Assembly (NCBI RefSeq): GCF_017358165.1
Contig: NZ_CP071446.1
Location: 1,612,001-1,676,000, forward strand
Length of the DNA: 64,000 nucleotides
DNA from: Thermosipho ferrireducens
GTDB lineage: Bacteria > Thermotogota > Thermotogae > Thermotogales > Fervidobacteriaceae
Direction: 5' to 3'
Below the pieces are notes generated by a model. It worked only from the letters and a program-made list of their open reading frames with translations, did not search any database and had not been told where the DNA came from. The stretch's first letter is position 1, and every line of letters begins with the position of its first letter. Positions 1 through 64,000 of this stretch are shown here, in pieces. The translations under genes were made by a program, and so were the position numbers.

Positions 1-536
1 ATTTCTTTTTCCTCAACTGTTCTTTCCAGGTCGTAGCCTTTATTTTCCAGAATTTCTATAATCTTTTCAATGAGAATATCTATATTTTTCCCCTGTTCTG
101 CAGAAACAGGGATAGGATCACCAAATCCCAATTTATACAAATCAGGTAAAACTTCCTGGTATTTGCGTTCATTTTCTGCCTTATTAGCCACAAATATTAT
201 CTCTATTCCACTTTTCCTTAAAAGTTCAGCAAGATGCTCATCTTCCGAAGTTATCCCCTTCCGCCCATCAACAATAAAAACTGCTGCATCTGCCTCTTTA
301 AGCATGGAAATTGTATTTTCCTTTGTTTTTTGAGTAATTAAATCTTCCGGAATTTCAAATATTCCACATGTATCCACTATTTCAAAAACTTTTCCAAAAT
401 AAGAGACGCGGTCTGAAACCGCATCCCTTGTAACGCCTTCTTTGTCATCTACAATTGATTTTCTTTTACCGATTAATTTATTAAAAAGTGTTGACTTCCC
501 TACATTACTCTTTCCCACTATTAATACTGTTGGCAT
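1..536 (-). CDS. der: Ribosome biogenesis GTPase Der (EngA), N-terminal part
   Basis: This is the first G domain of the double-GTPase Der, which assists 50S subunit assembly. About 178 residues are visible and the 3' end lies outside the window. The P-loop GKSNVGKS is at residues 8-15, followed by GVTRD (switch I) and DTCG (G3). The G4 motif reads NKAE rather than NKxD, a variant I recall also from Thermotoga Der. The start is ATG at 536 because AAGGAAG lies about 7 bases upstream. This makes the gene overlap the end of rpsA by 32 bases, so the two are probably translationally coupled. HydF was considered and rejected because of the EngA-type N-terminus and the rpsA linkage. Confidence 0.93.
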   Translation of the reverse strand, partial: MPTVLIVGKSNVGKSTLFNKLIGKRKSIVDDKEGVTRDAVSDRVSYFGKVFEIVDTCGIFEIPEDLITQKTKENTISMLKEADAAVFIVDGRKGITSEDEHLAELLRKSGIEIIFVANKAENERKYQEVLPDLYKLGFGDPIPVSAEQGKNIDILIEKIIEILENKGYDLERTVEEKE

Positions 537-2136
537 CGCTTATCTTCCTTTCTAAAGAAAGAGTCCTCTCTTTCTCCGTTTCTTCTTGTAGCTCTTTTAA
601 TTTTTCTTTTTCAACCAGTTCTTTTTCACTTATAGTTATTCTGTATATTTCTCCATCCTGGACAAAACGGATAATTTTTCCCGTAACACTATCACCCACA
701 TTTTTAACTGAAATTGTATGTGATTTTGGTAAGTATACCTCTATATCTTCTACCAGGATTATATACCCCTTCTTTACTTCCTTTAATACCTTTCCGGTAA
801 TTACATCTCCATTTTTATATTTTCTGGAAAACTTTTCCCATGGATTTTCCGTTGATTTTCTTACACTCAGTCTAATTCTTCTTGCTTCTTTATCAAGATC
901 AATTATAACAGCCTTAACTTTTTCCCCAATTCGAACAATTTCCTCCGGTTTTTCAATATATCGCCATGACAATTCTGAGATAGGACAATATCCACTTATT
1001 CCCTCTTCGAGATCAATTATTACACCTGATGTAAGAATAGTTCCAACGACTCCCGTTACTAAATTTCCAACAGGATATTTTTCCTCTACTTCTTCCCATG
1101 GATCCCCTTTTGCCATCTTATAGCTCAAAGAAAGTTTTCTTTTTTCCTTATCTACCTCTTTTACAACTACCTTTACCACATCTCCTTCTGAAACTACATC
1201 ATTTATTTTCCCGGGTTTTCCCCAGAATATTTCACTTATATGCACAAGACCATCCACACCTGGCTCTAAAGTGACAAAAAAACCATAAGGTAAAATACTT
1301 TTTACAGTTCCAGAAACAACAGTCCCAACCGGGTATTTTTTCTCTACATTCAACCATGGATCTGGCATAAGCGCTTTCAAACTAAGGGTTACTTTTTTAT
1401 TATTCCTATCAATTTCTTTTATAAGAAGTTTCACGGACTTTCCTATTTCCGTTACATCTTCCGCTGTTATACTATTGTCATACGAAACTTCACTGTTTGG
1501 AAGTAATCCAACAATTCCATCAACAATTCTCACAAAAGCACCGAATTTCTCGATGTTTTCCACTATTCCCTCTATAACGTCTCCTGGTTTTCTTTCGCTA
1601 AAAAATCGCTTAACAAATTCATCTTTTATCGCTTTTCGCGATAAGACAATATTTTGCTTTCGACCCCTGGATTCAAATTTTATGATCTTAAATTCAAGAA
1701 AACCATCTGGAATATTTTCACCTTGCTTTATTAAAGACTCACTTCCCGGAAGAAAAGCCGGTAAAACATTTTCAATTAATACAAGGTACCCTCCTTTTAT
1801 TTGCTGTTTTACAACGCCTTTAATTTTTTCTCCCTTTTCATATTTTTCTTTAATTTCGTTTCTTAATTTCGATAAAAGAGGTTTTTTCTCTGATAGTAAT
1901 GCCGTCCCCTCTTCATCGTTAGTTTTTAAAACCATTAATGTTAGCTTTTCACCTATTCCATAATCTTTTGGAGATCTTACAAGCTCCTCTGCAGGTACCA
2001 ACCCCTCCCCTTTCCAGCCAAAGTCTATAAATACTTCACTTTCCGAAATTCTTACGACTACTCCTTCCACTAAAGAACCTCTTTTTACCTCATCAAACAA
2101 GTACTCTCCCAGAAGCTTCTCAAAGCTGTTGTCCAT
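505..2136 (-). CDS. rpsA: Ribosomal protein S1-like RNA-binding protein, six S1 domains
   Basis: 543 residues containing six S1 (OB-fold) repeats that start near residues 17, 98, 181, 266, 352 and 437. The middle repeats are the most canonical (for example GFFVTLEPGVDGLVHISE). S1 proteins bind mRNA on the 30S subunit and help initiation. The C-terminus is a short charged helix. Repeats 2 and 6 are weaker and may not bind RNA. The ATG at 2136 lies inside the end of ispH (17-base overlap), so it is co-translated with ispH. The linkage of ispH, rpsA and der is as I remember it from Thermotoga. Confidence 0.9.
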   Translation of the reverse strand: MDNSFEKLLGEYLFDEVKRGSLVEGVVVRISESEVFIDFGWKGEGLVPAEELVRSPKDYGIGEKLTLMVLKTNDEEGTALLSEKKPLLSKLRNEIKEKYEKGEKIKGVVKQQIKGGYLVLIENVLPAFLPGSESLIKQGENIPDGFLEFKIIKFESRGRKQNIVLSRKAIKDEFVKRFFSERKPGDVIEGIVENIEKFGAFVRIVDGIVGLLPNSEVSYDNSITAEDVTEIGKSVKLLIKEIDRNNKKVTLSLKALMPDPWLNVEKKYPVGTVVSGTVKSILPYGFFVTLEPGVDGLVHISEIFWGKPGKINDVVSEGDVVKVVVKEVDKEKRKLSLSYKMAKGDPWEEVEEKYPVGNLVTGVVGTILTSGVIIDLEEGISGYCPISELSWRYIEKPEEIVRIGEKVKAVIIDLDKEARRIRLSVRKSTENPWEKFSRKYKNGDVITGKVLKEVKKGYIILVEDIEVYLPKSHTISVKNVGDSVTGKIIRFVQDGEIYRITISEKELVEKEKLKELQEETEKERTLSLERKISDANSINSGKE

Positions 2137-2944
2137 TTTCCAGCATCCCTCCTAATTCTTTTAATCTATCTATAACTTTTTCTACATCGTAAACAGACGT
2201 AGAAGTTCCACTCACAATTCCTACTTTTTTTACATTATCTGGAATATTAATTAACTCATTAACACTCTCCACATGAAGCACAGAAGTGTTTATGGAAGCT
2301 AACCTTGCAAGTTTGAGCGTATTTGAACTATGTTTGCCACCAATTACGATAATAAGGTCACATATTTTTGAAAGTTTCTTCACCTCTTCTTCCCTTTTTA
2401 TAGTAAGGTCACATATTGTGTTGCACACAAGCAATTCATTAATTTTTGATATTTTTGTAGTTTCACATATAAATTCATTGAATTCCTCTAACGATGAGGT
2501 GGTTTGACTCAAAAACGCCACCTTTTTTTCAACAAATTTGCCTGGAACTTTAGTAACCATGGCATCAGAAACATATCCTTTCAAAGCGATCATTTCCGGA
2601 TGGCTTTTTTTCCCAAATACAACTATCTTGTAGCCTTTCTCTCTCAATCTTTTTGCCTTTTCAAATAAATCCATTACAATTGGACATGTTAGATTCACTA
2701 CACGATATTTTTTTTCATATTCCCTTATCTTTTCCGGTGGTAATCCATGCGCCCTCACAAGAAACACTTCACCATCTTCAAAAGAAAGTCCAGAAACCAA
2801 TAAATCATTCATGACATTTTTATTATGAACTATATCATCATCAGTAAAAACTCTATATCCTTTTTCCAGAAGTTCTTTTGTTTTTTTAACAGCGCGATCC
2901 ACTCCAGAACAAAAACCTATATTTCTGGCTACTATTATCTGCAT
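2120..2944 (-). CDS. ispH: 4-hydroxy-3-methylbut-2-enyl diphosphate reductase (IspH/LytB)
   Basis: Last enzyme of the MEP isoprenoid pathway. It reduces HMBPP to IPP and DMAPP with a [4Fe-4S] cluster. The three cluster cysteines are visible: C12 in GFCSG, C87 in NLTCP and C178 in NTICD. Substrate-binding histidines are H40, H66 (RAHG) and H115 (SHPE), and the SGTSTS motif lies near the end. The length of 274 aa is normal for a stand-alone IspH. The start overlaps the end of cmk by 10 bases and the end overlaps rpsA, so it sits inside a tightly coupled operon. Confidence 0.95.
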   Translation of the reverse strand: MQIIVARNIGFCSGVDRAVKKTKELLEKGYRVFTDDDIVHNKNVMNDLLVSGLSFEDGEVFLVRAHGLPPEKIREYEKKYRVVNLTCPIVMDLFEKAKRLREKGYKIVVFGKKSHPEMIALKGYVSDAMVTKVPGKFVEKKVAFLSQTTSSLEEFNEFICETTKISKINELLVCNTICDLTIKREEEVKKLSKICDLIIVIGGKHSSNTLKLARLASINTSVLHVESVNELINIPDNVKKVGIVSGTSTSVYDVEKVIDRLKELGGMLENGQQL

Positions 2945-3588
2945 TTGATTTTAACCACCTCAAGAATTTTCTCAATAACTTCAGATACTGAAAGATTTGT
3001 AGTATCGATTATAAAAGCATCTTCTGCAGGTTTTAATGGTGCTATATCCCTTTCAGAATCCTGCTTATCTCTTAATAATATTTCATTCAGTATCTCAGAA
3101 TACTCTACATTTAAACCTTTTGCTTTTAATTCTTCAAACCTCCGACGTGCTCTTGCTTCAGGAGAAGCTTCAAGAAAAATTTTAACTTCTGCATCAGGAA
3201 TCACAACAGTGCCTATATCCCTGCCCTCTACAACAATATTTCCAGATTGAGCTATTTTTTTCTGTAAAGACGTTAAATATTTTCTAACTACGGGATGTCT
3301 TGCGTACAATGATGCATACTTACCAGCGTCTGGTGTTCTTATTTCATCTCCCGCTTCTTTTCCCAAAAAAAAGAATTTGCCCTCTATAAATTTTAAATCA
3401 ATATCTTCTAACATTGACAGAGTTATTTCATCCTCAGGGGTAATACCTTTACTGTGAAGATATAGGCCAACTATCCGGTACATTGCTCCAGTATCAAGAT
3501 AATAATATCCCAGTTTTTCAGCAAGTTTTTTTGCTACAGTAGTCTTTCCAGAACCAGCTGGTCCATCTATTGCTATTTTACAGGACAT
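2935..3588 (-). CDS. cmk: (d)CMP kinase
   Basis: Cytidylate kinase phosphorylates CMP/dCMP with ATP in pyrimidine nucleotide recycling. The P-loop GPAGSGKTT is at residues 9-17, followed by DTGAMYR, and the NMP-binding part contains EGRDIGTVV. The length of 217 aa is normal. AAAGGAGG is 6-7 bases before the ATG. It is followed directly by ispH with a 10-base overlap and preceded by the anti-sigma antagonist after 12 bases. Confidence 0.95.
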   Translation of the reverse strand: MSCKIAIDGPAGSGKTTVAKKLAEKLGYYYLDTGAMYRIVGLYLHSKGITPEDEITLSMLEDIDLKFIEGKFFFLGKEAGDEIRTPDAGKYASLYARHPVVRKYLTSLQKKIAQSGNIVVEGRDIGTVVIPDAEVKIFLEASPEARARRRFEELKAKGLNVEYSEILNEILLRDKQDSERDIAPLKPAEDAFIIDTTNLSVSEVIEKILEVVKIKCR

Positions 3589-3600
3589 AAGAGACCTCCT

Positions 3601-3933
3601 TTATGCTTCCTCCATTGTAGAAACAATCTTAAATACTTTATCCAATCTTGTCATTTCAAATACTCTCATAACAGCCTGTTTTGGGGCAGCCAAAATAAGC
3701 TCTTTATCATTCATCCTGGCATCTTTTAAAATCGCCACAAGACTTCCAAGACCTGCACTATCTATGTATGAAACATTTGAAAGGTCAATCACAAACTTTG
3801 AAACACTCGTTTCAAGCATTTTCTCCCTGATTGCTTTCTTTATGTCCGCCGAATGGTAAGCATCAATATCTCCAGATATAATGGCTATAACTTTCTCTTC
3901 AATTTCCTTAAACTCAACTTTTGTCGTTTTCAT
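3601..3933 (-). CDS. STAS-domain anti-sigma factor antagonist
   Basis: A 110-residue single STAS domain of the SpoIIAA/RsbV type, which in partner-switching systems binds an anti-sigma kinase when unphosphorylated. The phosphorylatable serine is S59 in [10 protein letters not shown]. The start is taken as the ATG at 3933 because GGAGGTGA precedes it at good spacing. A start 15 bases further upstream is possible in frame. It overlaps the end of aspS by 20 bases. No anti-sigma kinase or sigma factor is in the window. The position corresponds to T. maritima TM1442 as I recall it. Confidence 0.85.
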
Positions 3934-5668
3934 AAGATTCACCTCCATCTATCTTTATTGAAAGCTCATTTAGTTGTTCGTTAGAAACTCTGGATGGAGC
4001 TCCAGTAAGCAAACAGGCACCACTTGAAGTTTTTGGAAAAGCTATAACCTCTCTTATGTTATCCAGACCCGCGGCTATAGCAACCATTCTGTCAAAGCCA
4101 AAAGCTATCCCGCCGTGTGGAGGAGCTCCATACTGAAGTGCTTCCAACAAGAAACCGAATTTTGTTTCAGCTTCTTCCTTAGACAATCCTATTATATCAA
4201 AAACTCTTTCTTGAACTTCTTTCTTATGAATTCTTATGCTTCCACCACCAAGTTCATTGCCATTTAATATCATGTCATAAGCATAGGCCTTTATTTGCGC
4301 GGGATCTTTATTTAAATCTTCTACATGAGGCATGGTAAATGGGTGATGCCTGGCAACATATCGATTTTCTTCTTCATCCCACTCAAGAAAGGGAAAGTCT
4401 ACAACCCAGAACGCATCAAAACCTTTCATTAAATCTTTGAAATATTTTTTCCCAAGCTTTATGCGCAGATTTCCCAACGCAGTATTAAGAATTTCGCGGT
4501 TTTTATGAGCAGCTATTAAAACGACTTCTCCTTCTTCTAATGCAAAATCTTCAGAGATTTTTTTATACTCATCACCTAAAAATTTTGCCGTAGGTGAAAC
4601 AACTACTTTTTCTACTTTAAACCATAACAATCCACCAAGCCCGGATTCTTTGACCACTTCTTCATATTCAGATGCAATCTTTCGGCTTATTGGTATCTTT
4701 GCAACAAATCCTTTAACAGAACCTCCGTTGTCAATTATGTTCCTTATTATTTTAAAATCAGTGTTTTTAAAATAATCTGTAAAATCAGTTAATTCCATTC
4801 CTATCCGTCTATCCGGCTTATCTGAACCGTATTTTTCCATTACTTCATCATAAGTAAGCCTGTCAAATTTTTCAGGAAGCTCTATTCCAACTTTTGAATA
4901 AACATATTTCACAAATTTTTCCATTATCTCCAGGATATCTTCCATTTCTACAAACGACATTTCAATATCTATTTGAGTAAACTCTGGCTGTCTATCAGCT
5001 CTTAAATCTTCATCACGAAAACATCTGGCGAATTGATAGTATTTATCAAAACCTGCTACCATTAAAAGTTGTTTGAATAATTGCGGTGATTGTGGCAAAG
5101 CATAAAACTTTCCCTTTTGCAAGCGAGAAGGCACCAAAAAATCCCTCGCACCTTCTGGGGTACTTTTAGTTAAATCAGGGGTTTCAATTTCAATAAACCC
5201 ATGGGAATTTAAAAACTCCCTTGCAGCTTGGGCCATTTTATGACGAAGCACTATATTTCTTCTCATATTTTCTGAACGAAGATCAATGTATCTATACTTT
5301 AGTTTTAAATCTTCTGAAACTTTTTCTCCTGGGTAAAACGGCGGCAAAGCAGCTTTAGAAAGAATTTCAAGGTTTTCGGCATAAACTTCTATTTCTCCTG
5401 TAGGTGTTTCTGTTATTGTTTCTTCAGGTCTTTTTTTAACCACTCCTTTTACTTTTATCACCCATTCTCTACCAATCTCAAGAGCCGGAGAATACGCTTC
5501 AGATTCAGGTGTAACAACAACCTGAACTATTCCATATCTATCTCTGAGTATTATGAACTTTATACCACCCAAATCTCTTATTCGCTCAACCCACCCTGCA
5601 ATTTCTACAATTTCGCCTACGTGAGTACTTCTAAGTTCTCCGCATGTATGAGTCCTATACAATACCAT
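3914..5668 (-). CDS. aspS: Aspartyl-tRNA synthetase
   Basis: Class IIb synthetase of about 584 aa that charges tRNA-Asp (possibly also tRNA-Asn). It has an N-terminal OB anticodon-binding fold (about residues 1-105), class II motif 2 ([14 protein letters not shown]), a bacterial GAD insertion domain (about 280-410) and motif 3 (FGFDRM) near the C-terminus. The presence of the GAD domain marks it as the bacterial type. Start: ATG at 5668, overlapping the last base of the tal stop codon. A GTG at 5671 immediately before it is an alternative. Confidence 0.95.
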
Positions 5669-6318
5669 CACCTACCTGCTCTATATTTCTCCCAATCTTT
5701 TAAAAACCTCTCAATACCTATATCTGTTAAAGGATGCTTAAATAATTTTTCTAAAACATTAAAAGGAACAGTTGCTACATCAACACCTATCATAGCAGCT
5801 TCCGCCACGTGCATGGGATGCCTGATACTCGCAGCAATTATCTCTGTTTCAAATGCGTAATTGTTATAAACCACAACTATTTCTTCAAGCATTTTTAATC
5901 CATCATTTCCTATGTCGTCTATCCTTCCAATAAATGGACTAACGTATGTTGCACCTGCTTTTGCCGCAAGCAAAGCCTGATTAACACTGAACACAAGAGT
6001 CACATTGGTTTTTATTCCTTCCGAAGAAAGAATTTTAACAGCTTTTATTCCTTCTGGTGTCATTGGTATTTTAACAACAACGTGTTCGTCTATTTGTGAC
6101 AATTTCCTCGCCTCTTCCACCATTCCTTTCCAATCTAAAGAAATCACCTCAGCGGAAACAGGTCCCTGGACAAGTTCACAAATCTGCTTAATAGTTTCTT
6201 CAAAAGGTCTGTTTTCTTTAGAAACCAGAGTAGGATTCGTTGTGACCCCGTCTATTACACCCCACTCTACGCCTTGTTTGATCTGATCAATATTGGCTGT
6301 GTCAAGAAAAATTTTCAT
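5668..6318 (-). CDS. tal: Transaldolase, short TalC/MipB-type
   Basis: 216-residue transaldolase of the small fructose-6-phosphate aldolase-like class, used in the non-oxidative pentose phosphate pathway. The Schiff-base lysine is K83 in VVVKIPMT. The N-terminus [14 protein letters not shown] and the GVTTNPT motif are typical. GGGAGGTG precedes the ATG. It ends one base inside the aspS start. Fructose-6-phosphate aldolase activity cannot be excluded from sequence, but this subfamily in Thermotogales is usually called transaldolase. Confidence 0.92.
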
Positions 6319-6342
6319 ATTTACACCTCCCGTTTTTAGGGA

Positions 6343-8496
6343 CTATTTCAAACCAGTTCTTGCAATTCCTCTGACAAAATATTGTTGTGTAAACAAGAAA
6401 AGAATTATAACTGGTAAAACTGAGAACGTTGCTGCAGCCATTAAATGATTGTAAAGAGTTCCGACATCTGAACTGAAATTTTGAAGACCAACTGGCAAAG
6501 TTCTATACTTATCACTGTTTGTTACTATCAAAACCCATAAAAATGCATTCCAGCTTCCAACAAACTTTAACAACGCTCCTGTAATAATCACCGGTTTACT
6601 AAGAGGTACCACAACCTGCCATAAAAATCTCCAATGCGAGCATCCATCTATTTTCGAAGCATCAAATAATTCCTTGGGAATAGTTAAGAAATGCTGCCTC
6701 ATCAGGAAAATAGCAAAAACACTTACAATCCATGGAACAATCAGTGCGTAATATGTATCTATCCAGCCAAATTTTGCAATTGTTATAAAATTAGGCACAA
6801 GTAAAACCTCACCTGGTATCATCATAGTAGCCAGAAAGATTCCAAATAACAAATCTCTTCCAGGAAATACCATCCACGAAAAAGCGTACGCAGCCATTGA
6901 AGCAACAATAACTTCAAGAATGGTAGTAGCAGTTGCCACAAAAAATGTATTCCAGTAATATCTTCCAAAAGGAGCTTCATTCCAGGCATCTACATAATTT
7001 TGAAATACATTTGCGAAAATTTCCCCAAATGAAAACTTCAATTTAATAGTTTTAAGATTATCATCACTTAAATAAACTGGACTAACGTTATCAAGTTCTA
7101 TTTCAACAAAATTCCCATCACGTACACGAATAGCCTTCACAAAATCAGGTGCTTCTATTATCTGCCATGCATTCATAGAGTTTACGTATATTTTTCTCAG
7201 CCTTTCGACGTACTCCGAATAAAGTATCAGATCTTTTAAAAGTGCTTCGAAATTATTCAAGTCACTATAAGCGTTTAGCTTGGCTCGGACTATCTTATAC
7301 GTGCTGCTATTTTGTAGTTTATCCTGAGAAATCTCTAAAAGTTTACTAAATCCTTCATTAAGTACTATCGAATAATAATCTATTTTATTTTCCACCAGCA
7401 AATTTTTCAAAGATACAACCACAGTTTTTAGGTTCACAAGTTCTGTATTGGTAATATTATATTTCTCAAGCATAAGAGCATCCACTTTTTTAGAATAATT
7501 CTCCGGAAGTTTTTCGAAACCATTTGACTTTAACACTTCGTTAAGTGTAGTCTTATCAGGAAAAGCTTCCAGATTCTTTTTCAAAAGTGCAATTCTTTCA
7601 TCTTTCCTTAAAATACGAGCAACTATGGGTTTTTCAACAACAGACGTCTGCAAAGTTTTAAAGTACTTCAGGACTTTCGTATAAAACTCAACATGTTTTT
7701 TTTCCGAAATAACCGGGTTGACAACTTTTGTATTATAAACAGAAACAAGAGGATTAGAACCGGTGTATTCAAAATCATATTTTTTCAATATGTCCAGAAT
7801 TTTCTCTATTTCTCCATCGGTTAATATTAACTCTTTTCCTGCTTTGTATTTTAATACATCTGAACGGACATTATCCAGGTTCACCTTAACATTTTCCAGA
7901 AATCTTTTGAATTGAACAGCTTCATTTTCATCTTTGATTCTTCTATCAACAAATTTTTCAATTAGACTTATACCTTTTAAAGCAGATTCCAATTTCTTTG
8001 TCAGACTACTTACGAATTCAACTCTGGAAAAGTATGGAGAAGCACCACTTTTATAGTAAAGAAAAACATCTTCAAAAAACTTCTCAGGCGACTCAGTATC
8101 AAAAGTTTCTGGTAATTCTAAATTTTCTAACCAATTATAAAATTTCTCTTTATCTGCAAAATTAGTGTACTTAAATCCCGTTGTATCAATCCTCATTGTA
8201 CCACGATAAAATGGATCGTCATTGATTATTATATTTAAAACATTTTCATCTTCAATAGCAGCCGCTGAATAACTCAGCGCTTCACTTAAGCTCAAACCCC
8301 TTACAGTCTTTATTCCTCCCAATTTGATTTCTACTTTTACATCTCTTTCGCCAAAAAAATTCTTTGTGATCCATTTTGGTGGCCACTCCTGAACCTCACT
8401 TGGTAATTTGAAAGAGGTTACAAGCATCCATGCAAACGGCATAATCATTATTACAAAACCAAATGAAAGGAGCAAATATATTATCAGTTTTCTCAC
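6343..8496 (-). CDS. Sugar ABC transporter permease (MalG-type) with a ~440-residue insertion
   Basis: About 717 aa against ~275 for a normal MalG. One membrane helix (about residues 5-25) is followed by a hydrophilic, probably extracytoplasmic region from about 45 to 490. A standard permease core fills the last ~215 residues, with the EAA-like loop ELFDASKIDGCSHWRF that contacts the ATPase. The insertion is rich in charged helices and contains no enzyme motif I recognise. GTG at 8496 is chosen because AGGTGA lies 5-6 bases upstream; the GTG at 8505 sits inside that ribosome-binding site. It forms a pair with the MalF-type gene just upstream. No binding protein or ATPase is nearby. The substrate is unknown, with maltose-like sugars a guess from the GH31 gene in the same run. 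Confidence 0.88.
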   Translation of the reverse strand: MRKLIIYLLLSFGFVIMIMPFAWMLVTSFKLPSEVQEWPPKWITKNFFGERDVKVEIKLGGIKTVRGLSLSEALSYSAAAIEDENVLNIIINDDPFYRGTMRIDTTGFKYTNFADKEKFYNWLENLELPETFDTESPEKFFEDVFLYYKSGASPYFSRVEFVSSLTKKLESALKGISLIEKFVDRRIKDENEAVQFKRFLENVKVNLDNVRSDVLKYKAGKELILTDGEIEKILDILKKYDFEYTGSNPLVSVYNTKVVNPVISEKKHVEFYTKVLKYFKTLQTSVVEKPIVARILRKDERIALLKKNLEAFPDKTTLNEVLKSNGFEKLPENYSKKVDALMLEKYNITNTELVNLKTVVVSLKNLLVENKIDYYSIVLNEGFSKLLEISQDKLQNSSTYKIVRAKLNAYSDLNNFEALLKDLILYSEYVERLRKIYVNSMNAWQIIEAPDFVKAIRVRDGNFVEIELDNVSPVYLSDDNLKTIKLKFSFGEIFANVFQNYVDAWNEAPFGRYYWNTFFVATATTILEVIVASMAAYAFSWMVFPGRDLLFGIFLATMMIPGEVLLVPNFITIAKFGWIDTYYALIVPWIVSVFAIFLMRQHFLTIPKELFDASKIDGCSHWRFLWQVVVPLSKPVIITGALLKFVGSWNAFLWVLIVTNSDKYRTLPVGLQNFSSDVGTLYNHLMAAATFSVLPVIILFLFTQQYFVRGIARTGLK

Positions 8497-8506
8497 AGCT
8501 ATCACC

Positions 8507-9802
8507 TCATGATACGTATTCTACAACTTTATTTCCAACCCTGTACTGAATAATAGTAAACACAAGTATAACTGCAAAAAGTAAATACGCAGCAGCACTT
8601 GCCAGACCCATTCTCTGCTGCCTGTAGAATAAATCAAAAACATAGTATACCATTGTAATTCCACTATTATTATACGGACCAGGTAATCCTTCATAAAGAA
8701 CATAAACCTGAGCAAAGACTTTAAAAGCACCTATCATTGACACAATAAGAAGGAAAAAAGTGGTTGGAGAAAGTAATGGCCAGGTAATTTTTGTAAACTT
8801 TTGCCAGACATTAGCTCCATCAACCTCGGCAGCTTCGTAGTAAAATTGATCAATGTTCTGCAATCCAGCTAAGAAAATTATAGAGTTATATCCCAGTTGT
8901 TTCCATATAGAAACAATCGCTATTGTAGGAATTGTCCATTTTTCGTCTTTCAACCACCTTATTGGGTCCACATTAAACCAGGAAAGAAAATAATTTAATA
9001 ACCCGTATTCATCATTAAAAATCCATTTCCACACTAACGACACTGCAACAACTGATGTAACAAACGGTATGAAATATGCAGTTCTAAAGAATATCCTGAA
9101 TTTCACATTACTGTTAAGTAATACTGCAAGTCCCAAGGCTAAAGCTAATGTAATAGGTACTGTAAGAATAACATAGTAGAATGTGTTGACTAAAGCTTTA
9201 AGAAATAAATTCTTATCTTTTGCATCAATAAGAAAAGCAAAAACGCTTTTTTCATTGGCCACGCTCATTTCAAAAATAACATACAACAGGATAATAGCCG
9301 CGACAGATATCCATATATGTGATTTAAAAGCTCTAATTCTAAAAGCGCTTTTGTTTTTCAGAAGTTCATAAGCTAAAAATCCCCACAAAAGAACACTTGC
9401 AATCCACACAGTATTAACAGTAAGTGCCTTGTAACTTAATAAAGAAAGTAAAATTATTGCCAAATATGTAGCAAATGCTTTTCCTTTAGTTTTAACAAAT
9501 TCAACAAAAGCAAATATTGAAAGGATGATAATTATTGAAAATGCCACGTAATTTAACGAGAACAAAAATCCCGTTATGAAAGAAAATTTTGGAGGATAAT
9601 CAAACCTAAATATCTCCAGGTAGTTGCTCAATCCATGGAAGTAAGGAGTATTCATGTTTCTAAAATCCCACTTAAAGAAACTTAAAACAAAAGAAAAACC
9701 TACTGGCCAGAAAACAAATATACCTAATACTATTAATGATGGTAATAAAAAAAGATATGCAAGAGCAGTTTCCCTCATTCTTTTCTTTTTAGAGACAACC
9801 AT
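8507..9802 (-). CDS. Sugar ABC transporter permease (MalF-type), enlarged
   Basis: About 431 aa. The first helix (about 10-33) and the C-terminal core with EAA loop YYEAAEVDGANVWQKF identify a MalF/UgpA-type permease. Between them (about residues 85-185) lie roughly four extra hydrophobic segments not present in an ordinary ~290-residue homologue. Start at ATG 9802, which has GAGGTGG upstream; an in-frame GTG at 9811 gives three more residues. It lies 10 bases after hslU and 10 bases before the MalG-type partner. Confidence 0.87.
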   Translation of the reverse strand: MVVSKKKRMRETALAYLFLLPSLIVLGIFVFWPVGFSFVLSFFKWDFRNMNTPYFHGLSNYLEIFRFDYPPKFSFITGFLFSLNYVAFSIIIILSIFAFVEFVKTKGKAFATYLAIILLSLLSYKALTVNTVWIASVLLWGFLAYELLKNKSAFRIRAFKSHIWISVAAIILLYVIFEMSVANEKSVFAFLIDAKDKNLFLKALVNTFYYVILTVPITLALALGLAVLLNSNVKFRIFFRTAYFIPFVTSVVAVSLVWKWIFNDEYGLLNYFLSWFNVDPIRWLKDEKWTIPTIAIVSIWKQLGYNSIIFLAGLQNIDQFYYEAAEVDGANVWQKFTKITWPLLSPTTFFLLIVSMIGAFKVFAQVYVLYEGLPGPYNNSGITMVYYVFDLFYRQQRMGLASAAAYLLFAVILVFTIIQYRVGNKVVEYVS

Positions 9803-9812
9803 CCATCCCACC

Positions 9813-11192
9813 TCACAAAATGTATGAGCTTAAATTTTCATCTTCAACAATTCCTTTTAATTTTCCCTTTACAAACTCTCTGTCAACAGTAATTTTTTCG
9901 TCAGTTTCCGGAGCCTCAAACATCACCTCCTCCAGAACTTTTTCCATAACAGTATAAAGCCTGCGTGCACCTATATTTTCAAGCTTTTGATTAAGATTAT
10001 AAGCCACTGTTGCTATCTCTTCTATACCATCTTCTGTAAAATCAAGCCGAACTCCTTCTGTATACAAAAGAGCCTGGTATTGTTTGGTTAAAGCGTTTTC
10101 AGGTTCTGTAAGAATTCTCACAAAATCTTTCATATTTAAAGGTTCAAGTTCAACTCTTATTGGAAATCTTCCCTGAAGTTCTGGTATTAATTCTGTAGGC
10201 TTTGAAACATGAAACGCTCCAGCAGCAATGAAAAGTATAAAATCCGTTTTTACAGGACCGTACTTTGTTGTTATTGTCGTTCCCTCAACAATTGGTAAAA
10301 GATCCCTCTGAACTCCCTGACGTGAAACATCGGGGCCATGGCCTCCATTTCCAGCTATTTTATCCATCTCATCTATAAATATTATTCCACGATTTTGCGC
10401 AAGTTTCAGCGCTTCCTGAATAACGTCATCCATATCTACGAGTTTCTCTTCCTCAATAGGAAGTAATATACGCTTTGCTTCGGATATTTTTACCTTTCTT
10501 TTTTTCTTATGCTTTGGAAGAATATTACCCAGCAATTGGGAAAGATCCATCCCCATATCCTCCATTTCTGGTATCCCTATAAAACCTATTGGAGGATTCC
10601 CTGATTCAATTTCAATTTCAATTTCTTCGTTATCTAATTCCCCATTTCTCAGTTTTTCCCGTAACTCCTCTCTTTTTTCATGAACTTCTCTTGCGTTTTC
10701 TACAGGTTGTGCCGGTTCTTGAATACCAAATATATTTGCAAATGGTATTTGAGAGGGACGTTTTTTTGAAGGTATTAAAACTTCTAAAATACGATTTTCA
10801 ACATTTTGTTTAGCTTTTTCTTCCACTTCCTTCATCTTTTTTTGTTTAACCATATTAACTGATATTTCCACAAGTTCTCTTATCATAGAATCAACATTTT
10901 TACCCACATATCCAACTTCTGTGAACCGCGTAGCTTCTACTTTTAAAAATGGTGAACCAGAAAGCTGGGCAAGTCTACGAGCTATTTCAGTTTTTCCAAC
11001 ACCTGTTGGACCTATCATCAAAATATTTTTTGGAGTAATTTCTTTTCGCCACTCCTCAGGCAACTTTTGCCTTCTAATACGGTTCCTTACAGCAACAGCA
11101 ACAGCTTTTTTTGCATCACGCTGACCAATAATATATTTATCAAGTTCAGCAACAATTTCTTTTGGAGTTAATTGATCGAAATTTTTAGTCAT
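9813..11192 (-). CDS. hslU: HslU, ATPase subunit of the HslUV protease
   Basis: AAA+ unfoldase that feeds proteins into the HslV peptidase. Walker A GPTGVGKT is at 61-68, the pore loop GYVG near 94-97, and Walker B IFIDEMD at about 271-277. The I-domain (about 110-245) is present, with an acidic stretch near 185-200. The C-terminus LSSYIL is the tail that inserts into HslV. Length is 459 aa, normal. GGGGAGG precedes the ATG. hslV, usually adjacent, is not next to it here. Confidence 0.94.
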   Translation of the reverse strand: MTKNFDQLTPKEIVAELDKYIIGQRDAKKAVAVAVRNRIRRQKLPEEWRKEITPKNILMIGPTGVGKTEIARRLAQLSGSPFLKVEATRFTEVGYVGKNVDSMIRELVEISVNMVKQKKMKEVEEKAKQNVENRILEVLIPSKKRPSQIPFANIFGIQEPAQPVENAREVHEKREELREKLRNGELDNEEIEIEIESGNPPIGFIGIPEMEDMGMDLSQLLGNILPKHKKKRKVKISEAKRILLPIEEEKLVDMDDVIQEALKLAQNRGIIFIDEMDKIAGNGGHGPDVSRQGVQRDLLPIVEGTTITTKYGPVKTDFILFIAAGAFHVSKPTELIPELQGRFPIRVELEPLNMKDFVRILTEPENALTKQYQALLYTEGVRLDFTEDGIEEIATVAYNLNQKLENIGARRLYTVMEKVLEEVMFEAPETDEKITVDREFVKGKLKGIVEDENLSSYIL

Positions 11193-11212
11193 TTAACTTA
11201 CCTCCCCATTTT

Positions 11213-12214
11213 TTAATCTACAATTTCTTTAATTGTGATTCCTTCTTTGACCACATCTACAACTTTCCCCTCTACAAGGACGTACGGAAACAATCCTTTA
11301 CCAACTTTAATCACAGTTCCTTTTTTACCGTTACTCAAAATCACTTTCGTACCTGTTGGATAAATCCCAACATATTTAACAAATACTGAAACAATGTTCG
11401 GATCATAATAATGACCTGCGCTGTGTACTATCCACTTTACCGCTTTGTAAGGATTTCCAGCCACCCCCGGTAAATCTTTTGAAATAATCGTATCGTATGC
11501 ATCAGCAACTGCTACAATCCTCGCATAAATCGGTATAGTTTCTTCCTTTAATCCCCTTGGAAAGCCTCTCCCATCATATCTCTCATGATGGTGCAAAACA
11601 GCAAGTAAAATTTCATCATTATATTTGAGACGGCTCTTTAACAGGGAAGCTCCACGGATAGGATGAGGATCAGATAACAACTCAATATCTCTTTTCAAAA
11701 TATCATTTAGATATCCTATATCATGAAGAAGTGCTGCAGTGGAAATTTTAACAAGTGATTCTTCATCAAATCCTAATTCATAACCTATCATTGTCGAAAT
11801 TATTGATGTATTTATTCCATGTCTCACAAGTGGTAAGTCGTCTTTCGTAAATATATTTAATATCTGCTTATCTATGTTTTCAAGAACTCCGGATACTATT
11901 TTTTCTGCCTGTTTTACTATGTGCTCCAATTTAATAACTCCCTGTTTCGCTTCCTCAAGAAGTGAAGAATATTCTTCGACAATTTCAAAATACATTTCAG
12001 GTTTGATAGCAGATGGTATCTCTGGATTGGATAAATCTAAACTTTCAATTTCTATAGGAACGTGCGAAACTCCTCTTTTTTTCAAAAGGACAATATCTCC
12101 CTCACGAAGAGCTGTACCACCCTTTATTAATATAACAAAGCCTGATGGATCGTAAACATCTTCGGAAACTACTTCACCTGGTTTAACATATTCTATTCTT
12201 TTCCACCTGATCAT
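11213..12214 (-). CDS. HD-GYP-like phosphohydrolase
   Basis: 333 aa. The C-terminal half carries an HD-GYP-type domain: LLHDIGYL with H164-D165, then HHHERYDGRGFP around residues 208-219 and ADAYD. GFP replaces the usual GYP. Such domains hydrolyse cyclic di-GMP or act as signalling platforms. The N-terminal ~110 residues (YVKPGEVVSEDVYDPSG) resemble the DUF3391-like region often found before HD-GYP domains. The ATG overlaps the stop of the M16 gene by one base (TAATG). No partner diguanylate cyclase is seen nearby. Confidence 0.85.
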   Translation of the reverse strand: MIRWKRIEYVKPGEVVSEDVYDPSGFVILIKGGTALREGDIVLLKKRGVSHVPIEIESLDLSNPEIPSAIKPEMYFEIVEEYSSLLEEAKQGVIKLEHIVKQAEKIVSGVLENIDKQILNIFTKDDLPLVRHGINTSIISTMIGYELGFDEESLVKISTAALLHDIGYLNDILKRDIELLSDPHPIRGASLLKSRLKYNDEILLAVLHHHERYDGRGFPRGLKEETIPIYARIVAVADAYDTIISKDLPGVAGNPYKAVKWIVHSAGHYYDPNIVSVFVKYVGIYPTGTKVILSNGKKGTVIKVGKGLFPYVLVEGKVVDVVKEGITIKEIVD

Positions 12215-13449
12215 TATCTAACCCCCAGATTCTTTGGATGCCAGTTTTCATTTTCAGGCGTCACATAAACAACCGACCAATCCCCCAGGAAAATCTTCTC
12301 AAATACCCTTTCCACAGAGTCTTTTGTAACATTATTCACTTTTTCAATCAATTGATCAGGAGATTCAGGAATGATATCGTTGGTCAAATAATCAACGATC
12401 ATTGTCGTAATTGTAGATGTGCTTTCTGTAGAAAGCTCGAGTTTTCCAATAAGTCTCTTTTTTCCATATTCAAAGAGAGTATCACTAAGTTTGAAATTTG
12501 AAAATAAATTAAACAATTTTTCGTTTAAAATGTCCAATTTATCCAAGGAAGTAGCCACATATATTGCAAACAGCCCCCATTCTTTCTGAAACATATTCAT
12601 AGAATATATATCATAAACCAATCCAAGTTTTTCTCTAATTTCTTCAAATAAAAATGAGCTCATTCCACTACTCAGTAGAGTATTAAGAACCATCGCTGAA
12701 TAACGTTCTTCCGAAAGAAGAGATAATCCAGGTCTTACATATAAAAGGTGCACCTGCTTAGCATTTTCCATTTTCTTTCCCTTTACAATTCCTGTGAGAA
12801 CTTTTGACGTGTGCTTTATAGTTCTTGCTCCACCTTTTTCATTAAGTTTTTCCTTAATATAGCTGAGAGCTTCGTTTTCTAAATGTCCCACTATTATAAC
12901 TTTGGTATTATAAGGTACGTACATTTCATCATGAAAACTTAACAGGTCATCTCTTGAAATCTTTTTTATTGTTTCCTCTGTTCCAATAACACTTTTCGTG
13001 TGAGGCCCTTTGAGGAGATTGCTATACATTAATTCATAAACATTACTTACTGGATCTTCTTTATGCGAAAGATATTCCTGATAAATAATTTCCTTTTCTA
13101 ATTCTATATCCTTTTCACTAAAAAGAGGAGAAAATACTATTTCTTTTAAAACATCAAAAGATTCTTTAGCCTGAAAAGAAGGGACTTTAGCATAAAAAAG
13201 CGTATTTTCTTTATCGGTCCACGCATTTAATATACCACCAACTGATTCTATTATATGCTTCAATTGATGCATCGTAAAATTTTTTGTTCCTCGAAAAGAT
13301 GCATGTTCAATAAAGTGAGATATTCCCAACAAAGAAGTTGGCTCGTACACTGCTCCAACTCCTATATTAAAAGCTATTGTAACAGAACGAATATTATCCA
13401 TAGGATAATAATAAGTTTCTATACCTGTGTCAAACCTTTCAAAATTCAC
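12214..13449 (-). CDS. M16-family zinc metallopeptidase
   Basis: 411 aa, the one-domain-pair PqqL/YmxG-like bacterial form. The inverted zinc motif HFIEH is at 45-49, with the downstream glutamate in the LEKEIIYQEY segment near residue 119. Genes of this type commonly follow pnp, as here. It is probably cytoplasmic, with no signal peptide. The start is GTG at 13449 after AAGGAGAG. It precedes the HD-GYP-like gene with a one-base overlap. Confidence 0.9.
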   Translation of the reverse strand: MNFERFDTGIETYYYPMDNIRSVTIAFNIGVGAVYEPTSLLGISHFIEHASFRGTKNFTMHQLKHIIESVGGILNAWTDKENTLFYAKVPSFQAKESFDVLKEIVFSPLFSEKDIELEKEIIYQEYLSHKEDPVSNVYELMYSNLLKGPHTKSVIGTEETIKKISRDDLLSFHDEMYVPYNTKVIIVGHLENEALSYIKEKLNEKGGARTIKHTSKVLTGIVKGKKMENAKQVHLLYVRPGLSLLSEERYSAMVLNTLLSSGMSSFLFEEIREKLGLVYDIYSMNMFQKEWGLFAIYVATSLDKLDILNEKLFNLFSNFKLSDTLFEYGKKRLIGKLELSTESTSTITTMIVDYLTNDIIPESPDQLIEKVNNVTKDSVERVFEKIFLGDWSVVYVTPENENWHPKNLGVR

Positions 13450-13467
13450 ATGTATCTCTCCTTTTAC

Positions 13468-15567
13468 TTAGCTTTTTGATTTTCCAAGCTGAATTCTTCC
13501 AACTTCATCTATATTAATAACTTCCACTTTTATAACATCTCCTACTTTATATTTTTTAGTAAATACTTTAGAATCTTCTCCAAGTTTACTTACATGAGCA
13601 AGTCCTATTTTTCCAGGAAGTATTTCAACAAACAAACCGTATGGTTCTATTCTAATTATTTTTCCTGTATATTCGTTACCAACTTCTATCTCCTGAGTTA
13701 TGTTTTTAATATACTCAACAGCATCATTAACTTTACCCTGATCTTTTCCATAAATAGACACCTTTCCAGTAACATCATCTATTGATATTTCAACATCGTA
13801 ATCTTTAATTATCGCCTTAATAACCTTTCCACCTGGTCCTATTAGGTCCCCCACCTTAGTAGGATCAATATGTATAGTCACTATAAGTGGAGCATGTGGA
13901 GACAGGTTTTCACGCGGTTTTTCTATTGTTTCAAACAATTTATCCAGTATTTTCATTCTCGCTTCTTTAGCCTGATTAAGCGCTTTATTTAAAAGTTCTT
14001 CTCCAACTCCGGCAACTTTACAATCCATTTGAAACGCCGTTATACCATTTCGTGTACCGGCGACTTTGAAATCCATATCTCCCCAGTGATCTTCAAGTCC
14101 CTGAATATCTGTTAAAATAACGGCTTTATCATCTTCTATTATCAATCCCATGGCAACCCCTGCAACGTGTGTCCTGATGGGAACTCCTGCATCCATAAGG
14201 GCAAGCGAACCAGAACAGACTGTTGCCATCGATGAAGAACCATTTGACTCTAAAATTTCAGAAACAACCCTTACAACATAAGGGTAATCATCTTCGTCTG
14301 GTACAACAGCCTTCAGCGCTCTTTCAGCCAGATGTCCGTGACCAATTTCTCTTCTGCCAGGCCCACGTAATGGTTTCACTTCACCAACTGAAAAAGGTGG
14401 AAAATTATAATGTAAAATGAACCGTTTTGTTCCTTCCTCCATTATAGTATCAACTATTTGTTCTTCCATAGGTGCTCCCAGTGTCACAATGCCAAGACTC
14501 TGCGTTTCTCCACGGGTAAAAAGCGCAGAACCATGCGCACGTGGCAACAATCCTAACTCACATGTAATAGGTCTTATATCTTCTGGCCTTCTCCCATCAG
14601 CTCTTATTCCTTCTTCTATTATTATTTTCCTCATAAGTTTTTTTGCCTTTTCATCAAACAGCTCTTTCAATAAGGATTCCTGTAACTTTTTCTCGTCTTC
14701 TTCAAGCTCTATATCATTTAAAATATTTTCTATTACAACATCCCTGTACTCGTTTAATTTCTTAGACCTTTCAAGTTTCTCTTTCACAAGAAGTCGCTGT
14801 CTTAACTCCTGAACATTAAGTGTTTCTTCGAATTTTTTTATCACTTCTTCCAGCGGTTTTGGCTCTTCTATAGTAATTTTTTCAACATCAAATTCTTTTA
14901 ATATTTCTTTCTCAAAATCCACTATTTTCTTTATCGCTTCATGAGCCACCATAAGAGCCCTTACCATTTCTTCTTCACTTATTTCTTTTGCTTCGCCTTC
15001 CACCATCGTTATAGCTTCCTCGCTTCCAGCAACAACTATATCCAGCTTACTTTTCTCTAATTGAGTTTCTGTAGGAAAAATAACAAATTCACCATCGACA
15101 TAACCAACCCTCACTCCTGCGACAATACCATCAAACGGTATTTTAGACAAATTTAGAGCAAGAGAGGCTGCTATAATCCCTGCAACATCCGGTGGAGCAT
15201 CGTTATCCACTGATAATACTGTTACAATTAATTGCACATCATTTCTCAAATATTTTGGGAACAAAGGCCGAATGGGCCTATCGATTAGTCTTGCAGACAA
15301 AATACCAGACTCTGTAGGTTTTCCTTCTCTTTTAATAAATCCTCCTGGAATTTTTCCAGCAGCGTAAAATTTTTCCTGATATTCAACTGTTAACGGGACA
15401 AAATCAATTCCTTCAATAACTCTATCCGAAATATTAACAGTAGCCAGCACCACACTTTCGCCAAACTGCAGCCAGATTGAACCTGATGATTGTTTTGCAA
15501 CTTTACCATATTGAACTATTAGATCTCTTCCAAATAATTTCGTTTTCCACTCTTTTACATTTATCAC
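13468..15567 (-). CDS. pnp: Polyribonucleotide nucleotidyltransferase (PNPase)
   Basis: 3'-5' phosphorolytic exoribonuclease of mRNA decay, about 699 aa. It has the family layout: RNase PH domain 1, an alpha-helical linker (about 240-315), RNase PH domain 2 with [15 protein letters not shown], a KH domain ([14 protein letters not shown]) and a C-terminal S1 domain ([17 protein letters not shown]). There is no ATG near the N-terminus. GTG at 15567 is 8 bases after GGAGG and is preferred over GTG at 15576. It follows the GH31 gene closely. Confidence 0.95.
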
Positions 15568-15590
15568 TTCACACACCTCCTATTTACCAA

Positions 15591-17711
15591 TCAAATAATT
15601 TTTTCTAACGTTTCTACATTATTTTTGGTAAATACTTTGAAAATCCACCTGCGAGATTTATGTGGAATAGCCTCTTTAAGTGCTTTCACATAAATGTCCC
15701 CGTCTTTGTAAAATATTTTGTACAGATTATACTTACCTTTTTTATATTCTTTTGTTATCCCATCATCTTCATAAAAATATCCCGCCGCTTTTCCACTGTA
15801 CGCGACTACCGTTGCGTTTACAAATTCGGGCTCTTTTTCAAACAGGTAATTCATTGCCTTCCAGCGTGGTACTATTGTACCATCTATCTGAAAATAAGGG
15901 ATAATCTCAAGAGGTGCATCAATGCAATGCCAGCCTTTTGAGAAAAATTTATTATTGTTCAATTCCAGAGCTCTTTTTGGAAGATAAACTACCCTGTAAT
16001 ATTGACCAGGTCTATATACAGGAGCTATCAATAATGAACTCCCCAGCATAAACTCATCTTCTATATTGTATGTTAATTTATCTTTCTCAAAATGATAGAA
16101 CAAAGGCACTAAAAGTGGAACATTTTTCAATATACCTCTCATATATTCTGTATAAATATACGGTATAAGAGTATATCTATTCTGTATAACTTTTTTCAAA
16201 ATATCCTCATATTTTTTTCCAAAAGCCCAGGGTTCTTGATTTCGCGTCCCAATGGCGGAATGATTTCTAAACATAGGAATAAAGCTTCCAAATTGCATAA
16301 ATCTTATCAGTAATTCTGCGTTTACATCTCCTCCAAATCCTCCAACATCGCATCCTGAATAAAACACCCCGGATAAACTAAGAGAAGAAAGTCTTATCAT
16401 TTCAAGAAAAATATGTTCCCACCAGCTATGATTATCTCCTGTCCAAACACCACCATAACGTTGAATTCCACTGTAAGCTGATCTTGTTATTAAAAATTTT
16501 CTTTTATTACTTTTGATCCCTTCAAACGCTGCACGATTCATATTGAATCCGTATACATTTCTAACTTTATAATGAGGTTCCCCATCTAAATGTACTATAT
16601 CCTCGCCCCTACCTCTTCTTCCAATTTCGCCAACTGTTCCAGCCTTAATAGCTAAATTTACACCTTCTTCAAGTGTAGAATTTTTAAACAAATTTCTTAT
16701 TTCTTCCAATTCTTTTTCAGTAGCAAATACAGATATTTCATTCATATCGTTCCAGAATCCATCAATACCAATTTTCGAAAATTCATTCACATATCTTCCC
16801 CACCATTTCCTGACTTTCCTCTCCCTAAAATCAGGAAACCTTACTCTTCCAGGCCACACCGCGCCTTCAAAGTCTTTCCCGGAATTATCTTTCAAAAAGT
16901 ATTTGTTTTTTCCACTTTCAAATACCTCGTAACCTTTTTCCACCTTAACACCTGGATCAATAATAGCACTTATTTTAAATCCCATCTTATGAAGTTTTCC
17001 CACCATTTTTTCCGGAGAAGAAAAGGTTTTAGGATTCCATGTGAAAACTTTATAACTATCCATATAATCAATATCAAGCCAGATAACATCACATGGAATT
17101 TGCCTGCTTCTAAACTTTTTAGCAATCTCCAAAACTTCTTTCTGAGAAAAATAACTCCATCTACTCTGCTGATAGCCAAAGGCCCATATAGGGAAAGCTG
17201 TGTTTTTTCCAGTGAGTTTTACATAACTTGAAACAATTTCCTTTATGCTTTTCCCGGTAATAACGTACTGCACAAAACCTCTACCTTTTATTTTAAACGT
17301 AAATTCGCCATTTCCTTCGCTATCTAAATCTATCTCTAAATATCCAGGATAATCAGTGAACACTCCGTGCTTAATACCATTAGAGTCTATAAATATATAA
17401 AATGGAAAGCTTTTGTATAAAGGATCAGTACCAGGATGATGAGTATAATTATCTGTATTCCAGAATGTGTATCTTTTTCCACGTTTGTTAAGTGCTCCAA
17501 CTTTATCACCAAACCCATAAACTAATCCTTCTGAAACTCTCCGTTTTAACACAAGAAACCCATCTTCTGAAAAGAACTCAATATCCTCAAAAATATTCTC
17601 AATTTTATAAAGACCTTCATCAGAACATTCTAATTCTACAGCTATTCTTTTATTTACCACAGCTTCGCTATCAACATCTGGAATCCCGTAAACTAACTTA
17701 TAAATAGACAT
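15591..17711 (-). CDS. GH31 alpha-glucosidase / alpha-glycosidase
   Basis: 706 aa glycoside hydrolase family 31. The (beta/alpha)8 barrel shows WLDIDYMD at about 211-218, the nucleophile D322 in GFWNDMNEIS and the probable acid/base D426 in WTGDNHSWW. There is an N-terminal beta-sandwich (about 1-165) and a C-terminal sandwich. No signal peptide is present, so it is cytoplasmic and acts on imported oligosaccharides. Alpha-glucosidase is the likeliest activity; alpha-xylosidase is possible. It sits in the same run as two sugar permeases but eight kb away. GGAG precedes the ATG. Confidence 0.9.
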   Translation of the reverse strand: MSIYKLVYGIPDVDSEAVVNKRIAVELECSDEGLYKIENIFEDIEFFSEDGFLVLKRRVSEGLVYGFGDKVGALNKRGKRYTFWNTDNYTHHPGTDPLYKSFPFYIFIDSNGIKHGVFTDYPGYLEIDLDSEGNGEFTFKIKGRGFVQYVITGKSIKEIVSSYVKLTGKNTAFPIWAFGYQQSRWSYFSQKEVLEIAKKFRSRQIPCDVIWLDIDYMDSYKVFTWNPKTFSSPEKMVGKLHKMGFKISAIIDPGVKVEKGYEVFESGKNKYFLKDNSGKDFEGAVWPGRVRFPDFRERKVRKWWGRYVNEFSKIGIDGFWNDMNEISVFATEKELEEIRNLFKNSTLEEGVNLAIKAGTVGEIGRRGRGEDIVHLDGEPHYKVRNVYGFNMNRAAFEGIKSNKRKFLITRSAYSGIQRYGGVWTGDNHSWWEHIFLEMIRLSSLSLSGVFYSGCDVGGFGGDVNAELLIRFMQFGSFIPMFRNHSAIGTRNQEPWAFGKKYEDILKKVIQNRYTLIPYIYTEYMRGILKNVPLLVPLFYHFEKDKLTYNIEDEFMLGSSLLIAPVYRPGQYYRVVYLPKRALELNNNKFFSKGWHCIDAPLEIIPYFQIDGTIVPRWKAMNYLFEKEPEFVNATVVAYSGKAAGYFYEDDGITKEYKKGKYNLYKIFYKDGDIYVKALKEAIPHKSRRWIFKVFTKNNVETLEKII

Positions 17712-17738
17712 TTCAACAACTCCTTTATCAATTTTTCT

Positions 17739-18578
17739 TTATTCCAGTATTATATTGTCTATTAACCTTGCCTTTCCTACAAAAACAGCTAACGCAATAA
17801 GAACTTTATTTTCTATGCGATCAACCGGTTCCAGAGTCTGTTCATCAACTATTTCTACATAATCCACTTTTAAAAGAGGATGATTTAGAATCTTCATCAT
17901 TTCACTCTTTATACTTTTCGTATCAACAACTCCTTTTTCAAATAATTCCTTAGCCTTCATGAGGGATTTGTATAGTCTCACAGCTTCTTTTCTTTCACTC
18001 TCATTTAAATAAGTATTACGAGAAGACATCGCCAAACCATCTACCTCTCGAACAATAGGCATTTCAATTAATTCCACATCCATATTCAAATCCCTGACCA
18101 TTCTTCGAATAACTCTAAATTGTTGGGCATCCTTCTGGCCAAAATATGCCCTTGTTGGTTTTACTATGTTAAACAGTTTGGTTACTACAGTACAAACTCC
18201 CCTGAAATGACCAGGCCTTGAACGGCCACAAAGACTCTTTGAAAGTTGCTGCTCTTCAACATAAGTTGAAAAATCTTTCGAATACATTTCAAAAACATCG
18301 GGAACAAATACAAAATCCACTTTGTAAGACTTCAAAAGTTCCAGATCTCTCTCTAAATCCCTGGGATAATTTTCAAAATCCTCCCCTGGACCAAACTGGG
18401 TAGGATTCACAAATATACTTACAACAACTATTTCATTGTCTTCCCGCGCTTTTTTCACAAGGGCAAGATGGCCATCATGTAGATACCCCATGGTAGGAAC
18501 AAACCCTATGCTCTTACCCTTTCTAAAAAAGTTAGTTGAAATCTCCTTCATCTCCTGTATAGACTTGATGACTTCCAT
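17739..18578 (-). CDS. panC: Pantoate–beta-alanine ligase
   Basis: Makes pantothenate from pantoate and beta-alanine with ATP on the coenzyme A pathway. The HIGH-like motif [10 protein letters not shown] is at about 28-37, with FVNPTQFGP and the MSSRN motif further on. The start is the ATG at 18578 ([10 protein letters not shown]), matching the family's N-terminus. An upstream extension reaching 18626 would run further into dprA. Length is 279 aa. It overlaps the end of dprA by 47 bases. Confidence 0.94.
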
Positions 18579-19578
18579 TAAAAATTGCCCCCTTTTTGTA
18601 AGTGCCATCCTCAGATTTATACACAAGTCCTTTTAGTTCTAAAACCGTCAATTGTATAAGCAAATCACTAACAGACATATTCATAAAAATCGCTATCTCA
18701 TCAAAAGTTTTCTCTTCTAATAATTCCAGAATTTGCCATTCTACTTTACTAATTTCAATCTTCTCTTTCTTAGCCACAAACCCATAAAACTCTAAAATCT
18801 CCCCTGGATCAGTCACCGGCTGAGCTCCATTTTTTATCAAATAATTAGTTCCTGTGGAAGTTTCTCTATAAATATCTCCTGGTATGGAAAATACATCACG
18901 ACCAAAATCAGCCGCAAAATTAGCAGTAATAATTGCTCCACTTTTCCTTCCGGCCTCTGTAACTAAAACTCCCTTTGAAACTCCTGCAATCAATCTGTTC
19001 CTTTCTGGAAATGTGTACTTTTTCGGTCGACTCCATGGTAAATATTCACTTATTACACAACCATTAGAGATTATATTTTCGTATAAAACAGAGTTTGAGC
19101 GCGGATAACAGTATTCCACACCACTACCAAGAACCGCTACAGTCTTCCCTTCTTTTAAGGCAATCGTATGAGCAATAGTATCTATACCAAAAGCTAATCC
19201 ACTTATTATAACAAATTTTTTGGATAATTTCGACACAAATGTTTCAGTTACTCTTCTTCCATATTGTGTAGCTTTTCTTGTTCCTACTACCGCAAAACAT
19301 TCACTATTTAAAAGAGAAAAATCACCTTTATAAAATAAAATAGCTGGTGGATTCCAAATATTTTTCAACAACTCAGGGTATTCCTCATCCCAGAAACTTA
19401 CAATTCCATACTTTTGATTTTTCAAATCCTGTTTAATTTTTTGATAAATATCTTCTATTTCTATTTTTCCTGTTCTTTTTACCACACTTTCAAACTTAAC
19501 GTTTAAATTTCTATACGCTTCTAAATCTTTAACTGAAAAACCCTGAGAATATAAAATCGCTAATTCTATATTATCCAT
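18532..19578 (-). CDS. dprA: DNA processing protein DprA
   Basis: 348 aa. The central extended Rossmann fold shows [19 protein letters not shown] and [12 protein letters not shown], and a C-terminal winged-helix (about 285-335) follows. DprA loads RecA on incoming single-stranded DNA during natural transformation. An N-terminal helical region (about 1-70) is present. The ATG overlaps the stop of the Fe-S gene upstream (TAATG). It overlaps panC at its 3' end. Confidence 0.93.
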
Positions 19579-19853
19579 TATGACTCCATTATTTCTTTTA
19601 TCTTTTCGGTAACTCCAGATTTCCTACCAGGCAAACATTTATCATAAGAATCTCCTTTTTTCACCACTGCATTTGCATAACCTTCACATCCAGGGTATCC
19701 ACATGCCCCGCAATTTATCCCGGGAAGTACTTCCAGAACCATTTTTACCTTTGGATCTTCTTCAACCTTGAACTTTTCATTACTGTACGCTAAAAAAAGT
19801 CCAAAAGCCAATCCAAGAGCTCCCATAACAAGCGCCGAATATACTACCACCAC
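19578..19853 (-). CDS. Short RnfB-like membrane Fe-S protein
   Basis: About 91 aa: one N-terminal membrane helix (about 3-23) and a single Fe-S motif with C48, C51, C56 and C73 (NCGACGYPGC...KC). This equals the N-terminal part of RnfB, the ferredoxin-handling subunit of the Rnf complex. The two 4Fe-4S ferredoxin domains that normally follow are absent. Start at GTG 19853, 8 bases after GGGAGG. It is first in the long minus-strand run. No other rnf gene is in the window, so it may be a free-standing electron carrier. Confidence 0.8.
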   Translation of the reverse strand: MVVVYSALVMGALGLAFGLFLAYSNEKFKVEEDPKVKMVLEVLPGINCGACGYPGCEGYANAVVKKGDSYDKCLPGRKSGVTEKIKEIMES

Positions 19854-19886
19854 AAAAATCACCTCCCAAACATTTTCTTCAATAAT

Positions 19887-19913
19887 ATTTTAACACAAAC
19901 TTTTCATTCACAA
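19887..19913 (-). promoter_or_regulatory. Candidate promoter of the 20-kb minus-strand gene run
   Basis: Read on the minus strand, TTGTGA (19908-19913) lies 15 bases before an extended -10, TGtTAAAAT (-10 hexamer at 19887-19892). The RnfB-like gene follows 34 bases later. It is the only plausible promoter I noted for the run of genes down to der; internal promoters may exist. Confidence 0.5.
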
Positions 19914-19995
19914 ATATAATATGTACAGAGTGTCTCTGTCAAATAATTTGATACTATTTTTCCCTTTTCATTCTTTTTCACTAATTTCACCATTT

Positions 19996-20230
19996 CTCGC
20001 AAGATCCTTCATCGTTTCACTCTTCAGGACAGGCCTTGCTAATCTTGCTAACCTCGCTAACACTCGCCAATTAAGATTCCTCACCCTTCGGGTTCGGAAT
20101 GACAATCCCTTTCTTTGTCATCCCGAGGAATGTAATGACGAGGGATCTTATTTTTTGTTACCAACCTCGCTAACACTCGCAAGATCCTTCGCACTCTGTG
20201 CTCAGGACAAGCCTCGCTAACACTCGCTAA
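19996..20230. repeat. Dispersed GC-richer intergenic repeat, copy A
   Basis: A 235-base non-coding patch with a base composition unlike its surroundings. It contains repeated units CTCGCTAACACTCGC (several copies), two copies of CTCGCAAGATCCTTC followed by a CTCAGGAC-like end, and the core GGGTTCGGAATGACA with an inverted partner TGTCATCCCGAGGAAT. A shorter copy is at 37881-37960. It lies between the divergent minus-strand run and murJ. Confidence 0.8.
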
Positions 20231-20243
20231 ATTTCTTTTTATA

Positions 20244-20252
20244 TGCTAAAAT
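20244..20252 (+). promoter_or_regulatory. Extended -10 element before murJ
   Basis: TGcTAAAAT fits an extended -10 and lies 32 bases before the murJ start. No good -35 is present, since the preceding bases belong to the repeat. Confidence 0.4.
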
Positions 20253-20283
20253 ATTTTAGACTTCACTTTTCTGGGGGTTAAAA

Positions 20284-21732
20284 ATGTCCATATTCACAAG
20301 CAGTTTATTGTTTGCAACTGCCACTTTCTTTTCCCGTATTTTAGGACTTGTAAGGGATGTTTTGTTTGCAAAATATTTCGGAGCTTCTTATGAACTTGAT
20401 GCATATTTTATTGCAATCATGTTTCCATACTTTTTAAGACGGGTATTTGCCGAAGGGGCAATGACATCTGCTTTTGTTCCTCTATATTCTGAATTTAAAG
20501 ATAAAGAAGAAAAAGATAAATTTGTATCTTCAATTATAAACGGTTTTACAATCATAATACTTTCTTTGCTGATCATCGTATTTCTCTATCCAGGTATCAT
20601 TCCAGCAATTTTTGGTAGTGGAGCATCTTTTGAGACAAAAAATCTCGCCTCTAAACTTTCAAAAATTACCTCTCCTTTTATTTTCTTCATATTTTTGTGG
20701 GCAATATCTTACTCTATAGCGAACACTCATGGCCGTTTTTTTTGGCCAGCACTTACTCCTGCTTTTGCAAATATTACAATCATTTCTGGAATACTACTTT
20801 CAAAAAATTATGGAATACTCGCTCCATCTCTTGGATTTTTATCTGGTGGTATATTAATGTTTGTATCTCTTTCAAAAATACTACTTCATCATAAATATTA
20901 CGTTACTCTAAAATATTTTAAAAACTTTTTAAAACTTTTCCTTCCGTCGTTTTTTGCAATGACAATTTCTCAAATTAACACAATAGTAGACATGAACATC
21001 GCATCTTTTTATGGAACAGGTGGTGTTTCATATCTCCAGTATGCGTCAAGATTTTACATGCTTCCATACGGTCTTTTCGCTGTATCAGTATCAACTGTTG
21101 TTTTACCAAAAATCGCATCAGATAGAGACAATTTTTCAGCACATCTTAAAAATGCTATGTCCACCGCTTTATTTTTTACATTTCCAGCTACACTTGGCTT
21201 AATAGTTCTTTCAACACCGATAATAAGGTTTTTTTACGAACACGGCCAGTTTACTGGAAAAGACACAATAATAACTTCCTCTGTTTTAGTTGGATACAGT
21301 TTAGGATTGCCATTTTATGGACTGTACTCAACTTTATCTCGGGCAAATCACGCAATCAAAAATATGAAAACACCCTTTTTTGCAACTATCCTTGTTGCGT
21401 TAATAAATATTATTTTGGATGTAATTCTTGGTTTAAAATATGGACCAACTGGTATAGCAATCGCTACGAGCATAGCCGGAGCAGCCGGTTTTGTTTATCT
21501 TTTTACCAGAACCAGGGTTTTTCCAATAAAAGATAGTGTTAAAATAGCCATTTCTTCTGGTATTATGATTATGGTTGTAATATTCACAAATAAACTCTCC
21601 TCGCAAAAATACTGGCTATTTTTTACAATAGGAACTGGTACAGCAATTTATTTTGTTACTTCTTTTATACTTTTTAGAAAAAGAATATGGAGTGTTCTAA
21701 ATGCTTGGAGAAAAAATTCTAATATTCAATAA
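20284..21732 (+). CDS. murJ: Lipid II flippase MurJ (MviN)
   Basis: 482 aa, polytopic membrane protein of the MOP superfamily with about 13-14 hydrophobic segments. The N-terminus (TATFFSRILGLVRDVLFAKYFG) and the FAEGAMTSAFVPLYSEF segment near residues 57-73 are family hallmarks. It flips the peptidoglycan precursor lipid II across the inner membrane. GGGGG precedes the ATG by 6-7 bases. Its end overlaps birA by 32 bases. Confidence 0.92.
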   Translation: MSIFTSSLLFATATFFSRILGLVRDVLFAKYFGASYELDAYFIAIMFPYFLRRVFAEGAMTSAFVPLYSEFKDKEEKDKFVSSIINGFTIIILSLLIIVFLYPGIIPAIFGSGASFETKNLASKLSKITSPFIFFIFLWAISYSIANTHGRFFWPALTPAFANITIISGILLSKNYGILAPSLGFLSGGILMFVSLSKILLHHKYYVTLKYFKNFLKLFLPSFFAMTISQINTIVDMNIASFYGTGGVSYLQYASRFYMLPYGLFAVSVSTVVLPKIASDRDNFSAHLKNAMSTALFFTFPATLGLIVLSTPIIRFFYEHGQFTGKDTIITSSVLVGYSLGLPFYGLYSTLSRANHAIKNMKTPFFATILVALINIILDVILGLKYGPTGIAIATSIAGAAGFVYLFTRTRVFPIKDSVKIAISSGIMIMVVIFTNKLSSQKYWLFFTIGTGTAIYFVTSFILFRKRIWSVLNAWRKNSNIQ

Positions 21733-22405
21733 AATTGACAGTACAAATGAATATTTAAAAGAAAATTACAAAAAACTTCCAAATGGAACAGTAGTTGTAG
21801 CCACAACTCAAACAAATGGTAAAGGGCGTTATGGTAAAAATTGGGCTTCTCCAGAAGGTGGGTTGTGGTTTTCTATATTATTAAAACCCAGAAAGCCACA
21901 ACCTGGTGACTTTTACACCAAAATTTCTTCACTGGCATTAATTAACATTTTAAAAAAGTATGGAATAAATGCCAGAATCAAGTGGCCAAATGATATATAT
22001 GTGAACAAGAAAAAATTATGCGGAATTTTAACAGAAGCTGTATACAAAGGGGAATTAGAAGCTGTTATTATAGGCATAGGCCTTAACGTAAACAACGAGA
22101 TCCCAGAACACCTTAAGAATACAGCCATCTCCATAAAACAATTAATAGAAAGACGCATAAACCCTTTGCGTTTTCTAAATAATTTCTTGAAAAAACTACG
22201 AACATTACACGCAAAATATAAAAACACTCCAACTCTTCTCACAGAAAATTGGAAAAAATATCTCTTGTTTAAAGAAGGAGATAGAATTATAATAAATAAC
22301 AGAGAAATACTTATACTAAAAATTGAAAAAGATTACATGATAGTTCAGGATTGTTTAACAATAAAAAGTATAAGAAGCATTCATGAACTTGAAGGTACTG
22401 TTTAA
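21701..22405 (+). CDS. birA: Biotin–[acetyl-CoA-carboxylase] ligase BirA
   Basis: 234 aa. It carries the ligase domain motif GKGRYGKNW (about 40-48), the lysine motif RIKWPNDIY, and the C-terminal SH3-like domain. There is no N-terminal helix-turn-helix, so this is the enzyme-only class that attaches biotin to carrier proteins but does not repress transcription. It starts inside the end of murJ, so the two are likely coupled. Confidence 0.92.
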   Translation: MLGEKILIFNKIDSTNEYLKENYKKLPNGTVVVATTQTNGKGRYGKNWASPEGGLWFSILLKPRKPQPGDFYTKISSLALINILKKYGINARIKWPNDIYVNKKKLCGILTEAVYKGELEAVIIGIGLNVNNEIPEHLKNTAISIKQLIERRINPLRFLNNFLKKLRTLHAKYKNTPTLLTENWKKYLLFKEGDRIIINNREILILKIEKDYMIVQDCLTIKSIRSIHELEGTV

Positions 22406-22434
22406 TAATACACTCAAATAAAGGAGGGAGCATC

Positions 22435-23514
22435 ATAAATACAGATATAAAGGAAGTTATCCAGAACATTATTGATGAAATCAAGGAAATAGTAGGAAAT
22501 CAGACATACAATGACGTGGTAGTGGCTTTTTCAGGAGGAATGGACAGTACCGCTGCTTCGTTGTTGATGAAAGAGGCGTTAGGTGCTGAGCATGTTGAAC
22601 TTGTCAACGTATTGTATGGTCCATTTACCTATTCTAAAAGCATAGAAATAGTCAAAAGTGCTGCAAAAAAAATGGGGTTAAAATTAACATTTGTTGAATC
22701 CAGAAAACAAATTGAGATCTGGAAACACGGTCCATCCTGTAATATGTGTACACGCATTGTAAAAATGGGAACTGTTCAAAATTATGCTAAAGGAAGATTG
22801 ATAATAACAGGCTCCAATGCATGCGACACATGGGGGCAAACTGGGCTTAAACTCTTTAACGGTATGTACGCTCCACTTGGAGATTTGAACAAAACAATGA
22901 TAAAAAAAGTTCTTGACTATTACAACTTCAAAGTTGAAAGAATAGGTGAGCATGCAACAAGAGAAGGATGTAAATTGAAACATCTTCTGAAGATTATGGC
23001 AAACCCGGAATATCATGGTAAAGCTGTTGACTATGCTAATGAGATATTGCTAAAAATGGTACCAAGAGGAATGAAAATTGCAAATGTGAAGATCGTTGGA
23101 CCACTTTCGAAAAACATTGCCATAATCAATGTGGAACCAATGGTGGAAAATATTGACGACATTGCCAGCGAAATATCAAAAATTGACGTAATTGATGAAG
23201 TTATAATTGCAAAAAAACCGTTAAAATTAACAATAATTGCAAATCCTTCTATATTCAGAGTAGAAAATTCCAAAAAATGGATATTAGAAGGGAAACTGCA
23301 ACCTGAATTTGCCGTTCCAATCAAGATTGAATGGAAAGAATCGAAAAATAACAAATTAAGGACTTTTCACGTAGTTGGGGTGGAAGAATGGAAGAATTAC
23401 GAAATGGAGAAAGAGCTGTACTTAAAGAGCTCGAAAGAATCATCGAATACGAATTCACAGACAAAAAGTTGTTGTTCACGGCCCTCTGCCATACCTCCTA
23501 TGCAAATGAAATGA
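22435..23514 (+). CDS. PP-loop (adenine nucleotide alpha-hydrolase) ATPase with unusual start
   Basis: About 359 aa if started at 22435. The PP-loop is SGGMDS at about residues 33-38, and a CxxC (C102, C105, in GPSCNMC) follows, then ITGSNACDTWG and a conserved-looking GCKLKH segment. Proteins of this superfamily adenylate substrates such as tRNA bases or pantoic compounds; I do not recognise the exact function. No ATG, GTG or TTG lies in frame before GTG 22516, which would begin directly at the ATP-binding strand. A perfect AAGGAGGG at 22421-22428 instead points to ATA at 22435 (or ATC at 22432). The last 127 bases overlap rnc in another frame. Confidence 0.75.
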   Translation: MNTDIKEVIQNIIDEIKEIVGNQTYNDVVVAFSGGMDSTAASLLMKEALGAEHVELVNVLYGPFTYSKSIEIVKSAAKKMGLKLTFVESRKQIEIWKHGPSCNMCTRIVKMGTVQNYAKGRLIITGSNACDTWGQTGLKLFNGMYAPLGDLNKTMIKKVLDYYNFKVERIGEHATREGCKLKHLLKIMANPEYHGKAVDYANEILLKMVPRGMKIANVKIVGPLSKNIAIINVEPMVENIDDIASEISKIDVIDEVIIAKKPLKLTIIANPSIFRVENSKKWILEGKLQPEFAVPIKIEWKESKNNKLRTFHVVGVEEWKNYEMEKELYLKSSKESSNTNSQTKSCCSRPSAIPPMQMK

Positions 23515-24104
23515 ATCAGATAAATAGGGCCATTGAAAGTAATGAAAGATTGGAGTTTTTAGGGGATGCTGTAATAGAATTGCTCGTTTGTGAAACTCTT
23601 TATAAAGAGTTTCCTGAAAGTTCTGAGGGAGAAATGTCCCAGGTAAAATCGGCAGTAGCAAGCGAAGAAACTCTATCTGAAATAGCAAAGAAAATACGTT
23701 TAGGTCATTTCCTTTTTCTGGGTAAAGGTGAGGAAAAAACTGGTGGCAGAACAAGAAATTCTATTCTTGCGGATACCCTTGAAGCAATTGCAGCCGCTTT
23801 ATACTTAGACGGTGGATTTCAAACAGTAAAGAATGTTCTAAAAAAATACCTGGATAATTACATACTTGATTATATTAGTGGCAAAAAAATTTTTGACTAC
23901 AAAACAAAACTTCAGGAATTAACTCAAGAACTTTTTAAATGCCTTCCAAAGTACAAAACTGTTGAAAACCAAAGGGGATTTACTTCGCAAGTTATTATAA
24001 ATGGGACAGTGTACGGTATTGGACAGGGAATTTCCAAAAAAGAAGCAGAAAAAATCGCAGCGGAAAAGGCGGTAAAATTAATATTAAATTCCAGGGAGGT
24101 TTGA
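23388..24104 (+). CDS. rnc: Ribonuclease III
   Basis: 238 aa double-strand-specific RNase for rRNA and mRNA processing. The signature ERLEFLGDAV has catalytic E56 and D60, with LADTLEAI carrying the second acidic pair. A C-terminal dsRNA-binding domain (about 165-235) ends with KKEAEKIAAEKA. The ATG at 23388 gives an N-terminus about five residues longer than the T. maritima protein as I recall it. It begins inside the PP-loop gene. Confidence 0.94.
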   Translation: MEELRNGERAVLKELERIIEYEFTDKKLLFTALCHTSYANEMNQINRAIESNERLEFLGDAVIELLVCETLYKEFPESSEGEMSQVKSAVASEETLSEIAKKIRLGHFLFLGKGEEKTGGRTRNSILADTLEAIAAALYLDGGFQTVKNVLKKYLDNYILDYISGKKIFDYKTKLQELTQELFKCLPKYKTVENQRGFTSQVIINGTVYGIGQGISKKEAEKIAAEKAVKLILNSREV

Positions 24105-24107
24105 TTC

Positions 24108-24353
24108 ATGGAAAATGAATTCAAAGAATACAATATAACATGGGAAAGATACGAAAAAGCCCTTACAAAAATCCTTAAAGATTTTGCTAATAGAGGGATA
24201 GAAGAAGTAAGCCTGGAGGAATTATGGATAGAAACATCCCTTCCAAAAGATTTAATTCTTGAAATTTTAGAAAGAAAAAATATAAAATTTCCAGATGAAA
24301 TTCTCAAAATTTTTGACGGAGAAAAAGTAATATGGAGTCGTGAGAAAAGTTGA
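24108..24353 (+). CDS. Small unknown acidic protein
   Basis: 81 aa, charged and probably all-helical, with no Cys, no membrane segment and no motif that I recognise. GGAGGTTTG precedes the ATG, and the gene starts three bases after rnc and overlaps the next gene by four bases. This packing supports its being a real gene. The middle (VSLEELWIETSLPKDLILEILER) looks like a small helix-turn-helix-sized unit, but no DNA-binding claim is made. Confidence 0.7.
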   Translation: MENEFKEYNITWERYEKALTKILKDFANRGIEEVSLEELWIETSLPKDLILEILERKNIKFPDEILKIFDGEKVIWSREKS

Positions 24354-25231
24354 TTATATCAACATTTTCTGCTGTTTTAACCCCTTTTCTTATTATCTTA
24401 ATTGGTTTTATTTTTGGAAAAATTTTTCCGTACGATTTAAAGATAGTCTCAAAAACAGCATTATGGCTCATGGCTACAATAGTTACTTTCACGTTCATAA
24501 ATGATTATACTCCAACATTGAGCCAGCTAAAAGATTATGGAATAGGAATGATTATTCTTTTCTTTATCTCACTTTTAATCACTTATTTTTCAAAAGAAAA
24601 AGATATATTTCTTGTATCCTCAGTCTATGTCAATTCTGGATACCTTGGATATCCTGTGTTGTATTCTCTCTGGGGAGAACGTGCTATGGCATATGGAGTG
24701 ATTTATTCTTTAATGAATATATTAATTGGAAGCTTATTACTGCCAATATTTATAGGGAAAAAAGTAAACTTTAAAAACATTCTAAAACTTCCATACTTTT
24801 ATACACTAATAGTGGCTTTCATTCTCGGCCATCTCGGAATCAGTTATAGATCCATACCTGAACCTCTTTTAAATTCACTGTTAATGTTAAAAGATTCCGC
24901 AATTCCGTTTCTCCTATTATTCGTAGGTTTATCACTTTCAAGAATAAAATTTTCTAAGGGTTCAATGTTAACTATTTCACTCAGTAGTCTACTAAGGTTA
25001 ATAATAATTCCAGTATTTGGCTTAATATTTTCACAGGTGTATAAAATGCATGGAGAATTTGGAAAAGTCTTCGTTCTTGAAAGTGCCATGCCTGTTGCTG
25101 TAAATAGTGTGATTTTAATGGATGCACTTGGAGGTGACACACCTTCAATGAGTTTGAGTGTTGCAGTAACAACTCTTTTATCCATTATTACCTTGCCAAT
25201 CTGGGCTTTTGTTCTCGAACAAATATTTTAA
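24350..25231 (+). CDS. AEC-family transporter (auxin efflux carrier-like)
   Basis: 293 aa with about ten hydrophobic segments in two halves. The spacing and the pattern of MPVAVNSVILMDALGGD near the C-terminus are typical of bacterial AEC permeases, which move malonate, malate or other organic anions; the substrate is unknown. The start is TTG at 24350, overlapping the previous stop in TTGA. It ends the murJ-rnc run. Confidence 0.82.
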   Translation: MIISTFSAVLTPFLIILIGFIFGKIFPYDLKIVSKTALWLMATIVTFTFINDYTPTLSQLKDYGIGMIILFFISLLITYFSKEKDIFLVSSVYVNSGYLGYPVLYSLWGERAMAYGVIYSLMNILIGSLLLPIFIGKKVNFKNILKLPYFYTLIVAFILGHLGISYRSIPEPLLNSLLMLKDSAIPFLLLFVGLSLSRIKFSKGSMLTISLSSLLRLIIIPVFGLIFSQVYKMHGEFGKVFVLESAMPVAVNSVILMDALGGDTPSMSLSVAVTTLLSIITLPIWAFVLEQIF

Positions 25232-25326
25232 TTTGTGAAATTTGCTGAATTTGAAGATTATGTTATTTTATTTGTAATTGTATTAACTTAATCTTTAATT
25301 ACAGGTGTTTAATTTTCACTAATTTG

Positions 25327-25335
25327 TGATATAAT
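25327..25335 (+). promoter_or_regulatory. Extended -10 promoter of the hydrogenase gene
   Basis: TGaTATAAT with a perfect -10 hexamer at 25330-25335. The -35 (TGTTTA-like, around 25306) is weak. A leader of about 90 bases separates it from the hydrogenase start. The 98 bases upstream after the AEC gene hold nothing else clear. Confidence 0.6.
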
Positions 25336-25429
25336 GTACTTGAAATGATGTATAACTACCGAGTTGCTTTGTTTTTCTGCTATTGCATGTGAAAAAAATC
25401 ATTAATAACATACCTAAGGAGGGATATGA

Positions 25430-27163
25430 ATGGTTAAAATTCACATCAACAACCGTGAATATGAGGTCCCGGAAGACATTACAGTACTGGAAGCTGCTCA
25501 AAAGGTTGGTATACAAATCCCCACTTTGTGTCATCATCCGGAATTAGAACCAATAGGTGCATGTAGAGTATGTGTTGTTGAAATTGAAGGTTCCAGAACA
25601 CTCCAGCCGGCCTGTACAACAAAAGTAGTTGACGGTATGAAAATAAAAACTTATTCCGATAGAGTGGAAAATGCTGTAAAATTCAATCTCTCGCTTATCA
25701 TGGCAAATCATCCCAATGATTGTATGTATTGTGAAGCTGATGCAAGATGTGAACTAAAAAAACTTGTCCACAAATTTGACGTAGAAGAAATTTTCCCAAA
25801 ATCAGATATTCCTGACATATTCGATGATAGTAGTCCTTCTATTCAAAGAGACTTATCAAAATGTATTAAATGTCAAAGATGTGTAAGAGTATGTAGTGAA
25901 ATTCAGGGTATAAATGTATACTCAATGATTGATAGAGGTTACCATACACTTCCACAAACTGCATTTGATGCTCCCGTTTACGAAACAGATTGTATTTCCT
26001 GTGGTCAATGTTCATACATCTGTCCTGTTGGTGCCATATACGAAACACCCGACTGGAAAAAGGTACTTAAAATCCTTGAAAGAAAAGAAAAAATACTCGT
26101 AGCCCAAACAGCTCCATCAACAAGAGTTGCAATAGGGGAAGAATTTGGAATGGAACCTGGTTCTGTAAGCACCGGTAAAATGGTAGCAGCCTTACGAAGA
26201 TTGGGGTTTGACTATGTATTTGACACTAACTTTGCCGCTGACTTAACTATTGTAGAAGAAGGAACAGAATTAATTGGAAGGCTCAAAGAAGGTGGCCCAT
26301 TCCCAATGTTTACAAGCTGTTGTCCAGGCTGGATTAATTTGCTCGAAAAACTCTACCCGGAATTCATTGAAAATGTATCCAGTGCAAAATCTCCTCAGCA
26401 AATGATGAGTGCTGTTATAAAATCGTATTTTGCAGAAAAAATCGGCGTGAAACCAGAGGATATAATAATAGTTTCAGTTATGCCATGTACCGCGAAAAAA
26501 GATGAAATTAAAAGACCGCAGCAAAAAATCAACGATATACAATCAACAGATTATGTAATTACTACAAGAGAACTTGCCAAGCTCATAAAACTTAAAGAAA
26601 TTAACTTCTCTGGATTGCCAGATGAAGAGTACGATAATCCACTTGGCGCTTCAACAGGTGCTGCTATCCTATTTGGTGTTACAGGTGGTGTCATGGAAGC
26701 GGCACTGAGAACCGCATACGAAATTCTCACAAATGAAAAATTACCAAAAGTTGTCTTCGAAGATGTTAGAGGCCTTGATGGAGTAAAAGAAGCTGAAGTT
26801 GATGTCAAAGGTAAAAAAATAAAAATAGCAGTTGCTCATGGGATGGCAAATGTAAGAAGACTGCTTGATGATTTAAAAGAAGGTAAAAGATATTACGACT
26901 TTATTGAAATCATGGCATGTCCCGGTGGTTGTATAGGTGGTGGCGGACAACCTAAGAGTCTTGATCCAGAAATCTTAAGAAAACGTGCTGAAGCTATTTA
27001 TAGTCTTGATGAGAGAAGCACAATTAGAAGATCACACGAAAATCCATACATAAAACAACTTTACGAAGAATTCTTGAAAGAACCTAATAGCCATCTTGCA
27101 CACGAACTACTACACACGTACTATACTGATAGATCAAAGAAAAAAGTGGAAGTTTCACAATAA
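25430..27163 (+). CDS. hydA: [FeFe]-hydrogenase catalytic subunit (HydA-type)
   Basis: 577 aa. Modules in order are: [2Fe-2S] domain (C34, C45, C48, C62); His-ligated cluster (H94, C98, C101, C107); two [4Fe-4S] clusters (C145-C155 and C188-C198); and the H-cluster domain with TSCCPGW (C297, and the proton-transfer C298), MPCTAKK (C353) and ACPGGCIGGG (C497, C501). All active-site cysteines are present, so it should be a true enzyme rather than a Nar1-like homologue. It ends without the C-terminal [2Fe-2S] extension of the trimeric T. maritima HydA (TM1424 as I recall). No hydB or hydC is in the window. AAGGAGGG precedes the ATG. Confidence 0.93.
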   Translation: MVKIHINNREYEVPEDITVLEAAQKVGIQIPTLCHHPELEPIGACRVCVVEIEGSRTLQPACTTKVVDGMKIKTYSDRVENAVKFNLSLIMANHPNDCMYCEADARCELKKLVHKFDVEEIFPKSDIPDIFDDSSPSIQRDLSKCIKCQRCVRVCSEIQGINVYSMIDRGYHTLPQTAFDAPVYETDCISCGQCSYICPVGAIYETPDWKKVLKILERKEKILVAQTAPSTRVAIGEEFGMEPGSVSTGKMVAALRRLGFDYVFDTNFAADLTIVEEGTELIGRLKEGGPFPMFTSCCPGWINLLEKLYPEFIENVSSAKSPQQMMSAVIKSYFAEKIGVKPEDIIIVSVMPCTAKKDEIKRPQQKINDIQSTDYVITTRELAKLIKLKEINFSGLPDEEYDNPLGASTGAAILFGVTGGVMEAALRTAYEILTNEKLPKVVFEDVRGLDGVKEAEVDVKGKKIKIAVAHGMANVRRLLDDLKEGKRYYDFIEIMACPGGCIGGGGQPKSLDPEILRKRAEAIYSLDERSTIRRSHENPYIKQLYEEFLKEPNSHLAHELLHTYYTDRSKKKVEVSQ

Positions 27164-27204
27164 ATTTTGTGTATAAAAAAATAAAAATTAATAGTTCTTT
27201 CTGA

Positions 27205-27314
27205 GGTGAAGGGTTATCTGTTTAACCTGACACCAAGGAAAGGGGAAATCAAAACTTTAAGAAAATTATTATACCCCCTTCCTTGGTGTCAATAAAGGAA
27301 GGGGGTTATTTATA
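27205..27314 (+). promoter_or_regulatory. Candidate RNA switch before the hydrogenase-maturation genes
   Basis: Two exclusive stems can form. Stem A pairs 27228-27245 with 27274-27291 (11 bp, then AA/TT, one A·C mismatch, then GGGG/CCCC). Stem B pairs 27274-27284 with 27295-27305 (11 perfect bp, 10-base loop). The 3' arm of stem B is AAGGAAGGGGG, the ribosome-binding site of the next gene, and is followed by TTATTT. A small hairpin (GGTTA/TAACC, 27212-27227) and GGTG (27205-27208), which could also pair with CACC at 27231, precede it. It matches no riboswitch class that I recognise. Confidence 0.65.
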
Positions 27315-27569
27315 GTGAATACAAGTGAAAGGTATTACACAGTAGACATAATTGTGAATGACAGAGACAAAGCGTATGATAAGGTAAATGAAATACTCCA
27401 TGATTTTGCAAAATATATAAAACTGCGAGTTGGTTATCCCGTAATTGAAGAGAACTTCGCAGTAATCTTTATCATATTTAAAGCCACAAATGATCTTCTT
27501 GGAAATTTTACAGGAAAACTTGGCCAAATCCAAAATGTGCGTGTAAAAAGCATTCCTATAACAAAGTGA
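27315..27569 (+). CDS. TM1266-type iron-only hydrogenase system regulator
   Basis: 84 aa ferredoxin-like/ACT-like fold protein of the putative [FeFe]-hydrogenase regulator family (TM1266 type). It has alternating strands and helices (YYTVDIIVNDRDKAYDKVNE; FAVIFIIFKATND). Family membership rests on the fold pattern and its position before hydG. The start is GTG at 27315, nine bases after the ribosome-binding site that stem B of the upstream RNA would cover. The regulatory mode is not known to me. Confidence 0.82.
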   Translation: MNTSERYYTVDIIVNDRDKAYDKVNEILHDFAKYIKLRVGYPVIEENFAVIFIIFKATNDLLGNFTGKLGQIQNVRVKSIPITK

Positions 27570-27580
27570 GGTGATACATA

Positions 27581-28996
27581 ATGTTTGTATTTGTGAAAGA
27601 AAAACTTGAAGAGAAAACATTTATACCTGAAGAAAAGATATTTGAGCTCTTAGAAACAACACAAAAACCTGATCCTAAAAGAGTAAGAGAAATTCTTGAC
27701 AAATCACTAAACAAGCAAAGATTAGAACCAGAAGAAGTAAGCACTCTCTTAAATGCTGACAGTGAAGAACTGTGGGAAGAAATCTTTTCAGCTGCTAGAA
27801 AGCTCAAAGAAAAAGTGTACGGAAACAGAATTGTTTTGTTTGCGCCGCTATATATTGGTAACGAATGCTACAACGACTGTGAATATTGTGGTTTCAGAGT
27901 TTCTAATAAAGAGGTTCTGAGAAAAACTTTAAGTATAGATGATTTGAGAAAAGAAGTTGAAGCCCTTGTCAGTAAAGGCCATAAAAGACTCATAGTTGTT
28001 TATGGCGAACACAGCAAATATTCCCCGGAGTTTATAGCCAAAACAATTGATGTTATTTACAACACAAAAGTTGGTAACGGCGAAATCAGAAGGGTAAATG
28101 TTAACGCCGCACCACAAACCGTCGAAGGATACAAAATAATTAAGAATGTTGGGATAGGCACATTTCAAATTTTCCAAGAAACATATCATAGAGAAACGTA
28201 TAGAAAAATGCACCCGCGAGGTCCAAAATCAAATTACGCGTGGCGACTCTATGGGCTTGACAGAGCTATGCTTGCAGGAATAGACGATGTTGGAATAGGA
28301 GCATTATTTGGTTTATACAACTGGAAATTCGAAGTTATGGGATTGTTGTACCACACGATTCATCTTGAAGAACGTTTTGGCGTGGGGCCACATACTATAT
28401 CTTTCCCGAGAATAGAACCAGCTGTAGGTACGCCTGTTGCACAAAGACCTCCATATCAAGTAAACGATGAAGAATTCAAAAAGTTAGTAGCTGTTTTAAG
28501 ATTAGCGGTACCCTACACCGGTATGATATTAACAGCACGTGAACCTGCCGATTTAAGAAGGGAAGTGCTGAAACTTGGAGTCTCTCAAATAGATGCGGGA
28601 TCAAGCATAGGAGTGGGTTCATATTCTGAAAAAGATCCTGAGGTAATTAAAAAGAGTCAATTTATTCTTGGCGATAATCGTTCACTTGATGAAGTAATTC
28701 GAGAACTGCTTCAGGAAGATTACATACCTTCTTTCTGTACAGCCTGTTATAGAGCTGGAAGAACAGGGGAACATTTTATGGAATTTGCTATTCCAGGTTT
28801 TGTAAAAAGATTTTGTACCCCAAACGCTATATTTACTTTAAGAGAGTATTTGAATGATTATGCTTCACAAAAAACTAAAGAAATTGGATATAAACTTATT
28901 GAAAAAGAACTTGAAAAAATTGATGAAAAACGAAAATCTTCCGTAATCGACGGACTCAAAAAAATAGATAAAGGTGAAAGAGATGTCAGATTTTAA
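27581..28996 (+). CDS. hydG: [FeFe]-hydrogenase maturase HydG (radical SAM tyrosine lyase)
   Basis: 471 aa. Splits tyrosine to supply the CO and cyanide ligands of the H-cluster. The radical-SAM cluster motif is C96-x3-C100-x2-C103 (CYNDCEYC). The HydG-specific C-terminal cluster is C386-x2-C389-x22-C412 (SFCTACYRAG...RFCTPN), which separates HydG from ThiH. GAGGTGATA lies before the ATG. It overlaps the next small gene by 14 bases. Confidence 0.95.
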   Translation: MFVFVKEKLEEKTFIPEEKIFELLETTQKPDPKRVREILDKSLNKQRLEPEEVSTLLNADSEELWEEIFSAARKLKEKVYGNRIVLFAPLYIGNECYNDCEYCGFRVSNKEVLRKTLSIDDLRKEVEALVSKGHKRLIVVYGEHSKYSPEFIAKTIDVIYNTKVGNGEIRRVNVNAAPQTVEGYKIIKNVGIGTFQIFQETYHRETYRKMHPRGPKSNYAWRLYGLDRAMLAGIDDVGIGALFGLYNWKFEVMGLLYHTIHLEERFGVGPHTISFPRIEPAVGTPVAQRPPYQVNDEEFKKLVAVLRLAVPYTGMILTAREPADLRREVLKLGVSQIDAGSSIGVGSYSEKDPEVIKKSQFILGDNRSLDEVIRELLQEDYIPSFCTACYRAGRTGEHFMEFAIPGFVKRFCTPNAIFTLREYLNDYASQKTKEIGYKLIEKELEKIDEKRKSSVIDGLKKIDKGERDVRF

Positions 28997-29240
28997 AAAA
29001 ATTAAAGAAATTCTGGAAAAAATAGCAAGAAAGTATAACTGCAAAATCTGGATATGTGAAAAAATAGGAAAAAGAATTTCCTTTATAGAAGGGCTCAAAG
29101 CAGGAAAAGAATTTTTCATGCCACCTCAAATTGTTTACGAAGATAATGAAATAATAATATTTACCGAAAACCTGACAGAAACAAACGATGAATTTCACAC
29201 CTTATTAAAAGAGGTGATTTACCTTGTCCATAATAGATAA
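28983..29240 (+). CDS. Small protein between hydG and hydE
   Basis: 85 aa from the ATG at 28983, which has AAAGGTGA at good spacing. It overlaps hydG by 14 bases and hydE by 17 bases, so it is certainly co-translated with them. It has two cysteines (CKIWIC) near residue 20 and an alternating alpha/beta pattern with no membrane segment. T. maritima has a small gene (TM1268) in the same slot as I recall, so the position looks conserved. Its function is unknown, and a role in H-cluster maturation is an inference from context only. Confidence 0.75.
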   Translation: MSDFKKIKEILEKIARKYNCKIWICEKIGKRISFIEGLKAGKEFFMPPQIVYEDNEIIIFTENLTETNDEFHTLLKEVIYLVHNR

Positions 29241-30258
29241 ACTTGTAACCAGAAGAGATTCAGTAACTCTTGAAGACCTTGAATATCTACTTTCAACGGA
29301 AAAATACGATGAGATTATATTTGAAAAAGCGGACGAAATTCGAGAAAAATATGTTGGAAAAGAAGTGCACTTAAGGGCCATTATTGAGTTTTCAAATATT
29401 TGTACGAAAAGCTGTCTTTACTGCGGGTTAAGAGCGGAAAATAAAAAGCTAAAAAGGTATAGAATGTCTCCTGAAGAAATAATAAAAAGAGCTGAATTAA
29501 TAGCAGAAAAAGGTATCAAAACAATTGTTTTGCAATCAGGAGAAGATCCATACTATACAACTGAAATAATAGAATATTTAATAAAAGAGATCAAGAAGTT
29601 TGATGTAGCAATAACCTTAAGTATAGGCGAAAGGAAGTTTGAAGAATACAGAATATGGAAAACCGCAGGTGCCGATAGATATCTTATGAGACATGAAACA
29701 GCATGTCCTGAGTTATACAACAAACTTCATCCAGATGATTCTTTTGAAAACAGAAAAAAGCATCTCTTTGAACTTAAGAAAATCGGCTATGAAACAGGAG
29801 CAGGTTCTATGGTAGGATTGCCCGGGCAGGGCCCGCGTGAACTTGCAATGGACATACTCTTTACTCGCGAACTAGATGCTGACATGGTAGGAATTGGACC
29901 ATTTATTCCAAATCCAGATACACCACTAAAAAATGAAAAAGGTGGTGATTTAAACACCACACTAAAAGTCATTGCTTTGACACGCTTGCTGTTACCTACA
30001 GCAAATATTCCTGCCACCACTGCGATGGGAAGTATACATCCTTTTGGCAGACAAAAAGCACTAAAATGTGGAGCTAATGTTATAATGCCAAACCTCACAC
30101 CAAATCCTTATAGACCAAATTACACGTTATATCCAGGAAAGATTTGTCTTTTTGAAGCAGACACAGCCTGTGTGGAATGTGTAAAAGGTATGATTAAGGG
30201 ATTAAGTCGAAACGTTGGAAAAAGTTATGGTTTCCGTGTAAAATTAACTAATGTTTAA
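29224..30258 (+). CDS. hydE: [FeFe]-hydrogenase maturase HydE (radical SAM)
   Basis: 344 aa. The radical-SAM motif C60-x3-C64-x2-C67 (CTKSCLYC) is followed by the HydE-type C-terminal cysteines C308, C316 and C319 (ICLFEADTACVEC), which hold an accessory cluster in the Thermotoga enzyme. It acts with HydG on H-cluster assembly. The start is TTG at 29224, six bases after GAGGTGA. The third maturase, HydF, is not in the window. Confidence 0.95.
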   Translation: MSIIDKLVTRRDSVTLEDLEYLLSTEKYDEIIFEKADEIREKYVGKEVHLRAIIEFSNICTKSCLYCGLRAENKKLKRYRMSPEEIIKRAELIAEKGIKTIVLQSGEDPYYTTEIIEYLIKEIKKFDVAITLSIGERKFEEYRIWKTAGADRYLMRHETACPELYNKLHPDDSFENRKKHLFELKKIGYETGAGSMVGLPGQGPRELAMDILFTRELDADMVGIGPFIPNPDTPLKNEKGGDLNTTLKVIALTRLLLPTANIPATTAMGSIHPFGRQKALKCGANVIMPNLTPNPYRPNYTLYPGKICLFEADTACVECVKGMIKGLSRNVGKSYGFRVKLTNV

Positions 30259-30259
30259 A

Positions 30260-30290
30260 AAGAGGCCCTTTAGAAAAGGGCCTCTTATAC
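30260..30290. terminator. Bidirectional terminator between hydE and ahcY
   Basis: Perfect stem AGAGGCCCTT/AAGGGCCTCT (30261-30270 with 30276-30285, five-base loop), flanked by A-rich and T-rich bases. It sits between convergent genes. Confidence 0.85.
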
Positions 30291-30310
30291 TATTTTATAG
30301 TTAATTTGAT

Positions 30311-31510
30311 TTAAAACTTTTTCAGGTAATCCATTTGAGACTGAGTCAAATAATCTATTTCTATTCCAAGAGTTTTAAGCTTCATATATGCAACTTTTTT
30401 ATCAAGCTCTTCTGGATATTCATACACCTTATTTTCAAGATTTTTGTAATTTTCTGACAAATACATCAAGGAAAAAGATTGCAGCGCAAAAGACAGATCC
30501 ATAATTTCTATTGGATGTCCATCAGCAGCGGCCAAATTCACAAGTCGCCCTTCACCTATTACAAATATTCTTTTCCCTTTTATCCTGTATCCCGTAACAT
30601 TCTGACGCGCTTCAAACTTCTCTTCTGCCATTTTTTCTATCTGCTCCATAGGAATTTCTACATTAAAATGGCCTGCATTTGCCAGAATAACACCATCTTT
30701 CATTTTCAGCAAATGCTCTTCTTTTATTATGTCTTTATTTCCCGTAGATGTAACTATTATGTCTGCTTTTTCAACTGCTCTATCCATATTTGAAACTTCA
30801 AAGCCATCCATCAACGCTTCAACTGCTTTTACTGGATCAACTTCTGTAATTATTACATGAGCGCCTAAACCTTTCGCTCTCATTGCGATGCCTCTACCAC
30901 ACCATCCATATCCTGCTACCACTACATTTTTACCTGCTATTAATGAATTTGTATTCCTCATAATAGAATCCCACGTCGATTGACCGGTTCCATATCTGTT
31001 ATCAAATAAATGTTTCATTCGAGCGTTATTAACTGCTATAACCGGAACTTTTAATTTACCTTCATCCTGGAGTACTTTTATTCTTCTCACTCCTGTAGTT
31101 GTTTCTTCTGAAATACCTTTAAGATTTTCCAGAACTTCCGTTCTTTCTGTATGGGCTATCACCGTTAAGTCAGCACCATCATCTAAAATTAAATCTGGCT
31201 TGTGGTCTAAAACATTATGAATCGTTTTTAAATATTCTTTTTCATCGTGAGTTCTTTTTGCGTAAACGGTTATTCCCATCTCACTTAAAGCTTTTGCAAC
31301 ATCATCCTGAGTAGAAAGAGGATTACATCCTGTGGCAATCACTTCCGCACCCAATTTATTTAATGTAAGTGCAAGATAAGCAGTTTTTGCTTCCATATGA
31401 ATTGCCATCCCTATTTTCCAGCCTTTAAAAGGTTTCCCAAGCCTACCAATCTCGTTAAGAAGAGGCATATAGTTTGCTACCCATTCTATTTTCTTTCTTC
31501 CCATACTCAT
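30311..31510 (-). CDS. ahcY: S-adenosyl-L-homocysteine hydrolase
   Basis: 399 aa. Splits SAH into homocysteine and adenosine. The NAD-binding motif VAGYGWCGRGIA lies mid-protein, and the substrate-domain segment (MAIHMEAKTAYL, GCNPLSTQDDVA) and the NNARMKHLFDNRYGTGQS stretch are typical. Start at ATG 31510, with GGGAGGAG upstream; an in-frame ATG 30 bases earlier would lie inside the preceding gene. It is the last gene of the transsulfuration operon and feeds homocysteine to the cystathionine synthase encoded upstream. Confidence 0.95.
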   Translation of the reverse strand: MSMGRKKIEWVANYMPLLNEIGRLGKPFKGWKIGMAIHMEAKTAYLALTLNKLGAEVIATGCNPLSTQDDVAKALSEMGITVYAKRTHDEKEYLKTIHNVLDHKPDLILDDGADLTVIAHTERTEVLENLKGISEETTTGVRRIKVLQDEGKLKVPVIAVNNARMKHLFDNRYGTGQSTWDSIMRNTNSLIAGKNVVVAGYGWCGRGIAMRAKGLGAHVIITEVDPVKAVEALMDGFEVSNMDRAVEKADIIVTSTGNKDIIKEEHLLKMKDGVILANAGHFNVEIPMEQIEKMAEEKFEARQNVTGYRIKGKRIFVIGEGRLVNLAAADGHPIEIMDLSFALQSFSLMYLSENYKNLENKVYEYPEELDKKVAYMKLKTLGIEIDYLTQSQMDYLKKF

Positions 31511-31532
31511 ATTTTCTCCTCCCTGTAAAAAA

Positions 31533-32264
31533 TTATTCAAATACTGCTTTATAAAGATGTACTTTTTTGTCGTCTACTCTACAATAAGCTCCAAGCTGCT
31601 CCACTTTCACCTTAGCAAATAATTTTGAACCCATACTATTAATCTCCTCTTTTGAGAATCCAAGATGCGTATCTTTAAGAGTTTCCGAAAATTCTTCGTA
31701 ATCATGTTTAAGCACATCCACAATAATAATTTTACCATCTTCTATTAAAACTTCTTTCATGCTGCTTAAAACCTTTTCAGGTTGTAAGAAGTGATGAAAA
31801 GCTAATGTAGAAAAAACTGCATCAAATTTTTCAGGAACATCCGTCTTATAATGTTCATTAAATATTTCAATTGATTTTTTTATTTTTTCAGCGACTCCCC
31901 AAACAGAAAAGATGCCTTTTTGCCGAAGATTTTTTAACATGCTTTGAGTTATATCAAGTCCAAAAAGTTCAACCTTTAGTCCTTTCTTTTCCAGCTTATT
32001 TTTAATTCTTTTTGTAAAAAAACCTGAACCTGCTGCAACATCCAGAATAGTCAATTTGGTTTTATCAAGCTTTAATAGCTCATAAACTATTTCATTGGTA
32101 ATTACTTCTATGCACTCATCATTAAGATAACTTTTTACAATATCGTCTCTTATTTTTGCCTCGCCTTCAAAATAATTTATCTGCTCTATAAATTCTTCTA
32201 TATAATCATCATCAAAAGAAAGTTTTTTCAAAAACAGTTTTATCTCATCATTTGTAATAATCAT
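31533..32264 (-). CDS. Class I SAM-dependent methyltransferase
   Basis: 243 aa. The Rossmann motif I LDVAAGSGFFTKR is at about residues 78-90, the acidic residue of motif II in LFGLDIT follows, and FDAVFSTLAFHHF is the motif IV region. The substrate is unknown; the layout resembles UbiE/type-11 methyltransferases. It overlaps the gamma-lyase gene by four bases (ATGA) and precedes ahcY. Its product SAH would be the substrate of the next enzyme. It lacks the YcgJ or MetW hallmarks that would name it. Confidence 0.8.
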   Translation of the reverse strand: MIITNDEIKLFLKKLSFDDDYIEEFIEQINYFEGEAKIRDDIVKSYLNDECIEVITNEIVYELLKLDKTKLTILDVAAGSGFFTKRIKNKLEKKGLKVELFGLDITQSMLKNLRQKGIFSVWGVAEKIKKSIEIFNEHYKTDVPEKFDAVFSTLAFHHFLQPEKVLSSMKEVLIEDGKIIIVDVLKHDYEEFSETLKDTHLGFSKEEINSMGSKLFAKVKVEQLGAYCRVDDKKVHLYKAVFE

Positions 32265-33418
32265 TGTTTCACCGCCTTAAATCCGCGTTCTAAATCTTCT
32301 ATTAAATCTTCCACATCTTCTATTCCCACTGAAACCCTGATCAAAGAATCTTTTATTCCAACCTTAACCCTTTCTTCCTCGGGAACCGAGGCATGCGTCA
32401 TTAATGCAGGAAGTTCTATCAATGATTCCACACCACCAAGGCTTTCTGCTAAGAAGAAAATCTGTAGACTTTCAACAAATTTCACAGCTACTTTCAAATC
32501 CCCTTTAAGTTCGAAAGAGAGTATGCCACTGTATCCTTTCATCTGCCTTTTCGCGAGCTCGTGTTGAGGATGAGAAGGCAAACCTGGATAATAAACTTTT
32601 TCAACCATAGGATTATCTTCCAGATATCTTGCTATTTTCATAGCATTACTTGCGTGTTTCTCCATTCTAACTGAAAGGGTTTTAATTCCTCTCATTACAA
32701 GCCAGCTGCTAAAAGGGTGTAATATTGCACCAACAGCATTTTGATTGAATTTCAATCTTTCATAGATTTCCTCGTCATTAACCATTATTGCGCCTCCAAC
32801 AACGTCTGAATGTCCACTTATGTATTTTGTAATACTATGCACCACAACGTCCGCTCCCAGCTCGAGTGGATTTTGAAAATAAGGACTTGCAAAAGTATTA
32901 TCCACAACTACAATTATTCCTTCATTTTTAGCAATACTTGATATTTGTTGAATATCAGCAAGTTTTAGTAATGGGTTTGTTGGGGTTTCAAGCCAGATCA
33001 TTTTGGTATTTTTCTTTATTTCCCTCTCAACATTTTCGAGGTTCCTAACATCAACATAGCTAAATTCTATTCCAAAACGTTTCATAACCTGATTAAATAA
33101 TCTTTTAGTTCCACCATACAAATCATCAAACGCAATAACATGATCGCCTGCCTTGAGCAAAGATAACAATATTGTCGCTTCTGCAGATAATCCCGAAGAA
33201 AAAGCTAACCCATATTTTGCATTTTCAAGAGCAGCGAACTTTTTTTCAAGATTATCTCTTGTTGGATTTCCACTTCTCGAGTAAACATATCCTTCTTCCA
33301 CTTCTGTAATACTTGATTTAGCAAAAGTTGTGGCAAGATGAATTGGTGAAACTGCATCCCCATGTTGAAATTCTTCTGGCTTTTCACCCACATGAATTGC
33401 CTTCGTCGAAAATTTCAT
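32261..33418 (-). CDS. Cystathionine gamma-lyase (Cys/Met metabolism PLP enzyme)
   Basis: 385 aa PLP fold-type I enzyme. The PLP lysine is K198 in HSITKYISGH; YSRSGNPTRD near 47-56 and SSGLSAE near 74-80 bind the cofactor phosphate. Family members include gamma-lyase, gamma-synthase and methionine gamma-lyase. Gamma-lyase is preferred because a cystathionine beta-synthase-like gene is directly upstream and SAH hydrolase is downstream. It overlaps both neighbours by four bases. Confidence 0.87.
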   Translation of the reverse strand: MKFSTKAIHVGEKPEEFQHGDAVSPIHLATTFAKSSITEVEEGYVYSRSGNPTRDNLEKKFAALENAKYGLAFSSGLSAEATILLSLLKAGDHVIAFDDLYGGTKRLFNQVMKRFGIEFSYVDVRNLENVEREIKKNTKMIWLETPTNPLLKLADIQQISSIAKNEGIIVVVDNTFASPYFQNPLELGADVVVHSITKYISGHSDVVGGAIMVNDEEIYERLKFNQNAVGAILHPFSSWLVMRGIKTLSVRMEKHASNAMKIARYLEDNPMVEKVYYPGLPSHPQHELAKRQMKGYSGILSFELKGDLKVAVKFVESLQIFFLAESLGGVESLIELPALMTHASVPEEERVKVGIKDSLIRVSVGIEDVEDLIEDLERGFKAVKQ

Positions 33419-34581
33419 AATAACACCTCCAGAATCTTTTCATCATCAATTTCTAAATTATGCTTTAAGAGCCATTCATCGTTATACACTTTTGTAAGGT
33501 AGTTTCTACCTGTATCAGGAAAAATTAGCACAACTTTCTTTCCTTTCACATTTTTTTCTTTTAAATACTTTAACGCTCCAAATAACACAGATCCGGAAGA
33601 ACCACCAGCCAATATTCCTTCAGCTTTGGCTAAAAAGCGTGTCATTGAAAAAGATTGCTGATCATTAACGACTACTATATCATCTACCAGATCTAAATTT
33701 ACAGTCGCTGGAATTATATCCTCTCCAATTCCTTCAACAAGATACGTGTGCGCTTGTTTTAAAGCTTCCTCTATTTTCATTCCATTTTTCACAAGATTAT
33801 AAATTGAGCCAACTGGATCTATACCAACTACCTTTACTGTTCCTACTTCCTTTAAATACATTGACATTCCCGTTATAGTTCCACCTGTTCCAACTCCTGC
33901 AAATACGTAATCAATTTTTCCATTAAACTGTTCCCATACTTCACGTGCTGTAAATTCATAATGAGTCAATGGGTTATATTTATTTGAATATTGATTTGGA
34001 ATATAAGCAAAAAGTGCGTTTTCAACTTTTTCATTTAAAATGTTTTGAAGTTTATCAAGTTTATTCTCTCTGACAAGTTGCTGAACATACGAAACAATTT
34101 CTGACAACTCATTGTCATTTAAGAACTTTTGTTTTTTTATAATCAAATTTCTAATAACTTCAGCAACCTTATAATATGAATTCGGAGCTTCTGGCTTAAT
34201 ATCTGTAGGAGTTCTGACTATAAAAGCCCCTAAAGCTTTCAACAAAAGCTCTTTTTCTAAACTTACTTTAGACGGCATAGTAAACACCGTTTTATATCCC
34301 TTTGATATTGCATACAAAGCTAATCCAACCCCTGTGTTTCCAGATGTGGGCTCAATAATAACTGAACCCTTATCAATCTTTCCTTCAACTTCGGCGTTTT
34401 CAAGAATGTATTTTCCTATTCTGTCTTTTATACTTCCTCCAGGATTCAAAAATTCTGCTTTAACGTAAATTTCATTTTCAACTTTAAAATATTCCTCTAT
34501 CTTTTTTAGTCTAATTATCGGAGTTTTTCCTATAATTTCCACAACATTATCATAAATCCCAGATTTCACGTTACTTATCAT
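33415..34581 (-). CDS. Cystathionine beta-synthase / cysteine synthase-type PLP enzyme
   Basis: 388 aa fold-type II PLP enzyme. The PLP lysine is K52 in GGSIKDR, the carboxylate loop TSGNTG is at 79-84, and GVGTGGTITG binds the PLP phosphate. RTPTDIKPEAPNSY and HYEFTAREVW follow the pattern of beta-synthases rather than plant-type cysteine synthase. There is no C-terminal CBS domain pair. About 48 residues (145-192, helical) are inserted compared with usual homologues. Start at ATG 34581, about 8 bases after GGAGG. First structural gene of the reverse-transsulfuration operon. Confidence 0.85.
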   Translation of the reverse strand: MISNVKSGIYDNVVEIIGKTPIIRLKKIEEYFKVENEIYVKAEFLNPGGSIKDRIGKYILENAEVEGKIDKGSVIIEPTSGNTGVGLALYAISKGYKTVFTMPSKVSLEKELLLKALGAFIVRTPTDIKPEAPNSYYKVAEVIRNLIIKKQKFLNDNELSEIVSYVQQLVRENKLDKLQNILNEKVENALFAYIPNQYSNKYNPLTHYEFTAREVWEQFNGKIDYVFAGVGTGGTITGMSMYLKEVGTVKVVGIDPVGSIYNLVKNGMKIEEALKQAHTYLVEGIGEDIIPATVNLDLVDDIVVVNDQQSFSMTRFLAKAEGILAGGSSGSVLFGALKYLKEKNVKGKKVVLIFPDTGRNYLTKVYNDEWLLKHNLEIDDEKILEVLL

Positions 34582-34647
34582 CATATCCCTCCCTGTGTAC
34601 AAAAAATATATTTACTTTTATCTTAAAGTTATATTCAACAACAACAA

Positions 34648-34667
34648 TACCAATTTCTCAATTGGTA
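34648..34667 (-). promoter_or_regulatory. Hairpin in the transsulfuration leader
   Basis: On the minus strand, TACCAATT and AATTGGTA form an 8-bp stem closed by GAGA, followed by a TTG-rich run (TTGTTGTTGTTG). It lies between the upstream ORF and the first structural gene. It could be a weak intrinsic terminator or a stability element. The rest of the leader holds short GGAAG/CTTCC pairings. Confidence 0.45.
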
Positions 34668-34792
34668 GGCTCTAATATTGATGGAACATTGGTTTAAACT
34701 TTCCACTGGACAATTTTTGGAAGGAAGCAAAGAGGTACTTCCTTTAACGGAAGGAAAAGACACTATCAGATGAGCATTGTACATTACATCTT

Positions 34793-34831
34793 TTAGAACC
34801 TTTTGTGATCTATCAGAAAAATGCACCCCAT
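34793..34831 (-). CDS. 12-codon upstream ORF in the transsulfuration leader
   Basis: ATG at 34831 preceded by a perfect AAGGAGG (34841-34847) at nine-base spacing; it encodes MGCIFLIDHKRF and then TAA. It begins about 30 bases into the transcript predicted from the promoter at 34866-34894 and lies about 210 bases before the synthase gene. Such a strong ribosome-binding site on so short a frame suggests a leader peptide. It has one Cys at codon 3 and no run of regulatory codons. Confidence 0.5.
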   Translation of the reverse strand: MGCIFLIDHKRF

Positions 34832-34865
34832 AAAAAATCGCCTCCTTGTTAGTTTTGCCTAATTA

Positions 34866-34894
34866 AAGATACCATAGCTTAGTGGAATTGTCAA
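34866..34894 (-). promoter_or_regulatory. Promoter of the transsulfuration operon
   Basis: On the minus strand, a perfect TTGACA (34889-34894), a 17-base spacer, then TATCTT (34866-34871). The predicted leader of about 280 bases includes the upstream ORF and hairpin. No SAM-I (S-box) or T-box consensus was recognised in it. Confidence 0.75.
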
Positions 34895-35030
34895 GTTTAA
34901 TTTTTTTTACGAACCATATGTTAAAAAGAACTCAACTTTCAAAGTAATACATCGTTTTATTTTTTGATTTACACATTACTTACCTGACTGATGATTTCAA
35001 AAAAATTATTTAATAATGTTTTTATAAATG

Positions 35031-35058
35031 TTGCGCTTTTTTTAAAACATGTTAAAAT
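35031..35058 (+). promoter_or_regulatory. Candidate promoter of tldD-tldE
   Basis: TTGCGC (35031-35036), a 16-base spacer, then TAAAAT (35053-35058). The leader to tldD is about 145 bases and contains an unused-looking AAGGAGGGG at 35119-35127 that leads to no convincing frame. Confidence 0.5.
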
Positions 35059-35211
35059 CTTAGATGTGGAAGCTATAAATCAATTAAATTTAGTCGGACT
35101 AAACCAAACACTTATGTGCAAGGAGGGGCTGAATTGCTTTAGTTATATGATAACTCAGAGTTGGATTGATTTGCAAATTTCTCAACTACATTATACACGA
35201 GGAGGGGTGTT

Positions 35212-36537
35212 ATGTTTAAATTTCCAAAAGGTTTATATACCGATGTCAGGATCGAAAATGTTTTTGAAACTCACATTAAAGTAACTATGGGCGAAGTGGA
35301 TGATATTAAAGAGAGAAGTTACAAAGCTGCTTTCATAAGATTATATGATGGAACACGATGGTATTATACAACCACCACTGACATAGAAAACATTCAAAAA
35401 AGCATTGATGAACTTTCAAGGTACGCAAAATCTACTAATATTTCTGGACATCCGCTTATAGAAAAACTTGAAGTAAATGAAGGAGAATTTCTCAAGTTTG
35501 ATACAAATGATATTTCTCAAGTATCTTTAGATGATAAATTTTCTCTTTTAAAACGTTTCTTCCCCCAGAACAAATATATAAAGCTCTGGAGAGCTCAATA
35601 TGTAGACAAAAGAGTTGAAAAGGAATTTTACTCCTCAAAGGGAGCAAATCTAAGGTTTGATACTCAAAGAGCTGGATTTAGAATATCGTTTGAAATGTCA
35701 GACGGTGATAAAAAATTCAATGAAAGATTTGAGAAAGCGGGAAATACATTCCAAGAACTTAATGTAGATATCAAAGATATGGAGACACATATCAGAAAAA
35801 GTGTAGAATTCCTCAAAAATTCTGTTAATATAAACCCCGGTCAATATACAGTTGTACTTTCACCAGAGGCTGCTGGAGTTTTCGCACATGAAAGTTTTGG
35901 TCATAAAAGTGAGGCGGATTTCATGATAGGTGACGAAAATATGAAAAAAGAATGGGAACTTGGAAAAAAAGTGGGAGCTGAAATACTTTCGATCGTTGAT
36001 GATGGCAACGTACTGGGCACAGGATATACACCATTTGATGATGAAGGAACAAGGTCCAAAAAAACATATTTGATAAAGAATGGTATACTTTCTGGAAGGC
36101 TACATAACGCTACTACAGCTGTATCTCTCAACGAAGAATTAACTGGTAACGCACGGGCAGTATCTTTTGAATTTGAGCCAATTGTTCGTATGACAACAAC
36201 TTATATTGAACCTGGAAACGTATCTTTCGAGCAATTAATTTCCGATATAAAAGAAGGAATTTATATAGAAACTGTAAAGCATGGTTCCGGAATGTCTACA
36301 TTCACATTAGCTCCATCACTTGCTTACAAAATAAAAAACGGAATGATTGCAGAGCCAGTAAAGATTTCTGTTGTATCAGGAAGCGTCTTTGAAACACTTT
36401 ACAATATAGAAGGACTTTCAAAAGAGCTAAAACTTCTCTCTTTTGTCCTTGGCGGGTGTGGAAAATGGGAACAATTTCCACTACCAGTAGGTTTTGGAGG
36501 ACCTCATGTGAGAGTCAAAACTTTGAATGTTCAATAG
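35212..36537 (+). CDS. tldD: TldD metallopeptidase subunit
   Basis: 441 aa. The zinc motif HESFGH is at residues 226-231 (FAHESFGHKSE), with the usual SIVDDG and GYTPFDDEGT segments after it. TldD forms a heteromeric protease with TldE (PmbA) that trims small peptides or modified peptide precursors in the cytoplasm. GAGGAGGGG precedes the ATG. The partner gene follows after 12 bases. Confidence 0.93.
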   Translation: MFKFPKGLYTDVRIENVFETHIKVTMGEVDDIKERSYKAAFIRLYDGTRWYYTTTTDIENIQKSIDELSRYAKSTNISGHPLIEKLEVNEGEFLKFDTNDISQVSLDDKFSLLKRFFPQNKYIKLWRAQYVDKRVEKEFYSSKGANLRFDTQRAGFRISFEMSDGDKKFNERFEKAGNTFQELNVDIKDMETHIRKSVEFLKNSVNINPGQYTVVLSPEAAGVFAHESFGHKSEADFMIGDENMKKEWELGKKVGAEILSIVDDGNVLGTGYTPFDDEGTRSKKTYLIKNGILSGRLHNATTAVSLNEELTGNARAVSFEFEPIVRMTTTYIEPGNVSFEQLISDIKEGIYIETVKHGSGMSTFTLAPSLAYKIKNGMIAEPVKISVVSGSVFETLYNIEGLSKELKLLSFVLGGCGKWEQFPLPVGFGGPHVRVKTLNVQ

Positions 36538-36549
36538 GGAGGGGAAAAA

Positions 36550-37785
36550 ATGATAAGGGAAATATATAAAGTTGTAAATAATGAATTTACGATAGGAATA
36601 TCCAATAATGAAATAAATGATGTGAGAAGAAAAAAAATAGAAAAAACCAGTGTCAGGGTATACAAAGAAAATTTAATCGGTGTAGCTGGAAAAATAGGTT
36701 CCACCTCCATAGAAGAATTAGAAAAGCAGGCTCTTAATAAATTATCATTCAAAATAAGCTATCCTTTTGAACCTACCAGGGATATTAATAAAAAATTGAT
36801 TCTTGAAAATAAATTACCAGATGAAGAGAATTTCTTCAAAGATGTTGAAGATATATTAAACAAATTAAAACAGGAAAATCAAGATTTTATTTTCTCAAAT
36901 AAGCAAAAACTATTAAATACTTACGCCCATATGGAAAATAGTGCAGGGTTAAACCTGGAATATAAAGCTTCTTTTACGGAACTTGTTTTCTTATTCAAAC
37001 ACAGAGAATCTGCCAATATAATAGATGGTTACGTAGCACTTGATGGTTTTGAATACAATAAAGAAGAATTTTTGAAAATATCGAATGAAATATTAGAAGC
37101 ATTTAGAAACAAATTAGATTCATTTAATGATGGAAAATACCCCGTAATATTTTTAGAAAGTGATATGGCTTACAAAACAAAAATGTACCAGGCATTGCAC
37201 GGACTTGTTTTTGGAAGTGGAAGCTCTATTTTTTCTGAAAAGCTAAATCAAAAACTATTTAATGAAAGTTTCACTTTTTATCAGACAAAAAGTCCTGAGG
37301 ATGGGTATTTTGGTCCCTTTTTTGATACAGAAGGTACAGTAAACAACGAATTCAAATACAATCTCATAGAAAATGGTATCCTCAAATCTCCTTACACTTC
37401 GAAAAAATACTCAAAAATTTTCAACTTACCATTAACCGGGGCTGCTGGAGGAGATTACGATGACGTTCCTGATATAGGATATGTGAGCTTGCATGTAAAA
37501 TCATCTCAAAAAACGCTTCAAGAATTAATGAACGGCAGAAAAGGAATTTTTGTTTTAATAACAAGCGGTGGTGATTTTACACCAGACGGAAAATTTGGAG
37601 CTCCTGTTCAGGTTCCATTACTGTGGGAAAATGGAAAATTTATAGGTAGATTACCAGAAATTGTAATTGAGTCTCATATCTATGACATGTTTGGCAAAGA
37701 CTTTATAGGAGTGAGTAAAGATTCTTTGATTTCCACATCTCATATGAACTGTATTGTAATGGAGATGAACGTTCGTAAGTATTAA
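36550..37785 (+). CDS. pmbA: TldE/PmbA subunit
   Basis: 411 aa, TldD/PmbA family without an HExxxH motif, as expected for the non-catalytic partner. The C-terminal part (GDFTPDGKFGAPVQVP, NCIVMEMNVRK) resembles other TldE proteins. GGGAGGGG precedes the ATG. It ends the two-gene operon before a strong terminator. Confidence 0.88.
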   Translation: MIREIYKVVNNEFTIGISNNEINDVRRKKIEKTSVRVYKENLIGVAGKIGSTSIEELEKQALNKLSFKISYPFEPTRDINKKLILENKLPDEENFFKDVEDILNKLKQENQDFIFSNKQKLLNTYAHMENSAGLNLEYKASFTELVFLFKHRESANIIDGYVALDGFEYNKEEFLKISNEILEAFRNKLDSFNDGKYPVIFLESDMAYKTKMYQALHGLVFGSGSSIFSEKLNQKLFNESFTFYQTKSPEDGYFGPFFDTEGTVNNEFKYNLIENGILKSPYTSKKYSKIFNLPLTGAAGGDYDDVPDIGYVSLHVKSSQKTLQELMNGRKGIFVLITSGGDFTPDGKFGAPVQVPLLWENGKFIGRLPEIVIESHIYDMFGKDFIGVSKDSLISTSHMNCIVMEMNVRKY

Positions 37786-37815
37786 TAGATTTCCATACAA
37801 AACTTATATAAAATA

Positions 37816-37850
37816 AAAAGTGGGGAAATCCAAAGTCCCCACTTTTTTAT
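37816..37850 (+). terminator. Rho-independent terminator after tldE
   Basis: Stem AGTGGGGA/TCCCCACT (37819-37826 with 37836-37843), nine-base loop, followed by a run of T. Confidence 0.88.
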
Positions 37851-37880
37851 ATATACTTTCTTTCAGAACAACTCATATTA

Positions 37881-37960
37881 ACCTAGCTAATCTCGCCAAA
37901 TTCAAGATTCCTCACCCTTAGGGTTCGGAATGACATGAATGGAGCCAAACTCGCAAAATT
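37881..37960. repeat. Dispersed intergenic repeat, copy B
   Basis: Shares with copy A the order CTAGCTAA/TCTCGCCAA, AAGATTCCTCACCCTT and GGGTTCGGAATGACA. It lacks the inverted partner and the extra tandem units. It is intergenic, right after the tldE terminator. Confidence 0.75.
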
Positions 37961-37972
37961 TTCCTCACATTC

Positions 37973-38000
37973 TTGACAATCTAAACCTTAATGATATAAT
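37973..38000 (+). promoter_or_regulatory. Consensus promoter of the Cys-rich small gene
   Basis: Perfect TTGACA (37973-37978), 16-base spacer, perfect TATAAT (37995-38000) with an extended TG. It is one of the strongest promoters in the window. Confidence 0.85.
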
Positions 38001-38008
38001 TAATATAG

Positions 38009-38026
38009 ACCCCCCGGTATGGGGAT
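38009..38026 (+). promoter_or_regulatory. Operator-like C4/G4 inverted repeat over the start site
   Basis: ACCCCCCGGTATGGGGAT lies 9-26 bases after the -10, where it would cover the transcription start and early leader. The form ACCCC-N-GGGGAT resembles operators of the CsoR/CstR/FrmR regulator family. No such regulator gene is in the window, so the assignment is an inference. Confidence 0.5.
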
Positions 38027-38044
38027 AAGAAGGAGGTTTAGAGC

Positions 38045-38233
38045 ATGATCAAGGTATGCAAAAATTGTAAAGAATTAGAAAGAATAATCGAACATTTAAA
38101 CAAGAAGCAGCATGAATTTGTAATTGAAAATTGTCTTGATCAATGTGAAATATGTCGTGATAAATACTTCCTTATAAAAAATGAAAAATTGATAATTGCT
38201 GACAATATCGAGGATCTTTTAAAAAAATTATAA
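38045..38233 (+). CDS. Small Cys-rich protein, DUF1450 (YuzB)-like
   Basis: 62 aa with C5, C8, C30, C34 and C37 (CKNC and CLDQCEIC). The pattern and the tail YFLIKNEKLIIADNIEDLLKKL recall YuzB/DUF1450 and thioredoxin-fold ferredoxin-like proteins. It may bind metal or an Fe-S cluster, or act as a thiol carrier; this is unproven. It has its own strong promoter, operator-like site and terminator, so it is probably tightly induced by some stress or metal. AAGGAGGTTT lies upstream of the ATG. Confidence 0.7.
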   Translation: MIKVCKNCKELERIIEHLNKKQHEFVIENCLDQCEICRDKYFLIKNEKLIIADNIEDLLKKL

Positions 38234-38245
38234 CAAGTAGATATC

Positions 38246-38275
38246 TGTGCACGCTATCGTGCACAAATTTTTTTG
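38246..38275 (+). terminator. Terminator after the Cys-rich gene
   Basis: Perfect TGTGCACG/CGTGCACA stem (38246-38253 with 38258-38265), loop CTAT, followed by AA and eight T. Confidence 0.88.
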
Positions 38276-38283
38276 TAAAATTA

Positions 38284-38299
38284 TACCAACCGGTCGGTA
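38284..38299 (+). promoter_or_regulatory. TetR-type operator before the MMPL exporter
   Basis: TACCAACCGGTCGGTA is a 16-base near-palindrome (7 of 8 pairs) of the type bound by AcrR/QacR-like TetR proteins. It sits just before the ribosome-binding site of the exporter. The TetR gene is the last gene of the same operon, which fits autoregulation. Confidence 0.65.
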
Positions 38300-38319
38300 C
38301 TAATAAGGAGGTGTAATTA

Positions 38320-40845
38320 ATGGGGTATGAAAAGCTCGCAAATTTCATAGTAAATCATTACAAACGAATACTTTTGATAGCTTTAATAGTAACAATTATA
38401 TCTTTGATATTATCGCTTAATCTCAAAGTGGATCCTGGAATGCTTTCTTTATTACCTTCAAACGATCTTTATCTCAAGACATACAAAAAAGCTACCAAAT
38501 ATTTCAATGGCGTTGACAGTGTTATATTAGTCGCTGAAGGTAAAAATATAAAACAATACTTTGAAACACTTGCTCCAGTCCTTAAAAAACTTGATAATGT
38601 AGAGGAAGTTTTATACAAAATGCCCGTTGATTTTTTATTAAGAAATATCTTTCTTTTATCTGATAAAAATGAAGCGGAACTTATTCTTTCGCTTTTAAAT
38701 TCTGGAAGTCTTGAAGATTTTTTCAAAAACTTAAACACCCTAAAATTCAAAGGAGAAATTGATCAGGAAAAGGCAAAAATATTTTTTAATGAATTGTCTT
38801 CAATTATTGAAAATATGCTGAACGACAATCCCAACGGTGTTTACCAACATGTAAAGCAATTATTTTACGGTGAAGAATATTTTCTTTCGGAAGATGGGAA
38901 AATGGGAATGCTTATCGTGACACCTTCCATTGATACAAACAATGTATATCAAATAGCAGAATTTGTAAATAATATTGAAAAAATTGCCAAAAATTTAGCA
39001 CAACAATACGGTATTAAAGCAGGTCTCACAGGTTCTTTAGTAATAGCAAGAGATGAAATGGTAGTTACTACAAAAGATACAACATATGCAACTATTCTCT
39101 CAATAACACTCATTATTCTTATATTCATTGCAGGGTTTAAAGCTATAAGATACACAATACTTGCAACTGTTCCATTAGTTTTAGGAATTATCTGGACTCT
39201 TGGAATTATAACGCTCACTTTAAAAGAACTTAATATAATGACAATGATGATGGCAGCCATATTGTTTGGGCTTGGAATCGATTACTCGATTCATATTATT
39301 TCAATATTCGTTGAATATAGAAAAAAAGGCAAAAACGCTGCCGAAGCTGTAAAAGAAGTATTCTCAAGAGTTATAAAGGGTGTCATTGCAGGTGCATTAA
39401 CAACTGCAATTGGATTTATTATGTTTATAGTAAGCGATTCTCCAGCTTTTAAAGAATTTGGAGTGGTTTTAGCCCTTGGGATTATCTTGACGTTATTTGC
39501 AGCTATTTACGTTTTACCATCTCTTCTTCTTGTTTTTGATAAAAAAATTAAAAATAAAACTATTCCTCAGAAAAAGAAGGATTTTAACTTTCTAAAATTC
39601 AGGACGCTTTATTTAGTAGTTTCGCTTCTAATATTTATAATTTCTGTGCTCAAGATAGGTGACGTTCAGTTTGAAAAAGATATGCTCCAAATTGAACCAA
39701 AGGGGCTGGAAAGTGTTGAATTAAACAAAGTTCTGGTAAAGAAGTTCAACCTTTCACCAGATAGTACAATGTTTATCACAAAAGGTCTTAAAGATACCAG
39801 AAACCTGTACAACGAATTAAAAAAATACGATACTTTTTCATTTATAGATAGCATCGCTCCCCTTCTTCCCGAAACAAACAAACAAATTGAAAGAATGAAT
39901 TACGCAAAAAGCAAACTGGAAAAGCTACCATATAGATCCACTATAAATAAAAACTCTTTAACGCGTGAAATATTAAAATTAAATGGTGCACTAATTACAG
40001 AAACAATAGCTCTTCGCGCAATGGGATTAAATAAACTTGCAGATGAAATAGCAACTTTCCGTAAAAAAATCAATTTATCCAGATTAGCAAACCTGCCATC
40101 TGAAAAGCTTCTCACATATCAAAATGCAATGATAAAAGCCTTAAAGGAAATACGCTCAAAATTGAATCTAAGTCAGATAATAACTTTAAACGATTTACCA
40201 GAATATTATAAATTAAATTATATTGGAAAAGATGACATGTTTTTAACAGCCGCGTATCCTTCAGGAGACATGTGGGACATGGATTTCCAACAAAAATTTT
40301 TAAAAACATTAAAAAAACTTAGCGTTAAAGAAACAACAGGAAGTGCTTTAATTTTCTTAAAAGTCATGGAAATAGCCATCAATGATGGGAAAAAAGTAAT
40401 TATGTTAACAATAACATTGATTTTTGTACTACTTTTAATAGATTTCAAAAGTCTCAAATACGCAATTATAACTATAATACCATTAATTTTCTCTGTGATT
40501 GTGTTGCTTGGAATTATGGGGTGGTTTGGAATAAAGTTTAATCCAGTCAATGTAATAGTCCTTCCTTTAATAATAGGAATTGGAATAGATGATGGAATTC
40601 ACTTTGTTCACAGATACAAAAGGGAAAAAGATTTAAACCTGGCGCTATTTAGTACAGGTAAAGCAATAACTATGACCACACTTACAACCGCAGCGGCTTT
40701 TGGTTCTTTAATGATAGCAAAATACAGAGGATTCGTTAGTTTTGGGATGCTACTCTTTATTGGAATCTTCCTGTGCTATTTAGCAACAATATTTATTGTG
40801 CCATCAATTATATCAATCTGGAGGGATAAAAATGAAAACTCATGA
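38320..40845 (+). CDS. MMPL/RND-superfamily exporter
   Basis: 841 aa with two similar halves. Each half has one helix, a large extracytoplasmic region (about 35-245 and 435-680), then five helices. The motif GIDYSIHI in half one and GIDDGIHFVHRY in half two are the conserved RND/MMPL/HpnN signatures with proton-relay aspartates. The substrate is unknown; lipid, hopanoid-like or drug export is typical of the family. AAGGAGGTG precedes the ATG. It overlaps the TetR gene by 14 bases. Confidence 0.87.
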   Translation: MGYEKLANFIVNHYKRILLIALIVTIISLILSLNLKVDPGMLSLLPSNDLYLKTYKKATKYFNGVDSVILVAEGKNIKQYFETLAPVLKKLDNVEEVLYKMPVDFLLRNIFLLSDKNEAELILSLLNSGSLEDFFKNLNTLKFKGEIDQEKAKIFFNELSSIIENMLNDNPNGVYQHVKQLFYGEEYFLSEDGKMGMLIVTPSIDTNNVYQIAEFVNNIEKIAKNLAQQYGIKAGLTGSLVIARDEMVVTTKDTTYATILSITLIILIFIAGFKAIRYTILATVPLVLGIIWTLGIITLTLKELNIMTMMMAAILFGLGIDYSIHIISIFVEYRKKGKNAAEAVKEVFSRVIKGVIAGALTTAIGFIMFIVSDSPAFKEFGVVLALGIILTLFAAIYVLPSLLLVFDKKIKNKTIPQKKKDFNFLKFRTLYLVVSLLIFIISVLKIGDVQFEKDMLQIEPKGLESVELNKVLVKKFNLSPDSTMFITKGLKDTRNLYNELKKYDTFSFIDSIAPLLPETNKQIERMNYAKSKLEKLPYRSTINKNSLTREILKLNGALITETIALRAMGLNKLADEIATFRKKINLSRLANLPSEKLLTYQNAMIKALKEIRSKLNLSQIITLNDLPEYYKLNYIGKDDMFLTAAYPSGDMWDMDFQQKFLKTLKKLSVKETTGSALIFLKVMEIAINDGKKVIMLTITLIFVLLLIDFKSLKYAIITIIPLIFSVIVLLGIMGWFGIKFNPVNVIVLPLIIGIGIDDGIHFVHRYKREKDLNLALFSTGKAITMTTLTTAAAFGSLMIAKYRGFVSFGMLLFIGIFLCYLATIFIVPSIISIWRDKNENS

Positions 40846-41401
40846 AAAAATTTTAGATGCCGCTTTTATAATGTTCGCAGAATATGGATACGATGGAACA
40901 AGTTTAAATATGATCTCTAAAAAAGCCGGAGTTTCAAAAGGAGCAATTTATCACTATTATTCCAGCAAAGAAGAACTATATTTAAAAGTAATAGAACATT
41001 ATTTCAGAAACATAAATTCTGCTATTGAGAAAAATTTTGAAACTATAGAGACAATAAAACAATTTGGAAAAGAGTTAATCGAAGATTACAAAACAAATAA
41101 TTATATCAACAAATTTTCGCTGGATATATTCTTCCAATCCATGAAAAATGAAAATGTTAAAAAAACAGTGTTAAAAATGTACAAGATTGGAATAGAGCTG
41201 ATAAAGTCTTCTTTATATAAACTTGACAATATAGATCCAGAAAACGACTTAGGACTTCTTGCTCAAAAAATCTGGATGCTTTTTGATGCATTATGTATAT
41301 ATGTTTCTTACGGTATAAATGTCGATTTTCAAAAATTATGGGATGAATTTATGGACGATATTTTCTTGAAATATTTAAAAAAAGCACCACATACAAAGTG
41401 A
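40832..41401 (+). CDS. TetR-family transcriptional repressor
   Basis: 189 aa from the ATG at 40832, which has GGAGGGAT upstream. The N-terminal helix-turn-helix (about residues 5-50: ILDAAFIMFAEYGYDGTSL, AGVSKGAIYHYYSSKEEL) is classic; the C-terminal ligand domain is variable. It is coupled to the exporter gene and probably binds the near-palindrome at 38284-38299. Confidence 0.9.
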   Translation: MKTHEKILDAAFIMFAEYGYDGTSLNMISKKAGVSKGAIYHYYSSKEELYLKVIEHYFRNINSAIEKNFETIETIKQFGKELIEDYKTNNYINKFSLDIFFQSMKNENVKKTVLKMYKIGIELIKSSLYKLDNIDPENDLGLLAQKIWMLFDALCIYVSYGINVDFQKLWDEFMDDIFLKYLKKAPHTK

Positions 41402-41421
41402 ACTACTACTTAATTTTTAAA

Positions 41422-42012
41422 TTATAATTCAAGACTTAAATAAACCTTATCTTTATCATCCTGCGAAAGATCTATATAACGCCGTGTAATTGAAGGGGAG
41501 GAGTGATTTAAACACATTTGAATTTTATATATATCCCAGCCGGCAATGTATGCCTGATATCCAAAAGTTTTTCTCAAAGTATGGGCTCCGACTGGCTCCT
41601 GGTAGCCAGCTCTCTTTTTTATATAATAATTCAACATTTTATGAACATAAACATAACTTAATGGTTTTCCATTACTTTTGGTTCTGTTATCTTTCTCCGC
41701 TTTAAATATATAACCTTTAGTAATGGTATGACTTGCAAAAAGTTTTAAAGCTTTCTTACTACTATTATTCAGCGGTATTTCCTGACGTTTTCCCGTTTTA
41801 CTTTCAAAAAGTACTATTCTGTCCAATAATTTTCCATCATTAATAACATTTTCCCATTTAAGATGTAACAAATCAGTTATACGTAAACCCGTGTTTATTC
41901 CTACAACGAATAAAGCGTATAATTTATAATTCTTATCTTTCAAAATTTCCTTCTTTACTTTCTCGATAATTTTTTTGTCGCGAATAGGTTTTACCACTTT
42001 TCTTCCCGCCAA
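41422..42012 (-). CDS. Tyrosine recombinase, catalytic domain only
   Basis: 196 aa. All catalytic residues are visible: R44 (TGLRITDLL), K72, H144 and R147 (HTLRKTFG), H170 (LNHSSP) and the nucleophile Y179 (TRRYI). The N-terminal core-binding domain normally needed to clamp DNA is missing; only ~25 residues precede the catalytic fold. The start is TTG at 42012, with GGGGTGA upstream. No attachment-site repeats, tRNA or phage genes were found beside it. It may be a remnant of an integrated element or a small stand-alone recombinase. Confidence 0.85.
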   Translation of the reverse strand: MAGRKVVKPIRDKKIIEKVKKEILKDKNYKLYALFVVGINTGLRITDLLHLKWENVINDGKLLDRIVLFESKTGKRQEIPLNNSSKKALKLFASHTITKGYIFKAEKDNRTKSNGKPLSYVYVHKMLNYYIKKRAGYQEPVGAHTLRKTFGYQAYIAGWDIYKIQMCLNHSSPSITRRYIDLSQDDKDKVYLSLEL

Positions 42013-42124
42013 AAAATCACCCCACAGAATATGTTATCAAACCACAAATTAATTTGTAAACACTCTAACCTTCAATTTATCCTATACAACTTCCCTATTT
42101 TTCACAATATTTACAATTACAAGT

Positions 42125-43354
42125 TTATAGCTTTTTTATAATATCTTCATCTAAAAACAGTTGATAATTTTCAAAACAACCACAACTACTTTGATAATAT
42201 TTACAACCAACTTTTGAAGCTATTTCAAAAGTTTTTTCATCTCTTCCCTGAATAATAACATTTGGGAAACAGTTAGTTATTTTTTTAATAAAATCTTGCT
42301 TTTTGACATTAAAGTGCAGATCAAAAGTTATATTTTGCTCAATTCTGACAAACACATTTTTCTCGTGAAGAAACATTTTAAATATATTCAAAGATAGTTC
42401 AAAATTATTTACGTTTAGCATCAGGTAAAAATTTTTATCTATAAGCATTTCCATTATTCTAAAATCTAATCTATCTTGATCTTTTGCTGAAAAACTTAAA
42501 ATCACACGCTCAAAAGGTATATTATATTCTTCGAAAATATCATTTAATTCTTTTAAATAATCTTCAGAATACATAGTTATATTGATTATAATTTTTACCG
42601 ATTTCTCTAACTTAACAAATTCTTCAAAAATTTTTTTAAAAAAAAGCGTGTTCAAATTCTCTGTAAAATTATTAACAACTGCTATTTTCTGTAAAACTTC
42701 CGGCATTTCTAAACCGGTCCCCTTTGAACCAACAATAAGTGGTTCACAGGCCTTTATTTTTTTCTTCTTTATATCAATTACAGGACGCCAGCAAATGTCG
42801 AACTCCTGTTTCAAAAATAAATCCAGAAATCTATCGGAAAGTTTAATTACTTTACTTTTTGCCCTGATCTTGGCTCTTTCAATGGCAACATCCAGTGCCA
42901 GATAAATGTTATTCCACGATGTTATAAAAGAATATCCAACAGCAAAATCCAAATATAATGAGACTATTTCAGGAAAGCTTTTTAAATTGTTTTCACTTAT
43001 CTTAACAATAACATTTTCAATAAAATAGTTTAAAATCACATTTTCAAAATCTTCAATCTTTTTTTCAAACCGATATCTATTCCCATATTTTCCGCTAATC
43101 TCACACACACTGATAAACTCATAATAAGGTGTTATTGTTGTAAAAATTGGTTTGAAAAAATTAGACAAAATACTTTCAAATTCAGCTGTCAATTTATTTT
43201 TCATGTTTCTCTCAAAAACATTATCAAAATTTTCATTCTTAACAGGAAATTTTACAACCAATAATAACACTGGCTTTTTAAAGCCATATCTTTTTTCTTT
43301 TAATATGCTTACTAAATCAATATCTTCAACATATTCGTACAAAAAATCAAACAT
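42125..43354 (-). CDS. Degenerate EAL-domain protein
   Basis: 409 aa. From about residue 180 on it follows the EAL phosphodiesterase fold: WRPVIDIKKKKIKACEPL matches the strand before the EAL motif, but the motif reads EPL (E204). The later metal-binding segments (usually DDFGTG and ExxE) read LNVNNF and similar. It is therefore probably not a cyclic-di-GMP phosphodiesterase but a binding or scaffold protein. The N-terminal half may be a worn-down GGDEF domain. AAGGTGG precedes the ATG. Confidence 0.7.
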   Translation of the reverse strand: MFDFLYEYVEDIDLVSILKEKRYGFKKPVLLLVVKFPVKNENFDNVFERNMKNKLTAEFESILSNFFKPIFTTITPYYEFISVCEISGKYGNRYRFEKKIEDFENVILNYFIENVIVKISENNLKSFPEIVSLYLDFAVGYSFITSWNNIYLALDVAIERAKIRAKSKVIKLSDRFLDLFLKQEFDICWRPVIDIKKKKIKACEPLIVGSKGTGLEMPEVLQKIAVVNNFTENLNTLFFKKIFEEFVKLEKSVKIIINITMYSEDYLKELNDIFEEYNIPFERVILSFSAKDQDRLDFRIMEMLIDKNFYLMLNVNNFELSLNIFKMFLHEKNVFVRIEQNITFDLHFNVKKQDFIKKITNCFPNVIIQGRDEKTFEIASKVGCKYYQSSCGCFENYQLFLDEDIIKKL

Positions 43355-43842
43355 TTTACCACCTTCTAATAAATTATATTACTGTTTACTCAGTAATGCT
43401 TTTCTATACGGTTTATAATTTGTATCTTTTATTAATTAAAATTTCCAAAATCTAATTACTTAATTTCTATAGACTATTTTAACACTACAAAAGTATTACT
43501 TCTTTACAAATTGATAATCTTTTCTTTGTTTTAAAACGGACAACCAGGTTTTTTGGCCTTTTCTTTAAAGACATTCATAAAAAATTCCGATTAATCTGTA
43601 ATAAATGTAGCAAGTCTGGTAAAAAATTGTCAAATATACGAATAGTTATATTTAAATTCATATTATCAAAGTCATTTGATAATTATTCCATGTCTTAATA
43701 AAAATGTTTATCCATTTATCATTATGGTTGTATATAGAGTTTAAACTAAAAATTTGGTTAATAAAAGATACATTTTATTAATCTATTCAGAAGCTACAGA
43801 TTTACCACCAAAATTTTCTTTTCGTGTCTTTTTTCGATAATC
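43355..43842. other. AT-rich intergenic region
   Basis: About 490 bases with no convincing gene on either strand. A TATAAT on the minus strand (43373-43378) is the likely -10 for the EAL gene, with a poor -35. It includes short AT-rich direct repeats but no clear repeat family or RNA. Confidence 0.6.
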
Positions 43843-43844
43843 AA

Positions 43845-43906
43845 AAAAGCCTTGCACAACGCAAGGCTTTTAAATCTGTAAATGAAATTAAAGAGGTACC
43901 TCTTTA
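43845..43906 (-). terminator. Terminator of the N-glycan operon
   Basis: On the minus strand, AAAAGCCTTGC/GCAAGGCTTTT (43845-43855 with 43861-43871) is a perfect stem with a five-base loop followed by TTGATT. Just before it, a perfect 18-base palindrome TAAAGAGGTACCTCTTTA (43889-43906) covers the stop codon of the mannosidase gene, forming a second hairpin. Confidence 0.85.
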
Positions 43907-46900
43907 CTTTAAATTATCTTTCAACTCAAACATAAAAGTATATATCTTGAAAGGTTCATATTCTACTGTTATTTTGTTATCTCTTATAGGAATTTCACGT
44001 TTTATCTCTTCCAAAATATTGGTAACAAAAGCCTTTTTCGCAAAACTGCACTCTATGTTAACTTTACCACTCGTTCCAACAACCTCACCTATTCTTAATA
44101 CAATTTTATCTCCTGATATTTTTCTAAAAGACATAATTTTAAAATTATCTGAAAACACTTTCACCCTGAAGTTTTGATTGCGACTTTTACGAAATGTCGT
44201 TATACATTTATTAAAATTGTCCGCTACTTTTATGGTGTCTTTTACATTGAACGCTGGAAATATCGCATAAGAAAATTCATGTAACCCCTCATCAGCAAAA
44301 AAATCCGGGTACGTTCCAGCTTTTATCAATGAAATTTCTATGATATTCTCGTTAATACGATGCCCATACTTTCCATTGTTGATCAAGGAAACCCCAAAAT
44401 CGGGTTGTTCTATACTAACCCATCTGTGCGCCAACACCTCAAATTTGGCTCTCTCAATATTAGTGTTCCTGTGAGTTGGTCTTTGAATGTATCCCAAATC
44501 CAGATCGTACTTTCCGTATCTACTTAAAACATTTGTGGGGAACAAAGCTTTCAAAAGTGATTTTCTCATGTGCCAATCTATAATTGTTTTTACCTCAACC
44601 AATTCCAGATCTTTCCAGATTATATAAAATTGGGTAATTTTTGAATTTTCTACTTTATACTCTACTTTAATCACTTTTCTTAAATGTCCCTCTTCGACTG
44701 TTTTAACGTTATTTGCTTTAAGCTGGACACCAGATTTTTCATAATTAACATCTATATCCCAGTTGTCCCAGTAATATGGGATATCTTTATACAACATAAG
44801 TATGTTTCCCTTTTCTTTGAAAAGATATTTTCCTGATTTTTTATGGTATACGTTAAAACTTCCGTCATCAAAGATTTTCACCTGAAGGGAATCACTCTCA
44901 AAAGGCCTGCTTTCTAACCTGGCAGGTTCATTATTTATCTTTATATTTGCAAAAGTTAATGGTTCAATTTCTTCATCTAAATAATAAATATATTTTTTAT
45001 CAAACGTTTTTTGAACATCTAATTTTTTACCTTTATACTCAAGATTTAATAAACTTTCAAGTTCAAATCGAATCTTCTGTGGATAAGAAGATGGGTTAAA
45101 AATTGATATTGTATCTTTAATTTTCTCATTAACTATCTTATTTTTTATAAACTTCACTCTTTCTAATATTTCGTTCAATTCTTTCTCTGCTCTTTTGTAA
45201 ACCTCATTTATTGATGAACCTGGAAGAATATCATGAAACTCATTATACAGGACAACATCCCATAACCCATCAATCTCTTTTTGATAATTTTCATTAAAAA
45301 TAGTATTTAAAATCTCTACTTCCCGCAGTTTATCTTCACACTTTTTGTGGAGAATTTTGATTCGAGACTGAGACGTGAGTGTTCCTCTATGAAGTTCGAG
45401 ATATAATTCTCCATCCCAGACAGGTATGTCCTCATCAGGTAATTCTTTAACAAAATCTTCTACAGTAGAATATTTTATGTACGGAATACCCGGTATTTTT
45501 TTCAACGAATAATAATTTTCACACATTTCCTCTGTTGGCCCCCCACCACCATCGCCATACCCAAATGAAAGTAAAATTGAGGAAGTAATATCTTTATGTC
45601 TGAAATTTTCCCAGGTGTTGATTATAGACCTTGCGGATATTTTTCCATTATATCCTTCTTCTAAATTTTTAAAACTATAATATACAATTTCACTCCCATC
45701 TATTCCCCGCCACCTGCACAAATCGTAGGGAAATTCATTTGACTCATTCCAATACAGTTTCGTGGTTATAAAATATTCCATTCCCGCCTCTTTTATAATT
45801 TGTGGCAAAATCCACGAAAAACCAAATACATCAGGTAACCAGCAAACTTTCGATTTTTTTCCAAATTCCTTTTCAAAAAACTTCTGACCATAATAAAATT
45901 GTCTTACAAGCGACTCGCCGGAAGGTATATTGCAATCTGGTTCTACCCACATTCCACCTACCGGCTCCCATCTACCCTCTTTTACTAATTCCTTAATTTC
46001 ACCAAAAAGTTCTGGACAGGATTCTTTCAAATCTTTATACATCTTTGCCGAAGATTGTGTGTATATAAACTCCCTGTATTTTTTTAAAAGCGTAACTGAA
46101 TTTGAAAATGTCCTTATAATTTTCCTTTTCGTTTCATCTATCGGCCACAACCAAGCATAGTCAATATGGGCATGTCCAACAAGATTAACAACACCATATT
46201 TTGGTAAATCTAATCTTTCAACCTCTTCTTTAAATTTATAAAAGTATTTAAAAAAGCTGGTTTTCACAATTTTATTCTCACGTTTCAGAGAATACTCAAG
46301 TTCTGGTGGATTCCAGACACTCGACACTTCCTGAATAATTGCAGGGTTGTCTAAAACATTTTTAAGGTATTCCTCAGTGTCTCTTGGAATATAAACAGAT
46401 GATAAAAACTCCTCAGACAATTTCATCAATTTTTTTGAAAGATAAATATCTTCGGTAAATTCAGCTACCTGTATTACATTGTAAGCAAAATTCAGTGCTT
46501 TTTTTAACTCTTCATCGTAAACTATTAAATAAGACTCTTTAAATATTGATTCTTCTTTTGTTCCAAATAAGCCTCTGGGAACAGTTTCTACCTTTATTTC
46601 ATGGGAATTTCCATCGCAAAACGGTGCAAGATCAAATTCTGTGTGAAAGATATTTATCTCACCCACTGGTTTCCCATCTATATATATAAGACTTTCTCCA
46701 CCAAACCATGCTTTCATGTAAACTTTCTTATCACCTATTTTGAATTTATTTTCAAAAAGAATTCTATCCCCACTCCATTTGTATGGTAAACAAATTTCTT
46801 TACCTTTAACATTCCAGCCTTTATAAATTATTCTTTCTAAAATGCTATACGGATATATCTCTGAAAGCATCCTTTTTAAATGAGCTATTTCTTTATCTTT

Positions 46901-46921
46901 TCCTCTATACATTTGCATCAT
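43904..46921 (-). CDS. GH38 alpha-mannosidase
   Basis: 1005 aa, cytoplasmic, with no signal peptide. An N-terminal domain (about 1-240) is followed by the GH38 catalytic domain with the zinc ligands in HAHID (H250, H252, D254) and the nucleophile D364 in WLPDVFGFSW. The middle helical domain and C-terminal beta-domains are complete. It removes alpha-linked mannose from imported glycans. It overlaps the regulator gene by four bases (ATGA) and is last in the operon. Confidence 0.93.
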   Translation of the reverse strand: MMQMYRGKDKEIAHLKRMLSEIYPYSILERIIYKGWNVKGKEICLPYKWSGDRILFENKFKIGDKKVYMKAWFGGESLIYIDGKPVGEINIFHTEFDLAPFCDGNSHEIKVETVPRGLFGTKEESIFKESYLIVYDEELKKALNFAYNVIQVAEFTEDIYLSKKLMKLSEEFLSSVYIPRDTEEYLKNVLDNPAIIQEVSSVWNPPELEYSLKRENKIVKTSFFKYFYKFKEEVERLDLPKYGVVNLVGHAHIDYAWLWPIDETKRKIIRTFSNSVTLLKKYREFIYTQSSAKMYKDLKESCPELFGEIKELVKEGRWEPVGGMWVEPDCNIPSGESLVRQFYYGQKFFEKEFGKKSKVCWLPDVFGFSWILPQIIKEAGMEYFITTKLYWNESNEFPYDLCRWRGIDGSEIVYYSFKNLEEGYNGKISARSIINTWENFRHKDITSSILLSFGYGDGGGGPTEEMCENYYSLKKIPGIPYIKYSTVEDFVKELPDEDIPVWDGELYLELHRGTLTSQSRIKILHKKCEDKLREVEILNTIFNENYQKEIDGLWDVVLYNEFHDILPGSSINEVYKRAEKELNEILERVKFIKNKIVNEKIKDTISIFNPSSYPQKIRFELESLLNLEYKGKKLDVQKTFDKKYIYYLDEEIEPLTFANIKINNEPARLESRPFESDSLQVKIFDDGSFNVYHKKSGKYLFKEKGNILMLYKDIPYYWDNWDIDVNYEKSGVQLKANNVKTVEEGHLRKVIKVEYKVENSKITQFYIIWKDLELVEVKTIIDWHMRKSLLKALFPTNVLSRYGKYDLDLGYIQRPTHRNTNIERAKFEVLAHRWVSIEQPDFGVSLINNGKYGHRINENIIEISLIKAGTYPDFFADEGLHEFSYAIFPAFNVKDTIKVADNFNKCITTFRKSRNQNFRVKVFSDNFKIMSFRKISGDKIVLRIGEVVGTSGKVNIECSFAKKAFVTNILEEIKREIPIRDNKITVEYEPFKIYTFMFELKDNLK

Positions 46922-47955
46922 CTTTTAACACCACCTCTATCACATTTCCCACAACCACACGAATCTCTCACAACCAACTTTGAATGAATTTTATTTTCAA
47001 ACTCAAATTCCTCCTTTTTTATTAATCTCACCATTATTGATGCCGCCGTTTCTCCAATTAATGATAGATCTTGCTCAACTGTTGTAAGTTTGGGTGAAAG
47101 TACTTTTGATACATAATCATTATCATACCCCACCACTTTGACGTCATCTGGTATTCTGATTTTTGCGTTTAAAAGTGTGGTAATCCCACGAACAGCCATC
47201 ATATCATTACAGAAAAATATAGTATCTACTTTTTTTGATAAAGGTATTAACATTGAATAATCTCCATCGATTTTTTGTACTTTCACCACCTGAGGAGAAA
47301 ACTTCAAACCGTCAGATATTCCCTTGTATCTTTCGTTGACACTTGATATGGCTAAATCTTCACTTATTACATAAAGAGCTTTTTTAGTTTTATGATTTTT
47401 GCGCATGTGTTCTCCCAGAACTTTTCCACCATGATAATTATCATTCACAACAACAGGAATAGAAAAGCCTATATCAACATTCCTATCAACAAAAACTACA
47501 GGGAAGTTATCTTTTAACAACGATTTTAAAATATCATTTGCCATACTCATTACCGTGGGTTCCATTATGATTCCATCGACCCCCATGGAAAGTAATTCCT
47601 TAATAGCATTCTTTTCCGCTTCAAGATCTGAAATTCTCTCCACTACAAAACATTTACTACCAATTTTCGAGCAAAATTTTATTATTCCGTATATTATCTG
47701 AGTATTCTGGACTATTATTCCTATTTTCTTTCTTGACACTATATTTATTTCAGTGACAAAAGTACCTATTCCAGATACTTTCGTAATAATACCCTTCTTT
47801 TCTAACTCGGATAATGCTTTTCTTACTGTCGTTCTTGTAGTTTGAAATTGTTCGGCTAATTCATTCTCAGATGGAATTTTATCTCCAGGAGAATATTTAC
47901 CTTTCAAAATCATATTTTCTAAATAATTAGCTATTTTCATATAAAGCGGAATCAT
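46918..47955 (-). CDS. GntR/LacI-type transcriptional regulator
   Basis: 345 aa. The N-terminal GntR winged helix (about 1-68: KYSPGDKIPSENELAEQF, TTRTTVRKALSELEKKG) is joined to a LacI-like sugar-binding domain (about 75-335), the AraR-type architecture. The C-terminus is unusually Cys-rich (DSCGCGKCDRGG). It sits inside the operon it probably controls, and the 22-base palindrome at 54757-54778 is its likely operator. AAGGAGG precedes the ATG. Confidence 0.88.
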   Translation of the reverse strand: MIPLYMKIANYLENMILKGKYSPGDKIPSENELAEQFQTTRTTVRKALSELEKKGIITKVSGIGTFVTEINIVSRKKIGIIVQNTQIIYGIIKFCSKIGSKCFVVERISDLEAEKNAIKELLSMGVDGIIMEPTVMSMANDILKSLLKDNFPVVFVDRNVDIGFSIPVVVNDNYHGGKVLGEHMRKNHKTKKALYVISEDLAISSVNERYKGISDGLKFSPQVVKVQKIDGDYSMLIPLSKKVDTIFFCNDMMAVRGITTLLNAKIRIPDDVKVVGYDNDYVSKVLSPKLTTVEQDLSLIGETAASIMVRLIKKEEFEFENKIHSKLVVRDSCGCGKCDRGGVKR

Positions 47956-47972
47956 ATATTAACCTCCTTGTG

Positions 47973-48911
47973 TTAATTTTCGTATTTTAGCCAATCTATG
48001 ATTTCCGGGATATAACCAAAAGCAAGAGCAGTTACAGTATCAGCCGCTCCATAATAAATGGCTATTTTATCGTTCTCCACAAGTGCTGATACTGGAAAAA
48101 CAACATTTGGAACATCGCCTATCTGTTCATATAACTTTTGAGGAGATAAAAGATAACTTTTTGAACGTTTTATTACTTTCCAGGGTTTATCAAGATCCAA
48201 TAAAGCTGCACCAAAACTGTATACATATCCATTACATGAAAGAAGTACACCGTGATAAAATAAAAGCCATCCTTCATCTGTTTCAATAGGACCGGGGCCC
48301 GGTCCTATCTTCAAAGATTGCCATGGGGTATACCCTCTTCCCATAACAAATCTATGCTTTCCCCAATGAATCATATCAGGACTTTCACTGTAAAAAATAT
48401 CACCAAACGCAGTATGTCCGTTGTCAGAAGGTCTACTTAGCATAGCATACTTTCCACGAATCTTTTTTGGAAATAAGACACCGTTTCTGTTATACGGTAA
48501 AAATGCATTTTCTACTTGATAAAACCGTTCAAAATCAAATGTATATCCAACACCTATGGTAGGTCCATGGTATCCATTACACCAGGTTATCCAGTACCTA
48601 TCTTCTATAAAAACAACTCTTGGATCATATTTATACTCACTTTCTATTTCATCATTTTCTTTAATGAATTCTATGGGACCATCCGCTATTTTCCAATCAA
48701 TTCCATTTTCACTAAACCCTACCCTAATGTTCATATTTCTATTTTTATCATCCACTCTAAAAACTCCAGCAAATGAATTTCTAAATTTCACAACTGCACT
48801 ATTAAAAATACTATTCGAATTTTTCGCCTGATCTCTTAATATAACAGGATTTTTAGAATAACGCCACAAAACGTCACCGTTATTTTGAGGTCTATCCTCC
48901 CATGGAATCAT
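47973..48911 (-). CDS. GH130 mannoside phosphorylase
   Basis: 312 aa five-bladed beta-propeller enzyme. The putative general acid D96 lies in YDPRVVF, and the conserved GPGPGPI and [11 protein letters not shown] segments support GH130. Members phosphorolyse beta-mannosides, giving mannose-1-phosphate. Given the GH85 and GH38 genes, the best candidate substrate is Man-beta-1,4-GlcNAc of the N-glycan core; mannobiose-type substrates cannot be excluded. No signal peptide is present, so it is cytoplasmic. GGAGG precedes the ATG. Confidence 0.87.
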
Positions 48912-48926
48912 AGCAACAATCCTCCT

Positions 48927-49751
48927 TTATTTTAAACCAGTCAATTTTATTCCCTCAATTAAATACTTTTGGGCTATAAAGAAAAATACAACAGTTGGAA
49001 TAAGTGTCAGTGTAGCTGCTGCCATTGCTTGATTCCAATAAGTGCCATATCTACTCATAAACATTGGCATTCCAAGCGCAAGTGGGTACTTATTCTCGCT
49101 GGTAATGTAAATAAGGGGACCTATATAATTGTTCCAGCTTCCTGTAAACGTAAATAAAGATATCAAAGCCAATACGGGTTTTGACAGAGGTAACATTATT
49201 TTAAAAAATATTTTAAAATCACTTGCCCCGTCTATTCTTGCAGCTTCTAAAAGTTCATTGGGAATAGTATTAAAAAACTGACGAATCAAAAAAACGTTCA
49301 TCGCCCCACCACCTAAAAACGCAGGAACTATTAATGGAAGAAAAGTATCAAGCCACCCCAGACGCTTATATATTAAAAATACGGGAATCATTGTCACCGC
49401 TCCTGGAAGCATAACACTTGCCATCATCACCGCAAATAAGAAATTCCGCCCTTTCCAATTGATCTTGGAAAAACCATACGCAACAAACGGAGCAGAAATC
49501 AGAACTCCTATAAGATTTCCTATGGTAATTATTATACTATTTTTCAAGTAAGTAAAAAAAGGGAATTTATTCAGAGCTTTTTCATAATTAGACCAATCTG
49601 GATTTTCTGGAAATATTGTTGGGGGATATGCCAGTAGTTCACTATCAGGTTTAAGTGATGTACCTATCATCCAGAAAAAAGGCAACAAATATATAAAAGT
49701 AATTATTAAAAGAATTGACCGCCTAATAACATATAAATTCTTCACTTTCAT
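48927..49751 (-). CDS. Sugar ABC transporter permease (MalG/AraQ-type)
   Basis: 274 aa, six membrane segments, normal length. The EAA loop ELLEAARIDGASDFKIFF contacts the ATPase. It pairs with the MalF-type gene 15 bases upstream. AAAGGTGG precedes the ATG. No ATP-binding subunit is in the operon, so a shared MsmK/MalK-type ATPase encoded elsewhere must energise it. Confidence 0.92.
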   Translation of the reverse strand: MKVKNLYVIRRSILLIITFIYLLPFFWMIGTSLKPDSELLAYPPTIFPENPDWSNYEKALNKFPFFTYLKNSIIITIGNLIGVLISAPFVAYGFSKINWKGRNFLFAVMMASVMLPGAVTMIPVFLIYKRLGWLDTFLPLIVPAFLGGGAMNVFLIRQFFNTIPNELLEAARIDGASDFKIFFKIMLPLSKPVLALISLFTFTGSWNNYIGPLIYITSENKYPLALGMPMFMSRYGTYWNQAMAAATLTLIPTVVFFFIAQKYLIEGIKLTGLK

Positions 49752-49766
49752 GTCCTAACACCACCT

Positions 49767-50651
49767 TTAATTACCAAAATAATAAACCCATTTTTTGGAA
49801 GAAATAAAATATATTACAGTTAAAATAAACGTCAAAATAAACAAAATCCAAGAGAGAGCGGAAGCATATCCCATATTTGTGTAAGTAAACGCATGTTTGT
49901 ATATGTATATTCCAAGAGACAAACTTGCATTGGCAGGTCCTCCCCCGGTAAGTAGCATTGGAAGATCAAAAATTTGCAATGCACCTATTGTTGATGTAAT
50001 AAGATAATATAAAATAGTAGGCGTTATTAATGGCAAAGTAATTTTTCTGAACATTGTGAAACTTCCTGCTCCATCTATTTTTGCAGATTCGTATAATTCC
50101 CTCGGGATATCTTTAAGAGCTGCAGAAAATATTAACATAGCACTACCAACGCCCCACTGAGCCGCTATTATAATAGTCGGTTTAACCCACTTTTCACTAT
50201 CAAGCCACAATGGACCGTTTATCCCAAAAAAATCCAGGACATTATTTACAAGTCCAAGATAAGGTTGAAAAAACCATATTATTACAGCGGAAAATGCGAA
50301 TGCTGGCACTATTGATGGCATGTATATCGCTGCTCTGTAAAATGACACTTCTTTCAAAGGCTTATTTAATAAAAATGCTATTCCAAGAGCAACTACTAAA
50401 CCTAACGGAACCAGACCAACGGCAAATACTAAAGTATTTTTTAAACTCTTCCAGAAAAGAGGATCTTTAAAAAGTTTATTGTAATTTTCAACACCAACCC
50501 ATTTTATTTCAGTCGTAATACTAAATTGAGTAAAAGAGTAATAAAGGGAAGCAACAAACGGAAAAAGTGTAAAAACGACAAAACCTATTAACCATGGAGA
50601 TATAAAAATTAACCCTTTTATATTTTCTCTTAGCTGCTTATTCTTTTTCAT
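49767..50651 (-). CDS. Sugar ABC transporter permease (MalF/UgpA-type)
   Basis: 294 aa from ATG 50651, chosen because GGGAGGGA lies upstream; the frame stays open further upstream into the hairpin region. Six membrane segments and the EAA loop ELYESAKIDGAGSFTMF are visible. It forms the heterodimeric channel with the MalG-type neighbour. Confidence 0.92.
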   Translation of the reverse strand: MKKNKQLRENIKGLIFISPWLIGFVVFTLFPFVASLYYSFTQFSITTEIKWVGVENYNKLFKDPLFWKSLKNTLVFAVGLVPLGLVVALGIAFLLNKPLKEVSFYRAAIYMPSIVPAFAFSAVIIWFFQPYLGLVNNVLDFFGINGPLWLDSEKWVKPTIIIAAQWGVGSAMLIFSAALKDIPRELYESAKIDGAGSFTMFRKITLPLITPTILYYLITSTIGALQIFDLPMLLTGGGPANASLSLGIYIYKHAFTYTNMGYASALSWILFILTFILTVIYFISSKKWVYYFGN

Positions 50652-50670
50652 CAAATTCCCTCCCAAAAAT

Positions 50671-50697
50671 CTCCATACGGCAAGATGCCGCATGGAG
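50671..50697 (-). promoter_or_regulatory. Intercistronic hairpin between GH85 and permease genes
   Basis: CTCCAT/ATGGAG and CGGC/GCCG pair (50671-50681 with 50687-50697) with one A·C mismatch and a five-base loop; on the minus strand it is followed by ATTTTTGGG. It could be a leaky terminator or a 3'-end stabiliser that sets unequal expression of the binding protein and GH85 versus the downstream genes. Confidence 0.6.
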
Positions 50698-50716
50698 GAT
50701 AATAAAATTAAAGATA

Positions 50717-53374
50717 TCAATACGAATCCAGGCCATACACTTCTATCTCATAGATTCTTGCAGCTCTATCGCCAACTTGTGTAGGAGTTTCTACAAAAAG
50801 TCTGAAATATCTCGCTTTTACCGGAGCAAAAGAATGTATGGTGATTCCTTTTGTATTATTTCTTACCACAACGACATCTTTCCAGTTTGTTGCATCATTG
50901 CTTACCTGCAATCTGAAATCTTTTGTATTCCAATCGGCAGCTTCGTGACCCGCCTCTGCATGTTTTATAACAACCTTACTAATGATTACTTCTTTTTCAA
51001 AATCAATAACTATCCAGTGCGGCAATTCCCCAACGGCACACCATTTGCTGTTATTCTCAACTGTTCCATCGACTGCCATAGATGGTTTTTCTGTAGGTAC
51101 ATTTGAACTGGCATAAGCTCTTCTTCCCAAAGCAAGATTTCTAATTTTATCCGCTTTCTTTGTTACAACCATCAATGGGTTTAATATTTTTACGTCTTCC
51201 CCTTCAGTATTAATTGCAACAAGAGCTACAGAATATACTCCTTCTTCTGGATATTCTACTGTAGGGGTCAAATCCCATGAAACATTGGGAGAGGCACCTG
51301 GAAGTATCCATAAAACTTTTTCTGTCACTTCAGACGAAAGATTCTTAAAAGTTACCTTACTACCAGGAAATACTATTGTATCGCTAACTTCAAAATCTGC
51401 CTTTGGTTTTGGATAAGGCGGCCATGTGAATGTGACTTTTGTGGGTTCTGATCTTGTATAACCTTCGGATACCCCTATTATTTCCAGAGTCGTTTCTTTC
51501 TCTTTCCCATCTCGCTTAATTTCTGTTATATATGTATAATTGTTATAAGTTACCCAAATGAGTTCTTTTTCCCCATTATTTAACATTCTGTATATCTCAT
51601 AATATTTTGCATTAGATTTATCCCAGTGTAAGTTTATTTGGGCATACAATCCTTCTTCAAATTGTACATCATCTATTTGCACACCCTTAACATTTTTAAC
51701 GTCATATTCTTTTTCGGGAATAACACCAATCATTCCAAGGTTAATACTATAATTGGTAGAGTTTAAAGCCTTTATTTTCAACGATATATACTTTATTGTT
51801 CTGCCAGCCAGAAGATTATACGTTGTTTTCTCCCAATCTTCTCCAAGTTTTAGCAGGAATTCTTCCTCAGAGTTATCATAAAAAGTCAATATCAACGAAA
51901 CTCGCACTTTTCCCTTACCTTTTACAGCCGCTTCAAAACTGCTCAACGTATCTATCTTTAGCTTTGTAAAATACAATGTAATCAGGGATTCTTCTCCCTT
52001 TTCAAGCTTTCCAGAAAATTTTAAAGAACTTCCCCCATAATATGCTTTTGAATAATCAACTGATATCTCTGGCATTACTCCATCTACTTTCCACCTATAC
52101 GTAGGAAATACGTCTGTTAAACTTCTATTATTCCATTCATGTTCTGATACTTTTACACCATCCACAAAAAACGCTTTACCATGTCCTGCGTTGAAAAACG
52201 TAACAAACGGCAATTTTGTCACAGGAGATTTCTCAACCACGAATTTCGATGGCGCCTGCCATTTATATTGCTCATAATCTTTGTTCCACTCAATTTTGAA
52301 AAAATCCTCTTTACCGTTGTATTTCAAAACAGGATGGTCTGCTATCCACAAAGTTTCTTCTTTTTTCCAGAATTCTTCTATTTCTTTTGAAGAATAATAA
52401 CTCCAGCTCGGACAGTATAACCCCAAAGAAGCTTTTAATGAACCATCTTCATTAATGAGTTTTGGCCAATTAGAATAAGTATAATAACCGCGCGCCTGAA
52501 GATCAAATCCCATAAACACATCACTCTTGCTAATTCCATACTTTTTCATAGTTTTCTCTGTGTTAATCACCGTATCCGGCCTTTTTAAAGAATGCCATCT
52601 AAAATCCACAAATATAGCATCCGATATTCTTTTTCCATTGTTTATCATAAATACTACGTTTTTTTCATTCAACTCACCTTGCCACTCAACGGCTCCTGTA
52701 GCTGACATAGCGTCATACCAGATAAGCTTTATCCAGGGAGCTTTTCTTTTCATATAATTCAAAAACTCTATCATCTTTTTCACGTGAAATTCCTTAGTTC
52801 CATTTGTTTCCTGATTAATGAACCATCCATCAAAACCATAGTATTTCGCTATTTCTATCAGTTTATCTGCTATTATAAACTCCCCATTTTCCTTCTTTAA
52901 TAATTGATCAACCCAATTTCTCCTTCCCCCATAAACATTTGGGGGGAAAAATATTGTCCCAAGCACATAAACACCATTCTTATGAGCAACATCTATTACA
53001 TCTGCACTTGGTGGAACAATTATTCCTTCACCTGCTGATCCAGCCCAGGCAACCAGATAATCAACGTATTGCCAGAATGTAAATGGATATCTTTTAAAAG
53101 AATTATTACTTCCCTGTGATGGCATTCCACTTGTAGATGAATTCATTATAGATAGTATCATTATCTTTACATCTTTTCTTGCCTGTTTTGTAATAGGTTC
53201 GCCATATACTCTTTCTGCAAGCGGTACGTGTGAAACATTATAAATAGCATTCACATCGGTCTCAGGCGACCAGTCAACAATGTCATTGGGATACCAGTAT
53301 GAACTTTCTGGAATAAACGAAAACAGTGTAGACCATACAAAAATAAGTAAAAACACAAAAAATTTGCTTTTCAT
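50717..53374 (-). CDS. Secreted GH85 endo-beta-N-acetylglucosaminidase
   Basis: 885 aa with a signal peptide (about 1-20). The GH85 catalytic barrel shows GFDGWFINQETNG with N187 and the catalytic E189 (FINxE motif). It is followed by beta-sandwich domains, a PKD-like domain (about 680-755) and a C-terminal F5/8-type carbohydrate-binding module (about 765-885). The enzyme cuts between the two GlcNAc residues of the N-glycan core and so frees the glycan from glycoproteins outside the cytoplasm. AAGGAGGTAA precedes the ATG. GH85 is uncommon in this phylum as far as I know. Confidence 0.92.
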   Translation of the reverse strand: MKSKFFVFLLIFVWSTLFSFIPESSYWYPNDIVDWSPETDVNAIYNVSHVPLAERVYGEPITKQARKDVKIMILSIMNSSTSGMPSQGSNNSFKRYPFTFWQYVDYLVAWAGSAGEGIIVPPSADVIDVAHKNGVYVLGTIFFPPNVYGGRRNWVDQLLKKENGEFIIADKLIEIAKYYGFDGWFINQETNGTKEFHVKKMIEFLNYMKRKAPWIKLIWYDAMSATGAVEWQGELNEKNVVFMINNGKRISDAIFVDFRWHSLKRPDTVINTEKTMKKYGISKSDVFMGFDLQARGYYTYSNWPKLINEDGSLKASLGLYCPSWSYYSSKEIEEFWKKEETLWIADHPVLKYNGKEDFFKIEWNKDYEQYKWQAPSKFVVEKSPVTKLPFVTFFNAGHGKAFFVDGVKVSEHEWNNRSLTDVFPTYRWKVDGVMPEISVDYSKAYYGGSSLKFSGKLEKGEESLITLYFTKLKIDTLSSFEAAVKGKGKVRVSLILTFYDNSEEEFLLKLGEDWEKTTYNLLAGRTIKYISLKIKALNSTNYSINLGMIGVIPEKEYDVKNVKGVQIDDVQFEEGLYAQINLHWDKSNAKYYEIYRMLNNGEKELIWVTYNNYTYITEIKRDGKEKETTLEIIGVSEGYTRSEPTKVTFTWPPYPKPKADFEVSDTIVFPGSKVTFKNLSSEVTEKVLWILPGASPNVSWDLTPTVEYPEEGVYSVALVAINTEGEDVKILNPLMVVTKKADKIRNLALGRRAYASSNVPTEKPSMAVDGTVENNSKWCAVGELPHWIVIDFEKEVIISKVVIKHAEAGHEAADWNTKDFRLQVSNDATNWKDVVVVRNNTKGITIHSFAPVKARYFRLFVETPTQVGDRAARIYEIEVYGLDSY

Positions 53375-53397
53375 GAAATTACCTCCTTCCTGTCATA

Positions 53398-54666
53398 TTA
53401 TTTATTTTTAAACCTTTCCATTATTTCATCATAAGCTTCCTGCACTTCCTTTTGAGCGTCTAACAGAGCCTGTTTCACTGTTTTTTTACCGGTTAATATA
53501 TAATCTCTTGCTTCTACCAGTTTATCCCATAGCAAAGCTCCAACGGGAAGTGGTGGCCTCGTTTTTGCATTGTCAAGTAATTTTACAAATTTTTCTTGTG
53601 ACGGATCTTTTTTCAGAAAGTCCTCAACAGCGGGCTTGTACGTTGGAATATGTAAAGTATCTACGCTGTATTGAACCTGACCTTTTGTAGCAATATAATA
53701 AGCCAATTTTGCCGCTGCTTCTTTATTTTTTGCACCTTTTGGAATTGCCAGACTCCATCCTCCAGCCCAGGTTACTGGTTTTCCACTTTTTGTTGGAATA
53801 CCACTAATTTTATATTCAAAATCTTCTGGAGCAAATTTTTTCAAACCTGAAATGGTCCAGTTTCCATCAACAATCATAGCCAGTTTCCCTGCTGTAAAAG
53901 GGTTTAAATCTCCTATCTGCAGTGAACCGAAAGCATTTAACGCTTCATAACCGAACCTATCTGCCCATTCTTTCTGCCACTCGTACGCTTCTATAACGCC
54001 TTTATCTGTAGCAAATACAAACTTTCCAGTGTTCTTATCAAAAACTTTCCCTTCAAAAGCAAAAATCCAGGTATATGGCCATCCCTGGGCATACCATGGA
54101 ATAAAGCCTACTGTTTCGTACCTCCCACGTTTTCCTTCTACTGTTAAAATATCAGCAACTTTTATCATGTCATACACATTATCTGGTGGTTCAACGTAGC
54201 CTGCTTTCTTCAGTAATTTAGCGTTATAAAGAAGGATCCTAACATCTGTATCAAAAGGAAGAGCCCACATTTTACCGTTAAAAATACATTCTTCTATTGC
54301 AAAATCATAAAACTGTTTTTTCATTTCAGCAATGTCAATACCTATCTTTTTTAAATAATCTTCCATAGGCTCAAGAACATTATTAGCCGCCCTTTGAGAA
54401 ACAGTAAATCTATCAAGATAAACTAAATCTGGACCTGTCCCAGCAGCAACAGCAGTTAAAAGCTTCGTTGAATCTGTTTCAGCCGCAGGAACAATTACCA
54501 CTTTTACTTTAATATCGGGATTTTCTTTTTCAAAAGCTGCAACGATTTCATCAATACTGCTTTTGTCGGGATCCCTCGATAACCCATGCCAGAACACAAT
54601 CTCAGTCTGAGCAAATAAAATACCTGTTAGTAAAACACTTAAAAATAACCCCAAAAATTTTCTCAT
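53398..54666 (-). CDS. Sugar ABC transporter substrate-binding protein
   Basis: 422 aa, family 1 solute-binding protein. The signal peptide (about 1-20, MRKFLGLFLSVLLTGILFAQ) has no lipobox cysteine, as is common in Thermotogales. FWHGLSRDP and AAGTGPDLVYLD are characteristic segments. The start is ATG 54666, with GGGGAGGTG upstream; the open frame extends 40 codons further without a better site. First gene of the operon; it probably binds GH85-released glycans. Confidence 0.92.
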   Translation of the reverse strand: MRKFLGLFLSVLLTGILFAQTEIVFWHGLSRDPDKSSIDEIVAAFEKENPDIKVKVVIVPAAETDSTKLLTAVAAGTGPDLVYLDRFTVSQRAANNVLEPMEDYLKKIGIDIAEMKKQFYDFAIEECIFNGKMWALPFDTDVRILLYNAKLLKKAGYVEPPDNVYDMIKVADILTVEGKRGRYETVGFIPWYAQGWPYTWIFAFEGKVFDKNTGKFVFATDKGVIEAYEWQKEWADRFGYEALNAFGSLQIGDLNPFTAGKLAMIVDGNWTISGLKKFAPEDFEYKISGIPTKSGKPVTWAGGWSLAIPKGAKNKEAAAKLAYYIATKGQVQYSVDTLHIPTYKPAVEDFLKKDPSQEKFVKLLDNAKTRPPLPVGALLWDKLVEARDYILTGKKTVKQALLDAQKEVQEAYDEIMERFKNK

Positions 54667-54700
54667 AAAAACACCTCCCCTATTTTTGGTACTTGACATC

Positions 54701-54729
54701 ATTGTATATTTTGATATGATTTTAGTCAA
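54701..54729 (-). promoter_or_regulatory. Promoter of the N-glycan operon
   Basis: On the minus strand, TTGACT (54724-54729), 17-base spacer, TACAAT (54701-54706). The start codon follows about 35 bases later. Confidence 0.75.
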
Positions 54730-54756
54730 AGTTTGTGGAAATGATTTATTGTTGTT

Positions 54757-54778
54757 TATACCTGTATATACAGGTATA
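54757..54778. promoter_or_regulatory. 22-base perfect palindrome, likely GntR/LacI-type operator
   Basis: TATACCTGTATATACAGGTATA has a perfect dyad in all 22 bases. Its core CCTGTATATACAGG resembles sites of AraR and other GntR-domain regulators. It lies 28 bases upstream of the -35 of the N-glycan operon and 70 bases before a small divergent gene, so it could control both. Confidence 0.72.
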
Positions 54779-54848
54779 TCTAACAAAATCTTATAGTTTC
54801 TTTTATTTTTTCAAATACTGCTTAAAACTCTAAAAAGGGGGAAAATTC

Positions 54849-55010
54849 ATGGTAAAAAGAAAAAGTTTTATAATCGAAGGTACAACACTTATTGGAATAG
54901 GTATAGGATTTATTTTCCTGAAAAATTCGCCTTATTACTTTCTGGCATCTGTACTAATTGGTGCAGGAACAGGTTTTTTGATCGAACACTTTTTCTCTAA
55001 AAAAGCTTAG
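54849..55010 (+). CDS. Tiny membrane protein, unknown
   Basis: 53 aa starting MVKRKSFIIEGTTLIGIGIG. Two hydrophobic segments (about 8-24 and 31-47) with glycine-zipper-like spacing (GIGIG; GAGTG) and basic ends suggest a small hairpin in the membrane. AAAGGGGG lies before the ATG, and a strong terminator follows, so a real gene is likely. It is divergent from the N-glycan operon across the 22-base palindrome. I recognise no family. Confidence 0.65.
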   Translation: MVKRKSFIIEGTTLIGIGIGFIFLKNSPYYFLASVLIGAGTGFLIEHFFSKKA

Positions 55011-55035
55011 CCTGTTATATGAATTTTTTTATATA

Positions 55036-55071
55036 AATAGGAACCTGCCTGTTTCCAGGCAGGTTCCTATT
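55036..55071. terminator. Strong bidirectional terminator
   Basis: Perfect 16-bp stem AATAGGAACCTGCCTG/CAGGCAGGTTCCTATT (55036-55051 with 55056-55071), four-base loop, between convergent genes. The T tracts on either side are modest. Confidence 0.85.
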
Positions 55072-55109
55072 AATCAACATTGTAAATTACAGTCACACCT
55101 GTAAATAGT

Positions 55110-56732
55110 TTAGTTCTTAACTTTGTACCTATCCACTATTTCGTCAAGCATTTTCACATTCTCTCTCACCTGTTTTATTGATGATGTCACTTCTTCCTGT
55201 TTCGCGGTGATTTCTTCTGTTGAAGCATACACTTCCTGAACATTACTATTCACTTCTGTTACTAATTTAGTGTTGGAAACCATAGCTTGTGTTATCTCAT
55301 CAATAGCCGCTGTTTGTTCCTGAACAGCTGCAGCTATATTTTCAACCATCTTCCCAATCTTATCAACAGCTGAAATTATTTGTCCTAATTTTTCATCAGC
55401 ATGTTCAGCTGAACTTGTTCCAGTTTCTACTTTTTCCATAATTTTCTCAGAAACCAACGCGGCTCTTTGCGATGTATCGGCTATTTCATCCACCACTTTC
55501 TGAATTTGTTCAGAAGCTATTTTACTTTCTTCTGCAAGTTTTCTTATTTCATCGGCAACAACTGCAAACCCTTTACCAGCTTCTCCTGCCCGCGCAGCTT
55601 CTATAGCCGCGTTAAGCGCTAACAAATTTGTTTGTTCAGATATAGCATTTATAGTTTCAACAAATTCTGTAATATCTCTTGCACCTTTGTTAAAACTTTC
55701 TACGACGTTTTTTACATCTCTGGATATTTCCGCGATTTCCAGTGTGGATTCTATAAGCTTTTTAAGAACGTCTCCAGCATCTTTTGCAAGTTCGGCACTC
55801 TGACTTGCAAATTCAGCTGATTTTTGCGCATTATCTGCAATATTTTTTGTAGCACTGCTTATTTCTTCGGAACCTGCTGTTGTCTCCTGAATTGATGCAG
55901 AAATATTTTCCATTACACCTGCTATTTTCTCCATATTTGTTGTAATTGAAATATTTCGTTGTGTAATTTCCTCAAGAGCCTCTGTTGTGATATCCATCTC
56001 GTTAGATACTGATCTTGTTTCAACCTTTATAGTTGAAAGATTTTCTCGCAAATATTCTATAACCTTTTTAAAGGTATTAACAAGTTCTCCAAATTCATCC
56101 TTTAATTTTGAAGCTTTTATATCAATAGTCAAATCATTTTTTAATAACGCCCTTGAAGCTTCCATTACTTTCTTTAATGCCTTTATCATTTTAGAAGTTA
56201 CCAGCAATACAAATATTGCGCTCAGTATTATCACTATCAAAGGTATATACAGCAAAAACGAAAGAGCAAAAGAGATTTTGTTTTCTGAAACCTCTATTTT
56301 ATCGTAAACATTTTTATTGTACTTCTCCATTTCTTTATCAAGCTGTACAACAACATCACCGATAATTTTTTCTATTTCATACACTGCATTTTTGTCTCCT
56401 GATTTTAAAGCTTCATATGATCTGGATAAATTAGAAAAGATCTTTTGATCCACACCAGAGTCCACCAGTTTCGCTTTTTCCAGAAACTTTTCAATTGATT
56501 GTTCAAGTGATTTTATTTCAAGAGTATTATAAACGTACTTAAGAACATTCAAATGAACTTCTTTTGCAGTAAAAATTGCATCACTCATATCCTGGACTTC
56601 TTTGAAAGCATATTGAATATCAGGGAGGGAAGCCTGGACAGCTTTAAAATTCAAATAACTAACAACACTGATTATATACAGTGTCACCACAGGAACTATT
56701 ACCATCAAAAATATCTTTGTTCGAACTTTCAT
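55110..56732 (-). CDS. Methyl-accepting chemotaxis protein
   Basis: 540 aa. Membrane helix 1 (about 7-27), a four-helix-type extracytoplasmic sensor (about 30-165), helix 2 (about 170-195), HAMP (about 196-250) and a signalling coiled coil. The tip contains the conserved [19 protein letters not shown] and the following [16 protein letters not shown]. Start at ATG 56732, nine bases after GGAGG; an ATG two codons earlier is too close to it. It senses an unknown ligand, and no adjacent che genes are present. Confidence 0.92.
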
Positions 56733-57120
56733 ATACATATCCCTCCTTTTCAAAAATGTTTTAATAATAATTGCTATAACATTACACAAAAAGCTATTAA
56801 ATTACGTATAATTTACATAAGATTACAAATTAACTTTAATGAGTTTTGACACACAAGATTTTAAAAGAATATTTTTACTACAAGATTACATATTAATTAT
56901 TTAATATTGCGTTATTGTTACTAATAAATAATCAACACCTACGTTTTTGACAAACAGTATTACTAAAAAGCACTTTAGCAATACTGCTTTTTGCTATCAT
57001 ATGAATCAAACCAATGTACAACCTGACAATTTTAATTATGTCAGACTGTTGAGAGCAAAAGTCATACAGAAAATTTAACCAACTCTTTACATAATATTTC
57101 TTCAGAACTTTTGAGATAAG
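56733..57120. other. Intergenic region between chemoreceptor and thi genes
   Basis: AT-rich, with no gene. A plus-strand hairpin with a T-run lies at 56955-56991: CAGTATT-A-CTAAA pairs with TTTAG-C-AATACTG and is followed by CTTTTTG, but no gene ends there. CTGACA and TGTCAG form a 6-base inverted repeat around a 10-base gap at 57023-57044. Confidence 0.5.
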
Positions 57121-57124
57121 GTGC

Positions 57125-57130
57125 TATAAT
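57125..57130 (+). promoter_or_regulatory. -10 element before the TPP riboswitch
   Basis: Perfect TATAAT. TTCAGA at 57101-57106 is a weak -35 at 18-base spacing. The predicted transcript starts just before the riboswitch. Confidence 0.55.
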
Positions 57131-57149
57131 GAAGTTAGTAAAGTGAATA

Positions 57150-57250
57150 ACGGTAACCCAGGGGGAGCTCCTGATCCGGGGCTGAGAGGAAGACGGAAGT
57201 CTTCGACCCCTTGAACCTGAACCGGGTAATACCGGCGGAGGGATTGGGAA
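57150..57250 (+). promoter_or_regulatory. TPP (THI-element) riboswitch
   Basis: Contains the THI-box landmarks in order: GGGGGAGCTCCTGATCCGGG, CTGAGAGGA, a variable P3 extension (AGACGGAAGTCTT), CCCCTTGAACCTGA, and ACCGGGTAATACCGGCGGAG GGA. CCCA (57157-57160) and TGGG (57245-57248) close P1. A terminator hairpin follows at 57274. Part of the 3' region (GGAGGGATT) can also pair with AATCCCTCC of that hairpin. High TPP should therefore stop transcription before the thiamine transporter genes. Confidence 0.96.
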
Positions 57251-57273
57251 GAGAATATATAAATCAATAATGC

Positions 57274-57306
57274 TAATCCCTCCAGCTGGAGGGATTAATT
57301 TTTTAA
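57274..57306 (+). terminator. Riboswitch-controlled terminator
   Basis: Near-perfect palindrome TAATCCCTCCAG/CTGGAGGGATTA (57274-57285 with 57286-57297) followed by ATTTTTTT. It is the expression platform of the TPP riboswitch. Confidence 0.9.
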
Positions 57307-57322
57307 AAGGAGGTTTTTTAAA

Positions 57323-58300
57323 ATGAAAAAATTACTTGTAACAATAAGTGTCTTTTTTGTTTTTTTAATAGCTTTTGCAAATGAACTTGTTGTTTACACT
57401 TACGATAGTTTTGTTTCTGGAATCGGACAGAAAATCGTTCCAGTATTTGAAAAAATGTATGGTTGCAAAGTAAAGTTGCTTTCTTTCGGTGATGCAGGAG
57501 CAGTCCTTGCAAGGTTAATAGCAGAAAAAAAGAATCCAAGAGCAGATGTAATAATTGGACTGGATCAGGGTTTACTTCCAAAAGCTATAAAAGCAGGTGT
57601 ACTGGAAAGGTACACCCCTGTGAACCTTTCACTTTTGAAATACCAAGAATTATTCAATGAATATGGTGTCCCGTATGATTTTGGCTCAATTGCAATAGTT
57701 TATAACAAAGAAAAAATTCAAAACCCACCAGAATCGTTTAATGATTTATTAAATCCTCAATTTAAAGGAAAAATAGTTGTTGAAGATCCCAGAACTTCAA
57801 GTACAGGACTGAGTTTTTTGCTATGGACAATAGCAGTGTACGGGGACAAATACCTGGATTTCTGGAAAAAATTCAAAGACAATATCCTTACTATAACACC
57901 GGGATGGGATGAAGCTTTTGAAATGCTTGAATCTGGAGAGGCTGAAATGATGGTAAGTTATGCCACAGATGGTGCATATAGTTACTATTACTATGGCTCA
58001 ATAACTTACGTTCCTGTAATAATGAAAGAAGGAGCATTTGTTCAGGTTGAATATGCTTCTTTGATCAAAAACGCCAGAAACCCTGAACTTGCTAAAAGAT
58101 TTCTTGAATTTATACTCATGAACTATTTCCAGAAAGAAGTCCCGTTAAATCAATGGATGCTTCCAGTTACTCAAACAGAGCTTCCAGAAGCGTTTAGTTA
58201 CGTTCCGGAAATCAAAAAGACGCTCCAGGTATCAGATGAAATTTACGACAACCTTGAGGAGATTCTCAAAGAATGGACAAAAGTTATAATTGGTGGATAA
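57323..58300 (+). CDS. thiB: Thiamine-type ABC transporter substrate-binding protein
   Basis: 325 aa with a signal peptide (about 1-19). The start of the mature part, ELVVYTYDSFVSG, and the segment RADVIIGLDQGLL are characteristic of ThiB/TbpA, which binds thiamine, thiamine phosphate or TPP. It is directly downstream of the TPP riboswitch. AAAGGAGG precedes the ATG. The 3' end overlaps thiP by 28 bases. Confidence 0.92.
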   Translation: MKKLLVTISVFFVFLIAFANELVVYTYDSFVSGIGQKIVPVFEKMYGCKVKLLSFGDAGAVLARLIAEKKNPRADVIIGLDQGLLPKAIKAGVLERYTPVNLSLLKYQELFNEYGVPYDFGSIAIVYNKEKIQNPPESFNDLLNPQFKGKIVVEDPRTSSTGLSFLLWTIAVYGDKYLDFWKKFKDNILTITPGWDEAFEMLESGEAEMMVSYATDGAYSYYYYGSITYVPVIMKEGAFVQVEYASLIKNARNPELAKRFLEFILMNYFQKEVPLNQWMLPVTQTELPEAFSYVPEIKKTLQVSDEIYDNLEEILKEWTKVIIGG

Positions 58301-59817
58301 TTGTACCTATTATCTTTGTCTTGGGGGGGATTATCCTCCCCTTTATATATCTCATATTATTCGCCGGTGGATTTAATCCACAGGTTTTAACTGAAAATGT
58401 GAATGTAATACGTTTTACCATTTTTCAGGCACTGCTCTCTTCAACAATTACAGGGATTATCGGAATACCTGGTGCGTATATTGTAGCCAGAACCAATCTG
58501 AACCGCTTTGTAAAATCCGTTTTTCGTGTTCTTTCAGCTGTTCCATTTGTACTTCCAGGAGTCACCATGGCTATGGGTTTCTTATTAACTTTCGGCAGAG
58601 AAGGAATTTTTACAAAAATCCTGCATAATATAGGATACAACAAACGAATTCTGTACACATTCACGGCGGTAATAATAGGACACGTTTTTTACAACTTCCC
58701 TCTTTTTATAAGAATTGTAGGAGAAACATGGGAAAAAATTGAAGGTTCTCTTTCCGAAGCAGCAAAATTAGACGGTGCAGATAATATGAAAACCTTTTAT
58801 TTAATAGAGCTCCCATTAATACTCCCTGCTATTTTAAAAGCATTTTTGCTAACCTATATATATACATTTACAAGTTTTGCTGTAGTTCTCATTTTAGGTG
58901 GTATAAGATTTTCAACAATTGAAGTATCAATATATATGTATACCAGAATTTTGTTTGATTTCAAAAGCGCATTTACGCTTGCTATTTTTCAAATGCTTTT
59001 TATTTCAATAATTTCTTATTTTTTATCGATCAAAAAAGGAAGTTTTATCAGCGGAAAATCACTTAAAAACGAGTTCCCAGCCTGGGGATATTTCTATTTA
59101 ATACTTGCCACTATTATGATTTTTGTCCCGCTGGCGTATTCTCTACTTTCGGGATTTATAAAATATGGTGGAGGATTTGGAGTAGAGAATTTTAAAAGAC
59201 TTTTCAATTTAAATATTACAAGGTTTATAGGCGCAACTTTCAAACAACTTGTTGGCTACTCTATTATACTTCCTGGAATCGCCAGTTTAATATCAGTTTT
59301 ACTTTCCGCTATTGGCGCATTTCACTCTTCTCGTGGAAAAAAACTGGATTATATTTTCATGCTACCTGCTGCTATATCTCCTGTAACAATAGCATTTGGG
59401 TATATTATTATGGGAATAAAACCATTTTTTTCTTTAATATTCATTTACACACTCATAACTCTTCCGATAGTATTTGGACTGCTCGAAAACGGATGGAGAA
59501 CCATAAATAAAGATATAGAAGAAGCTGCAAAACTTGACGGAGCAAACACTATAATTTTAAATACAAAAATCAGATTTCCACTTATGAAATATCACCTTTT
59601 AACTGCTTTTGTTTATGCATTCACAATAAGCGTGGGAGAAATGTCAGCTACCATAACCACCGTTGAACCGCCTATTTCAACATTTTCAGTAGCAATTTAT
59701 AGACTTTTAAGTGCACGAAAAATTCCAGAAGCACGGGCTCTAAATACTATTTATTCTTTTATCGTGGTTGTGTTATTTATGTTAATTGAAATAAAAAGAT
59801 TTAATGATGAACAATAA
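58273..59817 (+). CDS. thiP: Thiamine-type ABC transporter permease, two fused domains
   Basis: 514 aa with 12 membrane segments in two homologous halves, each with an EAA loop (SEAAKLDGADNMKTF and EEAAKLDGANTIIL). This is the ThiP architecture. It starts inside thiB. The ATPase gene (thiQ) that normally follows is absent; the next gene is on the other strand. The energy subunit must be encoded elsewhere. Confidence 0.9.
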   Translation: MDKSYNWWIIVPIIFVLGGIILPFIYLILFAGGFNPQVLTENVNVIRFTIFQALLSSTITGIIGIPGAYIVARTNLNRFVKSVFRVLSAVPFVLPGVTMAMGFLLTFGREGIFTKILHNIGYNKRILYTFTAVIIGHVFYNFPLFIRIVGETWEKIEGSLSEAAKLDGADNMKTFYLIELPLILPAILKAFLLTYIYTFTSFAVVLILGGIRFSTIEVSIYMYTRILFDFKSAFTLAIFQMLFISIISYFLSIKKGSFISGKSLKNEFPAWGYFYLILATIMIFVPLAYSLLSGFIKYGGGFGVENFKRLFNLNITRFIGATFKQLVGYSIILPGIASLISVLLSAIGAFHSSRGKKLDYIFMLPAAISPVTIAFGYIIMGIKPFFSLIFIYTLITLPIVFGLLENGWRTINKDIEEAAKLDGANTIILNTKIRFPLMKYHLLTAFVYAFTISVGEMSATITTVEPPISTFSVAIYRLLSARKIPEARALNTIYSFIVVVLFMLIEIKRFNDEQ

Positions 59818-59846
59818 AAAAGGCGGAAAGTACTTCCGCCTATTAC
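59817..59846. terminator. Bidirectional terminator between thiP and glycogen phosphorylase
   Basis: Stem AGGCGGAA/TTCCGCCT (59821-59828 with 59834-59841). Read on the minus strand it is followed by TTTTTT, so it is best suited to end the phosphorylase transcript; it also closes thiP. Confidence 0.85.
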
Positions 59847-59858
59847 TCCATGATCTTA

Positions 59859-62357
59859 TTACACAGTTTTTGTTTTCCATATATTTTCTGCATATTCTTT
59901 AATAGTTCTATCGCTTGAAAAAACACCAACTCTTGCCACATTAAGCAAAGCCTTTTTATTCCATTCATACTTTTCCCTGTAAAGCGCATCAATTTTCTTT
60001 TGTGTATTTTTATAACTATCAAAATCTGCAAGTAACATGTATTCGTCAGGTTGCCCACCATTTATTCCAAACAAAATAGATTGAAATATGTCTTTAAACA
60101 AGTCCGGATTCTCTGGATTAAAGTATCCCTCGTTGATCATATTAAGTATCTTTCTGATTTGCTCGTTACTATTGTAAATGTCATAAGGATTGTATAGCTG
60201 ACTTTCTTTCATCCTGTAAACCTGCTCTGCCGTTAATCCAAAAATAAAGATGTTTTCGTCGCCTACGCGCTCCTTTATTTCAACATTCGCGCCATCAAGC
60301 GTCCCTATTGTCAAAGCTCCATTTAAAGCTAATTTCATGTTACCAGTTCCTGAAGCTTCTTTACCAGCTGTAGATATTTGCTCGCTTACATTAGCAGCTG
60401 GAATAATTTTTTCGGCAAGAGAAACATTATAGTTTGGGATAAACACTACTTTCAATTTTTTATTAATAAGAGGATCTTTATTCACAACATCCGCAACACT
60501 GTTTATGAGTTTTATTATTAATTTCGCCATTTTATAACCTGGAGCAGCTTTTGCTCCAAATATAAATGTTCGTGGATGAATATCCAGGGATGGGTTTTCT
60601 TTAAGCAAATTGTAAAGATAAATTATGTGCATTACATTTAAAAGCTGCCTTTTATACTCATGAAGTCTCTTTATCTGTACATCAAATATGGAATATGGAT
60701 CAAGAGAAATGTCAAGATGTTCTTCTACATACTTTGCAAGCTTTTTCTTATTTGCGTGTTTTATCTCGTAAAACTTTTCAAGAAACGTTTTATCCTCTAC
60801 AAAATTTTCGAGATCTTTTAAACGCTCCAGATCCAGTATCCAGCTATCACCTATCGCTTCCGTTATAAGCTTAGAAAGCTCCGGGTTACATTGCAGTAAC
60901 CATCTTCTTTGAGTTATACCATTCGTTTTATTGTTAAACTTTTCAGGCCAGATTTCATAAAAATCTTTAAACACCTTTTCCTTTAAAATGTCTGTATGAA
61001 GTCTGGAAACACCATTTACAGAATAAGAACCTATAACAGAAAGATTTGCCATTCTAACCTGTTTGATGTTCCCCTCTTCGAAGATGGAAACATTTCTTAT
61101 TTTGTTTAAATCACCCGGGAACATTTCTGATACCTTATTTAAAAATCTGGCATTTATTTCATAAATAATTTCAAGATGCCTTGGAAGTAATTTTTCGAAC
61201 AGTTGCACTTCCCATTTTTCCAGCGCTTCTGGCATAACTGTATGATTTGTATACGCAAAAGTTTTAGTGGTAATATCCCAGGCCTTTTCCCATCCTAATC
61301 CTTCCTCATCCAGAAGTATTCTCATAAGTTCTGGTATAGCCAGTGCCGGATGAGTATCGTTAAGCTGTATAACATTTTTTTGTGGGAAAAGATAAAATCT
61401 GTTTCCAAATTGAGCTTTAAAACGCCTTATAATGTCCTGAAGTGAAGCTGAAACAAAAAAGTATTCCTGTTTTATTCTGAGCTCTCTTCCTGCATAAAAT
61501 GCATCATTAGGGTATAAAACTTTTGAAATAGCTTCCGCTATAGCTTTAGCTTCCATCGATTTTACGTAATTGCCGCGTTGAAAATTATCAAAATCAAACT
61601 CATGTATCGCCTTTGCAGACCATAATCTCAAAGTGTTAGCCACATTATTTCCGTAACCTATAACAGGGGTATCGTACGGAACTGCCAGTACATCTGTGGT
61701 ATCAACCCACCTAAACCTTAAATTCCCATTATCATCAGTATAACTTTCAGTTCTTCCATAAAACCTTACTTTAACTGTTCTGTCTTTTCTTTCAATTTCC
61801 CAGGGATTTCCATTCTTCAGCCAATCATCCGGCAATTCTTTTTGAAATCCATTTTCTATAACCTGTTTAAATATCCCATATTCATATCTTATACCATAAC
61901 CATAACCAGGATATCCAAGCGTTGCAATAGAATCAAGAAAACACGCAGCAAGCCTGCCAAGCCCTCCATTACCGAGACCGGCATCTGGTTCTAACTCTGA
62001 TAAATCGTCAAGATTTAACCCTATTTCTTCTATAGCTTTCTTAACTTCGTCTTCCAGTTTTAAATTAAGTAAGTTATTGTACAAAAGTCTTCCTATTAAA
62101 AATTCCATCGAAAGATAGTAAACCCTTTTAATATCATCTTTTGAATAATATTTTTTTTGAGTTCTCAACCATCGCTCCACAACTCTGTCTTTTACAAGCA
62201 ATGCAAGAGCATAAAACTTATCCCAGTTAGTCGAGTTTTTCACATCTTTTCCAAGAGTAAGATTCAAATGTTCTATAAAATTTCTTTGAACTTCCCGTGT
62301 GCCAGAAGCTGTTCGAGACTTTTCAGAAAGTTCCATAACCTTCACTAAACTTTTCAT
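59859..62357 (-). CDS. glgP: Glycogen/alpha-glucan phosphorylase
   Basis: 832 aa GT35 enzyme that releases glucose-1-phosphate from alpha-1,4-glucans. The PLP lysine is K675 in GTGNMKLALNG. YYLSMEFLIGRLL near residue 80 and GLGNGGLGRLAAC near 115 are the conserved N-terminal motifs. The full-length, E. coli/muscle-like form is present rather than the short archaeal/Thermotoga type. Start at ATG 62357, with GGAGGG upstream. The gene stands alone with its own promoter and operator. Confidence 0.94.
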   Translation of the reverse strand: MKSLVKVMELSEKSRTASGTREVQRNFIEHLNLTLGKDVKNSTNWDKFYALALLVKDRVVERWLRTQKKYYSKDDIKRVYYLSMEFLIGRLLYNNLLNLKLEDEVKKAIEEIGLNLDDLSELEPDAGLGNGGLGRLAACFLDSIATLGYPGYGYGIRYEYGIFKQVIENGFQKELPDDWLKNGNPWEIERKDRTVKVRFYGRTESYTDDNGNLRFRWVDTTDVLAVPYDTPVIGYGNNVANTLRLWSAKAIHEFDFDNFQRGNYVKSMEAKAIAEAISKVLYPNDAFYAGRELRIKQEYFFVSASLQDIIRRFKAQFGNRFYLFPQKNVIQLNDTHPALAIPELMRILLDEEGLGWEKAWDITTKTFAYTNHTVMPEALEKWEVQLFEKLLPRHLEIIYEINARFLNKVSEMFPGDLNKIRNVSIFEEGNIKQVRMANLSVIGSYSVNGVSRLHTDILKEKVFKDFYEIWPEKFNNKTNGITQRRWLLQCNPELSKLITEAIGDSWILDLERLKDLENFVEDKTFLEKFYEIKHANKKKLAKYVEEHLDISLDPYSIFDVQIKRLHEYKRQLLNVMHIIYLYNLLKENPSLDIHPRTFIFGAKAAPGYKMAKLIIKLINSVADVVNKDPLINKKLKVVFIPNYNVSLAEKIIPAANVSEQISTAGKEASGTGNMKLALNGALTIGTLDGANVEIKERVGDENIFIFGLTAEQVYRMKESQLYNPYDIYNSNEQIRKILNMINEGYFNPENPDLFKDIFQSILFGINGGQPDEYMLLADFDSYKNTQKKIDALYREKYEWNKKALLNVARVGVFSSDRTIKEYAENIWKTKTV

Positions 62358-62374
62358 CTTTGCACCCTCCAATC

Positions 62375-62386
62375 GGAAACGTTTCC
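62375..62386 (-). promoter_or_regulatory. LacI-family operator in the glgP leader
   Basis: GGAAACGTTTCC is a perfect 12-base palindrome with central CG, the hallmark of LacI-family sugar repressors. It lies 30-41 bases after the -10 and just before the ribosome-binding site, a typical roadblock position. Confidence 0.75.
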
Positions 62387-62415
62387 AAATGCATTCCAGA
62401 CAAAAAACCATTTTT

Positions 62416-62444
62416 ATTGTACCTTCGGTTCATAGCTATGTCAA
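62416..62444 (-). promoter_or_regulatory. Promoter of glgP
   Basis: On the minus strand, perfect TTGACA (62439-62444), 17-base spacer, TACAAT (62416-62421). Confidence 0.8.
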
Positions 62445-62641
62445 GAAAAAATTAACTACAATGAATATTTCCATAAAAACAGCCCATAATTAATTGTAAT
62501 CGCCGGAAATTAAAAAAGGTAAACTTCAAATAACTTTCAAATCCATCCTGAATATTAATAATAAATATTTATTTAACCATATAATTTCAAAAAACAGTCA
62601 TGAAAAATTATGATACAGTTTATCGAAACTGGTTATTTATA

Positions 62642-62650
62642 TGGTATAAT
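62642..62650 (+). promoter_or_regulatory. Extended -10 promoter of the aminomutase-family gene
   Basis: TGgTATAAT with a perfect -10 hexamer at 62645-62650; no good -35 is visible. It leaves a leader of about 70 bases. The rest of the stretch between glgP and this gene is AT-rich with nothing clear. Confidence 0.5.
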
Positions 62651-62728
62651 AGGAATTGGTTTCCTTCTATATGTTATTAAATAATCATATTTTGTTAATA
62701 TAAAATCCAAAATCAGGAGGTGACATTG

Positions 62729-63838
62729 TTGGCAGTAACTTATATTGCTAAAATCGATAAGGTTAAAGAACTTACCCCTGAAGAAATTGAAAAACTAAAA
62801 AAAGTAGAAGAAAAATTTAGATTCAGGGCAAATTCTTACTATCTAAGTTTAATTGATTGGGATAATCCAGATGATCCAATTAGAAAAATTATAATTCCAG
62901 AAGAAGACGAGCTTGAAGAATGGGGTGCATTAGATGCATCAAGTGAAAGTACTTATACTGTAGCAAAAGGCCTTCAACATAAGTATAAAGATACTGCTTT
63001 ATTTTTGGTAAATGATGTTTGTGGAGGATTTTGTAGATTTTGCTTCAGGAAAAGATTGTTTATAAATGTGGGTGCCGAAGTTATCAGGGACATAACACCA
63101 CAACTTGACTATATTAAAAACCACAGAGAAATTACAAATGTGTTATTAACTGGCGGCGATCCTCTTTTACTCGCAACATCAAAACTTGAAAATATTATAA
63201 AAAGTTTGCGAGAAATAGAACACGTAAAGATCATCAGAATTGGAACCAAAATGGTTGCATTTAATCCTTATCGAATCATTGATGATCCTGAACTGCTGAA
63301 GGTAATAGAAAAATACAGCACTGATGAAAAGAAAATTTACATTATGACACAATTTAATCATCCAAAAGAAATCACAAAAGAAGCAATTAAAGCTGTTAAT
63401 ATGTTGTTAAAAGCCGGAGCCATTCTTTCAAATCAAACACCTCTTCTAAAAGGAATTAATGATAAACCAGAAATACTGGCTGAACTTATAAGAAAACTAT
63501 CTTTCATTGGTGTTACACCATATTACGTCTTTCAAAATAGACCTGTTTTGGGCAACCGAAAATTTGCAGTACCAATAGAAGAAGGCTATACAATATTCAC
63601 AAAAGCAGTTATGAACGTTTCGGGACTTGCAAAGAGATTGCGATACGCAATGTCTCACAAAACTGGTAAAATAGAAATAGCTGCTTTGACAGATAAATAC
63701 ATTATCTTCAAATACCATAGAGCACATGCACCAGAAAATGCTGGTAAGGTTATGATTTATAAAAGAAATCCTGAAGCTCTCTGGTTTGATGACTATACTG
63801 AATTAATTGATGAATATACAGTTCCATACAAAGTATAA
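62729..63838 (+). CDS. Lysine-2,3-aminomutase-family (KamA-like) radical SAM protein
   Basis: About 369 aa. The radical-SAM motif CGGFCRFC has C98, C102 and C105, and is followed by FRKRLF as in lysine 2,3-aminomutases. The C-terminal PLP region reads HAPENAGKVMIY: the lysine (about K340) is kept, but the usual glycine-rich loop GGGGK is replaced. It may move amino groups on lysine, glutamate or a protein-bound lysine, or do something else. Starts are TTG at 62729 or 62726, with AGGAGG 5-8 bases before. It stands alone with its own promoter and terminator. Confidence 0.85.
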   Translation: MAVTYIAKIDKVKELTPEEIEKLKKVEEKFRFRANSYYLSLIDWDNPDDPIRKIIIPEEDELEEWGALDASSESTYTVAKGLQHKYKDTALFLVNDVCGGFCRFCFRKRLFINVGAEVIRDITPQLDYIKNHREITNVLLTGGDPLLLATSKLENIIKSLREIEHVKIIRIGTKMVAFNPYRIIDDPELLKVIEKYSTDEKKIYIMTQFNHPKEITKEAIKAVNMLLKAGAILSNQTPLLKGINDKPEILAELIRKLSFIGVTPYYVFQNRPVLGNRKFAVPIEEGYTIFTKAVMNVSGLAKRLRYAMSHKTGKIEIAALTDKYIIFKYHRAHAPENAGKVMIYKRNPEALWFDDYTELIDEYTVPYKV

Positions 63839-63871
63839 AGGTAAATCTTAACTTTTGAACTTACATAAATC

Positions 63872-63906
63872 AACGCACCCTTTACTCCGCAGGGGTGCGT
63901 TTTTTA
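63872..63906 (+). terminator. Terminator after the KamA-like gene
   Basis: Stem ACGCACCC/GGGTGCGT (63873-63880 with 63893-63900), followed by TTTTT. Confidence 0.88.
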
Positions 63907-64000
63907 TTCTTCCATAACATTTAAAAAAATTTCATATAAACTTTCGAGCTTTCCCAGATCATCTTTAGAAACCTCCGGAAAAAGATACGTATAATCTTTT
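63904..64000 (-). CDS. 3' end of an unknown gene
   Basis: On the minus strand an open frame enters from beyond the window and ends in TAA at 63904-63906. The last 31 residues begin KDYTYLFPEVSKDDLGKLES and end LNVMEE. There is no recognisable domain. It converges on the KamA-like gene. Too little is visible to name it. Confidence 0.5.
   Translation of the reverse strand, partial: KDYTYLFPEVSKDDLGKLESLYEIFLNVMEE

Follow-up and report, generated by a model that had tools for sequence, protein, structure and literature searches.

The window analysed here is a 64,000-nucleotide stretch of the Thermosipho ferrireducens genome (contig NZ_CP071446.1, positions 1,612,001 to 1,676,000). It holds a leader between an [FeFe]-hydrogenase gene and a set of hydrogenase maturation genes, with the following features in window coordinates.

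25430-27163, + strand: hydA, [FeFe]-hydrogenase (PF02906), 5' of the leader; downstream of the element in some relatives
27196-27243, + strand: conserved double tandem-G.A hairpin (models R1, R2 and R3; covariation in relatives)
27197-27202/27237-27242, + strand: P1 of the hairpin
27203-27204/27235-27236, + strand: first G.A loop of the hairpin
27205-27208/27231-27234, + strand: inner helix GGTG/CACC of the hairpin
27209-27210/27229-27230, + strand: second G.A loop of the hairpin
27211-27216/27223-27228, + strand: P3 of the hairpin
27228-27245, + strand: 5' arm of stem A (anti-sequestor), overlapping the 3' half of the 48-nt hairpin
27274-27291, + strand: shared segment, the 3' arm of stem A, whose first 11 nt also serve as 5' arm of stem B
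27295-27305, + strand: 3' arm of stem B, including the Shine-Dalgarno sequence AAGGAAGGGGG of the TM1266-family gene
27315-27569, + strand: TM1266-family putative regulator with a GTG start, proposed RNA-binding effector (TIGR03959; PF21699; PDB 2NZC)
27581-28996, + strand: hydG, predicted controlled gene (TIGR03955, E 4.9e-160)
28974-29240, + strand: small ORF between hydG and hydE
29224-30258, + strand: hydE, predicted controlled gene (TIGR03956, E 1.7e-109)

Profile matches to the flanking genes placed the leader between hydA and hydG/hydE, as a preliminary description of this DNA had read from the letters. The TM1266-family gene scored 98.7 bits (E 1.2e-28) against TIGR03959, above the curated cut-off of 60.8 bits, and thus belongs to that family. 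The small ORF at 28974-29240 matched no Pfam or NCBIfam family; similar ORFs lie between hydG and hydE in six Thermotogota loci.

We found that stem A joins 27228-27245 with 27274-27291 through 13+4 pairs and one A.C mismatch (duplex -32.2 kcal/mol), and that stem B joins 27274-27284 with 27295-27305 through 11 perfect pairs (hairpin -20.9 kcal/mol). The preliminary description, which had counted 17 and 11 pairs and called the two stems mutually exclusive, was right on these points, with 27274-27284 common to both stems. It was also right that stem B buries the ribosome-binding site of the TM1266-family gene: AAGGAAGGGGG lies inside the stem, 9 nt upstream of the GTG start at 27315. The leader folds at -48.6 kcal/mol, compared with -32.1 +/- 3.9 kcal/mol for shuffled sequences (z -4.2), and none of 200 shuffles was as good. 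The TTATTT pointed out after stem B is present, but it is a poor terminator tract, and the terminator check found no consensus terminator at this tail of the T. ferrireducens leader; burial of the ribosome-binding site is therefore probably the main effect of stem B in this species. In most relatives, a proper U-tract follows the corresponding hairpin.

The first reading had missed a third structure, the hairpin at 27196-27243, which competes with stem A; it shares its 3' half with that stem, so that the leader contains three competing structures. The element consists of the P1 stem and two tandem G.A-type 2x2 loops on either side of a short helix of free sequence, which has 3 or 4 bp depending on the lineage, and its consensus, CUGA-N4-RAGG-(variable P3 and loop)-CUGA-N'4-RAGG, is pseudo two-fold symmetric. 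The alignments showed that the G.A loop bases and their closing pairs are nearly invariant, while the inter-loop helix and the apical loop are free. The GGTG and the GGTTA/TAACC hairpin, earlier suggested as a sensing part, do belong to the conserved element but make up only a portion of the 48 nt, and conservation is lowest in the GGTTA/TAACC stem.

Minimum-energy folds of the growing transcript passed from the hairpin (-22.0 kcal/mol, transcript to 27245) to stem A (-34.1 kcal/mol, to 27291) and then to the hairpin with stem B (-44.2 kcal/mol, to 27306); for the full-length leader, the hairpin with stem B reached -44.5 kcal/mol, compared with -37.1 kcal/mol for the stem A state. These energies are the behaviour of an attenuator. 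A hairpin that stays held during transcription of 27274-27300 would let stem B win; otherwise stem A would be given a time window. The leader thus has the mutually exclusive structures of a transcription attenuator or Shine-Dalgarno-sequestering switch, one of them predicted to block expression.

The same hairpin was found upstream of TM1266 genes in 27 of 30 Thermotogales loci; in the remaining three, TM1266 directly adjoins hydA, and in both hydA-TM1266 loci examined the hairpin lies 5' of hydA. Among 25 sequences, both partners varied in 9 of the 14 pairs, 95.7% of cells were paired, and the covariation score was 0.287 compared with 0.124 after shuffling. A larger set of 57 sequences gave 93.8% paired cells and a score of 0.428 compared with 0.220, with the inner helix swapping G-C, A-U, C-G and U-G. 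The clostridial versions scored 0.824 compared with 0.245. The covariation in 9 of 14 pairs, seen in two independent sets, lies far above shuffled and slid controls, and both marks of a structured cis-regulatory RNA, namely covariation above controls and a recurrent place before related genes, were found. The conservation and covariation that the preliminary description had proposed to look for in Thermotogota relatives are thus present, and the competing stems recur as well. We are highly confident that the leader is a regulatory RNA, and the results strongly support a switchable leader that controls the hydrogenase maturation genes. Of the earlier wording, a riboswitch or other leader switch, the switchable leader stands on cross-phylum conservation, covariation and recurring competing stems; the ligand-sensing riboswitch reading was not carried by the results.

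Downstream of the element, we found three arrangements. In the first, a terminator or ribosome-binding-site hairpin is accompanied by a competing anti-terminator formed from the element's own 3' half: by our own criterion, a terminator follows 62 of 73 copies, 43 of which have a significant competing duplex. In the second, the RAGGAGG of the element is itself the Shine-Dalgarno sequence of the gene; 14 copies were flagged (for example L089, L092 and L269), only one of them with a competing duplex. In the third, seen in Mesoaciditogales, the AGGAGG of the element serves a short leader ORF, and in five loci such ORFs run into or lie beside a terminator before hydG or ABC genes, which gives the appearance of translation-coupled attenuation. 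Six copies are counted in both the terminator group and the flagged group, because in Mesoaciditogales the leader-ORF Shine-Dalgarno sequence in the element occurs together with a terminator. Judging from this anatomy, the folded or held hairpin would leave the genes off under all three arrangements. Leaders of the Pseudothermotoga type have a TATAAT-like hexamer about 17-23 nt upstream of the element, which places the element close to the RNA's 5' end.

Using a covariance model, we found the element in 64 of 103 Thermotogota genomes, in some of them in two copies, before TM1266(-hydG-hydE), hydF(-aspartase), hydG, hydE and hydA. A pattern scan of genome contigs gave matches before TM1266 in Ignavibacteriales and Neomarinimicrobiota; in the latter, 17 of 245 genomes carry the element, and 10 of the 11 inspected copies precede TM1266. 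In Clostridia, TM1266 is encoded in 174 of 291 genomes, and the regions upstream contain diverged versions, in which the double-G.A layout is kept but the helices differ in sequence. A strict structural scan found such versions in 16 of 70 clostridial upstream regions, compared with 2.2% of mononucleotide shuffles and 1 of 70 reverse strands. A model built from clostridial sequences only ranked the T. ferrireducens element first in the 64 kb (E 0.0014) and recovered many other Thermotogota copies, although it is not a fully independent homology test, because its training sequences were picked after the Thermotogota shape was known. The gene context of the clostridial matches outside the training set is independent support: by our own count, TM1266, hydG, hydE or hydF follows about 19 of the 23 with E up to 0.001 and about 32 of the 44 with E up to 0.01. 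Most of the others fall within coding genes; two Butyrivibrio matches and nine low-scoring clostridial R3 matches were discarded for lying inside coding sequence. The element thus precedes H-cluster maturation genes in at least four phyla.

Several side observations were made in these loci. Tandem pairs of the element occur in five clostridial TM1266 leaders. A single element-like match (L237, E 1.5e-4) precedes a gene for a Rex-type redox repressor; the clostridial genome concerned has no detected TM1266. In several phyla, the element or the TM1266 gene is immediately followed by transporters: NMT1/SsuA-like ABC systems (L093/L262, L141, L226 and L239), an ABC permease (L252), ECF S components (L132 and L233) and TonB receptors (L066 and L269). 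In four loci, the same element precedes both hydF and the aspartase-like gene behind it. A role for ammonia-lyases in making the H-cluster bridge has been reported (PMC11736057), and the hydF-aspartase pairing fits that role.

Searches with Rfam 15 showed no family above its gathering threshold at the leader, in agreement with the earlier statement that no riboswitch class is known for this position; the only match in the whole window was a TPP riboswitch (RF00059, 57151-57261, + strand, 76.4 bits), and related loci gave tRNA only. With permissive thresholds, the leader alone gave only sub-threshold matches to microRNAs, snoRNAs and the like, which were rejected as chance. In PyrR regulation, the protein product of the operon holds an early hairpin, blocks the anti-terminator and lets the terminator form. 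The logic proposed here would be analogous to that of PyrR leaders and similar protein-bound attenuators, but the element is a symmetric double-G.A helix, its protein partner is putative, and the PyrR site (RF00515) scored 24.2 bits (E 0.23) with a gathering threshold of 54. Riboswitches of the TPP type are likewise off-switches before biosynthesis genes, and sometimes before NMT1-like ABC or ECF genes, but the leader matches neither TPP nor any other Rfam class and has no obvious pocket. Kink-turns and other tandem-G.A motifs share the tandem G.A pairs beside a short helix, a common protein-binding feature; the alignments showed two symmetric 2x2 loops instead of the 3-nt bulge followed by tandem G.A pairs that marks a kink-turn. 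No description of the element was found in the open-access papers searched, and a structured-RNA discovery paper covering Thermotogae (PMC8632094) does not mention hydrogenase. Having neither an Rfam 15 match nor a description in the open-access literature, the element is here called a new RNA family, a device of known type with a new architecture and possibly with a new kind of protein partner, TM1266.

The TM1266 protein (84 aa) was predicted to adopt a beta-alpha-beta-beta-alpha-beta fold (pLDDT 95), with 2NZC, the T. maritima TM1266 protein, as the first match of the model, followed by NikR-C and ACT domains; its conserved residues include R6, R38 and K78. The model resembles the C-terminal sensor domain of NikR, but TM1266 contains no DNA-binding domain such as the ribbon-helix-helix of NikR, and the proposed target is RNA. 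A second, weak TM1266-like protein, under the family cut-off, is encoded outside the window in the same genome (G000:C1:10125-10343) and occurs in most Thermotogota. TM1266 scored above the curated cut-off in all 64 element-bearing Thermotogota genomes, and of the 103 genomes searched, the covariance model found the element in none that lacks TM1266. Of the 70 hydG-positive Thermotogota genomes, five lack TM1266, and none of these five, all of one genus, has the element; a sister species in that genus has both. The joint loss was given modest weight, because the gene and its leader are usually adjacent and it may be a single deletion. Eight genomes in which the two are unlinked still carry both, which is more telling than the joint loss. 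In T. neapolitana grown under CO2 compared with N2, the TM1266 homologue, hydG and hydE rose 5.98-, 6.39- and 7.52-fold, while hydF rose only 1.28-fold (PMC7039931); the induction is consistent with a co-regulated TM1266-hydG-hydE operon.

Computation has established that the hairpin is conserved and covaries, that stems compete, which genes make up the regulon and that TM1266 occurs together with the element; from this we infer a direction of switching, a binding by TM1266 and a signal as follows. The 48-nt symmetric hairpin (27196-27243) would form first during transcription. Left unheld, its 3' half would be invaded by 27274-27291 to give stem A, so that the Shine-Dalgarno sequence stays free and the genes are on; if the hairpin were held, 27274-27284 would pair with 27295-27305 as stem B, which would bury the Shine-Dalgarno sequence, turn the genes off and, in most relatives, also end transcription. 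The holder would be a TM1266 dimer contacting both G.A sites that flank the short helix; reporting the supply of H-cluster, TM1266 would repress its own operon and other maturation genes. We consider this reading, a cis-regulatory RNA switch of the H-cluster regulon whose hairpin is held by a TM1266 dimer reporting H-cluster supply, to be marginally probable. TM1266 as the effector, suggested by its co-occurrence with the element and by the symmetry of the RNA, has an even chance of being correct; it is favoured because a protein dimer would read a two-fold symmetric site and leave the helix sequence free. Several points speak against the TM1266-held switch: a rigid dimer would poorly tolerate an inner helix of 3 or 4 bp; the joint loss in one genus may be one event; immediately upstream of many clostridial TM1266 genes, no element could be detected; in a clostridial assembly (G119), the element stands before hydG-hydF and no TM1266 was detected; and hydF changed little in T. 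neapolitana.

The G119 assembly would suit a true riboswitch, in which a small molecule or a metal complex, such as a building block of the H-cluster, is the direct ligand of the double-G.A hairpin and TM1266 is just one regulated gene. The switch anatomy is that of riboswitches, some clostridial leaders have tandem copies, and the regulon joins biosynthesis genes with uptake systems (NMT1-like ABC, ECF and TonB), as the regulons of cofactor riboswitches do. Conservation, however, is limited to the symmetric pair of G.A loops and the base pairs that close them, leaving no obvious ligand pocket, since the inter-loop helix and the apical loop are free in sequence, and the element was found in no Thermotogota genome lacking TM1266. 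We regard the riboswitch as a serious possibility on the less probable side; the RNA's symmetry and its occurrence together with TM1266 speak at least as much for a protein-bound switch. It is improbable that a different protein, for example a maturase, reads the hairpin, or that the hairpin is a ligand-free attenuator depending on temperature or kinetics: the competing states do arise by folding alone, and HydF, HydG and HydE are likewise always near the element, but a plain folding switch needs no conserved G.A loops, and lineages of differing growth temperature, Clostridia among them, carry the element. A DNA operator or ordinary terminator with no RNA sensing, which the TATAAT-like hexamer often found just 5' of the element and the commonness of hairpins before genes might suggest, is very improbable, and the operator was rejected, because pairing and not sequence is conserved, with covariation, G-U pairs and conserved G.A mismatches indicating selection on RNA, the competing anti-terminator is conserved too, and the element itself holds the Shine-Dalgarno sequence in several lineages.

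Within the reading of a TM1266-held switch, a bolder version is unlikely but would reach further: TM1266 would be the founder of a novel RNA-binding regulator family, as a free-standing sensor dimer of NikR-C/ACT type that reads a symmetric double-G.A hairpin, senses the [2Fe] H-cluster or one of its organometallic intermediates, and controls H-cluster synthesis and the uptake of that cofactor or a precursor in at least four phyla. TM1266 is annotated as a putative regulator in many hydrogen producers, and the open-access literature searched gave no mechanism for it. The regulation of [FeFe]-hydrogenase maturation in bacteria is little understood, and a defined RNA target makes both this regulation and TM1266 directly testable. 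The linked transporters hint at an unrecognised scavenging step for a nutrient or cofactor. Should an H-cluster intermediate prove to be the signal, the RNA would offer a ready sensor of maturation and a means of engineering hydrogenase expression.
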